NCBI RefSeq assembly: GCF_900636535.1
Contig: NZ_LR134289.1
Location: forward strand, 5,295,501 to 5,359,500
Origin: Chryseobacterium gleum
GTDB taxonomy: Bacteria; Bacteroidota; Bacteroidia; Flavobacteriales; Weeksellaceae
Reading direction: 5' to 3'
Length of the DNA stretch: 64,000 bases
Position 1 is the first letter of the stretch. Each line of letters opens with the position of its first letter. The notes beneath the pieces are model-generated. The model saw only the letters and a program-made list of their open reading frames with translations, did not search any database and was not told the origin of the DNA. This document shows positions 1-64,000 of this stretch, piece after piece. The position numbers and the translations under genes are program-made.

Positions 1-1122
1 CAGCACGACGAAAGATTCTTCTTACACTATAATTTCCCTCCATTCTCTACAGGTGAAGCAAGACCTTTAAGAGGTACTTCAAGAAGAGAAGTAGGACACG
101 GAAACTTAGCTCAGAGAGCTTTAACTGCAGTAATTCCTGCAGAAAATCCATATACAATCAGAATTGTTTCCGATATCCTGGAATCTAACGGTTCTTCTTC
201 AATGGCAACAGTTTGTGCAGGTACATTAGCTTTGATGGATGCAGGGGTTCAGATTACAAAACCTGTTTCAGGAATTGCAATGGGTCTGATCACTGATACA
301 AAATCAGGTAAATTTACTGTACTTTCTGATATCTTAGGAGATGAAGATCACCTTGGAGATATGGACTTTAAAGTAACAGGTACTGCAGACGGTATCACAG
401 CTTGTCAGATGGATATCAAAATCCAGGGACTTTCTATGGATATCATGGAGAAAGCTTTAATGCAGGCTAAAGACGGAAGATTACACATCCTGAACAAAAT
501 CACGGAAACTATTTCTCAGCCAAGAGCAGACGTGAAGCCTCACGCTCCGAAAATGGTAGTAATGGAGATTCCGAAAGACTTTATCGGTGCTGTAATCGGG
601 CCTGGTGGAAAAATTATTCAGCAGTTACAGAAAGATACAGATACGGTTATTGCAATTGAGGAAATCGGAGAAATCGGACGTATCGAAATTGCAGGAACAG
701 ACAGAGAAAAGATCAATGCTGCTATTGCTAAGATCAATGAAATTACTTTCGTACCGGTTGTAGGCGAAGTTTACAAAGGTAAAGTAGTGAAAGTAATGGA
801 TTTCGGAGCATTTGTAGCGATTGCTAAAGGAACAGAAGGACTTCTTCACATTTCTGAAATTGAGTGGGCTCGTCTTGACAAAGTTCCTTATGCAGAAGGT
901 GATGAGGTAGAGGTGAAGTTCATGGGATATGATGACCGTAAGAAAATGAAGCTTTCCCGTAAAGTGCTTTTACCAAGACCTCCGAAGCCGGAAGGAAAAC
1001 CAAGACATGAAGGACAAGGCAGACCTGAAGGACAGAGAAGACCTGAAGGACAAAAGCCGCAAGGTGAAAGACCACAAAGCGAAAAGCCGGTGGAAAACCA
1101 GACTCCTTCTAACGAAGCATAA
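1..1122 (+). CDS. pnp: Polyribonucleotide nucleotidyltransferase (PNPase), 3' part
   Basis: The reading frame is open from the first base, so the 5' part lies outside the window. PNPase is a trimeric 3'-5' phosphorolytic exoribonuclease of mRNA turnover. The visible part begins in the second RNase PH core ([14 protein letters not shown], then [17 protein letters not shown], both highly conserved). A KH domain follows with its GPGG loop (about nt 550-720), then an S1 RNA-binding domain ([18 protein letters not shown], about nt 760-970). The C-terminus is a low-complexity tail of repeated PEGQ/RPEG units, which varies between flavobacteria. An intrinsic terminator follows directly. Identity is clear; only the N-terminal extent is unknown. 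Confidence 0.97.
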
Positions 1123-1142
1123 TAAGATTCATTCTTACTATA

Positions 1143-1169
1143 AAAAATCCCTCAAACTGAGGGATTTTT
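1143..1169 (+). terminator. Intrinsic terminator of pnp
   Basis: A perfect 12-bp stem (arms 1143-1154 and 1158-1169, core TCCCTCA/TGAGGGA) with loop AAC ends in TTTTT, 20 nt after the pnp stop. The A-tract on the other side could also serve the minus strand, but the next minus-strand gene ends about 100 nt away. Confidence 0.9.
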
Positions 1170-1268
1170 GCTATTATGTCATTGCGGAATGCAAAGCATT
1201 GAAGTAATTTTTAAAGGTGTAGGTCATTTTATTTTGTTATCATTACTGAAAAATATTTTCAGAAAAAA

Positions 1269-4200
1269 TTAAAATCCATCAATCGGTTCCTTTAATTTTG
1301 CTTCTGTGGAAGCCGTATCAGGACCGGAAATAAAAATGATATCTTCTGTAGTTTTAAATAACCTGTCAATCTGTTTTCGGGTTGAGGCATCAGGAGCAAC
1401 TTTGTAAAACTCACGGATCAGGTCTAATGAAGTGGGCTTCTTTGGATATTGATTGTTATTGAGAAAATTTTTTAAAGCTGTATTCACACGATCTTCACCT
1501 ATCAGATTGCTCAACTGTACCATAGCAATTGCACCCTTGGAATAAGAAATGTGAGGAACATTTCCCGTAGCTTTATAAATAGGTACATTCTCAGACAACC
1601 CTTTTTCATTATCGTAAATCTGCTGGTGTACCTTGATTCTTTCCATCATTTTTTCTTTGCCATACATTCTTTTATAGAGCATCATTTCCGTATACATTGC
1701 TAACGTTTCAGTAAGCATCACAGCGCCTTTCCGGTCATCCGGATCAATCCGGCTGTTTCCCCACCAAAGATGGGAAAGCTCATGCCCGGCCAGCTCATTA
1801 ATGACATCCTGGTTCTTGTCTGCCTGTATATTGGCATGAAAAATCATATCTTCCGGCATAAAGACTGCTGAAGGGTAAGCTGTAGCGGCAAAGCCCCGGG
1901 TAAAAGAAGAAATTTCCGCAAAACTGATGGTTTTAAAAGGATATGGTCCAAAATTCTGCATGCAGTAATCTAAGGTAAGCTTAGCATTTTCAAGAAGATG
2001 GCTGACGTTTTCAGAATGTTTTTGATGGTAAAAGACAGTAACGGCTATCCATTTATAATTCATACTTTTTGCTTTATATTTTGCAGAAGAAACGGCAAAC
2101 CGGAAAGGAATCTGCTCTGCTTTATATTCGAAATAATTTCGTCCGGATTTTGTCCATTTTTTTATCAGATCTCCGGTACCTATGGCCGTTTGATCCTGCT
2201 CGGTAGAAACAATCATATTAAGGTTGATAAAATCTTTTTTTTCCACTTCAGGAGCTTCAGGTTCTTTCAATCCTGTGCGATTTTCCAGGTTGAAATGATC
2301 ACGCTGTTTCTGATCCTGGATTTCATAATCTTTTTGATAACCAATCACAGGATAATACCTGCTGATTCTCATAAATGATCCGTTTTTTATGATAGCATTA
2401 AAAGGCTGATGTCCGTTTACAGCAAACCACTGATAAGATAATATAAAATCAAGAAAAGCGGTTTTTCCCGGCAGGAGAGGTTGTTTTAATGAAACTTCCG
2501 TGATGTTTTGATGAATCTCTGTTCTTTCATTTCCTGATGTTAGTACAGCAGATTCAAGCTTTAAGTCTTTATTAAAATTGATAAGAATCTTATTAACAGG
2601 TTGATTGGTTTGGTTGGTAAGTATATATTTTCCGGCGATCTGATAAGCATTTTCCGAAGGATACAGCTTAATTTCTGTAGTAATACCAGTGATATCAGGT
2701 TGCGGAATATTTTCATATTTCTGGTAGTTTTTTTCATATTCTACAGAACTTAAGATGTTCTGTGCTTCATTTTTCGGAATGTATCCTTTCATAAAGAATA
2801 TTCCGGCAATGACCCCTGAAATCAGCAGGAAGATAGTGAAAACCAAAGCGGAAACATGTATTTTTTTTACCTTTACAATACTGTAGAATAACCACAACAG
2901 ACTGATGATTCCGGCTCCGAATACAAGCCTTTGTGCAAAAGCTTTTTCATAAATTCCGTATCCATTAAAGTCACTGTAAGTCCCTTTGAAATCTGAAAAT
3001 ATTCTGAGAAGAGGATAGGTAATGATTTTCCCGGAAACCGGCCCCGACAATAAAAAAACAGCAAGAACGGAAACTCCCAGCGCTATAAATTTATTGGGGA
3101 TTCTGTCGTTAATCAACAGGATAAACCCTGAAAATAAGATCAAAGGAAAAGTATTGAAAAGGAAAACACCGAGGTAGGCGTTCCAATCAATATGAAAATA
3201 CTGATAAGTTGCCTGGAAAATAATTCCCTGAACCATTACAATACCGGTAAAGAAGAACAGGAGTAAACTTACCGAAACAAAATGACCTGTTAACCGGTTT
3301 TTTGCAAATAAAGCACTGTTTTCAATCAGGTTGAATCCGGAAGATTGACTTCTCCAGTAAATATCATTCAGAAAATAAGCCGTAATCAATAGGCCAAGCA
3401 GATGAAAATTCTCTGAGATGGTTGTTGCCATCAGGCCCGAGCTTGCATACTTCTGTGGAAGGCGGATTCCTTTTTCAATTTCAGCATACATTTCCATTCC
3501 GACAAAGAATAACAGCAGAATGGAAACTGCAGGAACGGCAATGCTTTTAAACAGATAGGTAAGGTCTGTTTTTACGAAAGATAATACGGACCGGAATGAA
3601 CTCCACCAGTTAAAAGCTTGAGCAACAGTAGAATATTCCAATGTGCCTATTTCAGAAAATGATTGAAGATTTCCCCGTGTTTTTACTTTGTGCCCTGATG
3701 TATTGGAGAAAGAAAATAATGTAAGAGATAGAAATAAAAATCCAAAAGAGAGTAGGAAAAATAAGATCCTGTTGAACAAAAGGTAGCCTGTGAAAGGTAC
3801 CATGTGGATATTTTTCTCATGAGCAGTAAGGTCCCGGGCTTGCATAAAATAAGCAGATAATCCAAACGGATCAGTCAAAGCTGAAAATTGTTGTGTTTCC
3901 AATGACTGAGGCAGACTTCCCGTCATAAAAGGAGAATTGGAAAATAGTAAAATGATCATATACACTACATACAGAAGGAGCCCGCCTACCACAACCAGCA
4001 GTTTCTTCTTTACTGTAAATGCAATAAGAAACAAAAAACCGCATACAAAAAAACTGTTGATTAGCCCGAAGATCAATAATGGGTAGAGGTAATATAAGAT
4101 ATTAAAATACTCCTGCATTTCACTTCCTGTACGCATCAGCTGCCCCAGGAGAAAGCCTGTCATTAAGAATGTAAAACTTAAAAATGTCTGAAGGAAATAC

Positions 4201-4511
4201 GCGTAAAATTTCCCTTTCAGGTAAGTGAATTTTGAAAAGGGGAAAGAAAACAGAATGCTGTCAAATTTTGAATCCTGGTCTCTGAACAACAGTTGTAACG
4301 CATAAACGGTAGCAAAAAAGATAACAGAAAGGCTCAGCATCCCGGTCATAAAACCTATAGTGTAAGGCGAGTTCAGATAAATTCCTTCTCCTGCAGAAAG
4401 ATTGAACTGGTTGCCGCAAAAGATCCCCAGGCTTATTAAAAGTAAAGCCACAAGATAGGTAAGCCAGTGCTTGGAAGAGCGTCCGGCTTCGAATAAAAAT
4501 AAAGTGTTCAT
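1269..4511 (-). CDS. ABC-2 type permease fused to M1-family metallopeptidase
   Basis: A 1080-aa membrane protein. Roughly the first 590 residues hold about a dozen hydrophobic segments in the style of an ABC-2 permease, starting with WLTYLVALLLISLGIF. The C-terminal ~450 residues form an M1 (gluzincin) aminopeptidase-like domain with the zinc site HELSH at residues 910-914 and a downstream Glu in MLTETLAMY (about 935). That gives HEXXH-X20-E, two residues longer than the usual X18. The canonical GxMEN substrate motif is not clearly kept. The gene starts 3 nt after the stop of the ATPase gene 4514-5386, so the two probably form one transporter operon. Such permease-peptidase fusions are known in Bacteroidota; the substrate is unknown. 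Peptide export or processing is an inference. Confidence 0.85.
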   Translation of the reverse strand: MNTLFLFEAGRSSKHWLTYLVALLLISLGIFCGNQFNLSAGEGIYLNSPYTIGFMTGMLSLSVIFFATVYALQLLFRDQDSKFDSILFSFPFSKFTYLKGKFYAYFLQTFLSFTFLMTGFLLGQLMRTGSEMQEYFNILYYLYPLLIFGLINSFFVCGFLFLIAFTVKKKLLVVVGGLLLYVVYMIILLFSNSPFMTGSLPQSLETQQFSALTDPFGLSAYFMQARDLTAHEKNIHMVPFTGYLLFNRILFFLLSFGFLFLSLTLFSFSNTSGHKVKTRGNLQSFSEIGTLEYSTVAQAFNWWSSFRSVLSFVKTDLTYLFKSIAVPAVSILLLFFVGMEMYAEIEKGIRLPQKYASSGLMATTISENFHLLGLLITAYFLNDIYWRSQSSGFNLIENSALFAKNRLTGHFVSVSLLLFFFTGIVMVQGIIFQATYQYFHIDWNAYLGVFLFNTFPLILFSGFILLINDRIPNKFIALGVSVLAVFLLSGPVSGKIITYPLLRIFSDFKGTYSDFNGYGIYEKAFAQRLVFGAGIISLLWLFYSIVKVKKIHVSALVFTIFLLISGVIAGIFFMKGYIPKNEAQNILSSVEYEKNYQKYENIPQPDITGITTEIKLYPSENAYQIAGKYILTNQTNQPVNKILINFNKDLKLESAVLTSGNERTEIHQNITEVSLKQPLLPGKTAFLDFILSYQWFAVNGHQPFNAIIKNGSFMRISRYYPVIGYQKDYEIQDQKQRDHFNLENRTGLKEPEAPEVEKKDFINLNMIVSTEQDQTAIGTGDLIKKWTKSGRNYFEYKAEQIPFRFAVSSAKYKAKSMNYKWIAVTVFYHQKHSENVSHLLENAKLTLDYCMQNFGPYPFKTISFAEISSFTRGFAATAYPSAVFMPEDMIFHANIQADKNQDVINELAGHELSHLWWGNSRIDPDDRKGAVMLTETLAMYTEMMLYKRMYGKEKMMERIKVHQQIYDNEKGLSENVPIYKATGNVPHISYSKGAIAMVQLSNLIGEDRVNTALKNFLNNNQYPKKPTSLDLIREFYKVAPDASTRKQIDRLFKTTEDIIFISGPDTASTEAKLKEPIDGF

Positions 4512-4513
4512 GA

Positions 4514-5386
4514 TTAAAGTTTTTGAGTAAGCGTATGGAAATAAACGTGCTCCAGCAGAGGATTTACAGGACTGAAGTCTTTCGGGGGTTCTTCAGAAAA
4601 TATGGTGATGTGAAGTTCTCTTTCCAGTAATTGTCTGCTGATGATCTCATAATTGGAACCATAAGTTTCCAGCTCGTTTTTGTGGATAGGTTTTGACCAT
4701 ATTTTGTTCTCCAGTTCAGCGATTAATGTTCCCGGATTTCCTTTTCGAAGGATCTGTCCATGATTCATTACTGCCATTTCCGAACAGAGGTTTCTGACGT
4801 CTTCCACGAGATGGGTAGAAAGAATAACAATCACCTCCTGGCTGATATCATTCAGCAATGAATTGAAACGATTGCGTTCTTCAGGATCCAGTCCTGCAGT
4901 AGGTTCATCGACAATGATAATTTTCGGATCTCCTAGCAGAGCCTGTGCCACACCGAAACGCTGTTTCATTCCGCCTGAAAAAGTATGGACCTCTTTTTTT
5001 GAAAAATCAGAAAGATTAACTTTTTCAAGCAGACCCAAAATCTGATTTTTACGTTTGTTTTTATCACTAATACCTTTCAATAGGGCTATATGTTCCAGAA
5101 GATCATACGCGGAAACTTTCGGATACACGCCAAAATCCTGGGGAAGAAATCCCAGATTCTGTTTAATATAATCAGGGTTTTTAACAATATCCACATCATT
5201 GAAAAGCAGAGTCCCCGAAGTGGGTTTCTGAAGTCCAACAATGGTTTTCATCAGAGAAGATTTTCCGGCTCCGTTCGGACCAAGCAGCCCGAACATTCCG
5301 TTTGTGATATCAAGAGAAATGTTCTTAATAGCTTGAAAACCATTTTTATAGGTAAGACTAAGGTTGTTGATGGTTAATGTGTTCAT
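4514..5386 (-). CDS. ABC transporter ATP-binding protein
   Basis: A 290-aa ABC ATPase with Walker A GPNGAGKS (36-43), Q-loop LPQDFG (about 81-86), signature FSGGMKQR (136-143), Walker B IIIVDEP (156-162) and the H-loop STH. The ~70-residue C-terminal extension is typical of exporter ATPases paired with ABC-2 permeases. It is the first gene of a two-gene operon and presumably energises the fused permease-peptidase downstream. No clear TAnnTTTG promoter was found upstream, where a low-complexity repeat begins. Confidence 0.95.
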   Translation of the reverse strand: MNTLTINNLSLTYKNGFQAIKNISLDITNGMFGLLGPNGAGKSSLMKTIVGLQKPTSGTLLFNDVDIVKNPDYIKQNLGFLPQDFGVYPKVSAYDLLEHIALLKGISDKNKRKNQILGLLEKVNLSDFSKKEVHTFSGGMKQRFGVAQALLGDPKIIIVDEPTAGLDPEERNRFNSLLNDISQEVIVILSTHLVEDVRNLCSEMAVMNHGQILRKGNPGTLIAELENKIWSKPIHKNELETYGSNYEIISRQLLERELHITIFSEEPPKDFSPVNPLLEHVYFHTLTQKL

Positions 5387-5439
5387 AGCGTTGTGTTTGG
5401 GGAATAGAAGGACAGGCGGCCTTTCGGTAGCAATTTTGG

Positions 5440-5579
5440 GTTTAAAGTTTAAAGTTTAAAATTTATGGTTGGAAGCTAGAAGCTGGATGCTGGAAGTTAG
5501 AAGTGAAGTTTCAAACTCTCACTCTCAAACACTCTTACTCTCAAACCTCGCAACACGCAACACGCACCCCGAATCCCAA
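5440..5579. repeat. Low-complexity intergenic repeat (GGAAGCTAGAAG / CTCTCAAAC words)
   Basis: The spacer first shows tandem TTTAAAGTTTAAAG, then variants of GGAAG(C/T)TAGAAG and CTGGATGCTGGAAG. After these come strings such as CTCTCACTCTCAAACACTC and CGCAACACGCAACACGCACC. The same vocabulary recurs on either strand at about 6977-7150, 9950-10000, 23720-23870 and 56965-57245. Two ORFs of 97-98 codons overlap it but are artefacts of the stop-poor repeat. Function is unknown. Confidence 0.7.
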
Positions 5580-5783
5580 CTACTCTTTAAATTCAAGAAT
5601 ATCTCCCGGCTGGCATTCAAGGATTTTACAGATCGCTTCAAGGGTATCGAAGCGGACGCCTTTGGCTTTACCTGTTTTCAGGATAGAAAGGTTAACGGGT
5701 GTGATACCCAGTTTTTCTGCCAATTCTTTACTCTGCATTTTTCGTTTGGCAAGCATTACATCTAAGTTGACTATAATTGGCAT
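5580..5783 (-). CDS. Small XRE/Cro-family HTH regulator
   Basis: A 67-aa protein that is almost entirely a Cro/C1-type helix-turn-helix (QSKELAEKLGITPVNLSILK is the HTH core), ending in GDILEF as is usual for YozG-like regulators. The start at MPIIVNLD (nt 5783) was preferred over a longer frame. The extra 27 residues would overlap the 3' end of the upstream gene and do not resemble the family. It starts 1 nt after the stop of the DUF2975 membrane protein 5785-6300, a pairing often seen for this HTH family. That suggests co-transcription and joint function, perhaps membrane-linked regulation. Confidence 0.9.
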   Translation of the reverse strand: MPIIVNLDVMLAKRKMQSKELAEKLGITPVNLSILKTGKAKGVRFDTLEAICKILECQPGDILEFKE

Positions 5784-5784
5784 G

Positions 5785-6300
5785 TTAAATAAATAGGTCT
5801 TGTTCGTTTTGCAAATGTAGTCCTTGCTTAAAGATATTCGCAAGAAACAGGCAGAAAATTCCAAGCATAAAGTGAATAAACACCAGTCCCCAGATGATAC
5901 TTTCTACTTCCACAAAGAAACCCGCGATAATCACCAGTGGAAGAGGAATGAAAATATTATACAGGTAAAATCTCGTCAGCTGCCGTATATTATCCTGTGT
6001 AAACAGTTTCTGCTGAAAAAATACCCTGAAAACCCTGGCGGCCAACCAGAAAAAGATTCCATATGTGATAAGCACTGACAGAAATGAAAAGATGATATAC
6101 GGATAATTGTTGTCAATATTCAGGAAAGGTTTTTCTGTCAATGGATAATTGATATGAAGGTATTTTCCGTTTCCATAAGGCGTAACAGAAAAATCTGTTA
6201 TAAGGCAGATCAGAGAGTAGAGAACGGTGATTAAATATCCCAACGATAATACGGAACAGATATAAAATAGAATTCTTGCAATAATTTTAGTCTGATTCAT
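5785..6300 (-). CDS. DUF2975 family membrane protein
   Basis: A 171-aa integral membrane protein with four predicted transmembrane segments, at about residues 8-32, 66-92, 108-132 and 138-160. The spacing and the downstream XRE HTH gene match the DUF2975 family, whose role is unknown. ATG at 6300 (MNQTKII) was chosen over the ATG at 6321. The upstream one would sit inside the predicted -7 box (TACATTTG, 6326-6319) and so could not be on the mRNA. Confidence 0.85.
   Translation of the reverse strand: MNQTKIIARILFYICSVLSLGYLITVLYSLICLITDFSVTPYGNGKYLHINYPLTEKPFLNIDNNYPYIIFSFLSVLITYGIFFWLAARVFRVFFQQKLFTQDNIRQLTRFYLYNIFIPLPLVIIAGFFVEVESIIWGLVFIHFMLGIFCLFLANIFKQGLHLQNEQDLFI
5812..5842 (-). promoter_or_regulatory. 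Possible internal promoter for the XRE gene
   Basis: On the minus strand a perfect TACATTTG (5819-5812) lies 21 nt after a TTG and 28 nt before the XRE start codon. It lies within the coding end of the DUF2975 gene, so it may be a coincidence of codons. Confidence 0.3.
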
Positions 6301-6318
6301 GATAGAAGATTGATATTG

Positions 6319-6347
6319 CAAATGTATAATTAATTATCGTAAAACAA
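6319..6347 (-). promoter_or_regulatory. Bacteroidota-type promoter of DUF2975-XRE operon
   Basis: Minus-strand TTG (6347-6345), an 18-nt spacer and TACATTTGC (6326-6318) match the flavobacterial consensus TTG-N17-23-TAnnTTTG. It lies 18 nt before the ATG at 6300 and fixes that start choice. Confidence 0.75.
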
Positions 6348-6452
6348 TAATTAATTTAAATAAAATTTTATATTTTTAAATTTTTGAATTCATCGACAAT
6401 ACTAAAAAAATAAGATGTTAATCATAGTTTTTTATTAATTTTAATAAGAGAA

Positions 6453-6466
6453 AAGTTGATCAACTT
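6453..6466. other. 14-bp perfect palindrome in AT-rich intergenic region
   Basis: AAGTTGATCAACTT reads the same on both strands. It lies in the AT-rich spacer between the DUF2975 promoter and the TfoX-like gene and could be a dimeric regulator site. Nothing else ties it to a regulator. The rest of 6348-6514 shows only A/T-rich sequence. Confidence 0.3.
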
Positions 6467-6522
6467 ATCCCTTTAATTAATACTCAAGCTTAATAATTAA
6501 CAAAGGTATGCTTATTGATGCC

Positions 6523-6596
6523 CTTCGACAGGCTCAGGGTGACAACTGGAATACCAGCCGAAATTTTTAAGTGCTGTCAGGCTGAGCCTGTCGAAG
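6523..6596. repeat. REP-like inverted repeat CTTCGACAGGCTCAG
   Basis: Two perfect 15-nt inverted arms, CTTCGACAGGCTCAG (6523-6537) and its complement (6582-6596), are separated by 44 nt. This word is, from general knowledge, a common dispersed extragenic palindrome in Bacteroidota and other genomes. It lies just upstream of the TfoX-like gene and would be transcribed as a hairpin if the promoter is upstream. Confidence 0.75.
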
Positions 6597-6634
6597 CCAT
6601 TATTATTAAAAGGGATAAATCAAAAATTAAAATC

Positions 6635-6976
6635 ATGGCTTACAGTACTGAACTTGCCGACCGGGTACGTGAACGGCTTTCCATGGAAAATAATATGGAG
6701 ATTGAAGAAAAGAAAATGTTCAGCGGACTGTCTTTTCTGGTGAACGGGAAAATGTGTATCAACATCAGTCATGACAATCTGATGTGCCGCTATGACCCTG
6801 AACTTGAAGATGAGGTTGCAGAGAAAATGGGTTTTCTGCCGATGATTATGAAAGGAAAGCAGCTTAAAGGATATTGTTACGTAGAACCCTCAGGTTTCCA
6901 AAAGCCTGATGATTTTGAATACTGGATCAAAATCTGTCTTGATTATAATCCGAAGGCGAAGGTTTCGAAGAAGTGA
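6635..6976 (+). CDS. TfoX/Sxy N-terminal domain protein
   Basis: A 113-aa protein covering the TfoX N-terminal domain, with MEIEEKKMFSGLSFLVNGKM followed by a conserved beta-sheet region and MCRYDPE. In gammaproteobacteria TfoX regulates competence with a second C-terminal domain, which is missing here. Bacteroidota carry such single-domain forms with no defined role. The start at nt 6635 (MAYSTELADRV) was chosen because the longer frame would translate the REP-like repeat. No operon partner is visible. Confidence 0.85.
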   Translation: MAYSTELADRVRERLSMENNMEIEEKKMFSGLSFLVNGKMCINISHDNLMCRYDPELEDEVAEKMGFLPMIMKGKQLKGYCYVEPSGFQKPDDFEYWIKICLDYNPKAKVSKK

Positions 6977-7193
6977 GTTTTCAGGTTTGAGTGTTTATGA
7001 GTGGGAGAGTTTGAGGGTAAGTGAGTGTGGTGGAGAGTTACGGGGTACGAGGTGTGAGTTTCGGGGTTTGATTGTGTGGGTGAGAGGTGCGTGATTCGGG
7101 ATGCGCGGTGGGAGTGGTTGAGTTTGAGAGTGGGAGCATTGGCAATTCAACAGTCCCACTATTCATCACTCATCATTTATCATTTATCACTTA
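6977..7193. repeat. Low-complexity intergenic repeat (GAGTTTGAG / TTATCATTTATC words)
   Basis: After the TfoX-like gene come G-rich words such as GTTTGAGTG, GAGTGGGAGAGTTTGAGGG and CGGGATGCGCGGTGGGAGTGG. These are complementary in style to those at 5503-5579. Then comes CATCACTCATCATTTATC repeated in variants up to the stop of the next gene. A short ORF here is an artefact. No promoter or RNA gene was recognised. Confidence 0.65.
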
Positions 7194-8291
7194 TCACTCA
7201 TGATGATACAGTTTTTCTCTGATCTGAATTAATATTTTTGTTGTTTTCTCCAGATCCGGAAAGTCGGGAAGAGTGGTGGCAGAATAATGATTTTCTATAG
7301 ATAGTATCAGGTTTTCTGCCTTTTGCATGATGCTTTCATACGACTGGTTGCCCGCTTTAATATCTAACAGTTCATCACGGTTTTCTACACGAATCGTCAG
7401 AGAGCCGGTTTTAAAAATCTGTTCACAGGACTGCAGCAAACGAATGGTGTGCATCATATTTTTGCTGTCGTAGTTCTGTCCGTGGATCTGATTGACATTG
7501 TAACGGTCCTCATTACGCTCAGCCACCCATTTCCAGTATTCCTTGTAATCTTTGCAGTAAACAGAGTAGGCATCCAGGTTACAGAACAGATAAGCGATCG
7601 GTTTTTCATCTTTAGGAACAGAGGATACAGAAACCTGATTTGCCTCTTCATTCTGAATAATCCCTTTATACCCAAGTGTTCCTGATTCATCATAAAATAA
7701 AGCAAACATACCTTTGGTATGATCAATGCTTACCAATCCGCAATTTTCCTGTGAGAGACCACTCCGTCCTGCGGACATCCTTCCAGAGGAGGGGAATTTA
7801 TCCAGCCATTTTTTCAACGGTACAGAACCTTGGCCATCAAGGATAAAGCAGAAATCCAGAATCGATTTTCTTTCTTTATCGATCGGATTTAAGATCTTTT
7901 TATTAAAACCTTTGGCCTTTTTAATCTGTGAAACCGCATAGCCTGCAAAGGTATCTTTACAGAGTTTTGACAGAAAATCCTCCGTTTTCAGCAGATCCAT
8001 CAATGGATGTTTATACAGAATACAATCCTCCGGACTGGCCAGAATTTCCAGGATATTGGGATTGTTTTTCTGCAGCAGTTCTACAAACCTCCCGATTTCA
8101 TAATACGTAATGTCATTCGTCTCATTGGAAACCTGCGGAATGTAATTCAGGCCAAAGAAATCTTCCTTCGGCAGATAATACACCCCACGGATATCCGTAT
8201 CAGAATTCTCCGTTGCCAGCCCGAAAGCCCGGCTTCCGGAGATGGCTTCGAAGAGAACGAGGTTTTTATTTTTTAGATCTTGGATGGTCAT
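7194..8291 (-). CDS. RlaP-type predicted nucleotidyltransferase (first copy)
   Basis: A 365-aa protein with the polymerase-beta type nucleotidyltransferase motif SGSRAFGLATENSDTDIRG (18-36). The DxD (Asp31, Asp33) would bind the catalytic metal. Length and C-terminal helical half fit the RlaP family (PF10127), tied by family knowledge to RNA-repair gene neighbourhoods. The substrate is unknown. Odd feature: residues about 166-178 (FPSSGRMSAGRSG) are encoded by a segment resembling the genome's dispersed GC-rich repeat, an apparent in-frame insertion. A second RlaP gene and an R2K ATP-grasp gene lie immediately upstream on the same strand. Confidence 0.85.
   Translation of the reverse strand: MTIQDLKNKNLVLFEAISGSRAFGLATENSDTDIRGVYYLPKEDFFGLNYIPQVSNETNDITYYEIGRFVELLQKNNPNILEILASPEDCILYKHPLMDLLKTEDFLSKLCKDTFAGYAVSQIKKAKGFNKKILNPIDKERKSILDFCFILDGQGSVPLKKWLDKFPSSGRMSAGRSGLSQENCGLVSIDHTKGMFALFYDESGTLGYKGIIQNEEANQVSVSSVPKDEKPIAYLFCNLDAYSVYCKDYKEYWKWVAERNEDRYNVNQIHGQNYDSKNMMHTIRLLQSCEQIFKTGSLTIRVENRDELLDIKAGNQSYESIMQKAENLILSIENHYSATTLPDFPDLEKTTKILIQIREKLYHHE
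7758..7798. repeat. Repeat fragment inserted in frame within the RlaP gene
   Basis: The plus strand reads ACCACTCCGTC, a short GC-rich link, then CTTCCAGAGGAGGGGAATTT. This parallels the first module of the dispersed element at 38796-38850 (ACCACCCCGTC ... CCCTCCGGAGGATGGGAATTT). The flanking residues KWLDK and QENCGLVSID look like one continuous ancestral segment. The insert keeps the frame. Basis: similarity by eye between this and the intergenic copies. Confidence 0.5.
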
Positions 8292-8367
8292 GATTCTTCA
8301 AATTTTGCTATATCTTTGTATAAATGGTTTTTAGAAATCCCAATGAAAATAATCATTTTAAATAATG

Positions 8368-9099
8368 CTAATTTTTAACACAACTCTTCACAATAACTTC
8401 CAAAGCTTTCTTAGCATCGCAGGCATATAATCCGGAACACCAGGCAGGATTTGCTTCAATAAGTGCCCAACCTTTTCCTCTGATGATTCCAAAATCCAAA
8501 ACGATGGCAGCGGGTAGTGTAGAAGAATACTTTTGGATAAAAGATTCAAAGAAGATGAACATGTCTTTCTTTTCTTTTTCTGAAAGTTCATTTGTATTGA
8601 AAGCGTCGTTTCGCCAATAGGAAGAATACGTTTTAATTTTATTATTGACAACAAAACATCTTACTTCGAGTTCCCATTCCACAACTTCAGAAGTGAAAAC
8701 CATACTTTCAGGATCCAGCGTTTCAAAGCCCTTTATATCTGATACTTTATCAAAGACTCCTGCTTTAAAGGTTTTAAAATCTGAACATTTGATGAAAGTA
8801 TTTTCTTTATATACGAAATCTTTCAGTTTTCCATAAGAAATTTTTCTTTTTGTAAATTCTTCTGAAATTTTTGAGAGCCAGTTATCATCAGGTTTTGTTA
8901 AAGTCAGATCGCATTGTTCCGCAACAATTTCTGCATAAATATCTTCACCGTACACTGCAATCACATCCTGACGAAATTCTTCAGGAACACTCCATTTTGC
9001 ATTAAATCGGCTCAACTCGTAGGATGAATTGAGTGATACTTTTTTCAAATTATTGCTATCCTCCGTATACATAGGAGAAAGTGCGACTATATTTTTCAT
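8368..9099 (-). CDS. ATP-grasp (R2K clade) domain protein
   Basis: A 243-aa protein with C-terminal ATP-grasp signatures: an acidic strand VLDFGIIRGKGWALIEANPAW (about 203-223) in which D, E and N would bind Mg-ATP, plus WELEVRCFVVNNKIKTYSSYW. This matches the DUF4343/R2K group, described in the literature as a divergent ATP-grasp clade related to CDC123 with proposed roles in protein or peptide modification. It lies between two RlaP nucleotidyltransferases, all on the minus strand with spacings of about 40-75 nt, so a shared pathway is likely but unproven. Confidence 0.75.
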   Translation of the reverse strand: MKNIVALSPMYTEDSNNLKKVSLNSSYELSRFNAKWSVPEEFRQDVIAVYGEDIYAEIVAEQCDLTLTKPDDNWLSKISEEFTKRKISYGKLKDFVYKENTFIKCSDFKTFKAGVFDKVSDIKGFETLDPESMVFTSEVVEWELEVRCFVVNNKIKTYSSYWRNDAFNTNELSEKEKKDMFIFFESFIQKYSSTLPAAIVLDFGIIRGKGWALIEANPAWCSGLYACDAKKALEVIVKSCVKN

Positions 9100-9138
9100 C
9101 AGTATTTTAATTTGTATGTAAAATAAGCTTTTATTCTT

Positions 9139-11280
<2,142 letters not shown>

Positions 11281-11294
11281 CTTCATACAATAAG

Positions 11295-11318
11295 AAAGGG
11301 GCAATGAAGCCCCTTTTT
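11295..11318 (+). terminator. Intrinsic terminator of cobT
   Basis: Stem AAAGGGGC/GCCCCTTT with loop AATGAA followed by a T run, 14 nt after the cobT stop. It also faces the end of the convergent lipoprotein gene. Confidence 0.85.
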
Positions 11319-11337
11319 ATCTTAAATTCAAATATAA

Positions 11338-12345
11338 TTAAAAAGTGTGTGCAACATCTTTACCTGTAAACATCATTCTTACAGGTTTATTTTGAATAGC
11401 ATCCTCATTGAATTTATAGATATTAAATATCTGCATCGTAGGAATATACCTGTATAAACCATCGTCTACAAGATACAGCTTTCCGGTATTGATGTTTCTT
11501 ACCAGCTGAGTTCCTGAAGTGATGTCCGGTCCTCTTTCTCCTGTGTAATCTTCTATATTTACCTTAAAAACCAGATAGGCTTTACCCTGAACAGCAAACA
11601 GATTATTGATCACTGCAAAAGATTCAATACGTCTCAGGGTACTTTCAAATACGATATAAAGGGCTCCTGTCGCATTATCCTGGAAAAATTGTCCGTCATG
11701 AACACGGTATGCTTTAGGCTCAGAATCTTTCAGGTAGAAAGCGATTCCTTCATATTCATAACCGTCTTTTCCGTCTCCCAGCTCATTTTTGTCTCTGGTA
11801 TAAAAGTGCGTCTTTTTATCACCATTGAAATACCTGTAAATCGGAAAACTTCCCGGCTCATCACCATTATAGCTGGTGCCGAGATTTCTTTTCTCCCAAT
11901 TGCTTTGTCCCACCAATTCATTAGGATTGGTCGTTAATACCAGATCATTGGTTCCTGTGTGAAACCATCTTGTGATGACAGGGCCGGGTCCGTCTGCAGA
12001 ACCTAATAATCTTTCCTGAAAGTAATAGTCCAGTCCTGGATAGGATTTAGGAAGTTCGGATGGTAACGGAGAGGTATTGTACAGGTGCTTTTTGGTCAGA
12101 TTACTGTAGAAACCGTAAATAGGATTCGTTAAATAAAAAGATTTTGACCAGATTCCCGCAGGGGGAGGAGTTGGAGTGTCTGGAGTATCTCTGAAGCCTC
12201 CTTTTGCTGACATGTTACTACCGGATGCATTTAAAGCCTGTGCTTCATTTACATTTTCCAGCTCATCACCGGGAGCTGAACAGCTTACGACGGATATAAG
12301 ACATAATCCAACGAAATACGCTTTTTTCATTTGTTCTTTTTTCAT
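11338..12345 (-). CDS. Secreted lipoprotein with DUF5648-like repeats
   Basis: A 335-aa protein. The signal peptide with lipobox (LCLISVVSC, Cys near residue 22) predicts a lipoprotein, probably surface or periplasmic. A Pro/Thr linker (DTPDTPTPPPAG) follows. Then come two related blocks of the type found in DUF5648 (YGFYSNLTKKHLYNTS and YRYFNGDKKTHFYTRDKNEL). The C-terminal part repeats short beta motifs (RIESFAVINNLFAV, RYIPTMQIFNIYKF). The role is unknown. It splits cobT from cobS and lies on the opposite strand, so it is not part of the cobalamin operon. A second ATG five codons in is an alternative start. Confidence 0.75.
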   Translation of the reverse strand: MKKEQMKKAYFVGLCLISVVSCSAPGDELENVNEAQALNASGSNMSAKGGFRDTPDTPTPPPAGIWSKSFYLTNPIYGFYSNLTKKHLYNTSPLPSELPKSYPGLDYYFQERLLGSADGPGPVITRWFHTGTNDLVLTTNPNELVGQSNWEKRNLGTSYNGDEPGSFPIYRYFNGDKKTHFYTRDKNELGDGKDGYEYEGIAFYLKDSEPKAYRVHDGQFFQDNATGALYIVFESTLRRIESFAVINNLFAVQGKAYLVFKVNIEDYTGERGPDITSGTQLVRNINTGKLYLVDDGLYRYIPTMQIFNIYKFNEDAIQNKPVRMMFTGKDVAHTF

Positions 12346-12361
12346 GGTTATTGTTACGTTG

Positions 12362-12369
12362 CAAAACTA
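12362..12369 (-). promoter_or_regulatory. -7 box for the lipoprotein gene
   Basis: Minus-strand TAGTTTTG (12369-12362) fits TAnnTTTG and lies 16 nt before the ATG at 12345. No convincing -33 TTG was found. Confidence 0.45.
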
Positions 12370-12510
12370 AAAATACTCAGGAAATAAAAAAGATAACTTT
12401 ACGTGATAAGATTCATGTTTCTCATTTTTTTAACTGATCCCTTTACCGTTGTTAAAAGCTTTCCTAATTTTACGGAAATTGACTTAACAATTTTTTAGAC
12501 TAAAAAGAAA

Positions 12511-13299
12511 ATGAAAATCCTCAAAAATGAACTGATCTATTTTGCTACAGCACTCATGTTCTTCACCAGAATTCCTGTTCCGTTTACTGTTCCGTATTCC
12601 AGTGAGATTATGAATAAATCTCAGAAATATTTCGCATGGGTTGGACTTTTGGTTGGATTGATCAATGCAGCGGTGCTTTTCCTTTCTACCATGTTGTTTA
12701 ACCTGGAGGTTGGGATCGTTTTAATGATGATTGCCGGTGTTTTGCTTACAGGAGCTTTTCATGAAGATGGTTTTACAGATATGTGTGACAGCTTCGGGGG
12801 TGGATACGGAAAAGAAAAAATCCTGACCATTATGAAAGACAGCAGAGTAGGAGCATATGGAACTATTGGAATTATCCTGCTTTTTGCCTTGAAATTTTAC
12901 AGTATTCAGGCGTTGGGTAGTATCAGTGATCAACCGGTTAGAGTACTGGGAATCATTATTCTGGCACATACAGTAAGCCGGTTTATTTCTGGAACCATGA
13001 TCTACACTCACCAATATGTTACAGATATTGATGTCAGTAAATCGAAACCTCTGGCCAATAAACCCTTGGATGGAATGGCCTTATTGGTGGGATTTATAAG
13101 CGTTCTAATGGCTTTTGTCCTGGTCCCGGACTGGAGATTGATTTTTGCTTTTGCACTGGCTTATGCTGGTAAAATCTATATGGGCTGGTATTTTAAAAAG
13201 CATATTGGTGGCTACACGGGAGATTGTCTTGGGTCTGTGCAGCAGGTTTGTGAAGTTTTATTTTATTTGGGAACAATCATCGTATGGAAATTCATCTGA
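12511..13299 (+). CDS. cobS: Adenosylcobinamide-GDP ribazoletransferase
   Basis: A 262-aa polytopic membrane enzyme that joins alpha-ribazole (phosphate) to adenosylcobinamide-GDP, the last assembly step of cobalamin. Family marks are FFTRIPVP near the N-terminus, the metal-binding acidic segment GAFHEDGFTDMCDSFGGG (about 86-103) and KDSRVGAYG. Several transmembrane helices follow. It overlaps cobC by 16 nt, showing co-translation. cobT lies upstream on the same strand, separated by an opposing lipoprotein gene. No cobU/cobP gene is in the window. Confidence 0.96.
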   Translation: MKILKNELIYFATALMFFTRIPVPFTVPYSSEIMNKSQKYFAWVGLLVGLINAAVLFLSTMLFNLEVGIVLMMIAGVLLTGAFHEDGFTDMCDSFGGGYGKEKILTIMKDSRVGAYGTIGIILLFALKFYSIQALGSISDQPVRVLGIIILAHTVSRFISGTMIYTHQYVTDIDVSKSKPLANKPLDGMALLVGFISVLMAFVLVPDWRLIFAFALAYAGKIYMGWYFKKHIGGYTGDCLGSVQQVCEVLFYLGTIIVWKFI

Positions 13300-13838
13300 T
13301 CCGTCATACCGCTGTAGAAAATCCTGAAAACCTGTGTTATGGTTTTGCTGAAATGCCTTTAAAGAAAAATTATATTGATGATTTTAAAGCGCTGGATATT
13401 GATCATAGTTTTGATGTGATTATTTCCAGTCCCTCCGAGCGCTGCCGTTTGTTAGCTGATTATTTTAAATTTAATTATCACACTGATGAAAGACTCAGAG
13501 AAATGAATTTCGGCAACTGGGAACTGAAAAAATGGACCGATATTCCGGAAGAAGAAATCAATCCCTGGTACAAAGATTTTGTCAATATTAAAGCTGCCGG
13601 CGGAGAAAATCTCATTCAAATGCAAAACAGAGTTCTCAGCTTTTGGAGTGAACTGATTCAAAAAAATGATGTCAATAAAGTTCTGATTATCACCCATGCC
13701 GGAGTTATTCGTTTAATTCTTCAGGCTGTGCTTCAGTTTCCACTGGAAAATATGTTCAATATTCAGATTGACTATGGGAAGAAAACAGTTATAAAAATTA
13801 AAAACGGATTATTTTCAGTTAAAAGTTTAAATACATAA
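13284..13838 (+). CDS. cobC: Histidine phosphatase, probable alpha-ribazole phosphatase
   Basis: A 184-aa phosphoglycerate-mutase-like phosphatase. It starts MEIHLIRHTAVENP with the catalytic RHT, and the second His lies in ITHAGVIR (about 137-144). The arrangement with cobS (16-nt overlap) argues for alpha-ribazole-5'-phosphate phosphatase in lower-ligand assembly rather than a general phosphatase. It ends at a strong bidirectional terminator. Confidence 0.88.
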   Translation: MEIHLIRHTAVENPENLCYGFAEMPLKKNYIDDFKALDIDHSFDVIISSPSERCRLLADYFKFNYHTDERLREMNFGNWELKKWTDIPEEEINPWYKDFVNIKAAGGENLIQMQNRVLSFWSELIQKNDVNKVLIITHAGVIRLILQAVLQFPLENMFNIQIDYGKKTVIKIKNGLFSVKSLNT

Positions 13839-13857
13839 AAACCTTAATTGAATACAA

Positions 13858-13885
13858 TAAAAAAACCGCTGAATAGCGGTTTTTT
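13858..13885. terminator. Bidirectional terminator between cobC and lipoprotein
   Basis: AAAAAAACCGCT-GAAT-AGCGGTTTTTTT forms a perfect 12-bp stem with A and T tracts on both sides. It serves cobC (+) and the convergent gene 13901-15124 (-). Confidence 0.92.
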
Positions 13886-13900
13886 TATTGTATTAATATT

Positions 13901-15124
13901 TTAAAATCTTCTGAAAGGTCTTACCCTTACCATATTGTAATCCTTATTATATTCCCACATATAACCAGCATATCCGTCCAGAATTCTTGCTGTATTACCA
14001 CCCGGTATTTCGGTAGAGCTCCAATAATATTTTTGAGATACATCATTCCAAGGGTTTGATGCAATATTGTAAACATTCTTGGAACTCTTATAGAATGCCA
14101 TTAATTCTTCTTCAGAAGGCAAAAACCAGTTACCAACACCATTTACACTGTAATTAGCACATAGTCTTGCTGCGCAATTAGCATCTGAACATTGAGAAAT
14201 AATTCTTGCAGTATTAGCTGGTCCTGATCCCATTACAGCCTGAGTCTGATTGATGATGTTAAATGAACATCCCCATTTGATTTTATCAGAACCATTATAG
14301 GTAAGGTTGGCAGGCGCTGCTTCCAGGTATCTCCAGCCGTCCGTAAACTCTCCTTTATCATAAAAAATATATCCACCCGAAGCACCAATGGCCCCGGCAG
14401 TTTTAAATGTCTTCTCGTCTGAATAATATACCTGTGCACCTTCTTTTACGTAAGATCTTACATAGTATGTAGTGTTCGGAAGTAATGCCGTAGCTTCCAG
14501 TTCGTACGCTGAATAACCATTAGGATTTGATATTTTGATGATTTGACCATTTGATATATTGACCCCGGCACTCGTTCTGTAGCAGAATCCTTTTTCATCA
14601 GGATAGAAAGGCTCAAGATAATTTACTGTAATATCTTCAGTACTTAGAGTGGCTGAAGTTGTATATATTGCCTTAGCCATTTTGAAAGTAATATCCATCT
14701 TTCCAGGCGTAACGAATGTCACATTATCACCATAAATAATGTCCCCGTTATTGGCCGCAACATATGCTCTTACATAATAAGTAGTTGATTTTTCAAAATC
14801 AGAACTGTAAGTTGCCGTGAGAAGATAATCTCCTGTCACATTGGTATACTCTTCAATTAATTTCGAATTGCTGATTGTAGGATTGATATTTTTCCCCCAG
14901 CAGAATCCGCGTCTGGAATATCCGGATCCGGAAGAGGTTACTGTTCCCGCAAATTTGAACTGTGCATTACTGAAAGTAGGTTTACCGGTTACAACTTTTG
15001 GAGAAGCGATGGCATTATTGGTTGTACCATTGTCTTCATCCCTGCCGTTGTCTGATCCGCAAGAAGCTAGCGTAAAAAATAAGATGAGAAATAAAGAAAA
15101 TTTCACAAATAGACTTTTTTTCAT
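13901..15124 (-). CDS. Lipoprotein with FN3-like repeats and DUF1566-like C-terminal domain
   Basis: A 407-aa protein. The lipobox LFFTLASC (Cys about 22) is followed by an acidic linker, as is usual for flavobacterial surface lipoproteins. Two fibronectin-III-like repeats follow, both with the pattern TTYYVRAYV. The C-terminal domain (about 250-407) starts GGYIFYDKGEFTDGWRYLEA and contains WFLPSEEELMAFYKS and YYWSSTE. These are typical of DUF1566/Lcl-like domains of unknown, perhaps adhesive, role. It appears to be a single gene with its own -7 box. Confidence 0.8.
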   Translation of the reverse strand: MKKSLFVKFSLFLILFFTLASCGSDNGRDEDNGTTNNAIASPKVVTGKPTFSNAQFKFAGTVTSSGSGYSRRGFCWGKNINPTISNSKLIEEYTNVTGDYLLTATYSSDFEKSTTYYVRAYVAANNGDIIYGDNVTFVTPGKMDITFKMAKAIYTTSATLSTEDITVNYLEPFYPDEKGFCYRTSAGVNISNGQIIKISNPNGYSAYELEATALLPNTTYYVRSYVKEGAQVYYSDEKTFKTAGAIGASGGYIFYDKGEFTDGWRYLEAAPANLTYNGSDKIKWGCSFNIINQTQAVMGSGPANTARIISQCSDANCAARLCANYSVNGVGNWFLPSEEELMAFYKSSKNVYNIASNPWNDVSQKYYWSSTEIPGGNTARILDGYAGYMWEYNKDYNMVRVRPFRRF

Positions 15125-15164
15125 AAGTGTTTTTTGATATTATTAGTTTTACAAATTAAGGCCG

Positions 15165-15172
15165 CAAATATA
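15165..15172 (-). promoter_or_regulatory. -7 box for lipoprotein 13901-15124
   Basis: Minus-strand TATATTTG (15172-15165) followed by C matches TAnnTTTGY, 40 nt before the start codon. No TTG is seen at the expected upstream distance. Confidence 0.5.
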
Positions 15173-15241
15173 AAAAAAAGATATTTACTTTAAAAATTGC
15201 GTATCATTTGAGAGCATTCAATTTTTTAAATAATACGCAAA

Positions 15242-15270
15242 AACGCCACCCAATATACTCAGGCAGCGTT
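15242..15270 (-). terminator. Probable terminator of the RtcB-partner gene
   Basis: On the minus strand AACGCTGCC pairs with GG-CGTT (one bulge) across a 14-nt loop and runs into TTTTTG, 6 nt past the stop at 15276. Confidence 0.6.
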
Positions 15271-15275
15271 ATGAA

Positions 15276-17030
15276 TTATTTAAAAATTCTGATAAAGCTA
15301 TCTTTTTCCAGGTTTTCCAGCGAGAAATCAAAATCAGCTTCCGCCTTTTCTGTGGTAATCTCAGCTCCAAGCTCTTTTATAAGCTCATTGAAGGACATGG
15401 CTTTATACCATTGTTGGTATAATGCCGTTGTCGCCATCACAGAAACCTGATTATTTCCTGAAACATGAGAATGACCCGCTCCGAAATTCAATAGTACGAA
15501 ACATTGTTTTTCGTTTTTTGTGACCAGCATTCCCAGAATCATTTGCTTCTGGACAGCATTACATCTGGCTTCAGCAAACAGATTATTAGGATTCATCATA
15601 TAGTCGTAGGAAATCTTGTCCCCTTTTCCGATAATGATTTTATAGCCGGAATCTGCATTTCCACTGAAAACGTTGTTCATAACAAGCGTTGGTGCACAGT
15701 GTCCTTTATTGGCGTAAAGATATTCAACGGCACCATTTGGCGCAGAAGTCATATCTCCGGAGTACATCAGCTGTCCGTTTCCGTGATTATAAGCAGCATT
15801 CCAGCCTATTTTTCCTGCAATATTCAATCCTGAAAGGTCAAGGTCACGGGCACCCCAACGATCTTCCCAATACACTCCTACAGCAAGTCTTTCAGCATAA
15901 AAACGCGTTCCGGTAGGAATATTTCCTACAAACATCTTTTCAGAAGTTGGCAGTGCAAATTCTACATTTTCAGGGAAATAGAATTTCTTTCCGGACAGGT
16001 TTTCATACTTCAGTTTCAGAAAATCTAAAATAAAATCATAATTGAACTGATTCACGTAAGTTTCTTTACCTTTTTTAGTCCATGATTTTCCGTTTCTCAC
16101 TCTGTAGACAAAGGTATCCTGTCCGTACATTCTTGAATAGCATGCTGACAATGCTTTGAACAAGGCGAACGGTGTTGCGTTTTCCAGCCAATGCCAGTCG
16201 CTGTTTTCCAGCAATGTATTGGTGGCGTCATTCAACGGATTTGAGATCAGGGGCTTATGATGTGTTTTAGATAGTTTTGAAATTTTATTAATGACTTTTG
16301 GAGCCCTGTTTTTATAAGCAAGGAATAATGGTTTAAACCGGTTAAAGATTTCTGCCATTTTCTCCAGTCCGAAACTTTCAAACAAATAGGTTGGATTGAA
16401 ATTACTCTGTTTAATCAGATTAATCAGATCATCATTTTTGATTAAAAGCGTTGTGTTAGTTGTTTTATAAATAACGTAACGGAAGAACTCAACAGGATTT
16501 TCAGGATAAATATCGTACCGGTCGGCTATTTTTATGATCGCTTCCTTGTTTCTGATATTTTCTTTTCCTGTAAAATCATATTCCAGTTCGTGATGCAGTA
16601 TATCAAGCAAATCATCAATGGTTTCCTCCTTTAAAGCCATTCCTGATCCTAAAAGAGAAAGACATTTTTCCTGCATTTCTTCCACAGTGTACGCTTTGAT
16701 GACTTTAAAAACCATCTTCATATCCGGGATATTCAGTATTTCAGCAGGAATATAAATTTCGTTCTGAAAATCGCTTCCATAGGTCGAAACATAATGAGTG
16801 ATCTGTTCAATTAATAAATCATATCTTGAGGTATTCTTTATTTTTTTCCATGATTTATGGAAGGTTTTATTCAGATCATTTCCGTTCAGTTTTTCCTTGG
16901 CATAGAAGGATATGATTTTATTTTTTGCCCATACAGCATCAGGTTCAATGATAAAACCGTCATTGGAAATAAATGGTTTTGCACTCGATTCTTTAGCCAG
17001 TACAGCATTGAATAATTGTAGTGTTTTCAT
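15276..17030 (-). CDS. RtcB-neighbour protein of unknown function
   Basis: A 584-aa soluble protein with no signal peptide or membrane segment. I do not recognise the family with certainty. The first ~330 residues look helical, with repeated short charged helices. The rest looks beta-rich, with VGVYWEDRWGARDLDLSGL and KIGWNAAYNHGNGQLMYSGD (about 410-450). That faintly recalls TerD-like beta domains, but this is only a suggestion. MLVTKNEKQCFVLLNFGAGHS lies near the C-terminus. The start at ATG 17030 (MKTLQLFNAVLAKESS) was preferred; 13 extra codons upstream are not conserved in style. It lies downstream of rtcB on the same strand, separated by tandem hairpins, so an RNA-repair-linked role is inferred. 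Confidence 0.7.
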   Translation of the reverse strand: MKTLQLFNAVLAKESSAKPFISNDGFIIEPDAVWAKNKIISFYAKEKLNGNDLNKTFHKSWKKIKNTSRYDLLIEQITHYVSTYGSDFQNEIYIPAEILNIPDMKMVFKVIKAYTVEEMQEKCLSLLGSGMALKEETIDDLLDILHHELEYDFTGKENIRNKEAIIKIADRYDIYPENPVEFFRYVIYKTTNTTLLIKNDDLINLIKQSNFNPTYLFESFGLEKMAEIFNRFKPLFLAYKNRAPKVINKISKLSKTHHKPLISNPLNDATNTLLENSDWHWLENATPFALFKALSACYSRMYGQDTFVYRVRNGKSWTKKGKETYVNQFNYDFILDFLKLKYENLSGKKFYFPENVEFALPTSEKMFVGNIPTGTRFYAERLAVGVYWEDRWGARDLDLSGLNIAGKIGWNAAYNHGNGQLMYSGDMTSAPNGAVEYLYANKGHCAPTLVMNNVFSGNADSGYKIIIGKGDKISYDYMMNPNNLFAEARCNAVQKQMILGMLVTKNEKQCFVLLNFGAGHSHVSGNNQVSVMATTALYQQWYKAMSFNELIKELGAEITTEKAEADFDFSLENLEKDSFIRIFK

Positions 17031-17055
17031 TGTTTTTAAGTTTAAAAAATAAGTG

Positions 17056-17215
17056 AGGAGTAGATTCATTAAAAGTGAAGGGTATAGGAACTCCTTTTAC
17101 CTATAGTTTATAAAAAGCGGGGAGTAATTTATCCAAAAATATAGGAACTCCCTGTGCCTTATAATGGGTTAAAAAGGCGGAAAGTAATTTTAATCTTATA
17201 GGAACTTTCTTTGCC
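17056..17215 (-). ncRNA. Three tandem 57-nt hairpin repeats with covarying stems
   Basis: Three units repeat at an exact 57-nt period (the word TATAGGAACT starts at 17083, 17140 and 17197 on the plus strand). In each, a 6-nt arm pairs with an arm 20-30 nt away: AGGAGT/ACTCCT (17056-17061, 17090-17095), GGGAGT/ACTCCC (17120-17125, 17147-17152) and GAAAGT/ACTTTC (17180-17185, 17204-17209). The changes are compensatory. GTTCCTATA is invariant on the RNA-sense (minus) strand. A further GCCTT/AAGGC pairing links units 2 and 3. They lie between rtcB and its 584-aa neighbour and are probably transcribed as that gene's leader. No known RNA family was recognised. Confidence 0.55.
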
Positions 17216-17275
17216 TTGAATTTTTTCTTTAATTAACTTTTCTGGTACTGTGAAATTAAGTTGTTGCTTTTATTC

Positions 17276-17306
17276 AACCTTACGGATTTCTAAAGCCCGT
17301 AAGGTT
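17276..17306 (-). terminator. Hairpin after rtcB (terminator or processing site)
   Basis: A perfect 10-bp stem AACCTTACGG/CCGTAAGGTT (17276-17285, 17297-17306) with an 11-nt loop starts 18 nt past the rtcB stop. The following minus-strand sequence TTGAATAAAAG is a weak U tract, so termination is uncertain. Confidence 0.5.
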
Positions 17307-17324
17307 TGAATATCATATTAAAAA

Positions 17325-18776
<1,452 letters not shown>

Positions 18777-18865
18777 TTAATTATTTTTACAAAAAATTAA
18801 AAAGAAGCAGATCATCCAGGGTGGAAATCTGTTGAAATAAATATAAAATAATAAAACCGATATCT

Positions 18866-19201
18866 ATGGTACTATTAGAACAATTAAAACATTTCCCTGA
18901 AACTATTCAGTTTAATGATGTTATCGCTTATATTGACGAACATTATGAGTTTACACCTACTGCTTTTCAAAACGGAGATACCACCAACCAGGCCGGGCAG
19001 AATAATGGTTCGTGTAAAGTGTTCAGCTTTGCCAGTATGCAGGATCTTACAAAAGAAGAAACCCTTTGGCTTTTTGGTGAGTTTTACAGAGATGATGTTC
19101 TGAAAAATCCTGAAGGCACTGATCATCAGAATATCCGGAATTTTATAAAATTCGGCTGGGATGGGATTACCTTTGACGATAATGCTTTAAAAGAAAAATA
19201 A
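18866..19201 (+). CDS. HopJ-type protein
   Basis: A 111-aa protein matching the HopJ type III effector family by its conserved core: NGDTTNQAGQNNGSCKVFSF, then LWLFGEFYRDDV and GWDGITFDDNAL. The family name comes from a plant-pathogen effector, but homologues are widespread in free-living bacteria, where the role is unknown. No secretion signal is present. It is followed at 70 nt by the WYL regulator and is divergent from rtcB. Confidence 0.85.
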   Translation: MVLLEQLKHFPETIQFNDVIAYIDEHYEFTPTAFQNGDTTNQAGQNNGSCKVFSFASMQDLTKEETLWLFGEFYRDDVLKNPEGTDHQNIRNFIKFGWDGITFDDNALKEK

Positions 19202-19271
19202 CAGCCGGAAAAGAGCAAAAAAGAATAAGCGAATTGCTTATCTGAAACACCCAATCATTAAACACAAAGGT

Positions 19272-20291
19272 ATGTCATCGAATAAAAATGCTCTGATCAG
19301 GTATAAAACATTAGATAAATGTCTTAAAAACAAATACAGGAAATATACGCTGGAGGATCTCATTGATGAATGTTCGGAAGCATTGTTTGAATTTGAAGGA
19401 AAAGAATCTTATGTAAGTAAACGTACAGTTCAGCTGGATCTTCAGAATATGCGGAGTGAAAAATTCGGATATGAGGCTCCTATTGAGGTTTACGAAAGAA
19501 AATATTACCGTTACAGCGATCCTGAATACAGTATTCATAATATTTCGGTGAATGAAAGTGACCTGAAAGCGATGAATAATGCAGTGCAGATCCTGAAACA
19601 GTTCAAGGACTTTTCCATGTTCAAAGAGATGAACGGGGTCATTCAGAAGCTGGAAGACTCTATTCATGCCACCAGCCAGAAATCGATTATTCATCTGGAT
19701 AAAAATGAACAGCTGAAAGGTTTGGAACATATTGATATTCTGTACGAAAGTATTGCTAATAAGAAAGTTTTGAAGATTCTTTACAAAAGCTTTACGGCAA
19801 GAGAATCCAATATATATACTGTACATCCGCAGCTGCTGAAGGAATTTAACAATCGTTGGTTCCTGATCTGTCTTTACAAACAGAAAATGTACAATCTGGC
19901 ACTGGACAGAATGGAAAGTATTGAAGTGGATGACAGTGTTCAGTATATTGATAAAGACCTGGATGGGGATGAATATTTCAAAGATATTGTAGGCGTTACT
20001 GTATCAGAATCAATGGATCCGAGAAATGTGATCTTCTGGGTAGATGCAGGAAATGCACCTTATGTGAAAACCAAGCCGCTGCACAAAAGTCAGGAAATTA
20101 TCAGAGAAGACTATGAGGGTACACTTTTTAAAATCTGTGTTCAGATCAATTTTGAGCTGGAAAGACTTTTATTAGGATTCGGAGATTCTCTGATTGTTCA
20201 TAAGCCAAAGAAATTACGGCTGAAAATGGAGGAAAAGTTCAATGCCGGATATAAAAATTATCAGAACCTGATCATCCCTGAAGAAAGCTGA
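19272..20291 (+). CDS. WYL-domain transcriptional regulator
   Basis: A 339-aa protein with an N-terminal winged helix-turn-helix region (about 1-90, with SYVSKRTVQLDLQNMRSEKFG) and a WYL domain (about 150-235). The WYL domain contains VLKILYKSFTARESNIYTVHP, NNRWFLICLYKQKMYNLALD and RMESIEV. WYL regulators sense nucleic-acid or nucleotide ligands in several characterised cases. In other bacteria they accompany RNA-repair, defence and DNA-damage loci. Here it is the nearest regulator to rtcB and so a candidate for the shared ATTGCGCA site (inference). Confidence 0.88.
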   Translation: MSSNKNALIRYKTLDKCLKNKYRKYTLEDLIDECSEALFEFEGKESYVSKRTVQLDLQNMRSEKFGYEAPIEVYERKYYRYSDPEYSIHNISVNESDLKAMNNAVQILKQFKDFSMFKEMNGVIQKLEDSIHATSQKSIIHLDKNEQLKGLEHIDILYESIANKKVLKILYKSFTARESNIYTVHPQLLKEFNNRWFLICLYKQKMYNLALDRMESIEVDDSVQYIDKDLDGDEYFKDIVGVTVSESMDPRNVIFWVDAGNAPYVKTKPLHKSQEIIREDYEGTLFKICVQINFELERLLLGFGDSLIVHKPKKLRLKMEEKFNAGYKNYQNLIIPEES

Positions 20292-20394
20292 TTGATTTAA
20301 ATCTATCATTAATAGGAGGCTACAAAGGACTATTTGTTTCTTTATTTCATCTTGGCTTGGAAATTGTATTATATATAATCACAAAATTATATGT

Positions 20395-20532
20395 ATGAAA
20401 TCAAGAATTTTTAAAGCATTAATTGCAATCATAGCACCCATAGCAATAGAATATATTGTAAAAAAAATATCTGAGAAACTTGATAAAAAAGAAGATCAGA
20501 AAGAAAAAGAACCAAAGCAGATTACGGCTTAA
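20395..20532 (+). CDS. 45-aa small hydrophobic/charged peptide
   Basis: ATG at 20395 opens a 45-codon frame. A hydrophobic N-terminal helix (RIFKALIAIIAPIAIEYIV) is followed by a highly charged Lys/Glu tail (SEKLDKKEDQKEKEPKQ). The upstream sequence TATATATAATCAC is AT-rich without a perfect -7 box. A strong terminator follows 30 nt after the stop, which supports an independent short transcript. The layout suggests a single-pass membrane peptide. No family is recognised, and a small toxin or membrane-stress peptide is one possibility. Confidence 0.6.
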   Translation: MKSRIFKALIAIIAPIAIEYIVKKISEKLDKKEDQKEKEPKQITA

Positions 20533-20562
20533 ACGTAAAGTAGTTAAAATTTAAAATTATTG

Positions 20563-20600
20563 AAAAGAGACTATCATAACCATGTATAGTCTCTTTTTTT
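20563..20600 (+). terminator. Terminator of the 45-aa ORF
   Basis: AAAAGAGACTAT (20563-20574) pairs perfectly with ATAGTCTCTTTT (20586-20597), followed by a T tract. Confidence 0.9.
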
Positions 20601-20634
20601 ATTGTTGATGGATATTTTGGAATGCTGAAAAAGT

Positions 20635-20807
20635 ACCCGTCAAAAATTTTTTGAATTTTTGCCACCCTTTTCGCTGGAGGGGATTCTTACTTTTCAATTG
20701 AAATATTGGTCAGAATTATAATTTTTGCAAGATTGTGACTGGATTCCTACGGAATGACAAACTGCGTGAATATACCATCATTACAATTGTGTCATTCCGC
20801 AGGAATC
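20635..20807 (+). repeat. Modular dispersed element, copy A (spacer inverted)
   Basis: Module 1 reads ACCCGTCAAAAATTTTTTG then GAATTTTTGCCACCC (20635-20667), followed by GGAGGGGATTCTTAC and ATTGGTCAGAAT. Module 2 is an inverted repeat: GGATTCCTACGGAATGACA (20741-20759), a 30-nt spacer and TGTCATTCCGCAGGAATC (20790-20807). The spacer runs AACTG...CAATTG, opposite to copies B and C relative to module 1. The region up to 20925 shows no gene. Confidence 0.75.
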
Positions 20808-20925
20808 TAAATTGTTTATTTGCTCTGCGAAATGTAAGGTTTTAAAAGCTTAAGTGCACTTCTCAATTAATAGTATCTGAAACAACTTAAGCGTTTAAAA
20901 AAGCTTTTGTGACTTTGCGGTTCGT

Positions 20926-22110
20926 CTACACAAAATCATAAATCCCGTCTTTCCATCCCAATACTTTAGAAGAGTCTGCTTTTAGCCAGTTTTTCAGGAT
21001 GGTGGCATATACTTTCCTGAAGTCTTCTTTGTAGATCAGATCGCCTTCATTCAGATTCTGTAAATCAGGAAGTGCATTCAATAGTCCCTTCTTCTTAAGG
21101 CTTCCGCTGATAAAGAACATCTGGTTGGCTGTTCCGTGATCCGTTCCGTTGCTGGCATTCTGAGCTACACGGCGCCCGAATTCAGAAAATGTCATCAGTA
21201 AAATATTTTTGAAGAGTCCATTGCTTTTCATATCTGCAACGAAGGATTTTACCGCTTCATTAATATCATTGAACAATTTTTTCTGCCGGTCATTCTGATT
21301 CACATGGGTATCAAAACTTCCTACCGAAAGGTAGTAAACCTGAGTATTGATATCTGACTTTATTAAAGAGGCTACAGTCTTAAAGTCTTTTCCCAATTGA
21401 GAGTTCGGATAAATCTCCTCTGTCTTTTTAGCTTTGCTTTTTTCAAAGATATAATCGGCATTATTGATGGTGGAACCTAAAGTCTGATAAAGATAGGATA
21501 CAGTTTCATCATCGTGATGGTGGTCATAAAGGGATTTGAAATATTTTTCCTGACTCGTCTGGTAGAGCCTTTTAGGATCTTTAAATGCGAAAGCTTTGTT
21601 ATTTTGCCCTTTCAGGGCAAGGCTTAGCATATCATCCACCTCAAGTGCCTGGGTAGGATGGTCGCAGCGGTAGGATTCTTCGTCCAGGAAACGTCCCAGC
21701 CAGCCCGTTTCCAGAAACTGGTCGCTTCTGCTTGCCGACTGCCAGATATCCATGCTTCGGAAATGAGATTTGTCCGGATTGGGATATCCTACATTATTCA
21801 TCACAGAAAGCTCACCATTATCAAAAAGCTCTTTAAAATACGAGAGAGACGGATTGATTCCTGCCTCATCCGTTAAAGGTATCGAATCCTGTATAGCCAG
21901 TGTTTTCCTTTCCCTGAAATAAATATCATTTTTAGCCGGAATAATAGTATTAAGCCCATCATTTCCACCTGTAAACTGAAGAACGACCAGAATATTCTGA
22001 TTGGGATTCAAAGCTTCATCCAGCGTCATCGCTTTTAAGAAATTAGGCATCAGCATAGAAGCCGTAGCCAGTGAGCTTATTTTGAGAAATTCTCTTCTTT
22101 TGATTAACAT
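20926..22110 (-). CDS. DUF1501 domain protein (secreted, Tat-like signal)
   Basis: A 394-aa protein starting MLIKRREFLKISSLATASML, a twin-arginine-like signal (RREFLK). The DUF1501 core follows: VLQFTGGNDGLNTIIP (about 42-57), HFRSMDIWQSA, GSFDTHVNQNDRQ and LMTFSEFGRRVAQNASNGTDHG (its last part carrying conserved D and H). The family resembles sulfatase/alkaline-phosphatase folds, function unknown. It lies downstream of the DUF1800 gene on the same strand, a pairing conserved across Bacteroidota and Planctomycetes. Confidence 0.92.
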   Translation of the reverse strand: MLIKRREFLKISSLATASMLMPNFLKAMTLDEALNPNQNILVVLQFTGGNDGLNTIIPAKNDIYFRERKTLAIQDSIPLTDEAGINPSLSYFKELFDNGELSVMNNVGYPNPDKSHFRSMDIWQSASRSDQFLETGWLGRFLDEESYRCDHPTQALEVDDMLSLALKGQNNKAFAFKDPKRLYQTSQEKYFKSLYDHHHDDETVSYLYQTLGSTINNADYIFEKSKAKKTEEIYPNSQLGKDFKTVASLIKSDINTQVYYLSVGSFDTHVNQNDRQKKLFNDINEAVKSFVADMKSNGLFKNILLMTFSEFGRRVAQNASNGTDHGTANQMFFISGSLKKKGLLNALPDLQNLNEGDLIYKEDFRKVYATILKNWLKADSSKVLGWKDGIYDFV

Positions 22111-22267
22111 AATTTTGTTTTTAGGGTTTTAAGGTGGCAGATGATAGTTTGCACGTAAAAGCTAGGAATTGGGCTGCATTTTATTTTATAGCAGTAAAAA
22201 TAAATCATGGATAGGCAAGTTATACTGCGACAGCTTTACCTGCTACCTGCAACCTAAAACCTTCTCC

Positions 22268-23650
22268 CTACATTAGCTGGTATTCCGGAGTAGACATCAG
22301 GTTGATGACATTCATTTTGATACTCTTATCAGAAAAATTCTTTACGGAGTTCATATCAAGGCTCTGAGTATTCTGTAAAAGATAGTCTTCACAGTTTTTA
22401 TCAGCAAAAATTTTCTCAATCCGATCCCAATCGATGGTAATGTTGGGATTTTTAAAGCTTTTGTTCAAAACTGTTTCACGGGATTTCATTCCCATGTCGA
22501 TATCATCATCCTGGCGGGGGCTGTATTCCAAAGGGCGGAGTCCGGACCAGATCTGTGGAATCTGGAGTCTCAGCATAAGCGTGGAACTGTCGATCCAGGA
22601 TTTTCCATTGGGCCACCCTGCAACATTAGGTGGATAAAGAAGCATCTGACCCAGTAATTTCTGATACACGATGAGGTTTTCAGGATTCTGAATATGCATC
22701 GGAAGGATCCTCATCATACCAGCCATCAGTTCTATTGGAGATTTTATCCGGTTGCCGATATTTTTCTGATCATAAAACCACGTGCTGGAAAATATCTCAG
22801 TCATCAGTTTTTTAATATCATATCCTGAATTGTAGAAATTCGTACTGAGTTTGTTTACAATATCCTGATCTGGTTTTTCATTAACAAAGAATTTATAAAT
22901 CTTTGTGGTAATAAACTGTGCAGTAGCCTTCTGTTCCAGAATAATATTAAGAATGTCATTTCCATCAAAGTTACCTGTTTTTCCCAGAAAAGTTTTGCTG
23001 CCTTCATCATGAAGATTTTTTCTTTCTTTGAAATTACCTTCCTTATCATAACTCCATCCTGTGAATGCTCTTGCACCTTCTCTTACATCATGTTCGGTAT
23101 AATTGCCTCTTCCCATGGTAAAAAGCTCCATGACCTCGCGGGCGAAATTCTCATTGGGATGATCTTTTTTATTCTGCTGGTTGTTAAGAAAATTAAGCAT
23201 GGCCGGTGACTGGCTTACCTCAAAAAGCAGATCTTTGAAATTTCCCAGTGCATTCTTCCTGATCGTATTCAAAAGCTGTCTGTTGAACTTCGGATTGATT
23301 ACCCTTGAGGCGAAATGTCCATGCCAGAAAAATGCCATCTTTTCCCTCATCTGCTCTTTGCTGTTGACGATGGTATTCAAAAAATTCAGATTAAGTTCAT
23401 TGTTTTGTTCCCTGTTAATACGCTGCATTTCTTTTTTCATTTCAGCAGGAGCTGTGCTGTTCATGTAGTCTGCGGCTAAATCAGGGTCAGGAGTATCATA
23501 GGTAATCTCACTAAAGCTGTCTTCTTTAAATAATTCGTTGATTATCGTCTTAATGTTTTTATTTTTCAAATCATCAATTTGATTAATACCTACACCAAAA
23601 CCCGCACGCCAGAGAAGATGTTTGTTTTTTATTAATGAATCAGCCATCAT
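22268..23650 (-). CDS. DUF1800 domain protein
   Basis: A 460-aa protein with family hallmarks HLLWRAGFGVGINQID near the N-terminus, FWHGHFASRV, NENFAREVMELFTMGRGNY (about 165-183), GARAFTGWSYD, and PPNVAGWPNGKSWID near the C-terminus. Function is unknown. It is nearly always adjacent to a DUF1501 gene, as here (157-nt gap filled with low-complexity sequence). There is no obvious signal peptide at this start. Two adjacent ATGs (23650 and 23647) are equally possible. Confidence 0.92.
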   Translation of the reverse strand: MMADSLIKNKHLLWRAGFGVGINQIDDLKNKNIKTIINELFKEDSFSEITYDTPDPDLAADYMNSTAPAEMKKEMQRINREQNNELNLNFLNTIVNSKEQMREKMAFFWHGHFASRVINPKFNRQLLNTIRKNALGNFKDLLFEVSQSPAMLNFLNNQQNKKDHPNENFAREVMELFTMGRGNYTEHDVREGARAFTGWSYDKEGNFKERKNLHDEGSKTFLGKTGNFDGNDILNIILEQKATAQFITTKIYKFFVNEKPDQDIVNKLSTNFYNSGYDIKKLMTEIFSSTWFYDQKNIGNRIKSPIELMAGMMRILPMHIQNPENLIVYQKLLGQMLLYPPNVAGWPNGKSWIDSSTLMLRLQIPQIWSGLRPLEYSPRQDDDIDMGMKSRETVLNKSFKNPNITIDWDRIEKIFADKNCEDYLLQNTQSLDMNSVKNFSDKSIKMNVINLMSTPEYQLM

Positions 23651-23999
23651 GGAGAATTTATTTTTTTGATGTATTTCATAGAAAAAGGTTAAAATAGTAA
23701 CGGGTTAAGGATTGTTAATATTGTTATGCGTGCTGGAAGCATGAAGCCGGGAGTTATGTTGTAAAGGAAGGAGAAATTTCTCTTTACTTTAATTAGATGT
23801 GAGTTTTTAATATAAGAGGATATAACTTCCAGCTTCCATCTTCTTGCTTCCTTTCTTTTTTCTTTCTTTAATTCACTTTTCGGGATTCTTTTTTTGATAA
23901 TTTTTGTTAAACAAACATTTAAATTTTGTTAAAATTAATGAATTGATATTCATTGATTTGTGTTTTATTTGACTGTTAAAATCAAAAAAAAAGCCTTGC
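23651..23999. repeat. Intergenic region with TTCCAGCTTCCA-type words
   Basis: It contains GTGCTGGAAGCATGAAGCC and, 100 nt on, ACTTCCAGCTTCCATCTTC with CTTGCTTCC, the same vocabulary as the repeat at 5461-5520. The remainder is T-rich. No coding frame was accepted. Confidence 0.5.
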
Positions 24000-24016
24000 T
24001 TGGCACGATTTTTACA
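24000..24016 (+). promoter_or_regulatory. Possible sigma-54 promoter of the beta-barrel gene
   Basis: TTGGCACG-ATTT-TTACA matches the sigma-54 consensus TTGGCACG-N4-TTGCA except for A in place of G at the -12 element. The implied start site lies about 25 nt before the ATG at 24051. No TAnnTTTG box is present nearby. Sigma-54 is known in Bacteroidota, but its use here is an inference. Confidence 0.45.
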
Positions 24017-24050
24017 TCCTCTTGTTTAGTAAAATTTAAAAATTAGAGTT

Positions 24051-24614
24051 ATGAAAATGTTTAAACAAGCAATAGTACTGGCTGGTATTTTAACAGCAGG
24101 TATCGCAAGCGCCCAAAGTGCTCAAATGAACAATATGATCAAAGTAGGTGCGAATGTTGGTTTAGCAGTTCCCGCAGATAATCTTTCCGCTGCAGTAGGA
24201 GTGGATGTATCTTACCAGAACCTGATTACACCAGGATTTGGGTTAGGTATCGCATCAGGATATACTCACTATTTTGGAAAAGACAATAACGGATATAAAA
24301 ATAATGATGTGGGGGTAGTTCCTGTAGCTGCTCTAATCAGAATTTATCCAAAACAAACCGGTTTCTATTTCGGAACAGACTTAGGATATGGTTTCCTTGT
24401 TGGCGATAAAGCCGTAGCATCAAATACCAATGTTGAAAGAGCAGACGGAGGTTTTTACCTTAAACCGGAGATCGGATACCACAACAGAGACTGGAACTTC
24501 TTTGTACAATACCAAAAGGTTTTTGTAGGAACTAAAGGAGATTTGCCAGGTCAGGACTATAATGTGGGTAATATCGGAGTAGGATTCGGTTACAATATTC
24601 CATTAGGAAAGTAG
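24051..24614 (+). CDS. Outer-membrane beta-barrel protein
   Basis: A 187-aa protein with a clear signal peptide (MKMFKQAIVLAGILTAGIASA, cleavage before Q). Alternating amphipathic strands follow (IKVGANVGLAV, VDVSYQNLITPGFGLGIASG, AALIRIYP, GFYFGTDLGYGFLVG), and it ends in IGVGFGYNIPLGK, a typical final barrel strand. The size suits an 8-stranded OmpA/OmpW-like barrel. Role unknown. It is bracketed by a possible sigma-54 promoter and a terminator, so it is monocistronic. Confidence 0.85.
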   Translation: MKMFKQAIVLAGILTAGIASAQSAQMNNMIKVGANVGLAVPADNLSAAVGVDVSYQNLITPGFGLGIASGYTHYFGKDNNGYKNNDVGVVPVAALIRIYPKQTGFYFGTDLGYGFLVGDKAVASNTNVERADGGFYLKPEIGYHNRDWNFFVQYQKVFVGTKGDLPGQDYNVGNIGVGFGYNIPLGK

Positions 24615-24644
24615 TTAGATTTAATATATAAACAATTATTAACC

Positions 24645-24677
24645 AAAACCTTTTCACGAAAGTGGAAAGGTTTTTTT
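24645..24677 (+). terminator. Terminator of the beta-barrel gene
   Basis: AAAACCTTTTCAC-GAAA-GTGGAAAGG plus T7 forms a 13-bp stem (one G-U pair) 30 nt after the stop. Confidence 0.9.
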
Positions 24678-24707
24678 GTTCTGTGCAGGATTTACAAAAA
24701 CAATTAT

Positions 24708-24715
24708 TATATTTG
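24708..24715 (+). promoter_or_regulatory. -7 box of the glucokinase gene
   Basis: TATATTTG fits TAnnTTTG 15 nt before the ATG at 24731, which rules out the longer frame that would start at 24662 in the terminator. No -33 TTG lies at 17-23 nt. Confidence 0.55.
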
Positions 24716-24730
24716 GTAAAATTTGAGGTT

Positions 24731-25780
24731 ATGATTCTGAATCCAAAATTTCCACTTTATTTACCAGGAGTAGAGAACAGTAATAATGATAATGTTTCTA
24801 TCATTGGAGCAAGCCTCCGTGAAGATATAACAATCTTAGGCTATTTCGTTTCCGGGAACGGAGGTCTTGAGATAAAATTAGAAAATACATATGCAACCCA
24901 GGAATATTCTTCTTTTTCAGATATTCTGAAGAAGTTTATCCAGGATAATCAATTGCAAAATGTAAAACGTCTGGGAATGGCAGTGCCAGGTCCTGTATTG
25001 GACGGGAAGAGCAGCCCTGCAAGATTGGGATGGCATTTAGATGTTGCTGAATATGCCCGAGATTTCGGGTTTGAAAAAGTAGACATGCTGAATGACCTTG
25101 AAGCATCTGCTTATGGAATGTCTCTGCTGGAAGATAACGATCTTGAAGCCATCTATACCAGCGGACACCTTGAAAAAGGAAATGTAGCCGTTCTTGCTCC
25201 CGGAAACGGATTGGGTGAGGCCGGATATTTCTTTGACGGAAAATACCTGAGACCTTTCGCAACAGAAGGCGGACACTCAGAGTTTTCCCCAAGAACCAAC
25301 GTAGAAGTTGAGTTTTACCAGTTTCTCAATAATATCTATGGTATTGTAAGCTGGGAAAACGTACTTTCAAAATCAGGATTATTCAATATTTACAGATTCT
25401 TAAGAGATGTGAAAAGACATCCTGAGCCGGAATGGCTGGGAGAACGCCTTGCACAGGGGAACTTTGTAGAAGAGCTTTATAAAGCAGCTGTGGAAGAAAA
25501 CGTACTTATCTGTAAAATAGCTTTGGATACTTTCCTTGAATTCCTGGCAAGAGAAGCCAACAACCTTACATTAAAACTGAAAGCTACCGGAGGATTGCTG
25601 ATTGCCGGTGATATTGCACAGACTGTAAGAGAGTATATAGACAAAGGAAAGTTCTATGAAAAATTCAAGATCAGTGATAAAATGGAAGAAATGCTTAAAA
25701 ATATTCCTATTTATCTGGTCAAGCAAAATCATACAGCACTAAATGGTATAGCACTTTATACAGCGTACTATCAGGTATAA
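24731..25780 (+). CDS. glk: Glucokinase
   Basis: A 349-aa protein of the bacterial glucokinase family, which phosphorylates glucose with ATP at the start of glycolysis. Motifs seen are LGMAVPGPV, MLNDLEASAYG (the catalytic Asp region), VAVLAPGNGLGEAGYFF (phosphate loop) and FATEGGHSEFSP (sugar binding). The C-terminal ATGGLLIAGDIA is the adenosine-loop region. Length is slightly above the E. coli enzyme (321 aa). The start at 24731 follows the -7 box. Flanked by terminators on both sides, so it is monocistronic. Confidence 0.92.
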   Translation: MILNPKFPLYLPGVENSNNDNVSIIGASLREDITILGYFVSGNGGLEIKLENTYATQEYSSFSDILKKFIQDNQLQNVKRLGMAVPGPVLDGKSSPARLGWHLDVAEYARDFGFEKVDMLNDLEASAYGMSLLEDNDLEAIYTSGHLEKGNVAVLAPGNGLGEAGYFFDGKYLRPFATEGGHSEFSPRTNVEVEFYQFLNNIYGIVSWENVLSKSGLFNIYRFLRDVKRHPEPEWLGERLAQGNFVEELYKAAVEENVLICKIALDTFLEFLAREANNLTLKLKATGGLLIAGDIAQTVREYIDKGKFYEKFKISDKMEEMLKNIPIYLVKQNHTALNGIALYTAYYQV

Positions 25781-25787
25781 ATAAAGG

Positions 25788-25812
25788 CTCCGAAGAAATT
25801 CGGAGTTTTTTT
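25788..25812 (+). terminator. Terminator of glk
   Basis: CTCCGAA-GAAA-TTCGGAG followed by T7, a 7-bp stem with a GNRA-type loop, 7 nt after the stop. Confidence 0.92.
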
Positions 25813-25885
25813 ATGGGATGATATTATTCATGAAAATAATAAAATTTATTGATATACATCAATGAAATCTATTGAAGAAGATACC

Positions 25886-25893
25886 TACATTTG
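25886..25893 (+). promoter_or_regulatory. -7 box of the first yceI gene
   Basis: TACATTTG matches TAnnTTTG 30 nt before the ATG at 25924. No TTG lies at the expected spacing. Confidence 0.55.
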
Positions 25894-25923
25894 TATCGTT
25901 AAATAAGTAAATAACTCTATTCA

Positions 25924-26490
25924 ATGAAAAAAATATTTTTATTAGCAGTTTTAGCTGGTGGTCTAGCTTTCGGACAGTCAAAAAAAGTAGTAGCGTCTGA
26001 TGTACACTGGTGGGGATACAAAGTAGCAAAATCTGAAGCAAGCTCTCATGACGGTACTGTAAAAGTAAAGTCCGGAGATATGGTAATGAAAGGAAACCAA
26101 CTGGTAGGCGGAAGCTTCGTATTGGATATGACTTCTATCAGTTCTACTGACCTTACGGGAGAATATCAGCAAAAATTAAACGGGCACCTTAAGAATGGTG
26201 ACTTCTTTGAAGTTGAAAAATTCCCTACAGCAACTTTTAAAATTACAGGAGTAAAGAAAAACAATGACAAAATTTACAATTCTCTTGTAACAGGAAACCT
26301 TACTGTAAAAGGAAAAACAAACCCTATTTCTTTCCCTGCTAAAATTTCTTACAGCAAAGGGGTAGTAAGTTTGGTATCCAACAAATTCTCTTTCGACAGA
26401 CAGAAATTTGATGTTGCTTACAAGTCTACAATGCAGGATGTTTTTGTGAAAGATGATATTGATATGGTTGTAAAGGTAACTGCTCAATAA
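25924..26490 (+). CDS. YceI-family periplasmic protein (copy 1)
   Basis: A 188-aa protein with a signal peptide (MKKIFLLAVLAGGLAFGQS) and a YceI-like lipocalin-fold domain. Family positions are WWGYKVAKSEASSHDGTVKV, FVLDMTSISSTDLTG, FFEVEKFPTATFKITG, NLTVKGKTNPISFPAK and DDIDMVVKVTAQ. YceI proteins bind isoprenoid chains in the periplasm. A paralogue with the same domain lies 78 nt downstream after a terminator, a tandem duplication. Confidence 0.92.
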   Translation: MKKIFLLAVLAGGLAFGQSKKVVASDVHWWGYKVAKSEASSHDGTVKVKSGDMVMKGNQLVGGSFVLDMTSISSTDLTGEYQQKLNGHLKNGDFFEVEKFPTATFKITGVKKNNDKIYNSLVTGNLTVKGKTNPISFPAKISYSKGVVSLVSNKFSFDRQKFDVAYKSTMQDVFVKDDIDMVVKVTAQ

Positions 26491-26511
26491 ATTAATCAAA
26501 AAAAGATTGTT

Positions 26512-26540
26512 AAAAGTGTAGAAGTTCTACACTTTTTTTT
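26512..26540 (+). terminator. Terminator between the two yceI genes
   Basis: AAAAGTGTAG-AAGTT-CTACACTTTT plus a T tract, 21 nt past the first yceI stop. A TATTTTTG box (26540-26547) follows directly and may start the second gene. Confidence 0.85.
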
Positions 26541-26568
26541 ATTTTTGTTGAATTGTAAATAAAAAAGA

Positions 26569-27195
26569 ATGAAAAGATTACTATTGTTTGCTATGGTGTG
26601 CGCAAGCATATCATTTGTTTCTGCCCAAAAGAAATTTGATAAGGTTTCAAAAGTGACTTCATCAGAGATCAGATGGTGGGGGTATAAGGTGGTGAAAACC
26701 CAGGAAACCTCCCACTCAGGAACAGTAAAGTTAAAAAGCGGAAAATTCAACTTTGACCATACGGTTCTTGTAGACGGAGAATTTATAATAGATATGAGAA
26801 GCCTGATGGCGGGAGATGTTTCAGATGAAGACCAGATCAAGCTTACTAATGATCTGAAAAGCTCCAACTTCTTTGAAGTGAAAAAATTCCCTATTGCAAA
26901 ATTCCATCTGACAAAGATTATTCCTTTAGCAAACAGTGAATACAATTCTACAGTATACGGTGATCTTACCCTTAAAGGAGTGAGAAAAACAATCTCTTTC
27001 CCTGCGAATGTGTACGTTACTCAGTTTACCACATCTATTGAATCTGCCAAGTTCTCTCTGAACAGAAGAGACTTTAAAGTATTCTATCAGTCTTCACTGA
27101 AAGACTATTTCATCAAGAACGAAATGGATATCCAGTTCAAAGTTTCCACAGAAATGCTGGATAACGAGAACAGAGTTCCAAAAAAGAAAAAGTAA
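26569..27195 (+). CDS. YceI-family periplasmic protein (copy 2)
   Basis: A 208-aa protein with signal peptide (LLLFAMVCASISFVSAQK) and YceI domain: EIRWWGYKVVKTQETSHSG, FIIDMRSLMAGDVSDEDQIK, NFFEVKKFPIAKF and DLTLKGVRKTISFPANV. It differs from copy 1 by a longer basic tail ending PKKKK. A -7 box TATTTTTG lies 21 nt upstream of the ATG, so it can be transcribed apart from copy 1. It probably arose by tandem duplication. Confidence 0.92.
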   Translation: MKRLLLFAMVCASISFVSAQKKFDKVSKVTSSEIRWWGYKVVKTQETSHSGTVKLKSGKFNFDHTVLVDGEFIIDMRSLMAGDVSDEDQIKLTNDLKSSNFFEVKKFPIAKFHLTKIIPLANSEYNSTVYGDLTLKGVRKTISFPANVYVTQFTTSIESAKFSLNRRDFKVFYQSSLKDYFIKNEMDIQFKVSTEMLDNENRVPKKKK

Positions 27196-27215
27196 AATAT
27201 ATTTTATTGATACAG

Positions 27216-27246
27216 AAGAGCAGTTCCCAAGAGCTGCTCTTTTTTA
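27216..27246 (+). terminator. Terminator of the second yceI gene
   Basis: AAGAGCAG (27216-27223) pairs with CTGCTCTT (27234-27241) across a 10-nt loop and runs into T6. Confidence 0.85.
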
Positions 27247-27303
27247 GTGCTGTTAAAGCAAGAGGGCATTTCTTTATTTCTGTAATTTTTATAAATTAGT
27301 GGT

Positions 27304-27951
27304 ATGAAAATTTATATCGTAAGCGGTCTGGGAGCAGACTTCAAGGTCCTTGAAAGAATAGAATTTCCCAAACACTGTGAACTGATTTTTATAGACTGGC
27401 TCATCCCCGAAAAAAATGAGCCCTTCGATGCTTACGTTAAAAGAATGGCAGAGAAAATAGATGATTCAGAACCATTCTACCTTCTGGGGTATTCTTTTGG
27501 AGGAATTATTGTGCAGGAAATTAACAAATTGAAACCTGCGGAGAAGATAGTAATCCTTGGAAGCATTAAATCCGATAAAGAAAAATCCAGATTTATAAAG
27601 ACGGGAGAGGTTACCAAAATCCCGAGAATATTACCTGTAGGCTTATTCAATGACAGGGCCGCCAATGTATATGCTGTTATCAGAAAGCTTTTTGATCCTA
27701 AAAATCCAAGACTTCTGCAATATTTTAAAGTAAGAGATCCTTATTACCTGAAGTGGTCTGTAGAAAAAGTGGCTGAATGGAAGTTTGAAGAAAATCCCAA
27801 TGTCATTCAGATATTAGGTGATAAAGATATCGTTTTTCCTATCCGTTACTCCAAACCTGATTATGTAGTGAAGGGAGGAACCCATCTTTTCCCTGCTACC
27901 AAATCTAAAGAAGTTTCCAAAATATTGAAGGAAGTGTTTTGTGAAAACTAG
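27304..27951 (+). CDS. Alpha/beta hydrolase
   Basis: A 215-aa alpha/beta hydrolase without signal peptide. The nucleophile elbow is GYSFGG (Ser about residue 64). The acid is probably Asp in LGDKDIVFP and the His that in GGTHLFP near the C-terminus. It starts MKIYIVSGLGADFKV, where GLGAD takes the place of the usual HG oxyanion motif. The substrate cannot be predicted. It stands alone between a terminator and the amt gene. Confidence 0.85.
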   Translation: MKIYIVSGLGADFKVLERIEFPKHCELIFIDWLIPEKNEPFDAYVKRMAEKIDDSEPFYLLGYSFGGIIVQEINKLKPAEKIVILGSIKSDKEKSRFIKTGEVTKIPRILPVGLFNDRAANVYAVIRKLFDPKNPRLLQYFKVRDPYYLKWSVEKVAEWKFEENPNVIQILGDKDIVFPIRYSKPDYVVKGGTHLFPATKSKEVSKILKEVFCEN

Positions 27952-28024
27952 AATATTATCTAGTAAATAGTATTTTTTTATAGGGGTGTTTGATTAAAAA
28001 TATCATTTTTATAAAATTTATGTT

Positions 28025-28032
28025 TAAATTTG
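28025..28032 (+). promoter_or_regulatory. -7 box of amt
   Basis: TAAATTTG (TAnnTTTG) ends 21 nt before the amt ATG at 28054, supporting that start over an in-frame ATG at 28030 that would overlap the box. Confidence 0.55.
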
Positions 28033-28053
28033 ATAGGGTTAAATATAAATTTT

Positions 28054-29397
28054 ATGAAAGTAGGATTAAAATGGATTGTTTCATTTTCTATCATCACACT
28101 GGTTGCAATCGGAGGCTTATTCTGGAATCCGGTTGCCGATATTCCTCATACAGGAGAATTTTTAAGTGAAGATAAAATTGTAGGAGCGGATGTTGCCTGG
28201 ATTCTGGCGGCGGCAGGTCTTGTTCTGCTGATGACACCGGGATTGTCCTTCTTTTACGGAGGAATGGTTGGCAGGAAAAACGTGATTTCTACCATGCTGC
28301 AGAGCTTTATTGCTCTGGGCGTTATCTCTTTGGTATGGGTAGTCGTAGGCTTTTCCTTATCTTTTGGAAATTCATTGGGGATTACCATTGGCGGAAAGCA
28401 TTACGGTATTATCGGAAATCCGTTAAGCTATCCTTTTTTCTGTGGAGTAGGTAATCTGCCGCATAAAATAATGGCTCCCACTATTCCTTTTATTCTCTTT
28501 GCCCTGTTTCAGATGAAATTTGCAGTCATTACTCCTGCCATCATCACCGGATCTTTTGCAGAGAGGGTTCGTTTTATTTCCTATTTATTATTTATCGTTC
28601 TTTTCAGTATTTTCATTTATACACCGCTTTGCCATATGGTATGGCATCCTGATGGTCTTTTAAATAAATATTTCGGGGTGAAAGATTTTGCCGGCGGAAC
28701 AGTAGTGCATATGAGCGCAGGCTTTGCAGCCCTTGCAGGTGCTATAGTAGTGGGAAACAGAAAAAATCCTCACCATGAGCCTTCCAATATTCCTTATGTA
28801 CTGCTGGGTACCGGAATGTTATGGTTCGGATGGTTCGGATTTAATGCGGGTTCAGCATTAAGTGCTTCTGCTTCTGCCGCAACAGCTTTTGGTACAACGA
28901 CTATTGCCTCTGCTTCTGCAATGATGACATGGATTTTTTTCGACAGGATCAATGGAAGAAGTGTTTCTGCTTTGGGAGCCTGTATCGGGGCTGTAGTAGG
29001 ACTCGTGGCGATTACTCCCGGATGTGGTTTTGTGAGTATTCAGGAAAGTCTTTTTATCGGATTTATCACAGCAATAGTTTCTAATATAATGGTCAACTGG
29101 AAGGCTTTAAAGAAAGTAGATGATACGCTGGATGTCTTTGCATGTCATGGGGTAGGAGGTATTATGGGGATGATTCTTACGGCTGTTTTTGCCCATGGTG
29201 AAAATGCAAGTCTACTTCATGGCGGAATTGAGGTCTTTCTTCATCATATGGCTGCCCTGGTTCTTGTCTCTGTTTTTACTTTCTTTGGTTCGCTGCTTTT
29301 GTATAAAATTACGAACTCTATGATCACTCTAAGGGTTTCCGAAGAGTCTGAAAATAAAGGTCTTGATCTTTCCCAGCATGAGGAATGCCTGCAATAG
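28054..29397 (+). CDS. amt: Ammonium transporter
   Basis: A 447-aa Amt/MEP/Rh channel for ammonium uptake with about 11-12 membrane helices. Family motifs seen are MTPGLSFFYGGMVGRKNV, FALFQMKFAVITPAIITGSFAERV (the second half of which holds the signature), GGTVVHMSAGFAALAGA with a pore-lining His, and a second pore His in FACHGVGGIMGM. An N-terminal hydrophobic segment may act as a cleaved signal, as in E. coli AmtB. No glnK gene is adjacent; sdaA follows, so both neighbours concern ammonia. Confidence 0.95.
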   Translation: MKVGLKWIVSFSIITLVAIGGLFWNPVADIPHTGEFLSEDKIVGADVAWILAAAGLVLLMTPGLSFFYGGMVGRKNVISTMLQSFIALGVISLVWVVVGFSLSFGNSLGITIGGKHYGIIGNPLSYPFFCGVGNLPHKIMAPTIPFILFALFQMKFAVITPAIITGSFAERVRFISYLLFIVLFSIFIYTPLCHMVWHPDGLLNKYFGVKDFAGGTVVHMSAGFAALAGAIVVGNRKNPHHEPSNIPYVLLGTGMLWFGWFGFNAGSALSASASAATAFGTTTIASASAMMTWIFFDRINGRSVSALGACIGAVVGLVAITPGCGFVSIQESLFIGFITAIVSNIMVNWKALKKVDDTLDVFACHGVGGIMGMILTAVFAHGENASLLHGGIEVFLHHMAALVLVSVFTFFGSLLLYKITNSMITLRVSEESENKGLDLSQHEECLQ

Positions 29398-29442
29398 CTT
29401 TTATATTCTGATCATACTTGATTTTCATTAAAGATTTGAAGG

Positions 29443-29471
29443 TTGATTTTGGGATTTATCATGTATCTTTG
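29443..29471 (+). promoter_or_regulatory. Promoter of sdaA
   Basis: TTG (29443-29445), 18 nt and TATCTTTG (29464-29471) give a complete flavobacterial promoter, 26 nt before the ATG at 29498. Confidence 0.75.
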
Positions 29472-29497
29472 TTTTTGAGGAAAATGACGAATCATTT

Positions 29498-30916
29498 ATG
29501 GAATCAATATCGGTTTTTGAAATTATTAAAGTAGGAATTGGCCCGTCCAGTTCGCACACAATGGGACCCTGGAATGCCGCTGCTGCATTTATCAGGATTA
29601 TAAAAAGAGAAAGATCAATCGAAGAAGTAAAAGAGGTTTTTCTTGAATTTTTTGGCTCACTCGCAAAAACGGGAATTGGGCATGGAACTGATATTGCGGG
29701 AATGCTTGGCTTAAATGGAGAGGACTTTAAAACAATCAATACTTCAAAAATTGATGAGAAGATAGACTATATTAAAAGCACCCAAACTATTAATCTGGGA
29801 GGAGAGAAAGTCATTCCATTTATCTACGGGCACCATTTGGTTTTAAACATGAAAAAAAGCCTTGATTTTCATCCTAACGGAATGATCTTCAGAGCTGTTT
29901 TTGAGGATGGAACGGAGCTTGTGCAGGATTTTTATTCTGTAGGAGGCGGTTTCATAGCCAGCCAGGAAAAGAATTCTATTCAAAAGCAGTGTGTACGTAC
30001 ATTATACCCTTGTCATAAAGCTTCTGATATCGCAAAATACTGTGAAAAACTTGGGCTTAATAAAATGTCTGATTTGATTCTGATCAACGAAGAAAGTTGG
30101 AGAACACAGGAAGAAACGAGGAAGGAAGCACTTTATATCTGGCAGCAGATTAAAGAATGTATTTATAAAGGGGTGAATAAAGAAGGTGTTCTTCCGGGTG
30201 GATTGAATGTTTCCCGAAGAGCTGCAGGAATAAACAGAAAGCTTCTGGGAGATAAAATCTATAAAAATAAAGATGAATGGTTCCAGCAGGTGGTAGATGC
30301 TGAAGAGAACTTCACGAATATCAACAAATGGATTGCCTGCTTTGCCCTGGCAGTAAATGAGGAGAATGCAAGTTTCGGAAGAATTATCACAGCACCTACC
30401 AATGGCGCAAGTGGAGTTATTCCGGCAGTATTGATGTATGCCCAGGCATTTACTCCGTTTACCTCTGATGACGATATAGTAAGATTTCTGCTTGTGGCTG
30501 GAGAAATCGGGACATTATTCAAGAAAAACGCTACTATTTCTGCAGCGATGGGAGGTTGCCAGGCGGAAATCGGGGTTTCCTCTGCAATGGCAGCGGCCGG
30601 ACTTACAGAGATTCTGGGGGGAAGCGTAGGGCAGGTTTTGATGGCGGCAGAAATTGCGATGGAACATCATCTTGGATTAACCTGCGATCCAATCAAAGGA
30701 CTGGTGCAGATCCCATGTATTGAAAGAAATACTATGGGCGCTATGAAAGCGATTACCGCAGCTAATATCGCATTGGAAAGTGATCCTACCAAGGCAAAAG
30801 TAACATTGGATGAGGTGATTTTGACCATGTGGGAAACCGCTCAGTCTATGAGTGACCGTTTTAAAGAAACTTCGGAAGGCGGACTTGCCATTGCAGTTAA
30901 CGTTCCGGAGTGTTAA
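29498..30916 (+). CDS. sdaA: L-serine ammonia-lyase (iron-sulfur type)
   Basis: A 472-aa single-chain L-serine dehydratase converting serine to pyruvate and ammonia with a [4Fe-4S] cluster. The N-terminal beta domain carries GPSSSHTMGPWNAA (15-28). The alpha domain has TAPTNGASGVIPAVLMYA, AAMGGCQAEIGVSSAMAAAG and LTCDPIKGLVQIPCIERN, which supply cluster cysteines. The fused beta-alpha order matches the E. coli SdaA type rather than the two-subunit Bacillus type. Confidence 0.96.
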   Translation: MESISVFEIIKVGIGPSSSHTMGPWNAAAAFIRIIKRERSIEEVKEVFLEFFGSLAKTGIGHGTDIAGMLGLNGEDFKTINTSKIDEKIDYIKSTQTINLGGEKVIPFIYGHHLVLNMKKSLDFHPNGMIFRAVFEDGTELVQDFYSVGGGFIASQEKNSIQKQCVRTLYPCHKASDIAKYCEKLGLNKMSDLILINEESWRTQEETRKEALYIWQQIKECIYKGVNKEGVLPGGLNVSRRAAGINRKLLGDKIYKNKDEWFQQVVDAEENFTNINKWIACFALAVNEENASFGRIITAPTNGASGVIPAVLMYAQAFTPFTSDDDIVRFLLVAGEIGTLFKKNATISAAMGGCQAEIGVSSAMAAAGLTEILGGSVGQVLMAAEIAMEHHLGLTCDPIKGLVQIPCIERNTMGAMKAITAANIALESDPTKAKVTLDEVILTMWETAQSMSDRFKETSEGGLAIAVNVPEC

Positions 30917-30942
30917 TAGAAATATCAGTGTTTTACAATATA

Positions 30943-30976
30943 AAACCCTTAGGCATTACTGACTAAGGGTTTCTTA
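30943..30976 (+). terminator. Terminator of sdaA
   Basis: AAACCCTTAG (30943-30952) pairs with CTAAGGGTTT (30963-30972); the T tract is short (TTTCTT). Confidence 0.7.
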
Positions 30977-31025
30977 ATAAAATAAAAGTAAAAGCTGTTG
31001 AGGCTTTTAGTATCTTAGATAATAA

Positions 31026-31868
31026 CTATCTTAAAATTCCTCTAATTCTGTTGGCATTGGTGATCAGCTCTTCAAGGTATTCATAGTTTTCTTTTTCAAG
31101 GGCAGATTTGAATTTTCTGAGCTGGGAAATATGTTCGTTCAGAACATCCAGTACATTTTCTTTGTTTTGTTTAAAAATAGGAACCCACATTTCCGGATGT
31201 GATTTGGCAAGACGTACGGTACTTGAAAAACCGGAGCTGGCAAGCTGGAAAATCGTTTCTTCCTCACGTTCTTTTTCAAGGACGGTATTGGCAAGAGCGT
31301 AAGACGTAATGTGAGAGATATGGGAAATATAAGCGGTATGAACATCATGATCTTCTGCATTCATATAAATCATGTGCATATCAAGGGCATTGACTACTTT
31401 TTCAACGGTAGCCAAAGCATCTTCTGCAGATTCTTCTTTGTTGCATATTACACCCGCTTTTCCGGAGAAACTTTCTGCAATAGCGGATTTAGGGCCGTTG
31501 TTTTCTGTTCCCCACATCGGGTGAAACGCTACAAATCTTGAACGCTTCGGATGGTCTTTTACTGCATGTACAATGCCTGCTTTTGTAGAACCTGCATCCA
31601 TTACTATTTGATGATCGGAGACTAGATCTAAAATTACTGGCAGTAATTTCCTCGCAGCATCTACAGGAATAGCAAGAATAATCACATCAGAATTTTTAAT
31701 TCCTTCTTCGAGACCTGCTTCCGCATCAATGATTTTAAGATTTAATGCGTCGCTGATATGCTGTGTATTGTTATCAATTCCGTAGATGAAGCTGGCTATG
31801 TTTTTCTCTCTTAATTTTAAAGCCATCGAACCTCCGATTAATCCTACTCCAATAATACTTATTTTCAT
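31026..31868 (-). CDS. tyrA: Prephenate dehydrogenase
   Basis: A 280-aa NAD(P)-dependent dehydrogenase of tyrosine biosynthesis. The Rossmann motif is GVGLIGGSMAL (7-17). The rest of the family pattern includes DVIILAIPVD, MDAGSTKAGI, FHPMWGTENNGP, HDVHTAYISHISH (with the catalytic His) and SSGFSSTVRLAKSHPEMW. No ACT or chorismate-mutase domain is attached. Its leader encodes an 18-aa peptide with three adjacent Tyr codons followed by a terminator, indicating attenuation by tyrosyl-tRNA supply. Confidence 0.95.
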   Translation of the reverse strand: MKISIIGVGLIGGSMALKLREKNIASFIYGIDNNTQHISDALNLKIIDAEAGLEEGIKNSDVIILAIPVDAARKLLPVILDLVSDHQIVMDAGSTKAGIVHAVKDHPKRSRFVAFHPMWGTENNGPKSAIAESFSGKAGVICNKEESAEDALATVEKVVNALDMHMIYMNAEDHDVHTAYISHISHITSYALANTVLEKEREEETIFQLASSGFSSTVRLAKSHPEMWVPIFKQNKENVLDVLNEHISQLRKFKSALEKENYEYLEELITNANRIRGILR

Positions 31869-31884
31869 CTTTTTACATTTTTTA

Positions 31885-31918
31885 AAATAAAAAAACCTCG
31901 TCCCTAGGACGAGGTTTT
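31885..31918 (-). terminator. Attenuator terminator in the tyrA leader
   Basis: On the minus strand AAAACCTCGTCC-TAG-GGACGAGGTTTT followed by further T residues forms a 12-bp stem, 17 nt before the tyrA ATG and 21 nt after the leader-peptide stop. GGGATAGGG at the leader-peptide stop (31946-31938) can pair imperfectly with CCTCGTCC of the 5' arm, making a possible antiterminator. Confidence 0.8.
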
Positions 31919-31939
31919 AAATTATATTCATAAGAATCC

Positions 31940-31996
31940 CTATCCCAGAGCTGAGGTAAAAATTCTATAATAATATGTTCCGTTGTTAAAAATCAT
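31940..31996 (-). CDS. Tyr-rich leader peptide of tyrA
   Basis: An 18-codon frame, MIFNNGTYYYRIFTSALG, with three consecutive TAT codons and two Phe. It begins 4 nt after a TACCTTTG box, so the mRNA probably starts at or next to the AUG. It ends 21 nt before an intrinsic terminator that precedes tyrA. Position, codon content and terminator fit ribosome-mediated attenuation: stalling at Tyr codons when Tyr-tRNA is scarce would let transcription reach tyrA. Confidence 0.8.
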   Translation of the reverse strand: MIFNNGTYYYRIFTSALG

Positions 31997-32000
31997 AGAG

Positions 32001-32008
32001 CAAAGGTA
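32001..32008 (-). promoter_or_regulatory. -7 box of the tyrA transcript
   Basis: Minus-strand TACCTTTG (32008-32001) ends 4 nt before the leader-peptide ATG. No -33 TTG is present at 17-23 nt. Confidence 0.6.
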
Positions 32009-32123
32009 TAAATATTTTTTTAATGAAATGAAATTTTTTCGGAAATTGTATATTATGGGATCGATAGATTGTGTTAAGCTCCTTTATATTTTAGCAGGTT
32101 TATTTTTGCCAATCAAAGGGTTA

Positions 32124-33260
32124 TTATTCAGATTTTATCCTGCTTTTATGAACATATCCCTTTTTACCTTCTTTGGAAACTACTAACCACCAATCTCCAT
32201 TCTGGTTTAAAACCTCAATTTGTTCACCTGTGTTTATCTTTTGTAGGATTTGGGAAGAAGAGTTTTTCTCCTTTCTGAGGTTGGTAAAACCATCACTATC
32301 CTGAATGATAAAATTGGTATTACTTTCTTTTTGGTAAATATATTTCACATAGTCTTTTAAAGTAGGTAAATCATAAAATTTGTTTTTTTCCAGATTTGAT
32401 TTAAATGTTGGATTTTTATTTAAATAGCTCTCAATATCACCTTGTATTCCAACTCTTAATTCTCTCTCAAATAAATTAGATATTGTTTTTTCAGGTTCAA
32501 AATATTCTTTTGGAGATGATGATATTTTATTTATAATATCACCTATTCTTAAATAACCATTACCTTCTTTAGCATAAGAAAAGTCTTCAACTTTGCCTTT
32601 ATAAATAATGGTTTCTATATCGTCAAATATTTGTTTTTTCAATTTTTTATACCCGTCAGAATCTATAAAGATTAACTGCTCCATATCGGAAAGACTATTA
32701 AAATCGAATTTTTTAAATACTGCTTCTACAAGCTTTTTATCCTTATTGTATCCATAGTAAACAACTAAATCATATAAAAGATTTGAATTGTTTGTTTGCA
32801 GCCAAATATAGGATACGGGAGTATTATAAAATACGTAAGAATTAAAATGATACAACAAGTCAGGATTAATAAAATCTGGTTCGTCAGCACCGGCATCCTG
32901 AATAAAAATAAATTTATTTTCTTCAATAGCTACCTCTGGAAACATTGCCGGACGTAGCGCAATTATGGAGTTTTTATAATCTTTTAAATTGAAAGAAAAT
33001 TTATCCAAAATTTTTTGATTAAAGGTATTTTCGTCAGAAAATTGAAATTTTCTTTGCTCTAAAATTTTTTTCGCTTTATTTATAAATTCGGGAGATAGGT
33101 CATCATAGTTCGATTTTGTGCCATCTCCTTCATCTGTAATGTTATAAGGTGTGTCTTTTAATGAAATCATATCTTTGATATTACGCAATTGAAGTTTACT
33201 TTCTTGTGCAGTGCAGGAAAGTAGAAATGAATACAAAAGAGCTAAAGAAATGTTTTTCAT
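32124..33260 (-). CDS. SH3b-domain lipoprotein, possible immunity protein
   Basis: A 378-aa protein with a lipobox (LLYSFLLSC, Cys about 16). The middle (about 40-300) has no recognised family. The C-terminal bacterial SH3-like domain (about 305-375) contains GFTNLRKEKNSSSQILQKI, WWLVVSKEGKKGYVHKSRI. The gene is distinctly AT-rich, like the toxin end of the gene at 34310. It lies downstream on the same strand after another lipoprotein and a 129-nt gap. A periplasmic lipoprotein next to a peptidoglycan hydrolase effector suggests an immunity protein, but this is inference. Confidence 0.6.
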   Translation of the reverse strand: MKNISLALLYSFLLSCTAQESKLQLRNIKDMISLKDTPYNITDEGDGTKSNYDDLSPEFINKAKKILEQRKFQFSDENTFNQKILDKFSFNLKDYKNSIIALRPAMFPEVAIEENKFIFIQDAGADEPDFINPDLLYHFNSYVFYNTPVSYIWLQTNNSNLLYDLVVYYGYNKDKKLVEAVFKKFDFNSLSDMEQLIFIDSDGYKKLKKQIFDDIETIIYKGKVEDFSYAKEGNGYLRIGDIINKISSSPKEYFEPEKTISNLFERELRVGIQGDIESYLNKNPTFKSNLEKNKFYDLPTLKDYVKYIYQKESNTNFIIQDSDGFTNLRKEKNSSSQILQKINTGEQIEVLNQNGDWWLVVSKEGKKGYVHKSRIKSE

Positions 33261-33389
33261 TATTTGTGTTTATTTTATAATTCAACAATAGGACTTTTTT
33301 AGTCTTATTAAAATCCCAGAAGTTCTAGATGGCCTATATTGTAATAATTATTTTTTTAAACCATCTTTTTTTGATAGTTAAAAGTATAT

Positions 33390-34304
33390 TTATTGCATCA
33401 TTATCCACTCACTATTAGTAGATTCGCCTCCAATTCCTTTTATATAAAATTGATTTTTGTCCTGTTTAATTATAAATTTTGGATCAATACTTACACAATT
33501 TAGTTGATCACCACTATAATAGATTTCTAATTGATTGTTTTTTTCGATACCTGTATATTTGCCTTCGCACAGGTTGGATTCCTTATATGTATCTAATGTT
33601 AAGACTATATTACTTTTTTTAATATCAAATTTGTATGAAATAGAAGCCATCCCAGTTGTTGTAGCTTCTGTTTCTACTGAAGTAGAATGAATACCATCAT
33701 AAGTTGGTGAATTGTTTTTGAGATTTTTAAAGAGCTCTTTTTGAATAAGACTAGTTTCAAAAGCTAAAATATCTTCTGGAATCTTTGAAGTTTCTATTTC
33801 TCCTATTTGTTTCCATTTTCTGTCTTCATATAAGTAGAATGTTGTTTTTGCATTTTGTTTTGGCTCAAATTCTCCATCTTCCCCTCCTGTATAAGTAATG
33901 AATTTACCAGGTAAATAAGCGGCAACTATATAGTAATCATTATCTTTAATAAGATTTTTTATTGCTTTTGAATTTTGGGAATCATTTTCAAGGTTCGTGG
34001 ATTTTGAAAAATAACCTCTTGAATTATTAGGATTCCAAAAATATTGAGCATCATCCTTTTTTCCAACATAGTCTACACTGAAAATACCTATTTTTTTATC
34101 TGAATAGGTATATGTTGGATATGGATTGGAGATATCTGGAATGAAAAAACCAGTTGCTTGGTATTTCACATCTAGAAAATTGATAGTGTTGTCATCTTGG
34201 ACTGTAATTTTAGTCGTTTTAGAATTTTGACTTTTATTTTTTTCTTGTCCATTACAACTTTGTAAAGTGACAATTGCAATGATTATAAAAAATATTTTAT
34301 TCAT
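33390..34304 (-). CDS. Lipoprotein, candidate immunity protein
   Basis: A 304-aa protein with signal and lipobox (IIIAIVTLQSC, Cys about 17), then a Lys/Asn/Ser linker. The C-terminal part contains ATTTGMASISYKFDIKKSNIV and an ending (SNEWIMMQ) typical of small beta-barrel extracellular domains. No family is recognised. It starts 5 nt after the stop of the peptidoglycan-hydrolase gene, so the two are co-transcribed, the usual place for a cognate immunity gene. AT-rich like its neighbour. Confidence 0.65.
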   Translation of the reverse strand: MNKIFFIIIAIVTLQSCNGQEKNKSQNSKTTKITVQDDNTINFLDVKYQATGFFIPDISNPYPTYTYSDKKIGIFSVDYVGKKDDAQYFWNPNNSRGYFSKSTNLENDSQNSKAIKNLIKDNDYYIVAAYLPGKFITYTGGEDGEFEPKQNAKTTFYLYEDRKWKQIGEIETSKIPEDILAFETSLIQKELFKNLKNNSPTYDGIHSTSVETEATTTGMASISYKFDIKKSNIVLTLDTYKESNLCEGKYTGIEKNNQLEIYYSGDQLNCVSIDPKFIIKQDKNQFYIKGIGGESTNSEWIMMQ

Positions 34305-34309
34305 GTTTA

Positions 34310-36820
34310 TTATTTAATATGATTTCCTTTTATAGTTTCATCGAATTTTGTTTTCATAAATTGTTCTGGATCGACACGTGTAGTTCCACCATAGAAAACT
34401 CCGTCAGTTGATGCTTCAATGTGAACATGATAATACTGAGGCAAAATATCTTTTGCATTACCAGTATTACCCGATTTACCAAAAATTTTTCCATGTTTTA
34501 TCTTCTGTCCTTTTGATACAGAAAATGAGTTTAAATGGCAGTATCTTATCCAAATAAATTTACCATTTTTATCTTTTGACTTAATAGTAACTATTTTTCC
34601 TAAATCACCTTTTGTGTCAAGAGCTTCTACGACTTCTCCACACAGTAGTGATTTTAATTCTTTGTCTAATTGTGCTAAGATGTCCGTACCTGTATGATAG
34701 TAGCCTTTTGGATGTTTGTTATTGTACCGAGGGGTTCTGTGGAATCTATTTTTATTTACATTGTTACTTTGATCATTTAATTTAGGATTGTCTATTACGT
34801 CAGAATATTCAAAGCATTGTGAACAATCTTCTGGGCATTTTGATGATTCCTTTACATCTGGTGTTTCAGGAGAATTATTACAATTAAATTTTTGTGTTTT
34901 ATTAGTAATCCCATCGTTATAACTATCATGATATCTTTCTAAAATTTCTGAACGTTGAATCTTACCGTCTCCTTTATTTGCTCCTTTACTTTTTTTATCA
35001 ACACTTTCATTTTGAGTGTATTCAATAGTCCCTTTCTCATATAAAACGTAATTGTCTGATTGGTTTACACCTTTAGGAGCAAATACATGTAAATAGATGT
35101 CTTCCGGGGTTTTAATTTTATTTTTAGAAGGCTCAAAATATTTTTTGACATAGTCAAGCTGTTTAATTTCTCCCATTGTAGCAAAACGTAGTTTTACTTC
35201 ATGTAATTTATCAAATCCACTACCAGATTTAAATTCTCCAATTGCTTGTAATGCAGATTGAGTAAATTGAATTAACCCTACTGCTCGTGAAGTACGAACT
35301 TCTTTCCCTGTTTTTTTATCTTTTTGAACAAGCCAGAAATCATCTTTTGTTATAGCCTTGACATTCTTTAAAGTTTGCCCCATTATTTGGTGTGCTTTAA
35401 ATGAACTTGCTGTTTCAACATTCATAACAGCCATTAACCCATTGGCCATTTCCATTTTTCTGTTTTCTCCCCATAATTCAGCACATATTTGCACTACTTT
35501 CTTTCTAAACTCACAACTTACTTTTCCTCCCCATACTAAATCTTTATACTGTTCCTGACATATACAACTTCCTGGTTGATCTGGTTTTTGTGTATTCTGC
35601 ACCGCCGCCGCACTCTTCAATTTCTCCACCTGCATCAGGCCTTCCGGATTTACCCCAAATTTCTGAGATTCCGCAGAAAGATCCTTGGAAATAATTTCGA
35701 TAAAATAGTTTTGTTTATCCGAGTCTGGATCGCCGATAGGGGAGTCTATTCCTTTGTCAAAAATATCTTTTGTAATGACAAACCCTGAAGTGTCGCATAC
35801 ATCGGCAGGAATTTTAATGTTTCCGCTTCTGTAAACTTCATCATTAGACGTAGTATCATATTCCCAAACTACATACTGAATGTGTTTTCCCACCATATTT
35901 TTGGAATGAATCCTGACCCTTACTTTATCCCCTACAGCAACTTTGGAAAGTTCATTTCCTTTATCATCAATGAAAACAGCTTCTATAATATTGCCTTTAG
36001 GATCAGGCTGTTTGGGAGCTTTTTGTCCTGGTGTGAATTTTGGAGTATGTCCTTGAGGCTGCGGTTTAGGTTGATTTTGAGATTGTCCCTTATAATCCGG
36101 ATTAGCTACATCTACGTTCACCTGGCTTGCTCCCTGAATTTGACCTGAATAGCTTGCCGTAACATAATATTCATGATTGGCTCCTTCACTTTTGTCACCT
36201 TTCATCATAAACTGATTGGCTATCTGGCGAAGGATTTTTTCATCAGACATCAGGGGGATTTGTACTTCTGCAATACCTTTTGCATTCACCAGAGCTTTGT
36301 AGCTGCGGGTATGACGGTTGTTTTTATTAATGACAGGATCATGGCCTTTTCCCGGCGCATCATCTTCCCAGAGATGGAATTCAATCTCCTTATTAAACAT
36401 GCCAATGCAATGAGCCTGCGCAATAAGGGTATCACGATAACTGGCTTTATTGACGTTAGCTGCTCCCCGGTTGAAGAGAACTACTTTATCTATTTTTGAC
36501 ACTTTATTGCTTGTTGGAATCAAGATAAGGGTTCCAGCCAGTTCCTTGCTGGCAGGAAGTCCTGGTAAAATAGCTTTTTTAATCTCGTAGACTTTCATTT
36601 GAAACTCTATTCCTAAGGCTATTTCTCCAAATCGGTAAGTTACCTTTTCACCGGTTTTAGGCTTTCCGGTGATGTCTTTCCAGGTTCCGTTTTTCTGTTT
36701 CTTGTAAAGATACCATTCATATTCACCTTTCAGTCCGAATGAGAGGAGGGAAGGTTTTACTTCGTAGGAATATGTTGTTCCTGCCAAAGGATTCTGATTT
36801 CCGGTAATAGTTCCTGTCAT
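34310..36820 (-). CDS. Modular peptidoglycan hydrolase (lysozyme-like plus M23), probable secreted effector
   Basis: An 836-aa protein without signal peptide. Residues 1-410 form beta-rich repeats (EYEWYLYKKQKNGTWKDITG, then EFHLWEDDAPGKGHD) ending in a Pro/Gln linker. About 420-640 is a lysozyme/transglycosylase-like domain (MANGLMAVMNVETASSFKA with likely catalytic Glu, RAVGLIQFTQSAL). About 690-830 is an M23 metallopeptidase with zinc ligands in YYHTGTD (His709, Asp713) and HVH (798-800), plus RYCHL (His762). Upstream genes encode LysM and PAAR-like carriers and downstream ones lipoproteins. This fits a flavobacterial type VI (T6SSiii) antibacterial effector cut to both bonds of peptidoglycan. 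The C-terminal half is more AT-rich than the N-terminal half. Confidence 0.75.
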   Translation of the reverse strand: MTGTITGNQNPLAGTTYSYEVKPSLLSFGLKGEYEWYLYKKQKNGTWKDITGKPKTGEKVTYRFGEIALGIEFQMKVYEIKKAILPGLPASKELAGTLILIPTSNKVSKIDKVVLFNRGAANVNKASYRDTLIAQAHCIGMFNKEIEFHLWEDDAPGKGHDPVINKNNRHTRSYKALVNAKGIAEVQIPLMSDEKILRQIANQFMMKGDKSEGANHEYYVTASYSGQIQGASQVNVDVANPDYKGQSQNQPKPQPQGHTPKFTPGQKAPKQPDPKGNIIEAVFIDDKGNELSKVAVGDKVRVRIHSKNMVGKHIQYVVWEYDTTSNDEVYRSGNIKIPADVCDTSGFVITKDIFDKGIDSPIGDPDSDKQNYFIEIISKDLSAESQKFGVNPEGLMQVEKLKSAAAVQNTQKPDQPGSCICQEQYKDLVWGGKVSCEFRKKVVQICAELWGENRKMEMANGLMAVMNVETASSFKAHQIMGQTLKNVKAITKDDFWLVQKDKKTGKEVRTSRAVGLIQFTQSALQAIGEFKSGSGFDKLHEVKLRFATMGEIKQLDYVKKYFEPSKNKIKTPEDIYLHVFAPKGVNQSDNYVLYEKGTIEYTQNESVDKKSKGANKGDGKIQRSEILERYHDSYNDGITNKTQKFNCNNSPETPDVKESSKCPEDCSQCFEYSDVIDNPKLNDQSNNVNKNRFHRTPRYNNKHPKGYYHTGTDILAQLDKELKSLLCGEVVEALDTKGDLGKIVTIKSKDKNGKFIWIRYCHLNSFSVSKGQKIKHGKIFGKSGNTGNAKDILPQYYHVHIEASTDGVFYGGTTRVDPEQFMKTKFDETIKGNHIK

Positions 36821-36823
36821 GGC

Positions 36824-37657
36824 TTAGCTGTAATAAAGTTCGTCTGTTCCTTTTGTATCTTCCTTGAATTCATCAAAATCTACAACGGGATTATAAACCT
36901 GCTGTTCCTGCGTATTTGCTTTGGCAACATTGCTTTTGCCTGCTTCACTTTGCTGTCCGTGCTTGAGAATGGTTATTTTCCCTCCCGTGCTGCACATCAG
37001 TTCTGAAATTTCCGTAAGACAGCTTTTCCCCATCACTTTTACCTTTTCATAGGTTTTCTGCCATTTTCCGGCAGGAGCGTAAGCGCAGGGAAGATAGCCT
37101 CCTGAAGTCGGTTTAAGCTTACATTGCCCGAATGGTTGTGCTGCAGGATCGAGCTGCAAATCATCTTCTGTGACAGCCAGATAATCAGCGTTTCCTTCTT
37201 CGTCGTTCCAGTAATGCTTCTGATGGCTTGTTACCTTAAATTTTGGAAATTTGAATCCCTGATCACACTGTACTGTTCCTTTCTGCACAACGAAATATTT
37301 TCCTTCATGAGGGGTAGAACTATTGTCTTCACTATTATCTTCCTTTTTTTCTTCTTTATTCGATTGTTCAGCTTTTTCAGATGGTTGTTCTCCTTCTGGA
37401 TTTTCTTCCCCCGGACTAGTATTTTCTGTATATTCTTCTCCAGAGGATGAAGAGGTATTATGAGGTTCTGTTTCTTCAGCAATAAGTTGAGGATCTTCCG
37501 GAATTAAAATCTTTTTTCCGGGAACAGGTTCCTGCATAACATCTTCCGGCGGGCAGTGAAGGTTGTGGTACGTTTTTAAAATTCCTTCATCTTTCACCTT
37601 AAACTGCCGGGCGAGCGAACTGAACGTATCGCCTTTTTGTATGACATAATTTTTCAT
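36824..37657 (-). CDS. LysM plus PAAR-like (DUF4280) protein
   Basis: A 277-aa protein. An N-terminal LysM domain (VIQKGDTFSSLARQFKVKD, about 1-52) is followed by a Glu/Ser/Asn-rich low-complexity linker (about 58-115). A DUF4280 PAAR-like domain follows (about 118-245), with FVVQKGTVQCDQGFKFPKF, QPFGQCKLKPTSGGYLPCAY and GKSCLTEISELMCSTGGKI. DUF4280 proteins are spike-tip proteins of contractile injection systems. The stop lies 3 nt before the start of the hydrolase gene, consistent with a carrier-effector pair. Confidence 0.8.
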   Translation of the reverse strand: MKNYVIQKGDTFSSLARQFKVKDEGILKTYHNLHCPPEDVMQEPVPGKKILIPEDPQLIAEETEPHNTSSSSGEEYTENTSPGEENPEGEQPSEKAEQSNKEEKKEDNSEDNSSTPHEGKYFVVQKGTVQCDQGFKFPKFKVTSHQKHYWNDEEGNADYLAVTEDDLQLDPAAQPFGQCKLKPTSGGYLPCAYAPAGKWQKTYEKVKVMGKSCLTEISELMCSTGGKITILKHGQQSEAGKSNVAKANTQEQQVYNPVVDFDEFKEDTKGTDELYYS

Positions 37658-37658
37658 A

Positions 37659-38681
37659 TTATCCTTGTGTTATGTTGATATGGTGTTGGTGTATTGATAA
37701 TCCTTCATGGCTCAATGAAACCGAAGCTTTTGCCTGAAGAAGATTTTTATTTTTTTTGTGGGTGGTGTATTCTAATATAATGGTACCTGATGCAGGTTCC
37801 GATGTCTTTTCATTAAGCCTGATCCCACGCAGGATCTCCTGGGATGTACATAATTCACTGATTTTGCCATTCAAAATCATTAAAACAGTGTTTTCGCCTC
37901 CATTTTCCTGTTCTATATTGATTTCACATTGTACCGGAAAAGAATTCTGTAAAAAATAAAGCGGTTCTTTCCACTTTGTTTTCTTCTGAAACCAGTCTGT
38001 CTTCGGAAACAGCGTCTGAAAAAGAAGCGTACTCTGAAACTGCTGTAATAAAAATGATTCGTCTTTAATATTTCTTTCAAAAGCATTCATGTAATTTTGA
38101 GAAACTTCTCCTATATAGAACTCTTCAAGATCTTTACGCTGATGGATAAAAGTGTCAGTGATTTTTTTATGATCTGCAAGCCCCGTGATTTTGCCATGTT
38201 TATTAATAATAAACTCAAGGGGCATAATACTTTTCATGCAGGCAATAGAAAGACTGCTTATTTTATCATCAGGCGTGTTTCCATCAGATGTAAAATCTTT
38301 CTGGATGTAGCTTGCAATATATTGTTCTTTGTTTTGGTCTTTGCGGAGATTAAGATCAATGGTGTAACCGATGTTAACCGGATCTTCAAAAGGGCTTTCA
38401 AAACTTTCGTTAACAGTGTATGTTGTGGCAAAAAAGGAAGGAGAGAGTTGTGACGGAAGAGTATTTTTTCTTTCCTGTTCTTTCTGTACTTCTGTTTTGT
38501 AATGTACAGGAACAAAGATCGTTTTTACTTTATTAAGGTTTTCAAACCAGATCCTGTCCATTTTTTCACAATGATCATTATGAAACAGCTTCAGTTCTTC
38601 ACCGGTCATGCCCAGCCGGGAAGCGATAGAAGTCAGCGTGTCTCCATTCCGTACCTGATATTGTAAGAAATCAATTTCCAT
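37659..38681 (-). CDS. LysM-domain protein of the effector cassette
   Basis: A 340-aa protein with an N-terminal LysM domain (YQVRNGDTLTSIASRLGMTG, about 8-55). The rest is unrecognised, with amphipathic strands and no membrane segment. Its stop and the start of the next gene are 1 nt apart, so translation is coupled. It could be an adaptor or chaperone for the PAAR-like protein or the hydrolase. First gene of the five-gene cassette; no clear TAnnTTTG promoter was found. Confidence 0.65.
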   Translation of the reverse strand: MEIDFLQYQVRNGDTLTSIASRLGMTGEELKLFHNDHCEKMDRIWFENLNKVKTIFVPVHYKTEVQKEQERKNTLPSQLSPSFFATTYTVNESFESPFEDPVNIGYTIDLNLRKDQNKEQYIASYIQKDFTSDGNTPDDKISSLSIACMKSIMPLEFIINKHGKITGLADHKKITDTFIHQRKDLEEFYIGEVSQNYMNAFERNIKDESFLLQQFQSTLLFQTLFPKTDWFQKKTKWKEPLYFLQNSFPVQCEINIEQENGGENTVLMILNGKISELCTSQEILRGIRLNEKTSEPASGTIILEYTTHKKNKNLLQAKASVSLSHEGLSIHQHHINITQG

Positions 38682-38795
38682 CCAAAGTGAATTATCCTAT
38701 AAAGCTATTAAAAAACTGTATTTGAAATTAATTTTTGGGGTTAAATTTTGAAAATTGTAGTAGAATTACGACATGAGATTGATACCATATAGATA

Positions 38796-38990
38796 ACCAC
38801 CCCGTCAAAAATTCTTTGAATTTTCGCCACCCCTCCGGAGGATGGGAATTTTTATGTCTCCAGTTGTGATGTTGGTCAGGATTGAAATTTATGTTGATGC
38901 TTTCTTGTTGGTTTAATGCGGATGGATTCTTACGGAATGACACAATTGGAATAATGGCTTATCCATACAGTTTGTCATTCCGAAGGAATC
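38796..38990 (+). repeat. Modular dispersed element, copy B
   Basis: Module 1: ACCACCCCGTCAAAAATTC then TTTGAATTTTCGCCACCCC (38796-38833), followed by CCGGAGGATGGGAATTT and GTTGGTCAGGATT. Module 2: GGATTCTTACGGAATGACA (38924-38942), a 30-nt spacer (CAATTG...CAGTT) and TGTCATTCCGAAGGAATC (38973-38990). Same order as copy C, with the spacer opposite to copy A. The region to 39137 shows no gene. Confidence 0.8.
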
Positions 38991-39137
38991 TCAGCTGCTA
39001 TAAGGGTTTTCAACGTTTGTATACTTTTAAAACAGTTCGCTGTAACTTACAATAAGCAAATAAGAAACTTTTGTGGTTTCATGATATACAAATACAACCA
39101 AAAGTTATTATTAATTTTAAAGCTATAAAAAGCCAAT

Positions 39138-39593
39138 ATGAAGAATAGATTCTTACACGGAGTTTTCATAATATTGATCAGTTGGGTTCTGTATAGGCTC
39201 AGAAGTCAGGCGATCAAGCGTCTGTTTTTTTCACTACTAAAGCACAGGATACTGTAAAGATTGGAGAAACATTTAATGAGAAAGATACTACGGCCAGCGA
39301 GAGTTTAAAAAATAGGATAAAACCTATTCAGGCTAATTTTAAAAGAATCAATTCCATGACAAAATGGACTTCTTTCAAAAAGAAGGATATTGAAGGAGAA
39401 TCTGCAGAAGGAGGAGAGTCCGTATTTTAATAAGTCCGAGGTTATCACAACCAGGAATTACTTTGAAAATGGAAATATCATTATGATCAGTAATACTACA
39501 GGACGTGGATTTAATATCGGTGCTGATTATACGTCTGAACAGGAGAAAAACTTAGCAGAGCGTTTCAAAAAGCTTCTGAAACTGGCAGAATAA
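39138..39593 (+). pseudogene. Degraded secreted protein gene (two frameshifts)
   Basis: ATG at 39138 opens a signal-like start (NRFLHGVFIILISWVLY), then the frame is lost. From about 39197 the next frame reads AQKSGDQASVFFTTKAQDT, then a Lys-rich stretch to about 39400. The last part (SPYFNKSEVITTRNYFENG up to the stop at 39593) is again in the first frame. A 67-codon frame from 39390 is this last piece. Continuity of composition and a single final stop suggest one original gene with two indels. Family unknown. Confidence 0.6.
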
Positions 39594-39599
39594 CGTCTG

Positions 39600-40142
39600 T
39601 TATTTCTTTTGATCAGCTTTAATAATATTCAGTCTTTCCTCAACTTCATTGATTCTTTTAAGCCAATAGTTAATTCCTTCCTGATTCGTGACAGTTTCCT
39701 TGAACGCATTACGGTTGACGGCCCATAGATGTGAGCTGTTCTTCTGATAATCCAGTTCCCTTTCTTTTTTTGTTTCAGGTTCAATACGATATCTCCAGAA
39801 TACCAGTGATTTCATATATTCTGATCGGATCTTTTCCAGATATTCAATAATTGCTTTCCGGTCCTGCGGTATATAACCGGGGCCGGAGCATCCACACGAA
39901 TGAAAAGTAATTCCGACGGTATACAAATCCTGGATATGGGCCCATTGCTTATCATCATTTTTAGGTGGTGATTTGAAGTCGAGTCCCATATTAGCCATCA
40001 GATTTCCGCATTCAGGACATTTGGCTTCCACTGAAACCTGAGCATCCCGGTCCACATCTTTAAGGTGGCGGCGTTTGAATGTTTTCCGGCAGTTGAAACA
40101 GGCATAATGACCTTTGTAAACCATCATGGCATATCGGCACAT
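39600..40142 (-). CDS. Zinc-ribbon-like protein of unknown function
   Basis: A 180-aa protein. The N-terminal zinc ribbon has CFNCRKTFKRRHLKD and KCPECGNLMANMG (four Cys); a second Cys cluster HSCGCSG lies about residue 83. The C-terminal ~80 residues are helical and charged (EELRSEYMKSL style, ending ERLNIIKADQKK). No family is recognised. It convergently ends 7 nt from the pseudogene. The following gene 40179-40658 is on the same strand 37 nt upstream. Confidence 0.6.
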   Translation of the reverse strand: MCRYAMMVYKGHYACFNCRKTFKRRHLKDVDRDAQVSVEAKCPECGNLMANMGLDFKSPPKNDDKQWAHIQDLYTVGITFHSCGCSGPGYIPQDRKAIIEYLEKIRSEYMKSLVFWRYRIEPETKKERELDYQKNSSHLWAVNRNAFKETVTNQEGINYWLKRINEVEERLNIIKADQKK

Positions 40143-40178
40143 ATTACAATCTTAATCTTTGGTTATAAGTTATTTTAT

Positions 40179-40658
40179 TTATTTTTCCTCTTCATTATAA
40201 TAGATTCCCATCAGGCTGGCGGCGCTTCTCGGGTCGTATACCGACCAAACATTTCCCCAGGGAAACTTGAAGGTGCAGCTTGGGAAAGGTTTTTTCTTTT
40301 TTTGGGTTGGAGATCTATTCAGAACCTTTGTAAGAAAAGTGTTGTTCCTGTGAAAGACATTCATTTCTTTTTCCTCCGTCCATTCACTCCAGTCTTTAGC
40401 ATCACCATTTTCCCATGTGTTCATGTGAACAATGTCCAGCTGATTTTCAAAAAAGCACAGTCTGAAAGATACCTGATATCCCTGTATTTCTATAAGCTTA
40501 AAATAATACCAGAAATATCCGGTTTTTACATCCCACACATCATGATACTTTTCTCTATAAAAATCAGACTGTTTCAGCTGATCAAGACTCATTCCTTTAT
40601 AAAGTCCGGTACTAAAGGTTTCCAGCTTTATAACTCCATTTTCACTGTTAATCAGCAT
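40179..40658 (-). CDS. Conserved-looking hypothetical protein
   Basis: A 159-aa soluble protein with many aromatic residues (WDVKTGYFWYYFKLIEIQGYQ, WENGDAKDWSEWTEEKE) and no signal or membrane segment. It may be the first of a pair with the zinc-ribbon gene. Nothing in it identifies a function. Codon use matches its neighbours, so it is probably a real gene. Confidence 0.55.
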   Translation of the reverse strand: MLINSENGVIKLETFSTGLYKGMSLDQLKQSDFYREKYHDVWDVKTGYFWYYFKLIEIQGYQVSFRLCFFENQLDIVHMNTWENGDAKDWSEWTEEKEMNVFHRNNTFLTKVLNRSPTQKKKKPFPSCTFKFPWGNVWSVYDPRSAASLMGIYYNEEEK

Positions 40659-40763
40659 GTCCCAAAAAATTGAAGCTATAAATATACCCGTTTTTTCTTT
40701 ACAGACAACGAATAATATTTACAGCTTCCGGTAGAAATAGAAATATCGGTGTGTTATTTTGGT

Positions 40764-43043
40764 CTAGGGGTTTGAAATTATTAATGTAGATGGGATATCA
40801 GAAAGCCAAAGACTTTTGGTATCGATCAGGTTTTTCCAGCTTTTACTGCTGACCAGCATCAGGTCCTGAGAGTTCAGGAATTCTTTCTCAATTTTTTTCT
40901 CATTATACAGCGTAATATGATTGGGAGCCACCTGTTCAATACTTCTGATAAGTTCTTTTACCTCAATATTATTTCTGATCTGTCCTGCAGCATCCAGAAT
41001 GATAATCTGAGAATTATTGTTATTGATCAGCCTTTTAGCATACTCAAGAAGGTAGAAATCACTCAGATTAAAAATCGGAACAAATACTTTATCTGCTGCG
41101 TTAAAATCCTTTTCCACCAGAACTCCCACAGGAATATTGGTTTTGTCGAGAATCTGAAGGGTAAAATCGTCAAAAGGAGAATTGTTGAATATATTTCCTT
41201 TACCTTTTACTGTGTTCAGCAGTTTTTCAGGATTAATGATCTTGGTTGTAAAGCCTAATAATCTTCCTAATAAACTGCCTTCATACATAGATTTGCCAAG
41301 CATGATCAGAAGCAGATCATAATGTCCTTTATTGGTAATGCTGGTAAGATCACTTTCAATATCAGTAGACGCCTTGAAGAGGGTAGTAACTTCCAGATTA
41401 AGATCCTGAGAGGTTTCAATTACATTCTGAAACTGTGAATTTTCATATTCGTTACTATCATAGGCATGCATCTCATCTACCGGTGCAATGTTCATGGCTG
41501 TGATGCTTTTATTGCCATTCATTTTATGGGTAAAGTTGTGAGCCAGTTTTAAAAGGGTACTTCCTGATTCCGGCTTGTCAAATGAGAGAAGCACACGGTA
41601 CTTGGAATCATTATCCTGAATAGGTTCGTCCTGATTTTTTTTAGATTTAAAAATGAAATTAATAAAGTCAAGAGCTGGTCCCGTCATGAAAGTTGTAAAA
41701 AGGGCCATGATCACTAGCATTGCAAATATTTCAGGACTTAAAACACCAAGATCATACCCAATGTTGAGGACAATAAGCTCCATAAGACCTCTTGTATTCA
41801 TGAGGGCTCCGATCGTTAAGCTTTCTTTCCAGCTTATGCCTACAAACTTTGCTGTAAGGGCACTTCCTGCAAATTTTCCTAGAACAGCAGTCAGAATAAT
41901 AAATCCTGCGGTCATCCACAGATGGCTGTCATTAAGCAGGCCGATTTGTGTACGAAGTCCCGTAAATACAAAGAATAGCGGCAGTAGAAGTACTAAGGCG
42001 ACATCTTCTACTTTATCGATAAAAAGGGTTCGGAACTTTGCATTTTCCGGCATGATAGCTCCCGCCATAAAAGCTCCGAATAAAGCATGAATACCGATTA
42101 CTTCAGTAGCATATGCGGATAAGATTAATGTCAGGAAGAAAATAGCCACCATGGGTTTGCTGATTGTATTTTTTCCTACCTGAAGGTCTCCAACCCTTTT
42201 CAGGAAAGGCCTTACAATTTTAATCATTAGAAATACATAGGCAATGGCCATGATAATCACATAAATAGAACTGGTGAAAGAGCCTGCTTTTACAATTGCA
42301 ATTACAGCAGCAAGAATACACCATGCCGTAATGTCATCTGCGGCAGCACAGGTAATCACAATAGTTCCCAGTTTGGTTTTCTGAAGGTTTCTTTCCTGTA
42401 CAATCCTTGCCAGAACCGGAAATGCAGTAATACTCATAGAAATGGCTATAAACAAAGCAAAAGAAGTAAATTGAATACCGTCCGGAGCAAATTCCTGGTA
42501 CACAAAATAGGAAAGTCCTATTCCCAGTGCAAAAGGAATAATGATACTGGCATGGCTGATGACCACAGCATCATGAGCTTTTTTTCTTAATACGCTCAGA
42601 TCCAGCTCCATTCCTACAATGTACATAAAAAGGATAAGACCTATCTGACTCAGAAACTGCAGATTACCTAAAGATTCTTTAGGGAAAAGAAATGCTGAAA
42701 ATTCAGGAAAGTACATTCCGACAAGTGACGGCCCCAGTACAATCCCTGCGATCATTTCTCCGATTACCGTAGGCTGCTTTATTTTCATACAAATCCATCC
42801 GAAAAGCCTTGCGGTCATAATAATCGTGACAATTTGTGCCAACAATAAGGCAAGCGGATGGTGAAGATTGGTTTTAAATGATTCCAGGAAATTTTCCCAG
42901 GTAGAGCCACTGCTGGTGCTGGCAACGATATTTTCTTTTACCTCCAGCGTTTGTCCTTCGATAATGAAGTAATACATCAGTCCGGAAAAGACTGCGATGG
43001 TCGTAATATAGAAAATTAAATTTTTGTATTTCCCCAAATTCAT
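40764..43043 (-). CDS. Cation:proton antiporter (CPA2) with C-terminal USP-like domain
   Basis: A 759-aa protein. An N-terminal signal-anchor-like helix is followed by 12 or so membrane helices of the CPA2 (KefB/NapA) family, about 55-460. These include PTVIGEMIAGIVLGPSLVG, LILFMYIVGMELDLSVL, the ion-binding pair AAADDITAW (Asp-Asp), and LLLPLFFVFTGLR. A C-terminal universal-stress-like domain (about 490-755) shows KYRVLLSFDKPESGSTLLKL and ends IPSTLIISNP. It probably exchanges Na+ or K+ for H+; the C-terminal domain may sense nucleotides. Monocistronic as far as visible. Confidence 0.9.
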   Translation of the reverse strand: MNLGKYKNLIFYITTIAVFSGLMYYFIIEGQTLEVKENIVASTSSGSTWENFLESFKTNLHHPLALLLAQIVTIIMTARLFGWICMKIKQPTVIGEMIAGIVLGPSLVGMYFPEFSAFLFPKESLGNLQFLSQIGLILFMYIVGMELDLSVLRKKAHDAVVISHASIIIPFALGIGLSYFVYQEFAPDGIQFTSFALFIAISMSITAFPVLARIVQERNLQKTKLGTIVITCAAADDITAWCILAAVIAIVKAGSFTSSIYVIIMAIAYVFLMIKIVRPFLKRVGDLQVGKNTISKPMVAIFFLTLILSAYATEVIGIHALFGAFMAGAIMPENAKFRTLFIDKVEDVALVLLLPLFFVFTGLRTQIGLLNDSHLWMTAGFIILTAVLGKFAGSALTAKFVGISWKESLTIGALMNTRGLMELIVLNIGYDLGVLSPEIFAMLVIMALFTTFMTGPALDFINFIFKSKKNQDEPIQDNDSKYRVLLSFDKPESGSTLLKLAHNFTHKMNGNKSITAMNIAPVDEMHAYDSNEYENSQFQNVIETSQDLNLEVTTLFKASTDIESDLTSITNKGHYDLLLIMLGKSMYEGSLLGRLLGFTTKIINPEKLLNTVKGKGNIFNNSPFDDFTLQILDKTNIPVGVLVEKDFNAADKVFVPIFNLSDFYLLEYAKRLINNNNSQIIILDAAGQIRNNIEVKELIRSIEQVAPNHITLYNEKKIEKEFLNSQDLMLVSSKSWKNLIDTKSLWLSDIPSTLIISNP

Positions 43044-43138
43044 GATTCCAATTTTGATGCAAAGTTCATAAGAATATAGTTATGTTAAATACTCTTTTTT
43101 TTAAAATGTAATGAATGTTCTAAAAAATGTAATAAAAT

Positions 43139-43528
43139 CTATCTGAAAGAGTAACCAAGCCCAATTCCTATCTTCCAGCTGCCATTCTGATCGGCCGTTT
43201 TTGAATTATAGTAAGCAGGAATCTGAACGGCAATCTTTTTATAAACCATTGTCAGACCAGCTCCCAGAGTAGGCATAATGGGACTGTTTTTTGTTCCGGA
43301 TGATCTGTCTTCTTTAATCCTTAGCGAAGGAAGCATTCCCAGTATAAATTTGGCATTTTTATAAGTAAAGTTCAGATTCGGGCCTGTGAAGTTGATAAAC
43401 GCACCATGATCTACATATCCGGCTGTTGCTATTCCGTCAAAAAAGGAAGCCTTAACTTTTGAAGTAGTCTCCTGGGAAAAACAGAAACCGGATATGAGAA
43501 TTCCAGCAGCATAGAAAAAGTTTTTCAT
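43139..43528 (-). CDS. Small secreted/outer-membrane protein of unknown function
   Basis: A 129-aa protein with signal peptide (KNFFYAAGILISGFCFSQE) and short alternating beta strands (KFILGMLPSLRI, LGAGLTMVYKKIAVQIPAYY). It ends WKIGIGLGYSFR, the kind of aromatic final strand seen in outer-membrane barrels. No family is recognised. It has its own -7 box 23 nt upstream. Confidence 0.65.
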   Translation of the reverse strand: MKNFFYAAGILISGFCFSQETTSKVKASFFDGIATAGYVDHGAFINFTGPNLNFTYKNAKFILGMLPSLRIKEDRSSGTKNSPIMPTLGAGLTMVYKKIAVQIPAYYNSKTADQNGSWKIGIGLGYSFR

Positions 43529-43550
43529 TATAAAATCATTTAATTCTCTG

Positions 43551-43558
43551 CAAAAGTA
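43551..43558 (-). promoter_or_regulatory. -7 box for gene 43139-43528
   Basis: Minus-strand TACTTTTG (43558-43551) followed by C fits TAnnTTTGY, 22 nt before the start codon; no -33 element recognised. Confidence 0.5.
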
Positions 43559-43639
43559 AAATGGATTGTATATTGAAAAAGATGCGCTGTAATAAAGCGG
43601 GTATATTCTGTAATGAAACAGAAAATATCTGAAGAAAGA

Positions 43640-44350
43640 TTATTTCCCAAATCGCTCCATCAGAGAATTTTTGTAGGCATCTCCGATCTGGAGTTTCAGA
43701 AATGTATGGTCTTCCGAAGGAATGGTTGTAATAATTTCGTTGGTTGAAAATACTTTAATAGAAGATAGGGCAATAATCTCTTTTTTATTGACCTGTGCAA
43801 AATCCTTGGATGGCAGCATTTCCAGAAGATTTTTGAAATTCAGGTTTTTTAAAACAATGGTAGTTCCGTCGCTGAGTATAATATCTTTATCCCTGCTGTC
43901 AATTTCGGAGGTTTTGATATAAGAAATCTGTTCTGTGAATATAACGGTTTTTCCAATGTTGGTATTCCATTCGATAAATGGCTTTTTAGGACTGTCTTCC
44001 ACAAGTTCCTTCGCTTTCTCAAATGCCTGGATCAACCGCTCTTTTTTTATAGGTTTTCTTACGTAATCCACCACATTCAGGTCGAAAGCTTCTGCTGCGT
44101 ATTCTTTATAGGCGGTTGTAAAGATGATTTTTTTTGAGCCTGAAATAATCCCAGCTACCTGAAGACCTGTTATTCCGGGCATTTCAATATCCAGAATACA
44201 CAGATTGCAGTCGATGCTGTCTATTTCATTCAGAAAAACCTTAGGATCATTGAATGCTTTTACAACTTCTACATTTTCGATCTGCTCGCATAGAAGTTTT
44301 AAATAACTGATCGCCAGTAATTCGTCATCCAGAATAACGCATTTTATCAT
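43640..44350 (-). CDS. LytTR-family response regulator
   Basis: A 236-aa protein. The receiver domain (1-120) has acidic pocket DDE (8-10), phospho-acceptor Asp54 in CILDIEMPG, Thr in FTTAYKEYA and Lys in VRKPIKK. A LytTR DNA-binding domain follows (about 135-232, with ISYIKTSEIDSRDKDIILSD and FAQVNKKEIIALSSI). It overlaps the histidine-kinase gene by 26 nt, so the two are translationally coupled. Regulated genes are unknown; alanine dehydrogenase in the same operon is a candidate link. Confidence 0.93.
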   Translation of the reverse strand: MIKCVILDDELLAISYLKLLCEQIENVEVVKAFNDPKVFLNEIDSIDCNLCILDIEMPGITGLQVAGIISGSKKIIFTTAYKEYAAEAFDLNVVDYVRKPIKKERLIQAFEKAKELVEDSPKKPFIEWNTNIGKTVIFTEQISYIKTSEIDSRDKDIILSDGTTIVLKNLNFKNLLEMLPSKDFAQVNKKEIIALSSIKVFSTNEIITTIPSEDHTFLKLQIGDAYKNSLMERFGK

Positions 44351-45098
44351 AGAATTCTCCTAAATTGATTTTTAACTCTGCTGTAAAAACACCGTTTCTT
44401 GAGCTTCTTTCAAGCTGGTAATACGTACTGTAGATCATCTTAAGCCGTTGATCAAAAGACTGACTTCCAAAACCGCTTTTTTCTTTTTCCAGAATATTTT
44501 TTAAAGAAGCTTTATTGCTTACTTTCATGGTGAAAATTCCGTTTTCAAGCTCCATGTAAATAGAAATGAAAGAGTCCTGGGCGAGAAAATCTGTATGTTT
44601 GAAAGCATTTTCAATAAGGTCTACAGAAATCAACGGGGCAAATACCTTTTCTTCATATACGGAATCGGTCTTGTTGATCCTGGATTTGATTCTGAAGTCG
44701 AAGAGGGGATTGATCTTGATTTTATTAATCTCAATAAGGCTTAAAGCAAAATTGAGCTCTTCTTTAGGACTGACAAACTTGTTGTTGCTTTCGTATAAAA
44801 TATAATCCAGCACATTGGCCAGCTTATCCAGTGACATATACGTCTGATAGGCATGTGACTGAACTGAATTGAGAATATTTTTAAACAAATGCGGGTTCAG
44901 CTTAGTACCTATGTGTTCCAGACGGACTTCATTCAGACGTTGTTCAATAAGTTTGTTGGTTTCTGATAGTTTGGTATTTCTCTGTTTCAGTTTATGATTC
45001 TGGCTGAAGAGATAAATACTTGTTGTCAGAAACAGGAAAATGGCAAAAACTCCGATGAATATCAGATAATCATGAATCATGTAGTAATTGCCTTCCAT
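44325..45098 (-). CDS. LytS-type sensor histidine kinase
   Basis: A 257-aa protein with a single N-terminal membrane helix (about 10-32) and a short coiled coil. The His_kinase domain begins KLNPHLFKNILNSVQ, with His70 as the phosphorylated residue. The ATPase region shows DLIENAFKHTD (N box) and SGFGSQSFDQRLKMIY (G box). It lacks an obvious sensory domain. A second Met at residue 7 is a possible start. It lies between the 123-aa membrane protein and the response regulator in the ald operon. Confidence 0.9.
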   Translation of the reverse strand: MEGNYYMIHDYLIFIGVFAIFLFLTTSIYLFSQNHKLKQRNTKLSETNKLIEQRLNEVRLEHIGTKLNPHLFKNILNSVQSHAYQTYMSLDKLANVLDYILYESNNKFVSPKEELNFALSLIEINKIKINPLFDFRIKSRINKTDSVYEEKVFAPLISVDLIENAFKHTDFLAQDSFISIYMELENGIFTMKVSNKASLKNILEKEKSGFGSQSFDQRLKMIYSTYYQLERSSRNGVFTAELKINLGEFYDKMRYSG

Positions 45099-45117
45099 AA
45101 TGTAGGATTATAAAAAA

Positions 45118-45489
45118 CTATTTAAGTTTCTTCAGACCGTTTACAGTCACACTTTCTTCACATTTTTCAAAAGTGATCTCGTAAGACGGATTTTTTTCAG
45201 GGTAGGTTAAAAGATAGTCAGGACATGGTTTTTTCTGAGCATGGCTGCGGTCAAAATCCACTTTTCCGTTGGTAATGATACTGTCTTTTACAAATTTTTC
45301 ATCAATCTTGTAGGTTGTCATGGCATTTTTAGCCTCATCAGAATATTTGAATTCCTTGGAAAGTGTTTCTGCAATAACACGGCTGTTGGGTAAGTAGCCG
45401 CTGCAGCTTGCTCCCTTCTTGTTCAAAATAAAAAATACAATCAGAAGCCCCGGTATGAAGCCTATTGCATAAAATTTCAGTTTCTTCAT
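45118..45489 (-). CDS. Small membrane-anchored protein, unknown
   Basis: A 123-aa protein with one N-terminal hydrophobic segment (FYAIGFIPGLLIVFFIL, about 6-22) and a soluble part with four Cys (KGASCSG, KPCPDYLL, FEKCEES). Its ATG overlaps the ald stop codon as TAATG. This position downstream of ald and upstream of a LytS kinase suggests a periplasmic partner or signal input, but no function is known. Confidence 0.6.
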   Translation of the reverse strand: MKKLKFYAIGFIPGLLIVFFILNKKGASCSGYLPNSRVIAETLSKEFKYSDEAKNAMTTYKIDEKFVKDSIITNGKVDFDRSHAQKKPCPDYLLTYPEKNPSYEITFEKCEESVTVNGLKKLK

Positions 45490-46679
45490 TAGAAAATTAA
45501 AAGATTGATATCGTGGTATGTAAGTCCGAAACGGTCGCAGATGATCTTCTTGGTATGTCTTCCCTTGTACATATATAAGCTCTGCTTCATTTCGTTTTTG
45601 CGGATCAGCATGTTTTCAAAGCCGCCCTCTTCGTCATAATTTAAAATATAGGAAAGGAAGAAGTTTGAGATCGCCTTGGTGGTGGTTCTCGGCATTCTTG
45701 AGGTAAGGTTCGGAAGTCCGCAGTGGATGACACCGTGTTTGATGACGTAAGGATCTTCCATGGTGGTAAGTTCTGAAGTTTCAATCACTTTACCGTTATC
45801 TATGGTGATATCGATGATCACACTGCCTTTTTTCATTTTCATGACCATATCTTCAGTAACGATAGGCGTCATATTCAGTCTTGGAAGTGCTCCGATCACT
45901 ACATCAGCACGTCTTAAACTTTTGCTGAGTTCTTTAGGGTCAATAATGGAAGTCGGTACACGACTGTCAACAATGGTGTGAAGCCTTCTCAGTTTTGATA
46001 AAGAATTATCAAAAACCTTTACGCTGGCTCCTAAACCAATGGCTGCTTTTGTCGCAAATTCACCTACAATTCCGGCTCCGAGAACTACTACTTCTGCAGG
46101 TCTTACTCCTGTAATTCCTCCAAGCATTAAACCATTGGATAAGGCTAATAATTCGGATGCATATAAAATAGAAACAGTTCCTGCAATTTCACCTACTAAT
46201 CTTACTAAAGCCAGCTGCTTGTATTCATCAACAATAAATTCGAAAGCAATAGCATTTATTTTTTTCTCTGCAAGCTTTAAGAAATACTCCTTATCTCTGA
46301 GATTGATCTGAAGTGCTGAAACCAGATAGGTATTGGGTTTCATGTATTCAATTTCTTCCTCTGTAGGAGGATTTACCTTCAGAATAAGATCCTGCCCGAA
46401 AGCTTCTTTAGGATCATTGGTGATCTTTGCTCCAGATTCAGAGTATTGTAAATCTGTAAAAAAAGAACCTTGTCCGGCCCCTGATTCTATAATGATCTCA
46501 TGGCCATGCTCTACCAGCACCTGTACGGCGTCGGGAGTAATGCAGGTTCTCCTTTCGTTGAGACAGGTTTCTTTAGGAATCCCAATACTGAACTGTTTTC
46601 CTTTTTTTATAACCTCCAATTTTTCCTCTTTCGGCATTAATTCTTCTTCTGTGAAAGGAGTAAAAATATTTGTACTCAT
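45489..46679 (-). CDS. ald: Alanine dehydrogenase
   Basis: A 396-aa NAD-dependent enzyme interconverting L-alanine and pyruvate plus ammonia. Family motifs are GIPKETCLNERRTCITPDAV (N-terminal), HGHEIIIESGAG, LVSALQ, the Rossmann segment VVVLGAGIVGEFATKAAIGLGA and DVVIGALPR. The C-terminus (YKGRHTKKIICDRFGLTYHD) is an extension seen in Bacteroidota forms. It heads an operon with a 123-aa protein and a LytS/LytTR pair. Confidence 0.93.
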   Translation of the reverse strand: MSTNIFTPFTEEELMPKEEKLEVIKKGKQFSIGIPKETCLNERRTCITPDAVQVLVEHGHEIIIESGAGQGSFFTDLQYSESGAKITNDPKEAFGQDLILKVNPPTEEEIEYMKPNTYLVSALQINLRDKEYFLKLAEKKINAIAFEFIVDEYKQLALVRLVGEIAGTVSILYASELLALSNGLMLGGITGVRPAEVVVLGAGIVGEFATKAAIGLGASVKVFDNSLSKLRRLHTIVDSRVPTSIIDPKELSKSLRRADVVIGALPRLNMTPIVTEDMVMKMKKGSVIIDITIDNGKVIETSELTTMEDPYVIKHGVIHCGLPNLTSRMPRTTTKAISNFFLSYILNYDEEGGFENMLIRKNEMKQSLYMYKGRHTKKIICDRFGLTYHDINLLIF

Positions 46680-46731
46680 CCTTAAATTAAATTATGTCTT
46701 ACAGATTGTTATTTTACACTCAATTAATGAG

Positions 46732-46739
46732 CAAAGATA
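46732..46739 (-). promoter_or_regulatory. -7 box of the ald operon
   Basis: Minus-strand TATCTTTG (46739-46732) followed by C, 52 nt before the ald ATG; no -33 TTG at 17-23 nt. It lies just after the tsaE stop. Confidence 0.55.
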
Positions 46740-46747
46740 CATAATAT

Positions 46748-47149
46748 TTAATCGAATGAAATTTCTCTGTTTTCACCCGTGTTCACAATGCTCATTGTGT
46801 GGTAGTTGAGCCCGTAAAGCTCTTCCTCATACACTTCGGGCCATTCGATAATGCATAAAAAAGAATTGTCCAGATATTCTTCAATACCGATATCATATAC
46901 TTCTTCTATGTTTTTCAGACGGTACAGATCAAAATGATAAACCTTTCCCTTGGGTGTATTATATTCGTTAACAATGGAGTAGGTAGGAGAGTTCACTTCA
47001 TCGGTACTTTCCAGTTTTTTTAGAAGAAACTGGGTAAACGTCGTTTTGCCAGCACCCAGGTTCCCTTTTAAAAGGAGAATATTATGTTTTAATTGAGGGA
47101 TGATCTGTTCAACGATCTGTTCCCATTCATTATAAGAGTTTACTTTCAT
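46748..47149 (-). CDS. tsaE: tRNA threonylcarbamoyladenosine biosynthesis ATPase TsaE
   Basis: A 133-aa P-loop protein required with TsaB and TsaD to make t6A37 in tRNA. Walker A is GNLGAGKTT (29-37), followed by NSPTYSIVNEY (family signature) and HFDLYRL; IIEWPE is the conserved C-terminal motif. Length matches the family (about 130-160). The start lies 4 nt after a TAAATTTG box, suggesting a leaderless mRNA. Confidence 0.95.
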   Translation of the reverse strand: MKVNSYNEWEQIVEQIIPQLKHNILLLKGNLGAGKTTFTQFLLKKLESTDEVNSPTYSIVNEYNTPKGKVYHFDLYRLKNIEEVYDIGIEEYLDNSFLCIIEWPEVYEEELYGLNYHTMSIVNTGENREISFD

Positions 47150-47153
47150 GGAA

Positions 47154-47161
47154 CAAATTTA
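47154..47161 (-). promoter_or_regulatory. -7 box of tsaE
   Basis: Minus-strand TAAATTTG (47161-47154), then TTCC, then the ATG. The same N4 spacing occurs before the tyrA and ilv leader peptides. No -33 element recognised. Confidence 0.5.
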
Positions 47162-47420
47162 CTTCTAAATTATTATTTTTTATATGTAGCCCGTAATAAA
47201 AAAGCAGCTTTATTTTCTGATGATAAGTTTACTATATCAGGAATCAGAACTTATAAATGCATTAAAATATTAATTGATTGAGATGATACAGGAAAGTATA
47301 AAATTCATAAAGTGCTTATTCTTATTTTATTTTCTTTTTTAATCCTCAGGTATTTTCTGTTAATTTTTGTTAACGCATTAATTTACACGAATTTTATTAA
47401 TATAAGTATTTGATTATCAG

Positions 47421-47453
47421 TTGGTTTTTATATGTATCGCATGATTATTTTTG
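47421..47453 (+). promoter_or_regulatory. Promoter of the T9SS lipase
   Basis: TTG (47421-47423), 22 nt and TATTTTTG (47446-47453) fit the flavobacterial consensus, giving a leader of about 65 nt. The rest of 47162-47523 is AT-rich with nothing else recognised. Confidence 0.55.
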
Positions 47454-47523
47454 TGAAATACTAATGGTTTTCACAGTAAAGTGTATTAATTTTAAACCTG
47501 ATAACAATTTAAACACTTAGGTT

Positions 47524-49350
47524 ATGAAAAAATTTCTGTTTTTATGTTTACTTATTATTTCGGGTAAGTTTTTTACGCAACAACTTCCGTATGCTACTTT
47601 GCCGAAACCTCATTTATTATCCCTGAATTATCTTAACAGTCTTTTAGAGAATAACATTTTGTATGGGAGTACACCTCCTAATTTTAATGGAAAAACGATT
47701 CTTTTCACCCATGGGTTCATAGGATCAACGGAGTCTCTACTCATTGGTAACTCAATGTATAAGGAAGCCTATAATGCTGGATATAAAACTGCTTTCGTGG
47801 CTACCAGTAGACTTAAGGGAGATTGGGAAAATGGTGAAATTCTATCGCGTGCAATTGATCAGGTAGGGAATCATTTAAATGCAAATACTATGACTATCAT
47901 AGGCCACAGTAATGGTGGAAAAGCAGCAGATGTTGCCTTATTGGAATACCAGAAAATTAATAAAATAGACAAGGTGATTACTCTGGGAACACCTCATTGG
48001 GGAACTCAGCTGGCAGATTTTATTAATTATCCTGCATGGTCATGGATAACAGGGGCATTAGGTTTGGGAACAGGATCACAATTATCTACAACTTATTACT
48101 GTGAAACTTATTTCAGACCTTATATGGATAATCATCCTCTTAACCAGCCTCAAAAATTTTATAGCCTGGGAGCGTGGGGATATACCAGACTCACAGGTTT
48201 GTTTTCGCCAATAATTATACCAGCCGGAACTGCAATTGCTGCTTTAGGCGGAGGTAAGAATGATGGGGTAACTCCATTTTACAGCTCTACAAGACCAGGA
48301 GCAAAACAGCTAATGTCGGATAATGATCTCAGAGGATATATCAATCATATAGATATTATGGAAGGGGTATATGTCTGGGATGAAGCTATTAAACCGGTGT
48401 TAGACGGGCTGGTGGTTAATACGGGAGTTTCCGGTAGATCACTGCAAACTGAAAGTAGAGAATTTAAAGCTGTCAGCAATTATCAGGTAATTTCAAGCGA
48501 AGAACCTGAGAACTTACAGCTAAGCAAGGATGCCAGAAATATTCAGTTTGAAATTATTACAAAAAATTCAAATGCCTCAGTAGATATTACAGACCCAATA
48601 ACAGGGAAAGCCCTTAGACAGATCAGACCAGAAACAAAAGATAACAGAAATACAGAAAATCACCTGTTGTCATCCAATTATACCTTGGAAAACAGACAAG
48701 TTAAGCTTAAGAGCAACTCTGAGTTTATTGCAGTAGTAAAAGACGGAATAGATAATCCGATGGAGTATAAAGTAATTAAAGAAAACAGAAAAACCTATCT
48801 GGAAATATCTTTTCCTAAACTTACTTCGGATGATCTTGATAAAGTGGTGATCAAAAGTTCGGTTTATCGAATATCAGGCTTGAAAGGAGAGAGAGGAAAG
48901 GAAAAATCTGTAAATGTAAAATTCAACCTTCAGAATAATAGATTTTTGGCAGATGTCAGCAATGAAGAAGCAGGAGTTTATTCCATCAGGTTAAATGCCC
49001 GGATAGGAACTAATATAAAAAGAACATTATTGAGTGGTTTTGTTGTATCAACCGAGGGAAATAATGTTGATAATGCTGTTGAATCTGGTAAGAAAGATCA
49101 GGTATTTGCCCTTGATACAAATCCTGTTGTAGAAAACTCAAAGCTTGTAAGTAAAACTGAGCTAACTGGAAATATATCAGTTAAAATCTACAATTATGCA
49201 TCAAAATTGATGAACGAACATACGGTAAAGGCAAAAGGCGAAAAAAATATAGAATTAGGCAGATTTACTAAAGACCTGGCAAAAGGAAACTATGTGGTTA
49301 TAATTGATTATAAAAATACAAAACAAAGCATAAAATTCATAAAGGATTAA
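47524..49350 (+). CDS. Secreted esterase/lipase with T9SS sorting domain
   Basis: A 608-aa protein with a signal peptide (MKKFLFLCLLIISGKFF). Its alpha/beta hydrolase domain (about 50-300) has oxyanion motif FTHGFIGS, nucleophile elbow GHSNGG (Ser about 133), and ITLGTPHWG, as in triacylglycerol lipase/PGAP1-like families. The C-terminal region is beta-rich and ends in a type A sorting domain (ELTGNISVKIYNYASKLMN, GNYVVIIDYKNTKQSIKFIK), which directs export through the type IX system of Bacteroidota. Probably cell-surface or secreted lipase. Confidence 0.85.
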   Translation: MKKFLFLCLLIISGKFFTQQLPYATLPKPHLLSLNYLNSLLENNILYGSTPPNFNGKTILFTHGFIGSTESLLIGNSMYKEAYNAGYKTAFVATSRLKGDWENGEILSRAIDQVGNHLNANTMTIIGHSNGGKAADVALLEYQKINKIDKVITLGTPHWGTQLADFINYPAWSWITGALGLGTGSQLSTTYYCETYFRPYMDNHPLNQPQKFYSLGAWGYTRLTGLFSPIIIPAGTAIAALGGGKNDGVTPFYSSTRPGAKQLMSDNDLRGYINHIDIMEGVYVWDEAIKPVLDGLVVNTGVSGRSLQTESREFKAVSNYQVISSEEPENLQLSKDARNIQFEIITKNSNASVDITDPITGKALRQIRPETKDNRNTENHLLSSNYTLENRQVKLKSNSEFIAVVKDGIDNPMEYKVIKENRKTYLEISFPKLTSDDLDKVVIKSSVYRISGLKGERGKEKSVNVKFNLQNNRFLADVSNEEAGVYSIRLNARIGTNIKRTLLSGFVVSTEGNNVDNAVESGKKDQVFALDTNPVVENSKLVSKTELTGNISVKIYNYASKLMNEHTVKAKGEKNIELGRFTKDLAKGNYVVIIDYKNTKQSIKFIKD

Positions 49351-49370
49351 TTTTTGTATCATGTGTTTTT

Positions 49371-49397
49371 AGGCCGGAAAATTCCCGGCCTTTTTTT
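49371..49397 (+). terminator. Terminator of the lipase gene
   Basis: AGGCCGG (49371-49377) pairs with CCGGCCT (49385-49391), followed by a T tract. Confidence 0.88.
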
Positions 49398-49502
49398 ATT
49401 GAAGAATATCATAGGAGTTTTGAGTTATTGCGAAATATCATAAACTGAAAAATGTAGAATTTCTTTTTTGTTAAAGGAAAAGAAATATCTTACTTTTACA
49501 CT

Positions 49503-51491
49503 ATGATTTCCAAGCAGACCATTGATAAAATATTCTCCACCATCCGCGTTGAAGAGATTGTGGGTGAGTATGTGCAGTTGAAAAGGGCAGGGTCTAACTA
49601 CAAAGGACTCAGTCCGTTTCATGATGAAAAAACACCAAGTTTTGTAGTTTCTGCCAGCAAGCAGATCTGGAAAGACTTCTCTACAGGAAAAGGAGGAACG
49701 GCCATCTCTTTCCTGATGGAAATTGAGAACTTTACGTATCCTGAAGCACTTCGCCACGCTGCAAAAAAATACGGAATTGAAATTGAAGAAGACCAGCGTG
49801 ACATTTCTGAGGAAGCAAAAAATGCCCAGACAGAAAAAGATTTGCTGTATAAAATCCATGAAGTTGCCAATACATATTTTCAGGAAATCCTTTGGGATGA
49901 TCAGGAAGGCAGGAGCATAGGACTTTCTTACTTTAAAGAGAGAGAGCTTCGGGATGACATCATTAAAAAATTCCAGCTCGGATATTCTCCTGAGAAAAAG
50001 AATGCTTTTACAGCATATGCGCTGGAAAAGGGATACACTAAAGAAATTCTTGAAAAATCCGGACTTTCTATTTTTCCGGAAAATACGCCTGCAGGGGTAG
50101 ACCGTTTCAGGGAAAGGGTCATTTTCCCGATTCACAGTTTTTCCGGTAGAGTATTAGGATTTGGAGCAAGAATCCTTAAAAATAATGTCAAAACAGCGAA
50201 GTATCTCAATTCACCGGAAACAGAGATCTACCATAAATCAAATGTACTTTATGGATTAAACCAGAGTAAACAGGCCATTTCAAGGAAGAATGCCTGTCTT
50301 TTGGTGGAAGGATATATGGATGTGATTTCGCTTCATATGTCGGGAATTGAAAACGTTGTGGCAAGTTCCGGAACATCCTTAACTACTGAGCAAATTAAAC
50401 TCATTAAGAGACTAACGGAAAACGTAACAATTCTTTTTGACGGAGATAATGCAGGTATTAAAGCCAGTTTCCGAAGTATTGATATGCTTCTGACAGAAGG
50501 AATGAATATCCGTGTATTGCTTTTCCCTGATGGAGATGACCCGGATTCATTTGCCAGAAAACATCCGCAGGAGTACGTTGAAAAGTATATCGAAAACGAA
50601 GCGATGGATTTCATCGACTTTAAAGCGGAAATTCTGTTAAAAGATATAGGAAACGATCCTATCAAAAAGGCTGAGGCGATAAGGGATATTGTAAAATCAG
50701 TTTCCTTTGTACAGAATGCCCTGAAAAGAGAAGTTTATCTAAAGGAGGTTTCCAATAAATTCGGACTTTCCGAGCAGAGTCTTTTCAATGAACTGGATGT
50801 CCAGAAGCAGATCACGCAGAATCAGACCCATCATGTTCAGCAACAGCAAAAGGAAAAAGCAGCAGCTCCGAAGATGGAGATTGTTCCTTTGGATCAGGAA
50901 AAAGAAGACCCTTTTCTTTATGACGTCTTATTCATGGAGAATAAATTGGTGGATCATATGTTGATGTTCGGAGACATTATCCTGAAAAGGAGAAATGAGC
51001 AAAATGAGGAATATCAGATTACCGTTATTGAAGAAATTCTTCACCATTTCGAAGAAGAACAATATACATTTTTAGTTAAAGAAAATGAGATCATTATCAA
51101 CCAGGTGAGGGAAGGAATCCAAAAGGATGAGCTGAGAAGTGGAAACTTTTTTGTATCTTTTATGGATGAAGAGATTACGACGAAGGTTGTAGATGCTCTG
51201 ATTCCGCTGGATGAGCTTGAAAACTGGGCTTCCAGAAATATTTATCCTCCCAATTACGGAGATAAAGTGGCAGATCAGATCAAAGGCGATATTTTATTGC
51301 ATAAATACAGATATATTGACTATTTGATCAAAGAAACAGCTAAAGAACTTGATCAGTATAGCAATACGGATGAAATAAAATACTACGAGCTGATCAAAAA
51401 GATCACTTTGCTGAAGCAGGCTTCTATCCGGTTGAGTAATATCATCGAATATTCACCTATCAAAGGAATTTATGTAGATAGAAAGAGATAG
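49503..51491 (+). CDS. dnaG: DNA primase
   Basis: A 662-aa primase that lays RNA primers for DNA replication. The N-terminal CHC2-type region reads GLSPFHDEKTPSFVVSASK and IWKDFSTGKGG; all four zinc-ligand positions are non-Cys except His, so zinc binding is probably lost. This appears normal for flavobacterial primases. The TOPRIM domain has LLVEGYMDVISLH (about 263) and FDGDNAGIKAS (about 313), then DGDDPDSF. The C-terminal helicase-interacting part (from about 440) is divergent, as is usual. TTACTTTTACACT precedes the ATG (near-consensus box). Confidence 0.95.
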   Translation: MISKQTIDKIFSTIRVEEIVGEYVQLKRAGSNYKGLSPFHDEKTPSFVVSASKQIWKDFSTGKGGTAISFLMEIENFTYPEALRHAAKKYGIEIEEDQRDISEEAKNAQTEKDLLYKIHEVANTYFQEILWDDQEGRSIGLSYFKERELRDDIIKKFQLGYSPEKKNAFTAYALEKGYTKEILEKSGLSIFPENTPAGVDRFRERVIFPIHSFSGRVLGFGARILKNNVKTAKYLNSPETEIYHKSNVLYGLNQSKQAISRKNACLLVEGYMDVISLHMSGIENVVASSGTSLTTEQIKLIKRLTENVTILFDGDNAGIKASFRSIDMLLTEGMNIRVLLFPDGDDPDSFARKHPQEYVEKYIENEAMDFIDFKAEILLKDIGNDPIKKAEAIRDIVKSVSFVQNALKREVYLKEVSNKFGLSEQSLFNELDVQKQITQNQTHHVQQQQKEKAAAPKMEIVPLDQEKEDPFLYDVLFMENKLVDHMLMFGDIILKRRNEQNEEYQITVIEEILHHFEEEQYTFLVKENEIIINQVREGIQKDELRSGNFFVSFMDEEITTKVVDALIPLDELENWASRNIYPPNYGDKVADQIKGDILLHKYRYIDYLIKETAKELDQYSNTDEIKYYELIKKITLLKQASIRLSNIIEYSPIKGIYVDRKR

Positions 51492-51603
51492 TTTAAAGTC
51501 AGATTTTTTTGGAAGTCTGTGACAAAAAGTCCTATAAAATTTTAGGAATAAATATTGTAATTTAAACTTTGAGAATATTTAAAAAATAATACATAATAGA
51601 AAT

Positions 51604-52290
51604 ATGGACATTAAAAAGGAATTCAGAGACTTCTCTGTAAAACATTTAGGAAACAGCGGTTTGGTAACCGATCAGTATATGGGAATGTATGGACCAACGA
51701 ATCTTACTCCGTACATCATGGAAGAAAGAAGATTAAACGTTGCCCAGATGGACGTTTTTTCCCGTCTGATGATGGACAGAATTATCTTCCTGGGAACAGG
51801 TATTGATGATCAGGTAGCCAACATCGTTACGGCTCAGCTTTTATTCCTGGAAAGTGCTGACCCTTCAAAAGATATTCAGATTTATATCAACTCTCCCGGG
51901 GGTAGCGTTTATGCCGGTTTAGGTATTTATGACACAATGCAGATCATCAAACCTGACGTAGCGACTATCTGTACAGGTATGGCTGCTTCAATGGGAGCTG
52001 TATTACTGGTTGCCGGAGAAAAAGGAAAACGTTCTGCACTTAAGCACTCAAGAGTAATGATTCACCAGCCTTCAGGAGGTGCCCAGGGAGTTGCTTCTGA
52101 CATGGAGATCAACTTAAGAGAGATGTTGAAATTGAAGCAAGAGCTTTATGAGATCATCGCTCATCATTCAGGACAAACCTATGAATGGGTAGAAAAATCT
52201 TCTGACAGAGATTACTGGATGACTTCTGAAGAAGCAAAAGGCTACGGAATGGTAGATGAGGTTTTACAAAGATCTACAGAGAAAAAATAA
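51604..52290 (+). CDS. clpP: ATP-dependent Clp protease proteolytic subunit
   Basis: A 228-aa serine peptidase. The catalytic triad is Ser129 (GMAASMGA), His154 (MIHQPSGG) and Asp203 (SDRDYWM). It also has YINSPGGSVYAGLGIYD, the substrate groove region. An N-terminal extension of about 30 residues relative to the E. coli mature form is likely processed. clpX is not adjacent in this window. A strong terminator follows at 20 nt. Confidence 0.96.
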   Translation: MDIKKEFRDFSVKHLGNSGLVTDQYMGMYGPTNLTPYIMEERRLNVAQMDVFSRLMMDRIIFLGTGIDDQVANIVTAQLLFLESADPSKDIQIYINSPGGSVYAGLGIYDTMQIIKPDVATICTGMAASMGAVLLVAGEKGKRSALKHSRVMIHQPSGGAQGVASDMEINLREMLKLKQELYEIIAHHSGQTYEWVEKSSDRDYWMTSEEAKGYGMVDEVLQRSTEKK

Positions 52291-52310
52291 TTGATTTTTA
52301 AAATCATAAG

Positions 52311-52340
52311 AAGCCGCACCAATCTGGTGCGGCTTTTTTG
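52311..52340 (+). terminator. Terminator of clpP
   Basis: AAGCCGCACCA-ATC-TGGTGCGGCTT with T6, an 11-bp GC-rich stem 20 nt after the stop. Confidence 0.95.
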
Positions 52341-52361
52341 TTGGATTATGTTTTAAGTTTA

Positions 52362-52552
52362 GAGTCCTACAAAATGACAAACTGAATGGATAAACCATTA
52401 TTTCAATTGTGTCATTCCGTAGTAATCCAGCCACAATTACTCATGAAGAATATATCAGAAGAAATATACAATTCAAATCATATTGCAGTTGAAGATGTAA
52501 GAATTCCATCCTGTAGGTTGGCAAAACTCAAAAAATTTTTGACGGGGTGGTT
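52362..52552 (-). repeat. Modular dispersed element, copy C (minus orientation)
   Basis: Read on the minus strand: module 1 (52552-52516) AACCACCCCGTCAAAAATTT then TTTGAGTTTTGCCAACC, followed by ACAGGATGGAATTCTTAC. Module 2 is GGATTACTACGGAATGACA (52428-52410), a 30-nt CAATTG...CAGTT spacer, and TGTCATTTTGTAGGACTC (52379-52362). The spacer direction equals copy B and is opposite to copy A. The gap to the next gene contains nothing else recognised. Confidence 0.8.
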
Positions 52553-52651
52553 TTAAATGGGACAACCACTCAACATTGTTAAAATACAATTATCATTACA
52601 TTCAAGATCAGTTTATAATCAATCTCTATTTTCGCTGCCATAAAAGTGAAT

Positions 52652-53920
52652 ATGAAAAAATTACTATGGTCTGCTGTGATGTTGACCGTATTGGCTTCAT
52701 GTAAAAGTGACGATGATACAACCATAATTAATCAGGATATTAATTATTCCAAACTACCTCAGGAATTTCCATTTACAAAGCTGGCTACGATCAACGGAGT
52801 AGATGTTATCAATGGTGGATTTGGCTCCGGAGCAGCCGCTCATCCAACAAGAAAAGGTGAATTTTATGTCATTACAGACAGAGGTCCCAATACTGATTTC
52901 CAGGACGGAAAAAAATTCCTGGCCCCTAACTTTACCCCAACCATTATGCATTTTAAAATCAATGCAGACGGGAATATTGAGGTAATCAAATATATCAAGC
53001 TTAAAAATCCTTTCGGACAGCCTATTACCGGACTTCCAAACCCTGCAGGAATGGGAAGTACAGGAGAGACTGCATATGATGCTTCAGGAAATGTTTTAGG
53101 TACTGATAAGTACGGTCTTGACAGTGAAAGTATTGTAGCAGCAGCTGATGGTACATTCTGGGTTTCTGATGAGTACGGTCCGCACATTGTACATTACAGT
53201 GCTGATGGAATGGAAATGGAAAGGATAAGTCCGGTTGGTGTAGATACAGGACCAAGAAAACTACCGGCTGTTTTAGCAAAAAGAAGGGCCAACCGTGGAA
53301 TGGAAGGACTTTGTATGGCTCCGGACGGCAGAACATTGGTGGGAACCATACAGTCTATGATGTATGTGCCCAGCAAAGCATTGGCAACCAATAAAACTTT
53401 AACGAGAATTGTCACATTTGATACGGTTACAGGGCAGACTAAACAGTTTTTATATAAACAGGAAGGAGGAGCTTCTGATTCAGTGTGTGATATTACAGCA
53501 ATAAGCAACAGTGAATTCTTAGTCATTGAAAGAGACGGAAATTTCGGATCTCAGGGAGGAATTAAAAAAGTTTACAGAATCAATCTGAGCAATGCAACGG
53601 ATGTAAGCGGACCAGATATTAACGCCGTAGACGGAATGAAAGTGAATGGAAAAGCTTTGGAACAATGTTCATGGGATGAAATTACGAATGCCGGAATAAA
53701 AACAGTTACCAAAACATTGGCGGTGGATCTTGTAGCAAAACTGGGCTATGAGCACGATAAATTTGAGGGAATTGTCTACTTAGGAAACAATAAACTGGCT
53801 GTTTTCAATGATGATGACTTCGGAGTGGTGGATGATGGAAACGGAAACCCCAAAGCCAAAATTTTACCTAAAACAGGTAAAGTAGACAAAGGAACTATGT
53901 ATGTAGTCGATATTCAATAA
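52652..53920 (+). CDS. Lipoprotein with esterase-like phytase domain
   Basis: A 422-aa protein. The start was set at ATG 52652; an in-frame GTG two codons upstream is less likely. The lipobox LTVLASC is followed by an acidic linker. The rest matches the 'esterase-like activity of phytase' family (PF13449): GFGSGAAAHPTRKGEFYVI, TDRGPNTDF, WVSDEYGPHIVHY, GMEGLCMAPDGRTLVGTIQS and FEGIVYLGNNKLAVFNDDDF. It is a beta-propeller-like protein probably acting on phosphoesters outside the cytoplasm; the substrate is unknown. Monocistronic. Confidence 0.85.
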   Translation: MKKLLWSAVMLTVLASCKSDDDTTIINQDINYSKLPQEFPFTKLATINGVDVINGGFGSGAAAHPTRKGEFYVITDRGPNTDFQDGKKFLAPNFTPTIMHFKINADGNIEVIKYIKLKNPFGQPITGLPNPAGMGSTGETAYDASGNVLGTDKYGLDSESIVAAADGTFWVSDEYGPHIVHYSADGMEMERISPVGVDTGPRKLPAVLAKRRANRGMEGLCMAPDGRTLVGTIQSMMYVPSKALATNKTLTRIVTFDTVTGQTKQFLYKQEGGASDSVCDITAISNSEFLVIERDGNFGSQGGIKKVYRINLSNATDVSGPDINAVDGMKVNGKALEQCSWDEITNAGIKTVTKTLAVDLVAKLGYEHDKFEGIVYLGNNKLAVFNDDDFGVVDDGNGNPKAKILPKTGKVDKGTMYVVDIQ

Positions 53921-53936
53921 TTAGATTTTTTTAAAG

Positions 53937-53968
53937 AAAACGGCGGAATCGAAGATTCCGCCGTTTTT
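53937..53968. terminator. Bidirectional terminator between phytase-like gene and tpiA
   Basis: AAAACGGCGGAATC-GAA-GATTCCGCCGTTTT is a perfect 14-bp stem with A and T tracts, serving both converging genes. Confidence 0.95.
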
Positions 53969-53986
53969 ATTTTAGATCAATGAATT

Positions 53987-54745
53987 CTAGTTAAAAGCTT
54001 CAATAATTTTAGAGAAGTCTTCCAGCTTCAAAGCAGCTCCTCCAATCAGACCTCCATCGATGTCCGGCTGAGAGAAAATTTCTTTTGCGTTGTCCGGTTT
54101 TACAGATCCTCCATAAAGAATTGAAACCTCATCAGCAACTTCCTGTCCGTATTTCGCAGCAATAATGTTTCTGATGTGAGCGTGGATTTCCTGAGCCTGC
54201 TCCGGGCTTGCTGTTTCTCCCGTTCCGATAGCCCAAACCGGTTCATAAGCAATCACCACTTTTTTAATTTCTTCAGCAGAAAGGGTGAAAAGCGCTACTT
54301 CAGTCTGATTTTTTACGACTTCAAGGTGCTGTCCTGCCTTTCTCTGCTCAAGAGTTTCTCCATTGCAGTAAACAGGAATAAGACCTTTATCAAGAGCCAG
54401 TTTGATTTTTCTGTTACAGTGAGAATCAGTTTCTCCGTGGTATTGTCTTCTTTCAGAATGTCCGATCAAAGAACCTGTAGCATCAATGGATTCCAGCATA
54501 TCTGCAGAAATTTCACCGGTGTAAGCACCACTTTCATGCTCGCTCATATCCTGAGAAAATACACCGATTTCATCCTTTTCAAAAATGTCTTTCGCCATCA
54601 TCAGGTATAATGAAGGGGGAGCGATCCAAACTTCACAGTTGGTAGCGTTATTATTTTTATAGCTTAGTAACTGAATCATTAATTGTTGTGCATCAATTAC
54701 ATTTTTGTTCATTTTCCAGTTGCCTGCAACTATTTTTCTTCTCAT
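53987..54745 (-). CDS. tpiA: Triosephosphate isomerase
   Basis: A 252-aa glycolytic enzyme converting DHAP and glyceraldehyde-3-phosphate. Motifs seen are GNWKMNKN (catalytic Lys12 region), LIGHSERRQYHGE (catalytic His), AYEPVWAIGTG (catalytic Glu) and YGGSVKPDN. Length is standard. The TerB-like gene lies 37 nt upstream on the same strand, so co-transcription is possible. Confidence 0.97.
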   Translation of the reverse strand: MRRKIVAGNWKMNKNVIDAQQLMIQLLSYKNNNATNCEVWIAPPSLYLMMAKDIFEKDEIGVFSQDMSEHESGAYTGEISADMLESIDATGSLIGHSERRQYHGETDSHCNRKIKLALDKGLIPVYCNGETLEQRKAGQHLEVVKNQTEVALFTLSAEEIKKVVIAYEPVWAIGTGETASPEQAQEIHAHIRNIIAAKYGQEVADEVSILYGGSVKPDNAKEIFSQPDIDGGLIGGAALKLEDFSKIIEAFN

Positions 54746-54782
54746 AAGATTTATATATTGATTGATTTATTTTTCGTTTAGG

Positions 54783-55130
54783 CTACAATCCCCAAAGGTT
54801 TTTCAGCAAAACATAGAATGTATGTTCCTCTTCAGTTACCTTATTATCAGCTTTGATCAGCGATTTGGCAAACTGTACAAATTTCTTACGTTCGTCTTCT
54901 GTAGAATCTTCATGAAAACATCTTGCATGGAATTCAAAATGGTCTTTCCATTCTTCCGGCTGTAAAAGAGCCAAAGTTTCCAGTTCGTTGTCAAGATTCA
55001 TTCTGAACGGGAATTCATCCGCCAGATATTGTTGTACCAGCATTCCTTCCTCAGGAGCAAACTCTCCGTCTACAGAAGAAAGGATCATTAATAAGTGATA
55101 ACCGGCGATTGATTTATTTGATTTTTGCAT
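54783..55130 (-). CDS. TerB-like protein
   Basis: A 115-aa helical protein with a TerB-type acidic pattern, GYHLLMILSSVDGEFAPEEG near the N-terminus and LIKADNKVTEEEHTFY near the C-terminus, the two related half-repeats of the family. TerB-like proteins are tied to membrane or metal-stress systems, but many single-gene forms have no known role. Precedes tpiA. Confidence 0.75.
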   Translation of the reverse strand: MQKSNKSIAGYHLLMILSSVDGEFAPEEGMLVQQYLADEFPFRMNLDNELETLALLQPEEWKDHFEFHARCFHEDSTEDERKKFVQFAKSLIKADNKVTEEEHTFYVLLKNLWGL

Positions 55131-55228
55131 GTGCTTTTATATGTTTAAGTTTAGTGTTTAAATTTGATAATTGATTGATCCACGATTAGCCCTCGTCAAA
55201 AAGATCATTTATCATTCATCATTTATAA

Positions 55229-56338
55229 TTAGTTAACGTAGTCCTTTGCGGGCTGTTTATCTACAATTTTTCCGTTTTCAAGGATCAGTACAAAAGGATT
55301 GCTTCTCGCTATTGTTTTGATGGCAATTCCGTCCATCAGTGTATTTTTGATGGTTTTGAAAGTGTTAGGTTCAGTAGAAATTCCATAAATAAGAGCTCCT
55401 TTCTGGGCATTTACTTTTGCTTCTACCTTCTGAAGCAGATCAGCGGAAACATCTTTCGGATAATAGGAGAAAACCAGAATGGCTTTTGGAGCATTAATGA
55501 TTTCATTGGTGACATCCACTCCTGTAGGATCTTCAATCTTGAATTTCACAATTTCAGACTTGTAACCTTCCTTGATCAGTACAGATTCATTTTTTCCATC
55601 TTCAATTTTCCATGGAGAACCCTCTGCCCAGTATTCTGTTTTTTTGATATAATCATCCTGATTTACTTTTACGACTTCTCCTGTTTTCTCATTTTTCAGA
55701 GAATAGAAAGTCTTATATTCAGAAGGATTCTTGTCAATTTTAATTTTTTCGGCTTTGATGTCTGTTCCGATTTTATAATCACGGAAATCAATGATAGGCT
55801 CATGCATAAGTCCTTGTGCCATAACATAGATCATACCCAGAGAAAATACTGCTAGCAGAATATATTTTACTGTATTTGAAGACTCTTTTGAGGTAACTCC
55901 ATAGGCATCTTTTTTACGGAATTCTTTTCTGTATAAGATGAATAAAATGATCAATCCTACAAGAAGAACAACATCCTTAAGGAAGCTTTGCCATGGCGTA
56001 AATTTGATGGCGTCGCCAAAACATCCACAATCTGTAACGACATTAAAATAAGCCGAATAGAACGTAAGGAAACCAAAGAAAATACAAAGGGCAATTAATA
56101 CAGATAAGGTAAATTTAAGCTTTAATTTGAGCAGAAGCATAAATCCTAGGAAAAGTTCCATAACCACCACTATAATGGAAAACAGCAGGGCAAACCTTTC
56201 TAAAAATGGCATATTGAAAACCGGAGGCGCAAAATATTCTTCCATTTTGAAGGAAAAACCTAGCAGATCCACAGCTTTCACAAAGCCTGACAGGATAAAA
56301 ATAACAGCAATAATAAAGCGTAATATACCTTTGATCAT
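55229..56338 (-). CDS. DoxX/BT_3928-type membrane protein
   Basis: A 369-aa protein with four N-terminal membrane helices (about 5-25, 45-70, 72-95, 118-140) of the MauE/DoxX type. The soluble C-terminal part (about 180-369) contains PKAILVFSYYPKDVSADLLQ and PFVLILENGKIVDKQPA, resembling a thioredoxin-like fold without a CxxC. VTDCGCFGDAIKFTPW is conserved in Bacteroidota members. It starts 1 nt after the DUF1599 stop, so the two form an operon. Role in redox or envelope assembly is speculative. Confidence 0.82.
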   Translation of the reverse strand: MIKGILRFIIAVIFILSGFVKAVDLLGFSFKMEEYFAPPVFNMPFLERFALLFSIIVVVMELFLGFMLLLKLKLKFTLSVLIALCIFFGFLTFYSAYFNVVTDCGCFGDAIKFTPWQSFLKDVVLLVGLIILFILYRKEFRKKDAYGVTSKESSNTVKYILLAVFSLGMIYVMAQGLMHEPIIDFRDYKIGTDIKAEKIKIDKNPSEYKTFYSLKNEKTGEVVKVNQDDYIKKTEYWAEGSPWKIEDGKNESVLIKEGYKSEIVKFKIEDPTGVDVTNEIINAPKAILVFSYYPKDVSADLLQKVEAKVNAQKGALIYGISTEPNTFKTIKNTLMDGIAIKTIARSNPFVLILENGKIVDKQPAKDYVN

Positions 56339-56339
56339 A

Positions 56340-56906
56340 TTAAATATTTTTGGGTTCGAATTGATTTTCTTTTTCTGAAAACTTGATCAGGCAGAAGACC
56401 GCATAATTCAGCATATCGAAATAGTTGGCATCAAGCCCTTCCGAAACGATGGTCTGTCCCTGGTTATCCTCAATCTGTTTGGTTCTTAATACTTTCTGGT
56501 AAATAAGATCTGTAATAGAAGAAATTCTCATATCTCTCCAGGCCTCACCGTAATCATGATTTTTTCTTTCCATTAAAGCCATTGCTTCATTGGCGTATTT
56601 GTCATACAAACCTAAAATTTCTTCCTTGTTTTCATTAAAATCATTGGAAAGACCCTTCTCAAGCTGAATAAGCCCAATAATAGAATAGTTGACAATTGCG
56701 ATAAATTCATCCTCCTCACTCTCATCTACCATTTTTTTATCAGTCATCTGCAGCGTACGGATCCTGTTAACTTTGATATAAATCTGATCTGTAATGGAGC
56801 TTGGTCTTAAAACCCTCCATGCTGCTCCGTAATCTTGTAATTTTTTACCGAAAAGATCACGGCACTGACTGATAACTTTCCCGAACTGTACTGATGTTTT
56901 TAGCAT
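56340..56906 (-). CDS. DUF1599 domain protein
   Basis: A 188-aa protein made of two similar halves, each with the DUF1599 pattern: LQDYGAAWRVLRPSSITDQIYIK and HDYGEAWRDMRISSITDLIYQK (each quoted half trimmed from a longer match). The family is linked by sequence-context studies to nucleotide modification but is unproven. First gene of a two-gene operon with the DoxX/BT_3928 protein. A TATATTTG box precedes it. Confidence 0.85.
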   Translation of the reverse strand: MLKTSVQFGKVISQCRDLFGKKLQDYGAAWRVLRPSSITDQIYIKVNRIRTLQMTDKKMVDESEEDEFIAIVNYSIIGLIQLEKGLSNDFNENKEEILGLYDKYANEAMALMERKNHDYGEAWRDMRISSITDLIYQKVLRTKQIEDNQGQTIVSEGLDANYFDMLNYAVFCLIKFSEKENQFEPKNI

Positions 56907-56923
56907 AAATTTTCTTAATCTTC

Positions 56924-56931
56924 CAAATATA
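56924..56931 (-). promoter_or_regulatory. -7 box of the DUF1599 operon
   Basis: Minus-strand TATATTTG (56931-56924), 17 nt before the ATG at 56906. No -33 TTG recognised. Confidence 0.55.
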
Positions 56932-56959
56932 CGAATTCGGTTTCAGATTTTTGAATTTG

Positions 56960-57120
56960 ATAAGCTGAGTTTGTGAGTGGGAGGGTTTGAGAGTGGGAGA
57001 GTGGGAGAGTTTGATAGTTTCGGGATGCGTGTTGCGGGGTTTTAGAGTAAGAGGGATTTAGTGTTGGAGAGGGTCCGCTTAACTTCCTGCCTCCAGTTTC
57101 CAACTTCCATCTTCAATTTA
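56960..57120. repeat. Low-complexity intergenic repeat before folP
   Basis: Words such as GAGTGGGAGGGTTTGAGAG, TTTCGGGATGCGTGTTGCGG and CCTCCAGTTTCCAACTTCC repeat the vocabulary of 5461-5579 and 6977-7150. Similar words continue on the other strand at 57190-57245 and are translated as the start of folP. Confidence 0.65.
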
Positions 57121-57146
57121 ATCTCTTTTTAAAAGCCGTAAATCAC

Positions 57147-57154
57147 TAATTTTG
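57147..57154 (+). promoter_or_regulatory. -7 box of folP
   Basis: TAATTTTG matches TAnnTTTG. A TTG in it (57152) would start the longest frame but is inside the promoter, so translation should begin later, at 57194. Confidence 0.5.
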
Positions 57155-57193
57155 CAGGATAGAAAAAATCATTCATCAATCATAATTCAACTC

Positions 57194-58060
57194 ATGCTCT
57201 CCAACCCTCCAACTCCGCAACCCTTTAACTCACCCACCTACTCAATCAATTGTAACGGCCGATTAATACAGCTGGACACTCCAAAGATCATGGGAATCCT
57301 CAATCTTACACCGGATTCTTTTTCTGACGGTGGAAAATTCAATAATGAAAAATCAGCGTTGGAACATGCTGAAAAACTATTGAAAGAAGGAGCTGAAATA
57401 CTGGATATCGGGCCACAGTCCACACGTCCCAACGCAGAATTTTTAAGCGCCGGAGAAGAGATCAACAGGATCGGAAATATGATCTCTCTGATTAAAAAAG
57501 AGTTTCCGGAAGCTCTGATCTCACTGGATACTTTTTATGCGGAAACAGTGAAATTCGGATTCAATGAAGGGATTGACCTGATCAATGATATTTCAGGCGG
57601 ACAATATGATGCAGAAATGTTTGATACCGCCGCTCAGACAAAACTTCCTTACATCCTGATGCATGTAAATCCGTCTTATGAAACCATGCATGAGAAAGTC
57701 AGATTTGAAGATATTACGCTGGAAGTTAACCGGTATTTTTCTCAAAAAACAAAAGAACTTTTAGAAAAAGGAGTGAACGATATCATTCTTGATCCCGGTT
57801 TTGGTTTCGGAAAAACAGTAGAAGATCAGATGAAAATGATTGACGAAGTTGAATATCTTGGATTTGGGAGATTTCCTTTGTTGATAGGCATTTCCAGAAA
57901 GTCATTTATTTATAAGCCTCTTGGTAAATCCCCTTTGGACATTAATGAAGAAACCCAGAAACTTCATATGAAAGTGCTGGAGCAGGGCGCAAAAATTGTA
58001 AGAGTTCATGATGTCGCTCAGGCAAAGGAAACGTTGACCCGTTTTTTACAGAGAAAATAA
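57194..58060 (+). CDS. folP: Dihydropteroate synthase
   Basis: A 288-aa folate enzyme joining p-aminobenzoate to dihydropterin pyrophosphate. Core motifs are IMGILNLTPDSFSDGG, DIGPQSTRPNAEF, LISLDTFYA, LINDISGGQYD, LDPGFGFGKT and LIGISRKSF. The start at ATG 57194 gives an unusual Pro/Asn-rich N-terminus (MLSNPPTPQPFNSPTYSI) encoded by the intergenic repeat. It replaces the usual short start, so the annotated N-terminus is uncertain. Stop is 50 nt before the ilv promoter. Confidence 0.93.
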   Translation: MLSNPPTPQPFNSPTYSINCNGRLIQLDTPKIMGILNLTPDSFSDGGKFNNEKSALEHAEKLLKEGAEILDIGPQSTRPNAEFLSAGEEINRIGNMISLIKKEFPEALISLDTFYAETVKFGFNEGIDLINDISGGQYDAEMFDTAAQTKLPYILMHVNPSYETMHEKVRFEDITLEVNRYFSQKTKELLEKGVNDIILDPGFGFGKTVEDQMKMIDEVEYLGFGRFPLLIGISRKSFIYKPLGKSPLDINEETQKLHMKVLEQGAKIVRVHDVAQAKETLTRFLQRK

Positions 58061-58076
58061 AAAGTGTCAAAAAAAC

Positions 58077-58106
58077 TTGTGGGTTATTAAAAAGTTTATA
58101 CATTTG
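58077..58106 (+). promoter_or_regulatory. Promoter of the ilv operon
   Basis: TTG (58077-58079), exactly 19 nt and TACATTTG (58099-58106) fit the flavobacterial consensus fully. The first leader-peptide ATG begins 4 nt later. Confidence 0.8.
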
Positions 58107-58110
58107 CAGT

Positions 58111-58194
58111 ATGAATTTTACGAATCAGAAAAATATTATTGCCATTTCTATTATTGCTGTTGTCATTAACAACAGTAAGGAAACGGTATTGTAA
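58111..58194 (+). CDS. First ilv leader peptide (Ile/Val-rich)
   Basis: A 27-codon frame with IIAISIIAVVI in the middle (six Ile, two Val) and Val, Leu at the end. It starts 4 nt after the -7 box, so the transcript is probably leaderless. The last codons contain GAAACGG (58180-58186), a copy of the 3' arm of the next terminator. That copy can pair with the 5' arm CCGTTTC (58223-58229) when the ribosome stalls at Ile codons upstream (58135-58167). This is the geometry of classical attenuation. Confidence 0.85.
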   Translation: MNFTNQKNIIAISIIAVVINNSKETVL

Positions 58195-58221
58195 ACAGAT
58201 TTTAATTTAAATTATATATAG

Positions 58222-58251
58222 GCCGTTTCATATTTGAAACGGCTTTTTTTT
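58222..58251 (+). terminator. First ilv attenuator
   Basis: GCCGTTTCA-TATT-TGAAACGGC (9 bp) followed by eight T. The competing antiterminator pairs its 5' arm with 58180-58186. Confidence 0.92.
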
Positions 58252-58275
58252 GTTTTAATTTTAAGAATACAGAGT

Positions 58276-58332
58276 ATGTATCAGTTATTATCAGTAATTA
58301 TTATCGTCATTATTATTCCCTTGCGATTGTGA
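58276..58332 (+). CDS. Second ilv leader peptide (Ile/Leu/Val-rich)
   Basis: An 18-codon frame, MYQLLSVIIIVIIIPLRL, in which 12 of 18 residues are Ile, Val or Leu. It lies downstream of the first attenuator and upstream of the second. Its stop region TTGTGAGAAGG (58327-58337) can pair with TCTCAC and flanking C residues of the second terminator's 5' arm, giving an antiterminator with one mismatch. Confidence 0.85.
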   Translation: MYQLLSVIIIVIIIPLRL

Positions 58333-58362
58333 GAAGGAAGATGTATGACTGTACATATATTG

Positions 58363-58393
58363 AGCCCTCTCACAGCGTGAGAGGGCTTTTTTT
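58363..58393 (+). terminator. Second ilv attenuator
   Basis: AGCCCTCTCAC-AGC-GTGAGAGGGCT (11 bp) followed by seven T, 35 nt before the ilvE ATG. Confidence 0.93.
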
Positions 58394-58427
58394 ATTCCCG
58401 TTTGTTAATTTTTTTAATCTCTATAAC

Positions 58428-59300
58428 ATGTATTACAACGACGACACGACCATCTATTTTGACGGAAAATTTATGAAAGCGAAAGATGCCGGAACAGATC
58501 TTTACGGACAATCCTTACACTATGGCTATTCGGTTTTTGAAGGAATCAAATCTTACAACACAGATCACGGAACCAGGATTTTCAAAGCAAAAGAACATTA
58601 TGAAAGACTGAAAAGATCAGCAGAACTGATGCACATTCCCTTCGATTATTCTGTAAATCAGCTTACAGATCTAACCTATGAACTTTTGGAACGGAATGGG
58701 TTTACAGACGCTTATATCCGGCCATTGGTAACGTGCTCTCCCAATATGTCGCTTTCAAAAGGACAGAAATCTTACCTGTCTCTTCTTGCCTGGGAATGGA
58801 ATAACGGATATCTGGCAGATAAAATGAAAATCATGACTTCCCCTTTTCAACGTCCTAATCCTAAAGCTTTCAAGGTTGAGGCGAAGGTAGGAGGACATTA
58901 TGTAAACTCAATATTAGCCTGCCAGGATGCCAAAGACAAAGGCTATGATGAAGCGCTGGTATTGGATGAAAACGGAAATGTTGCCGAAAGTTCAGGGGCC
59001 AATGTCTTCTACGAAAAAGACGGGGTTTTGTATACACCGGCCAAAGGAAGTATTCTTCCGGGAATCACAAGACAAACCGTTATGGAGATTTGTCATGAGC
59101 TTGATATTCCGGTAAAAGAAACCTTCTTTAAACCAGAGGAAATGCGTGGCGCAGATGCCGGCTTTTTCTGTGGTACTGCAGCAGAAATTGTGGCTTTGGA
59201 TTCACTTGATGATATTCCTTTTACAAGAAACTGGGAAGACACGGCAAGCGGAAGAGTACAGCAGGCATATTTAAAATTGGTAAGAGTTCTGTCATTGTAG
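58428..59300 (+). CDS. ilvE: Branched-chain amino acid aminotransferase
   Basis: A 290-aa class IV PLP aminotransferase for the last step of Ile, Leu and Val synthesis. Motifs are HYGYSVFEGIKSY, EAKVGGHYVNSILACQDAKD (PLP Lys), VAESSGANVFYEKDGVLYTP and SILPGITRQTVMEIC. The ATG at 58428 (MYYNDDTTIYFDG) was chosen over a longer frame that crosses the second attenuator hairpin. It is the first structural gene of the ilv operon. Confidence 0.95.
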   Translation: MYYNDDTTIYFDGKFMKAKDAGTDLYGQSLHYGYSVFEGIKSYNTDHGTRIFKAKEHYERLKRSAELMHIPFDYSVNQLTDLTYELLERNGFTDAYIRPLVTCSPNMSLSKGQKSYLSLLAWEWNNGYLADKMKIMTSPFQRPNPKAFKVEAKVGGHYVNSILACQDAKDKGYDEALVLDENGNVAESSGANVFYEKDGVLYTPAKGSILPGITRQTVMEICHELDIPVKETFFKPEEMRGADAGFFCGTAAEIVALDSLDDIPFTRNWEDTASGRVQQAYLKLVRVLSL

Positions 59301-59480
59301 ATTTTTGAGATTTAAATATTTAATAATCAGATAAATATATGTATTTCATAAACAGTTGAATATTGTAATTTTTAAGAAAACTGAAAATGAAAAGAATATT
59401 ACAAAATGTAGTTTTGAATCAAAATTTAGTAAAAAACTTCAGTTTAAAGAGAAGAAAAGAATAGAAAATGCAGGATAAAT

Positions 59481-61163
59481 ATGTTAAATAAATATTCAAA
59501 AACATTCACGCAAAACAGTGAACAGCCCGCCGCCAAGGCCATGCTATACGGGATAGGATTTACAGAAGAAGATATGCACAAGGCTCAGGTGGGAATTGCC
59601 AGTATGGGCTATGACGGGAACACCTGTAATATGCATCTGAATGATCTTGCTCAGGTAGTAAAAAAGGGAACATGGAACCACGGATTAGCCGGATTGATTT
59701 TTAATACCATCGGCGTAAGTGACGGAATGAGCAACGGAACAGACGGAATGCGCTATTCCCTGGTAAGCCGTGATGTGATTGCAGACAGTATCGAAGCGAT
59801 CTGCGGTGCACAGTATTACGACGGACTGATTGCTCTGCCAGGCTGCGACAAAAATATGCCCGGAACCATAATCGCAATGGGAAGGCTAGACAGACCCTCC
59901 ATTATGGTGTACGGAGGAACTATTGCACCAGGCTGTTACAAAGGAGAAGCACTTAACATCGTTTCTGCTTTCGAAGCGTTGGGGAAAAAGATTGCAGGAG
60001 AAATCACTGAAGAAGATTTCGACGGTGTGGTGAAGAACTCCTGTCCCGGAGCTGGAGCATGTGGTGGAATGTATACCGCCAATACAATGGCTTCTGCTAT
60101 AGAGGCATTAGGAATGAGTCTTCCGTATTCCTCTTCCAATCCGGCCTTAAGCAAAGAAAAGCAGGAAGAATGTCTTGAGGCCGGAAAATACCTGAAAGTA
60201 CTTCTGGAAAAAGACATTAAACCTTCCGATATCATGACCCGTAAAGCATTTGAAAATGCACTTCGCCTTATTGTTATTTTGGGAGGAAGTACAAATGCTG
60301 TTCTGCATTTTATTGCCATGGCAAAAAGTGTAGGGGTTCCTCTTACTCAGGACGATTTCCAGAAGATGAGCGATCATACTCCGGTATTGGCAGACCTGAA
60401 GCCGAGTGGAAAATATCTGATGCAGGATCTGCATGAACACGGAGGAACCCCGGCGGTGATGAAATATTTACTGGAACAGGGATTACTGCATGGAGACTGC
60501 CTTACCGTCACCGGAAAAACAGTAGCCGAAAATCTGGCAGATGTTCCGGGGTTGGATTTTAATACTCAGAAAATTATAAAGCCACTTTCAGAACCTGTAA
60601 AAGCTACCGGACACCTGAGAATATTGTACGGAAACCTTGCGGAAAAGGGAAGTGTTGCCAAAATCACAGGAAAAGAAGGTGAGCGCTTTGTAGGGAAAGC
60701 CCGTGTGTTTGATGGCGAAAAAAATCTGATCAGAGGAATTCAGGATGGAACTGTACAGCACGGTGATGTTATTGTCATCCGTCACGAAGGCCCGAAAGGG
60801 GCGCCCGGAATGCCGGAAATGCTGAAGCCTACAAGTGCATTGATCGGAGCCGGTCTGGGAAGCAGTGTTGCTTTAATCACGGATGGAAGATTCAGTGGAG
60901 GAACCCATGGTTTTGTTGTAGGACACATCACACCGGAAGCCCATGAAGGAGGTCTGATTGCTTTTGTACACAATGATGACCTGATCGAAATAGATGCGGT
61001 AAACAATACCATACAGCTCAAAGTTTCAGAAGAAGAAATAGAAAGAAGAAAAAAAGGGTGGCAAAAACCTCCCCTTAAAGTACAGAAAGGATTGCTTTAT
61101 AAATATGCATTAACAGTATCATCAGCTGCAGAAGGCTGTGTAACGGACGAAATCACTCAATAA
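59481..61163 (+). CDS. ilvD: Dihydroxy-acid dehydratase
   Basis: A 560-aa iron-sulfur enzyme that dehydrates dihydroxy-acids to 2-keto acids in valine and isoleucine synthesis. Motifs are [27 protein letters not shown] (cluster Cys), [19 protein letters not shown] and [16 protein letters not shown]. The 180-nt gap after ilvE is AT-rich and holds only a weak 25-codon frame (59387-59464), not accepted as a gene. Its stop is 6 nt before ilvB. Confidence 0.96.
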
Positions 61164-61169
61164 AAGTAT

Positions 61170-62894
61170 ATGGAAAACCTGAATTTATCAACAGAAATAC
61201 AACTTACCGGAAGCCGGATCATTCTCGAAGCATTTCTGCAGGAAGGTGTAAAAACCGTTTTCGGATATCCGGGTGGAGCTATTATTCCTATTTATGATGC
61301 CCTTTACGATTATAAGGAAACACTGAAACATATTCTTGTACGCCATGAACAGGCAGCAGTACATGCGGCACAGGGGCTGGCAAGAGTATCAGGAGAAGTA
61401 GGGGTAGTGCTGGCAACCAGCGGTCCCGGAGCAACCAATCTTGTAACAGGATTAGCAGATGCGCTGCTGGATAACACTCCTTTGGTCTGTATTACAGGAC
61501 AGGTTTTTGAACATCTTCTCGGAACCGATGCCTTTCAGGAAATAGACGTAATGAACGTTACAAGTCCTGTTACCAAATGGAATTATCAGGTTACTGATGC
61601 CAATGAGCTTCCCGAAGTACTGGCAAAAGCATTTTACATTGCTAAGTCAGGTCGCCCTGGTCCTGTATTGATTGATGTGACTAAAAATGCCCAGCTTCAG
61701 TCTGTTGATTATAAAGGATATACTCCATGCCATTCATTGAGAAGCTATAAACCGGATCCCGAACCATGTTTTGAAAGTATTGAAAAGGCAATATCCTTAA
61801 TTAATGAGGCTGAAAGGCCATTTATTATTGCAGGACAGGGAATTATGCTGGGAAAAGCAGAAAAAGAATTTTTAGAATTTGCTGAAAAATCAGGAGTTCC
61901 TGTAGCATGGACTGTTTTAGGAATGAGTGCCATACCTACGAATCATCCGCAGGCTGTAGGAATGGTAGGAATGCATGGAAACTATGGTCCGAATATATTA
62001 ACCAACGAATGTGATGTTCTGATTGCTGTAGGAATGCGCTTCGACGACCGTGTAACAGGAAGACTGGATCAGTATGCAAAACAGGCAAAAATTATTCATC
62101 TCGATATTGATAAGGCAGAGATCAATAAAAACGTAAAAGTTGATGTTCCGGTTCTTGGGAACTGCAAACATACTCTTCCCCTTCTTACGGAAAGGATTGT
62201 AAAAAGAGAACATTATGCCTGGCATGAAAGATTTAAAAAATGCCACGAAGTGGAAAGCATCAATCTGATTCATACCGAGCTTTATCCCGATGAAGGAGAG
62301 ATTACGATGGGAGAAGTGATCCGTTATCTGAATGAAATGACACAAGGTGAAGCTATAATTGTGACAGACGTAGGACAGCATCAGATGGCAACATGCCGCT
62401 ACTCTCACTTCAAACATTCCAGAACCAATGTGACAAGCGGAGGCCTGGGCACTATGGGGTTCTGTCTTCCCGCTGCGATAGGAGCATCCTATGCGGAAAC
62501 CGGCCGGCCTGTTATTGCAGTGATGGGTGATGGAGGAGCACAGATGAATATTCAGGAGCTGGGAACCATTATGCAGTATCATCCGGAGGTAAAAATTTTA
62601 ATTCTTAATAATTGCTATCTGGGAATGGTGAGACAGTGGCAGGAATTGTTTCACGAAGAAAGATATTCCTCGGTAGATATTCAGAGTCCTGATTTTGTTC
62701 AGGTGGCAAAAGGATACAATATCCAGGGAAACAGGGTGTCTGAAAGAGAAGATCTGAAATGGGCCCTCCGTGAAATGCTTGATCATGAAGGCGCTTTCCT
62801 TCTTGAAGTGATGACAGGAAAAGAACACAATGTATTTCCGATGATTCCCCAGGGGAAAAGTGTTTCGGAGATTGTACTCAATAATAAAGTTTAA
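61170..62894 (+). CDS. ilvB: Acetolactate synthase large subunit
   Basis: A 574-aa ThDP enzyme, the first common step of the branched-chain pathway. Motifs are VFGYPGGAIIPIYDAL, HEQAAVHAAQGLARVSG (catalytic Glu), VLATSGPGATNLVTG, DRVTGRLD and the ThDP motif MGDGGAQMNIQELG with LNNCYLGMV. The N-terminal extension is short. Followed 10 nt later by the regulatory subunit. Confidence 0.97.
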   Translation: MENLNLSTEIQLTGSRIILEAFLQEGVKTVFGYPGGAIIPIYDALYDYKETLKHILVRHEQAAVHAAQGLARVSGEVGVVLATSGPGATNLVTGLADALLDNTPLVCITGQVFEHLLGTDAFQEIDVMNVTSPVTKWNYQVTDANELPEVLAKAFYIAKSGRPGPVLIDVTKNAQLQSVDYKGYTPCHSLRSYKPDPEPCFESIEKAISLINEAERPFIIAGQGIMLGKAEKEFLEFAEKSGVPVAWTVLGMSAIPTNHPQAVGMVGMHGNYGPNILTNECDVLIAVGMRFDDRVTGRLDQYAKQAKIIHLDIDKAEINKNVKVDVPVLGNCKHTLPLLTERIVKREHYAWHERFKKCHEVESINLIHTELYPDEGEITMGEVIRYLNEMTQGEAIIVTDVGQHQMATCRYSHFKHSRTNVTSGGLGTMGFCLPAAIGASYAETGRPVIAVMGDGGAQMNIQELGTIMQYHPEVKILILNNCYLGMVRQWQELFHEERYSSVDIQSPDFVQVAKGYNIQGNRVSEREDLKWALREMLDHEGAFLLEVMTGKEHNVFPMIPQGKSVSEIVLNNKV

Positions 62895-62904
62895 AAAATA
62901 AAAG

Positions 62905-63186
62905 ATGAAAACAGATCATAAAGAATATACCATTACAGCGTATACCGAAGATTATTTAGGATTGATCAGCCGCATCAATGCTATTTTTTCAAGAAGGAGA
63001 ATTTCTATGGTGACCTTTAATGTAGGCCCTTCGGAAATGGAAAAAGTAAAAAAGTTTGTCATCGTGATCAGAGAAACAGAAGATTCTGTTCAGAAAATCA
63101 GCAGACAGATGGAAAAACAGGTGGATGTTCTGGAAGTGCATTATCATAGAAATCCTTACCTGACGGCAGTAGAACATGCGAGCTAA
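62905..63186 (+). CDS. ilvN: Acetolactate synthase small (regulatory) subunit
   Basis: A 93-aa protein with one ACT domain (EYTITAYTEDYLGLISRINA, then SRRRISMVTFNVGPS). It lacks the C-terminal domain of longer IlvH forms, as is usual for single-domain IlvN types in Bacteroidota. It gives valine feedback sensitivity and full activity to IlvB. Confidence 0.9.
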   Translation: MKTDHKEYTITAYTEDYLGLISRINAIFSRRRISMVTFNVGPSEMEKVKKFVIVIRETEDSVQKISRQMEKQVDVLEVHYHRNPYLTAVEHAS

Positions 63187-63233
63187 GCTCAGAAATTAAA
63201 CATCATAATCAGTAATAAATAAAATCAAAAAAA

Positions 63234-64000
63234 ATGGCAAAATTGAATTTTGGAGGAGTAGAGGAGAATGTAGTAACAAGAGAAGAATTTCCGTTGGAAA
63301 AAGCTCAGGAAGTATTAAAAAACGAAGTCGTGGCAGTTATTGGATATGGAGTACAGGGACCAGGACAGGCGTTGAACCAGAAAGATAACGGAATTAATGT
63401 CATTGTAGGGCAGAGAAAAAACTCCAAATCATGGGATAAAGCAGTAGCGGACGGGTTTGTACCGGGAGAGACATTATTTGAAATCGAAGAGGCTCTGGAA
63501 AAAGGTACCATTATCTGCTATCTTCTGAGTGATGCCGCACAGATTGAATACTGGCCAAAAGTAAAACAGCATCTTACCCCTGGAAAAGCGCTGTATTTTT
63601 CACATGGTTTCGGGATTACATTCAATGAACGTACAGGAATTGTTCCTCCAGCCGATGTAGATGTTTTTCTGGTAGCACCAAAAGGTTCAGGAACATCATT
63701 GAGAAGAATGTTTCTGCAGGACAGAGGTCTGAACAGCAGTTTTGCCGTATATCAGGATGCTACAGGAAAAGCCAGAGAAAGAGTAACCGCATTGGGAATC
63801 GCGATAGGAAGCGGGTATCTGTTTGAAACCGACTTTAAAAAAGAAGTATACAGTGATCTTGCCGGTGAACGTGGAACACTGATGGGTGCTGTACAGGGAA
63901 TATTTGCCGCTCAGTACGATGTATTGAGAAAAAATGGACACAGTCCTTCGGAAGCTTTTAACGAAACCGTAGAAGAATTGACGCAGTCATTAATGCCTTT
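63234..64000 (+). CDS. ilvC: Ketol-acid reductoisomerase, 5' part (runs off the window)
   Basis: ATG at 63234 opens a frame still open at the window end (255 codons visible). It converts acetolactate to dihydroxy-isovalerate using NADPH. Visible parts are VVAVIGYGVQGPGQALNQKD (Rossmann GYGVQG), GQRKNSKSWDKAVADGF, HGFGITFNERTGIVPP, DVFLVAPKGSGTSLRRMF, DLAGERGTLMGAVQGIFAAQY. The DLAGERG box carries metal-binding Asp and Glu. The 3' end lies beyond the window. Confidence 0.97.
   Translation, partial: MAKLNFGGVEENVVTREEFPLEKAQEVLKNEVVAVIGYGVQGPGQALNQKDNGINVIVGQRKNSKSWDKAVADGFVPGETLFEIEEALEKGTIICYLLSDAAQIEYWPKVKQHLTPGKALYFSHGFGITFNERTGIVPPADVDVFLVAPKGSGTSLRRMFLQDRGLNSSFAVYQDATGKARERVTALGIAIGSGYLFETDFKKEVYSDLAGERGTLMGAVQGIFAAQYDVLRKNGHSPSEAFNETVEELTQSLMP

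Follow-up and report, generated by a model that had tools for sequence, protein, structure and literature searches.

Why would the short gap in front of a branched-chain amino acid operon hold two leader peptides and two terminators? The question is raised by a 64,000-nucleotide stretch (hereafter the window) of the 5.6-Mb chromosome of Chryseobacterium gleum, in which the gap between the end of folP (58060; presumably folP, judging from its sequence) and the start of ilvE (58428) carries on the plus strand, in this order, a promoter, peptide 1, terminator 1, peptide 2 and terminator 2 (Table 1). A preliminary description of this DNA had proposed these pieces, together with copies of the terminator arms near the peptide ends, and all of them are found in place or within a few bases of it. 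They form two complete units, each made of an Ile/Val-rich peptide, an antiterminator strand (S2) that copies the 3' arm of the terminator, and the terminator itself (arms S3 and S4); both units follow one predicted promoter, which in sequence is the arrangement of tandem attenuators. We consider it very probable that these are two ribosome-mediated transcription attenuators working in series, leading from a single promoter to ilvEDBNC-ilvA. The parts, their conservation, the alternative pairing, the geometry and the order of the units can be read from the sequence and its comparison with relatives. Beyond what had been described before, the units turn out to be of different design, the transcript is predicted to begin at the start codon of peptide 1, and other Bacteroidota share the arrangement, some with as many as three units.

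Table 1. Predicted features of the leader and the operon (window coordinates unless a locus is named)
Feature	Position	Strand	Details
Promoter, sigma-A, Bacteroidota type	58077..58106	+	TTG 58077-58079, 19 nt, TAnnTTTG 58099-58106; called from sequence
Leader peptide 1	58111..58194	+	MNFTNQKNIIAISIIAVVINNSKETVL; ATG 58111, TAA 58192-58194
Hairpin across last Val/Ile codons of peptide 1	58154..58178	+	10 bp, loop CATTA
S2 of unit 1	58180..58187	+	GAAACGGT; antiterminator strand, copy of terminator 3' arm; GAAACGG at 58180-58186
Terminator 1	58220..58251	+	S3 GCCGTTTC 58222-58229; S4 GAAACGGC 58236-58243; U-run 58244-58251
Leader peptide 2	58276..58332	+	MYQLLSVIIIVIIIPLRL; ATG 58276; TGA 58330-58332, inside S2
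S2 of unit 2	58329..58337	+	GTGAGA-A-GG; overlaps TGA of peptide 2
Short hairpin in antiterminator loop of unit 2	58340..58361	+	p=0.015 in window
Terminator 2	58362..58393	+	S3 GAGCCCTCTCAC 58362-58373; S4 GTGAGAGGGC 58377-58386; U-run 58387-58393
ilvE, branched-chain aminotransferase	58428..59300	+	first structural gene of operon
ilvD, ilvB, ilvN, ilvC	59481..63998	+	ilvC runs past window end
ilvA	L252:791-2053		downstream of ilvC, beyond window

The operon and its promoter

The genes behind the leader, which we take from their protein families (and, for ilvE, from the operon context) to be those named in Table 1, stand in the order ilvE-ilvD-ilvB-ilvN-ilvC-ilvA, and their products make Ile and Val. 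No leu gene follows ilvA, the next long ORFs lying on the opposite strand. The closest named relative of the window's IlvE is that of C. flavum, at 98% identity. Terminator-like sites between 57500 and 59000 number three, against 0.9 +/- 1.0 in shuffled sequences, and two of them are terminators 1 and 2. Rfam, which includes T-box and amino-acid leader families, gave no match at gathering score between 50000 and 64000.

The predicted promoter sits close to the first peptide. The two-unit clade to which the window belongs supplied 78 distinct leaders; in 77 of them the box (TAnnTTTG in 73, TAnnTTTA in 4) ends 4 nt short of the first ATG, and in 75 a TTG stands 19 nt 5' of the box. In Flavobacterium psychrophilum the TAnnTTTG box occupies -12 to -5 according to passages of PMC9723704, which together with the 4-nt gap places the predicted transcription start at 58111, that is, at the ATG itself. 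Peptide 1 is thus predicted to be leaderless, with the 5' end of the transcript at its own start codon; the same passages put leaderless mRNAs at only 5.5% of those examined in F. psychrophilum. The spacing differs in two leaders (L091 and L236), where the box lies, by eye, about 20 nt 5' of the first ATG.

Conservation within Chryseobacterium

A search of 148 genomes of the genus with IlvE as query provided 103 loci from 102 genomes (L001, L003-L104) with a close or a 54%-identical ilvE, the fragmented matches of two further genomes (G063, G124) being left out. The remaining 44 genomes had a remote aminotransferase only; without a close ilvE, they may lack the ilv operon. Our detector called two units at 72 of the 103 loci, one at 29 and none at two that are cut by contig ends; L014, counted among the 29, shows both units by eye, leaving 28 single. 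Unit 1 was missed by the detector in L014 and L181, and L161 is incomplete in the stretch analysed. The set of 78 distinct leaders leaves out five of 127 leaders, three cut by contig ends (L008, L070, L175) and two missed by the motif (L030, L193).

Across these 78 leaders, the core of peptide 2 has a mean pairwise identity of 0.972; the arms of terminator 2 reach 0.98-0.99 and those of terminator 1 0.95 and 0.88, whereas the spacer from terminator 1 to the second ATG has drifted to 0.505. Peptide 1, at 0.870 against 0.816 for the spacers within units, is slightly better kept than these, and it is peptide 2 that stands out: its end reads I-I-I-P-L-x-x-TGA in 78 of 78 leaders. Codon choice is equally restricted. 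The Ile codon ATA accounts for 3 of 472 Ile codons in peptide 2 and 1 of 429 in peptide 1, as opposed to 177 of 1149 (15.4%) in the long ORFs of the window, so both sensors use ATT and ATC, presumably the codons of the main tRNA-Ile. The Ile/Val codons, whose conservation in relatives had been proposed as a test, are kept. Peptide 2 had also been characterised as mostly Ile/Leu/Val; as a sensor it fits Ile and Val better, since the invariant core is III-PL preceded by V-III-V and most Leu codons are N-terminal or beside the stop. We judged a Leu sensor unlikely, given an operon without leu genes and few Leu codons among the last sensor positions.

The arms are nearly invariant in this clade and consequently show little covariation in RNAalifold, although in terminator 1 one base pair varies in both partners (G-C in 57 and A-U in 14 of 73). 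In two loci of the genus set, L104 (G081) and L091 (G140), the ilvE is one of 54% identity and the leader ahead of it has two units, resembling that of other Weeksellaceae (L123-L130). In G081 this ilvE lies on another contig besides the usual operon, which suggests horizontal transfer.

Alternative pairing and ribosome geometry

An attenuator requires that S2 compete for S3. In the window, S2:S3 pairing reaches -12.1 kcal/mol in unit 1, with none of 300 dinucleotide shuffles as good, and -10.5 kcal/mol in unit 2, with 8 of 300 as good. Of 230 distinct units, many of them related to one another, 72% pair better than dinucleotide shuffles at p<0.05 and 48% at p<0.01. The detector also returned wrong-frame and false units, and a low Ile/Val score led us to discard 11 of 384 candidates, among them L230 unit 2, which is real by eye. 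In a hand-picked set of 18 serial lineages with 38 units, which includes relatives and is thus not a set of independent cases, S2:S3 pairing has p<=0.05 in 29 units and p<=0.01 in 17. The nine units above 0.05 belong to L250 (both units), to L246, L249, L277 and L301 (later units) and to L123, L162 and L247 (first units); many single units, too, pair no better than shuffles (the L073-L089 clade, L105-L109). Over the stretch compared, two leaders are present in duplicate in the collections (L162 = L237, L243 = L296).

On average, S2 also pairs better with its own partner: the mean is -10.8 kcal/mol, against -8.1 when partners are swapped between the units of one leader, a comparison that includes the near-identical units of L162 and L236. 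In four lineages (L064, L079, L247, L301) at least one direction of the swap yields pairing no weaker than that with the own partner. The stems themselves vary by lineage (GCCGTTTC, GCCTCCCG, GCCACTTC, GCCATCC) while the pairing persists, which amounts to covariation on a large scale; arm pairing, the other feature whose conservation had been put up for comparison, is thus retained although the stem sequences change from genus to genus, apart from the exceptions given above.

We regard the distance between sensor codons and S2 as the strongest sign in the sequence that these are switches read by ribosomes. In 32 of the 38 units S2 starts 10-14 nt past the last Ile/Val codon, compared with 6.6 expected from shuffles, the other six falling outside this range. 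In the close clade it starts 11 nt past the last Ile/Val codon in 72 of 73 pattern-matched first units (of the 78 leaders) and 11 nt past the last Ile codon in all 78 second units; with S2 defined from the duplex, the usual spacings are 12 and 11, respectively. A ribosome with the stall codon in its A site covers roughly 10-14 nt downstream. Coverage of 12-15 nt from the P site is given in a passage of PMC3641672. The spacing thus approximates the reach of the ribosome, such that a ribosome stalled at the last sensor codon would just leave S2 free, as expected from the earlier proposal that the arms are placed to form an antiterminator upon stalling at branched-chain codons, while a ribosome at the stop codon would cover it.

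Complete folds favour the terminators in both units (-15.8 against -12.7 kcal/mol for the antiterminator in unit 1, -26.0 against -17.7 in unit 2), so that the antiterminators would have to win by being made first. We found no strand 1 that would sequester S2 in either unit: the hairpin of unit 1 adjoins S2, and that of unit 2 is weak. Such a strand, which in E. coli trp holds strand 2 when no ribosome is present, is not known to occur in all attenuators, and we do not take it as defining them.

Two designs of unit

The two units are not copies of one design. The hairpin across the last Val/Ile codons of peptide 1 has -10.8 kcal/mol in the window, with none of 200 shuffles as low. Since it does not overlap S2, we read it as a candidate pause hairpin that might hold RNA polymerase and let the ribosome catch up. 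RNAalifold predicts no structure there in the close-clade alignment, whereas folding of single sequences does. Among lineages with units in series, a hairpin over the last Ile/Val codons before S2 is present at p<=0.05 in the first units of 12 of 18 lineages as opposed to the later units of 3 of 17 (this set of 18 lineages, likewise hand-picked and with relatives in it, differs from the pairing set in one row, L250 versus L230), and the window's own unit 2 is one of those three, with a weak fold of -2.1 kcal/mol (p=0.045). The single unit ahead of ilvD in Flavobacterium has the hairpin as well (L154, L157; L160 at p=0.055). The stop codon follows the same division: 16 of 17 first units end in TAA or TAG, 18 of 19 later ones in TGA. 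In the window, S2 lies before the stop in unit 1 and on the stop in unit 2, an arrangement that is common, not general: in six leaders (L064, L079, L165, L243, L246, L247) the S2 of the first unit touches or follows the stop, and in three (L133, L165, L249) a later S2 lies inside the peptide gene. The short hairpin in the antiterminator loop of the window's unit 2 was considered as a general trait of later units and rejected, as the other later units did not fall below 0.05.

Distribution beyond the genus

An IlvD search of the family matched 55 of 120 genomes; 37 were examined, the other 18 comprising nine of the genus and nine remote matches. The detector called two units in 11 of the 37, among them an ilvD-first operon with different stem sequences (g21, L133-L136); Weeksellaceae other than Chryseobacterium are among the carriers of two units. 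We also examined 25 named loci that fall outside the close clade: the detector called at least two units in nine, and L230 and L235 have them by eye. Series are recorded for Flavobacterium beibuense, F. supellecticarium, Flavobacterium sp. LE19 and SUN046, Aequorivita xiaoshiensis, Pontibacter indicus and MAGs. In samples from the order and the class, series occur in 2 of 16, 1 of 13 and 3 of 40 loci (L298, called as two units by the detector, shows no series by eye and is left out; L296 repeats L243), and the detector found no unit in 31 of these 69 loci. Flavobacterium also has a single unit ahead of ilvD.

Three units are present in Aequorivita (L236) and in one Flavobacterium lineage (L162 and L237, with the same leader). 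In all three of these loci, units 2 and 3 closely match each other and their stems are almost identical, which indicates that a regulatory unit was recently duplicated in tandem.

When the two-unit state is mapped onto an ilvE tree of 97 rows, it requires 10 changes, compared with a mean of 26.4 when shuffled, with counts for L235, L240 and L230 set by hand and L227 and L231 left out for length. Judging from these sequences, the state is clustered on the tree, yet it has been gained or lost several times. Some of the changes are detector misses (L181, perhaps L130), and ilvE itself may have moved between species.

Mechanism and alternative explanations

We infer translation, stalling, termination, pausing and the multiplication of stages as follows. 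With ample charged tRNA-Ile and tRNA-Val, the ribosome would reach each stop codon and cover S2, S3 would pair with S4, and RNA polymerase would halt at terminator 1 or, having escaped it, at terminator 2. Upon shortage of Ile or Val, the ribosome would stall with its front edge just short of S2, which would then take S3, and no terminator would form. Since the operon would be read only when both terminators are passed, the two read-throughs should multiply, giving deeper repression and a wider range; the response could also be sharper in series, as the preliminary description had supposed. Purely as an illustration, a stage going from 0.1 to 0.8 changes 8-fold alone, and two such stages change 64-fold. 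Nothing sequesters S2 in the absence of a ribosome, and so an untranslated leader may read through by default, which, if true, would be the opposite of E. coli trp. The order in which the designs recur, with a hairpin and TAA/TAG usually in the first unit and one or more later units without the hairpin and with S2 usually on TGA, would fit a more specific scheme that we hold tentatively, as possible but short of probable: an old relay, present in several lineages of the Bacteroidota, with two designs in fixed order, the first fitted to the start of transcription (a short or absent 5' leader and a pause hairpin by which the first ribosome could catch up and default read-through of untranslated RNA would be prevented), and the later, hairpin-free units serving as gain stages, of which there may be 0, 1 or 2 as units are duplicated or lost in evolution.

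Several other explanations have to be weighed against a working series. One is that a single unit does the work, its neighbour being a relic or acting as a constitutive terminator. Relatives with one unit do exist, as in the 28 genus loci and ahead of ilvD in Flavobacterium, and in L240, from the three-unit Flavobacterium lineage, the third unit has lost its stop and has no detected terminator; a relic in the window's clade should decay, however, whereas both peptides, both sets of arms and both terminators are kept in 78 distinct leaders around a drifting inter-unit spacer, which makes this improbable. Even less likely is the presence of two promoters with one attenuator each and hence no series. 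TAnnTTT without the final G does occur within 45 nt before the second ATG in 48 of 78 leaders, a raw count of the kind that AT-rich DNA may give, but the full TAnnTTTG is absent from these 45 nt in all 78, and the last T-run lies a mere 9-25 nt (median 12) from that ATG. That the pieces are chance products of AT-rich intergenic DNA, which would yield Ile-rich frames and hairpins, can practically be dismissed: ATT is indeed common in such DNA and wrong-frame and false units were returned by the detector, but the comparison refutes this explanation through conservation, codon choice, arm pairing and spacing alike.

A further explanation, compatible with a series, concerns what the units sense, the first perhaps answering Ile and Val and the later mainly Ile, so that together they would act as a logic gate and not as an amplifier. 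Over 17 lineages, the last ten sensor codons before S2 comprise 80 Ile, 28 Val and 5 Leu in first units and 119 Ile, 22 Val and 5 Leu in later ones, a Val share of 28/113 and 22/146, and the later peptides of L236 have no Val at all. Both kinds of unit are nevertheless rich in Ile and Val, and most later units, such as that of the window with V-III-V-III, keep Val, so they differ from first units by degree; we find such a gate unlikely, though less so than the explanations above. Two attenuators in series thus remain our preferred reading. They would constitute a natural series circuit whose stages answer identical or overlapping signals. Relatives have one, two or three stages, and the way in which stages combine (the product of read-throughs, steepness, noise) could be compared across natural leaders. 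They would also add a regulatory layer in a phylum for which we found little on amino-acid attenuation.

Relation to known systems

Classical amino-acid attenuators are those of trp, his and ilvGMEDA in enteric bacteria, and trpL of Sinorhizobium meliloti is leaderless. The ilv leader resembles the classical cases in having peptides rich in regulatory codons and an antiterminator opposed to an intrinsic terminator ahead of a biosynthetic operon, but classical attenuators are known as single units, whereas here two or three stand in series with no strand sequestering S2 when the peptide is untranslated. Attenuator-type relatives include ilvBNC of Corynebacterium (PMC11857589) and peTrpL, the leader peptide of the S. 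meliloti trp attenuator (PMC7298713). The latter is like ilv peptide 1 in that the ATG is (here by prediction) at the 5' end of the transcript, but it belongs to another phylum and to a single trp attenuator. As far as the passages of PMC3641672 go, Salmonella mgtCBR is similar in that its leader holds a pair of ORFs that both act as attenuators. It departs from the ilv leader in that mgtM answers ATP and mgtP proline, additively, whereas the signals here coincide or overlap; its stem-loops are unlike intrinsic terminators and its genes are not biosynthetic. The tandem riboswitches of B. clausii metE, as described in passages of the same paper, likewise combine two serial sites in a single leader, both of which should work as intrinsic terminators, but there the RNA senses two different metabolite signals directly, with no leader peptide. 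Two leader peptides appear in the translational attenuation of ermB, to judge from the title of a paper, and the phrase 'two attenuators' in a text on msrD. In F. psychrophilum, passages of PMC9723704 report 'strong clues' of leader-peptide attenuation 5' of amino-acid operons and in themselves name no operon and no series. Among the openly available papers listed in our searches, we found none describing a biosynthetic operon with serial attenuators for one and the same signal; an earlier notice is possible.

Other operons of the same genome

The same search applied to other amino-acid operons of this genome found one unit each for his (peptide MKPTFLALHHYHHHLC; L315:3592-3790) and trp (peptide MNNNNWWWLSNSSSGLKVLSCC; L317, minus strand), so that attenuation appears to be used elsewhere in the genome and, among the operons examined, in series at ilv only. 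A probable thr leader peptide ends in the Thr run TFTTTTTTP and has a less clear terminator (L316:2125-2227), and a crude look 5' of leuA revealed no leader unit. The stretch before leuA (L318:8046-8186) is 80% similar over 143 nt to the stretch between ilvE and ilvD (59301-59480), which also resembles DNA close to ilvE or ahead of it in four relatives (L094, L095, L096, L099; 71-74%). The copies occur in both orientations in the sequences as retrieved and represent a repeated element; in the same four relatives a single attenuator lies about 450-700 nt 5' of ilvE. Finally, a leuA-like HMGL domain in the window's genome (L318, G000:C1:622198-623003) is split across two frames, reflecting a frameshift either in the gene or in the assembly.
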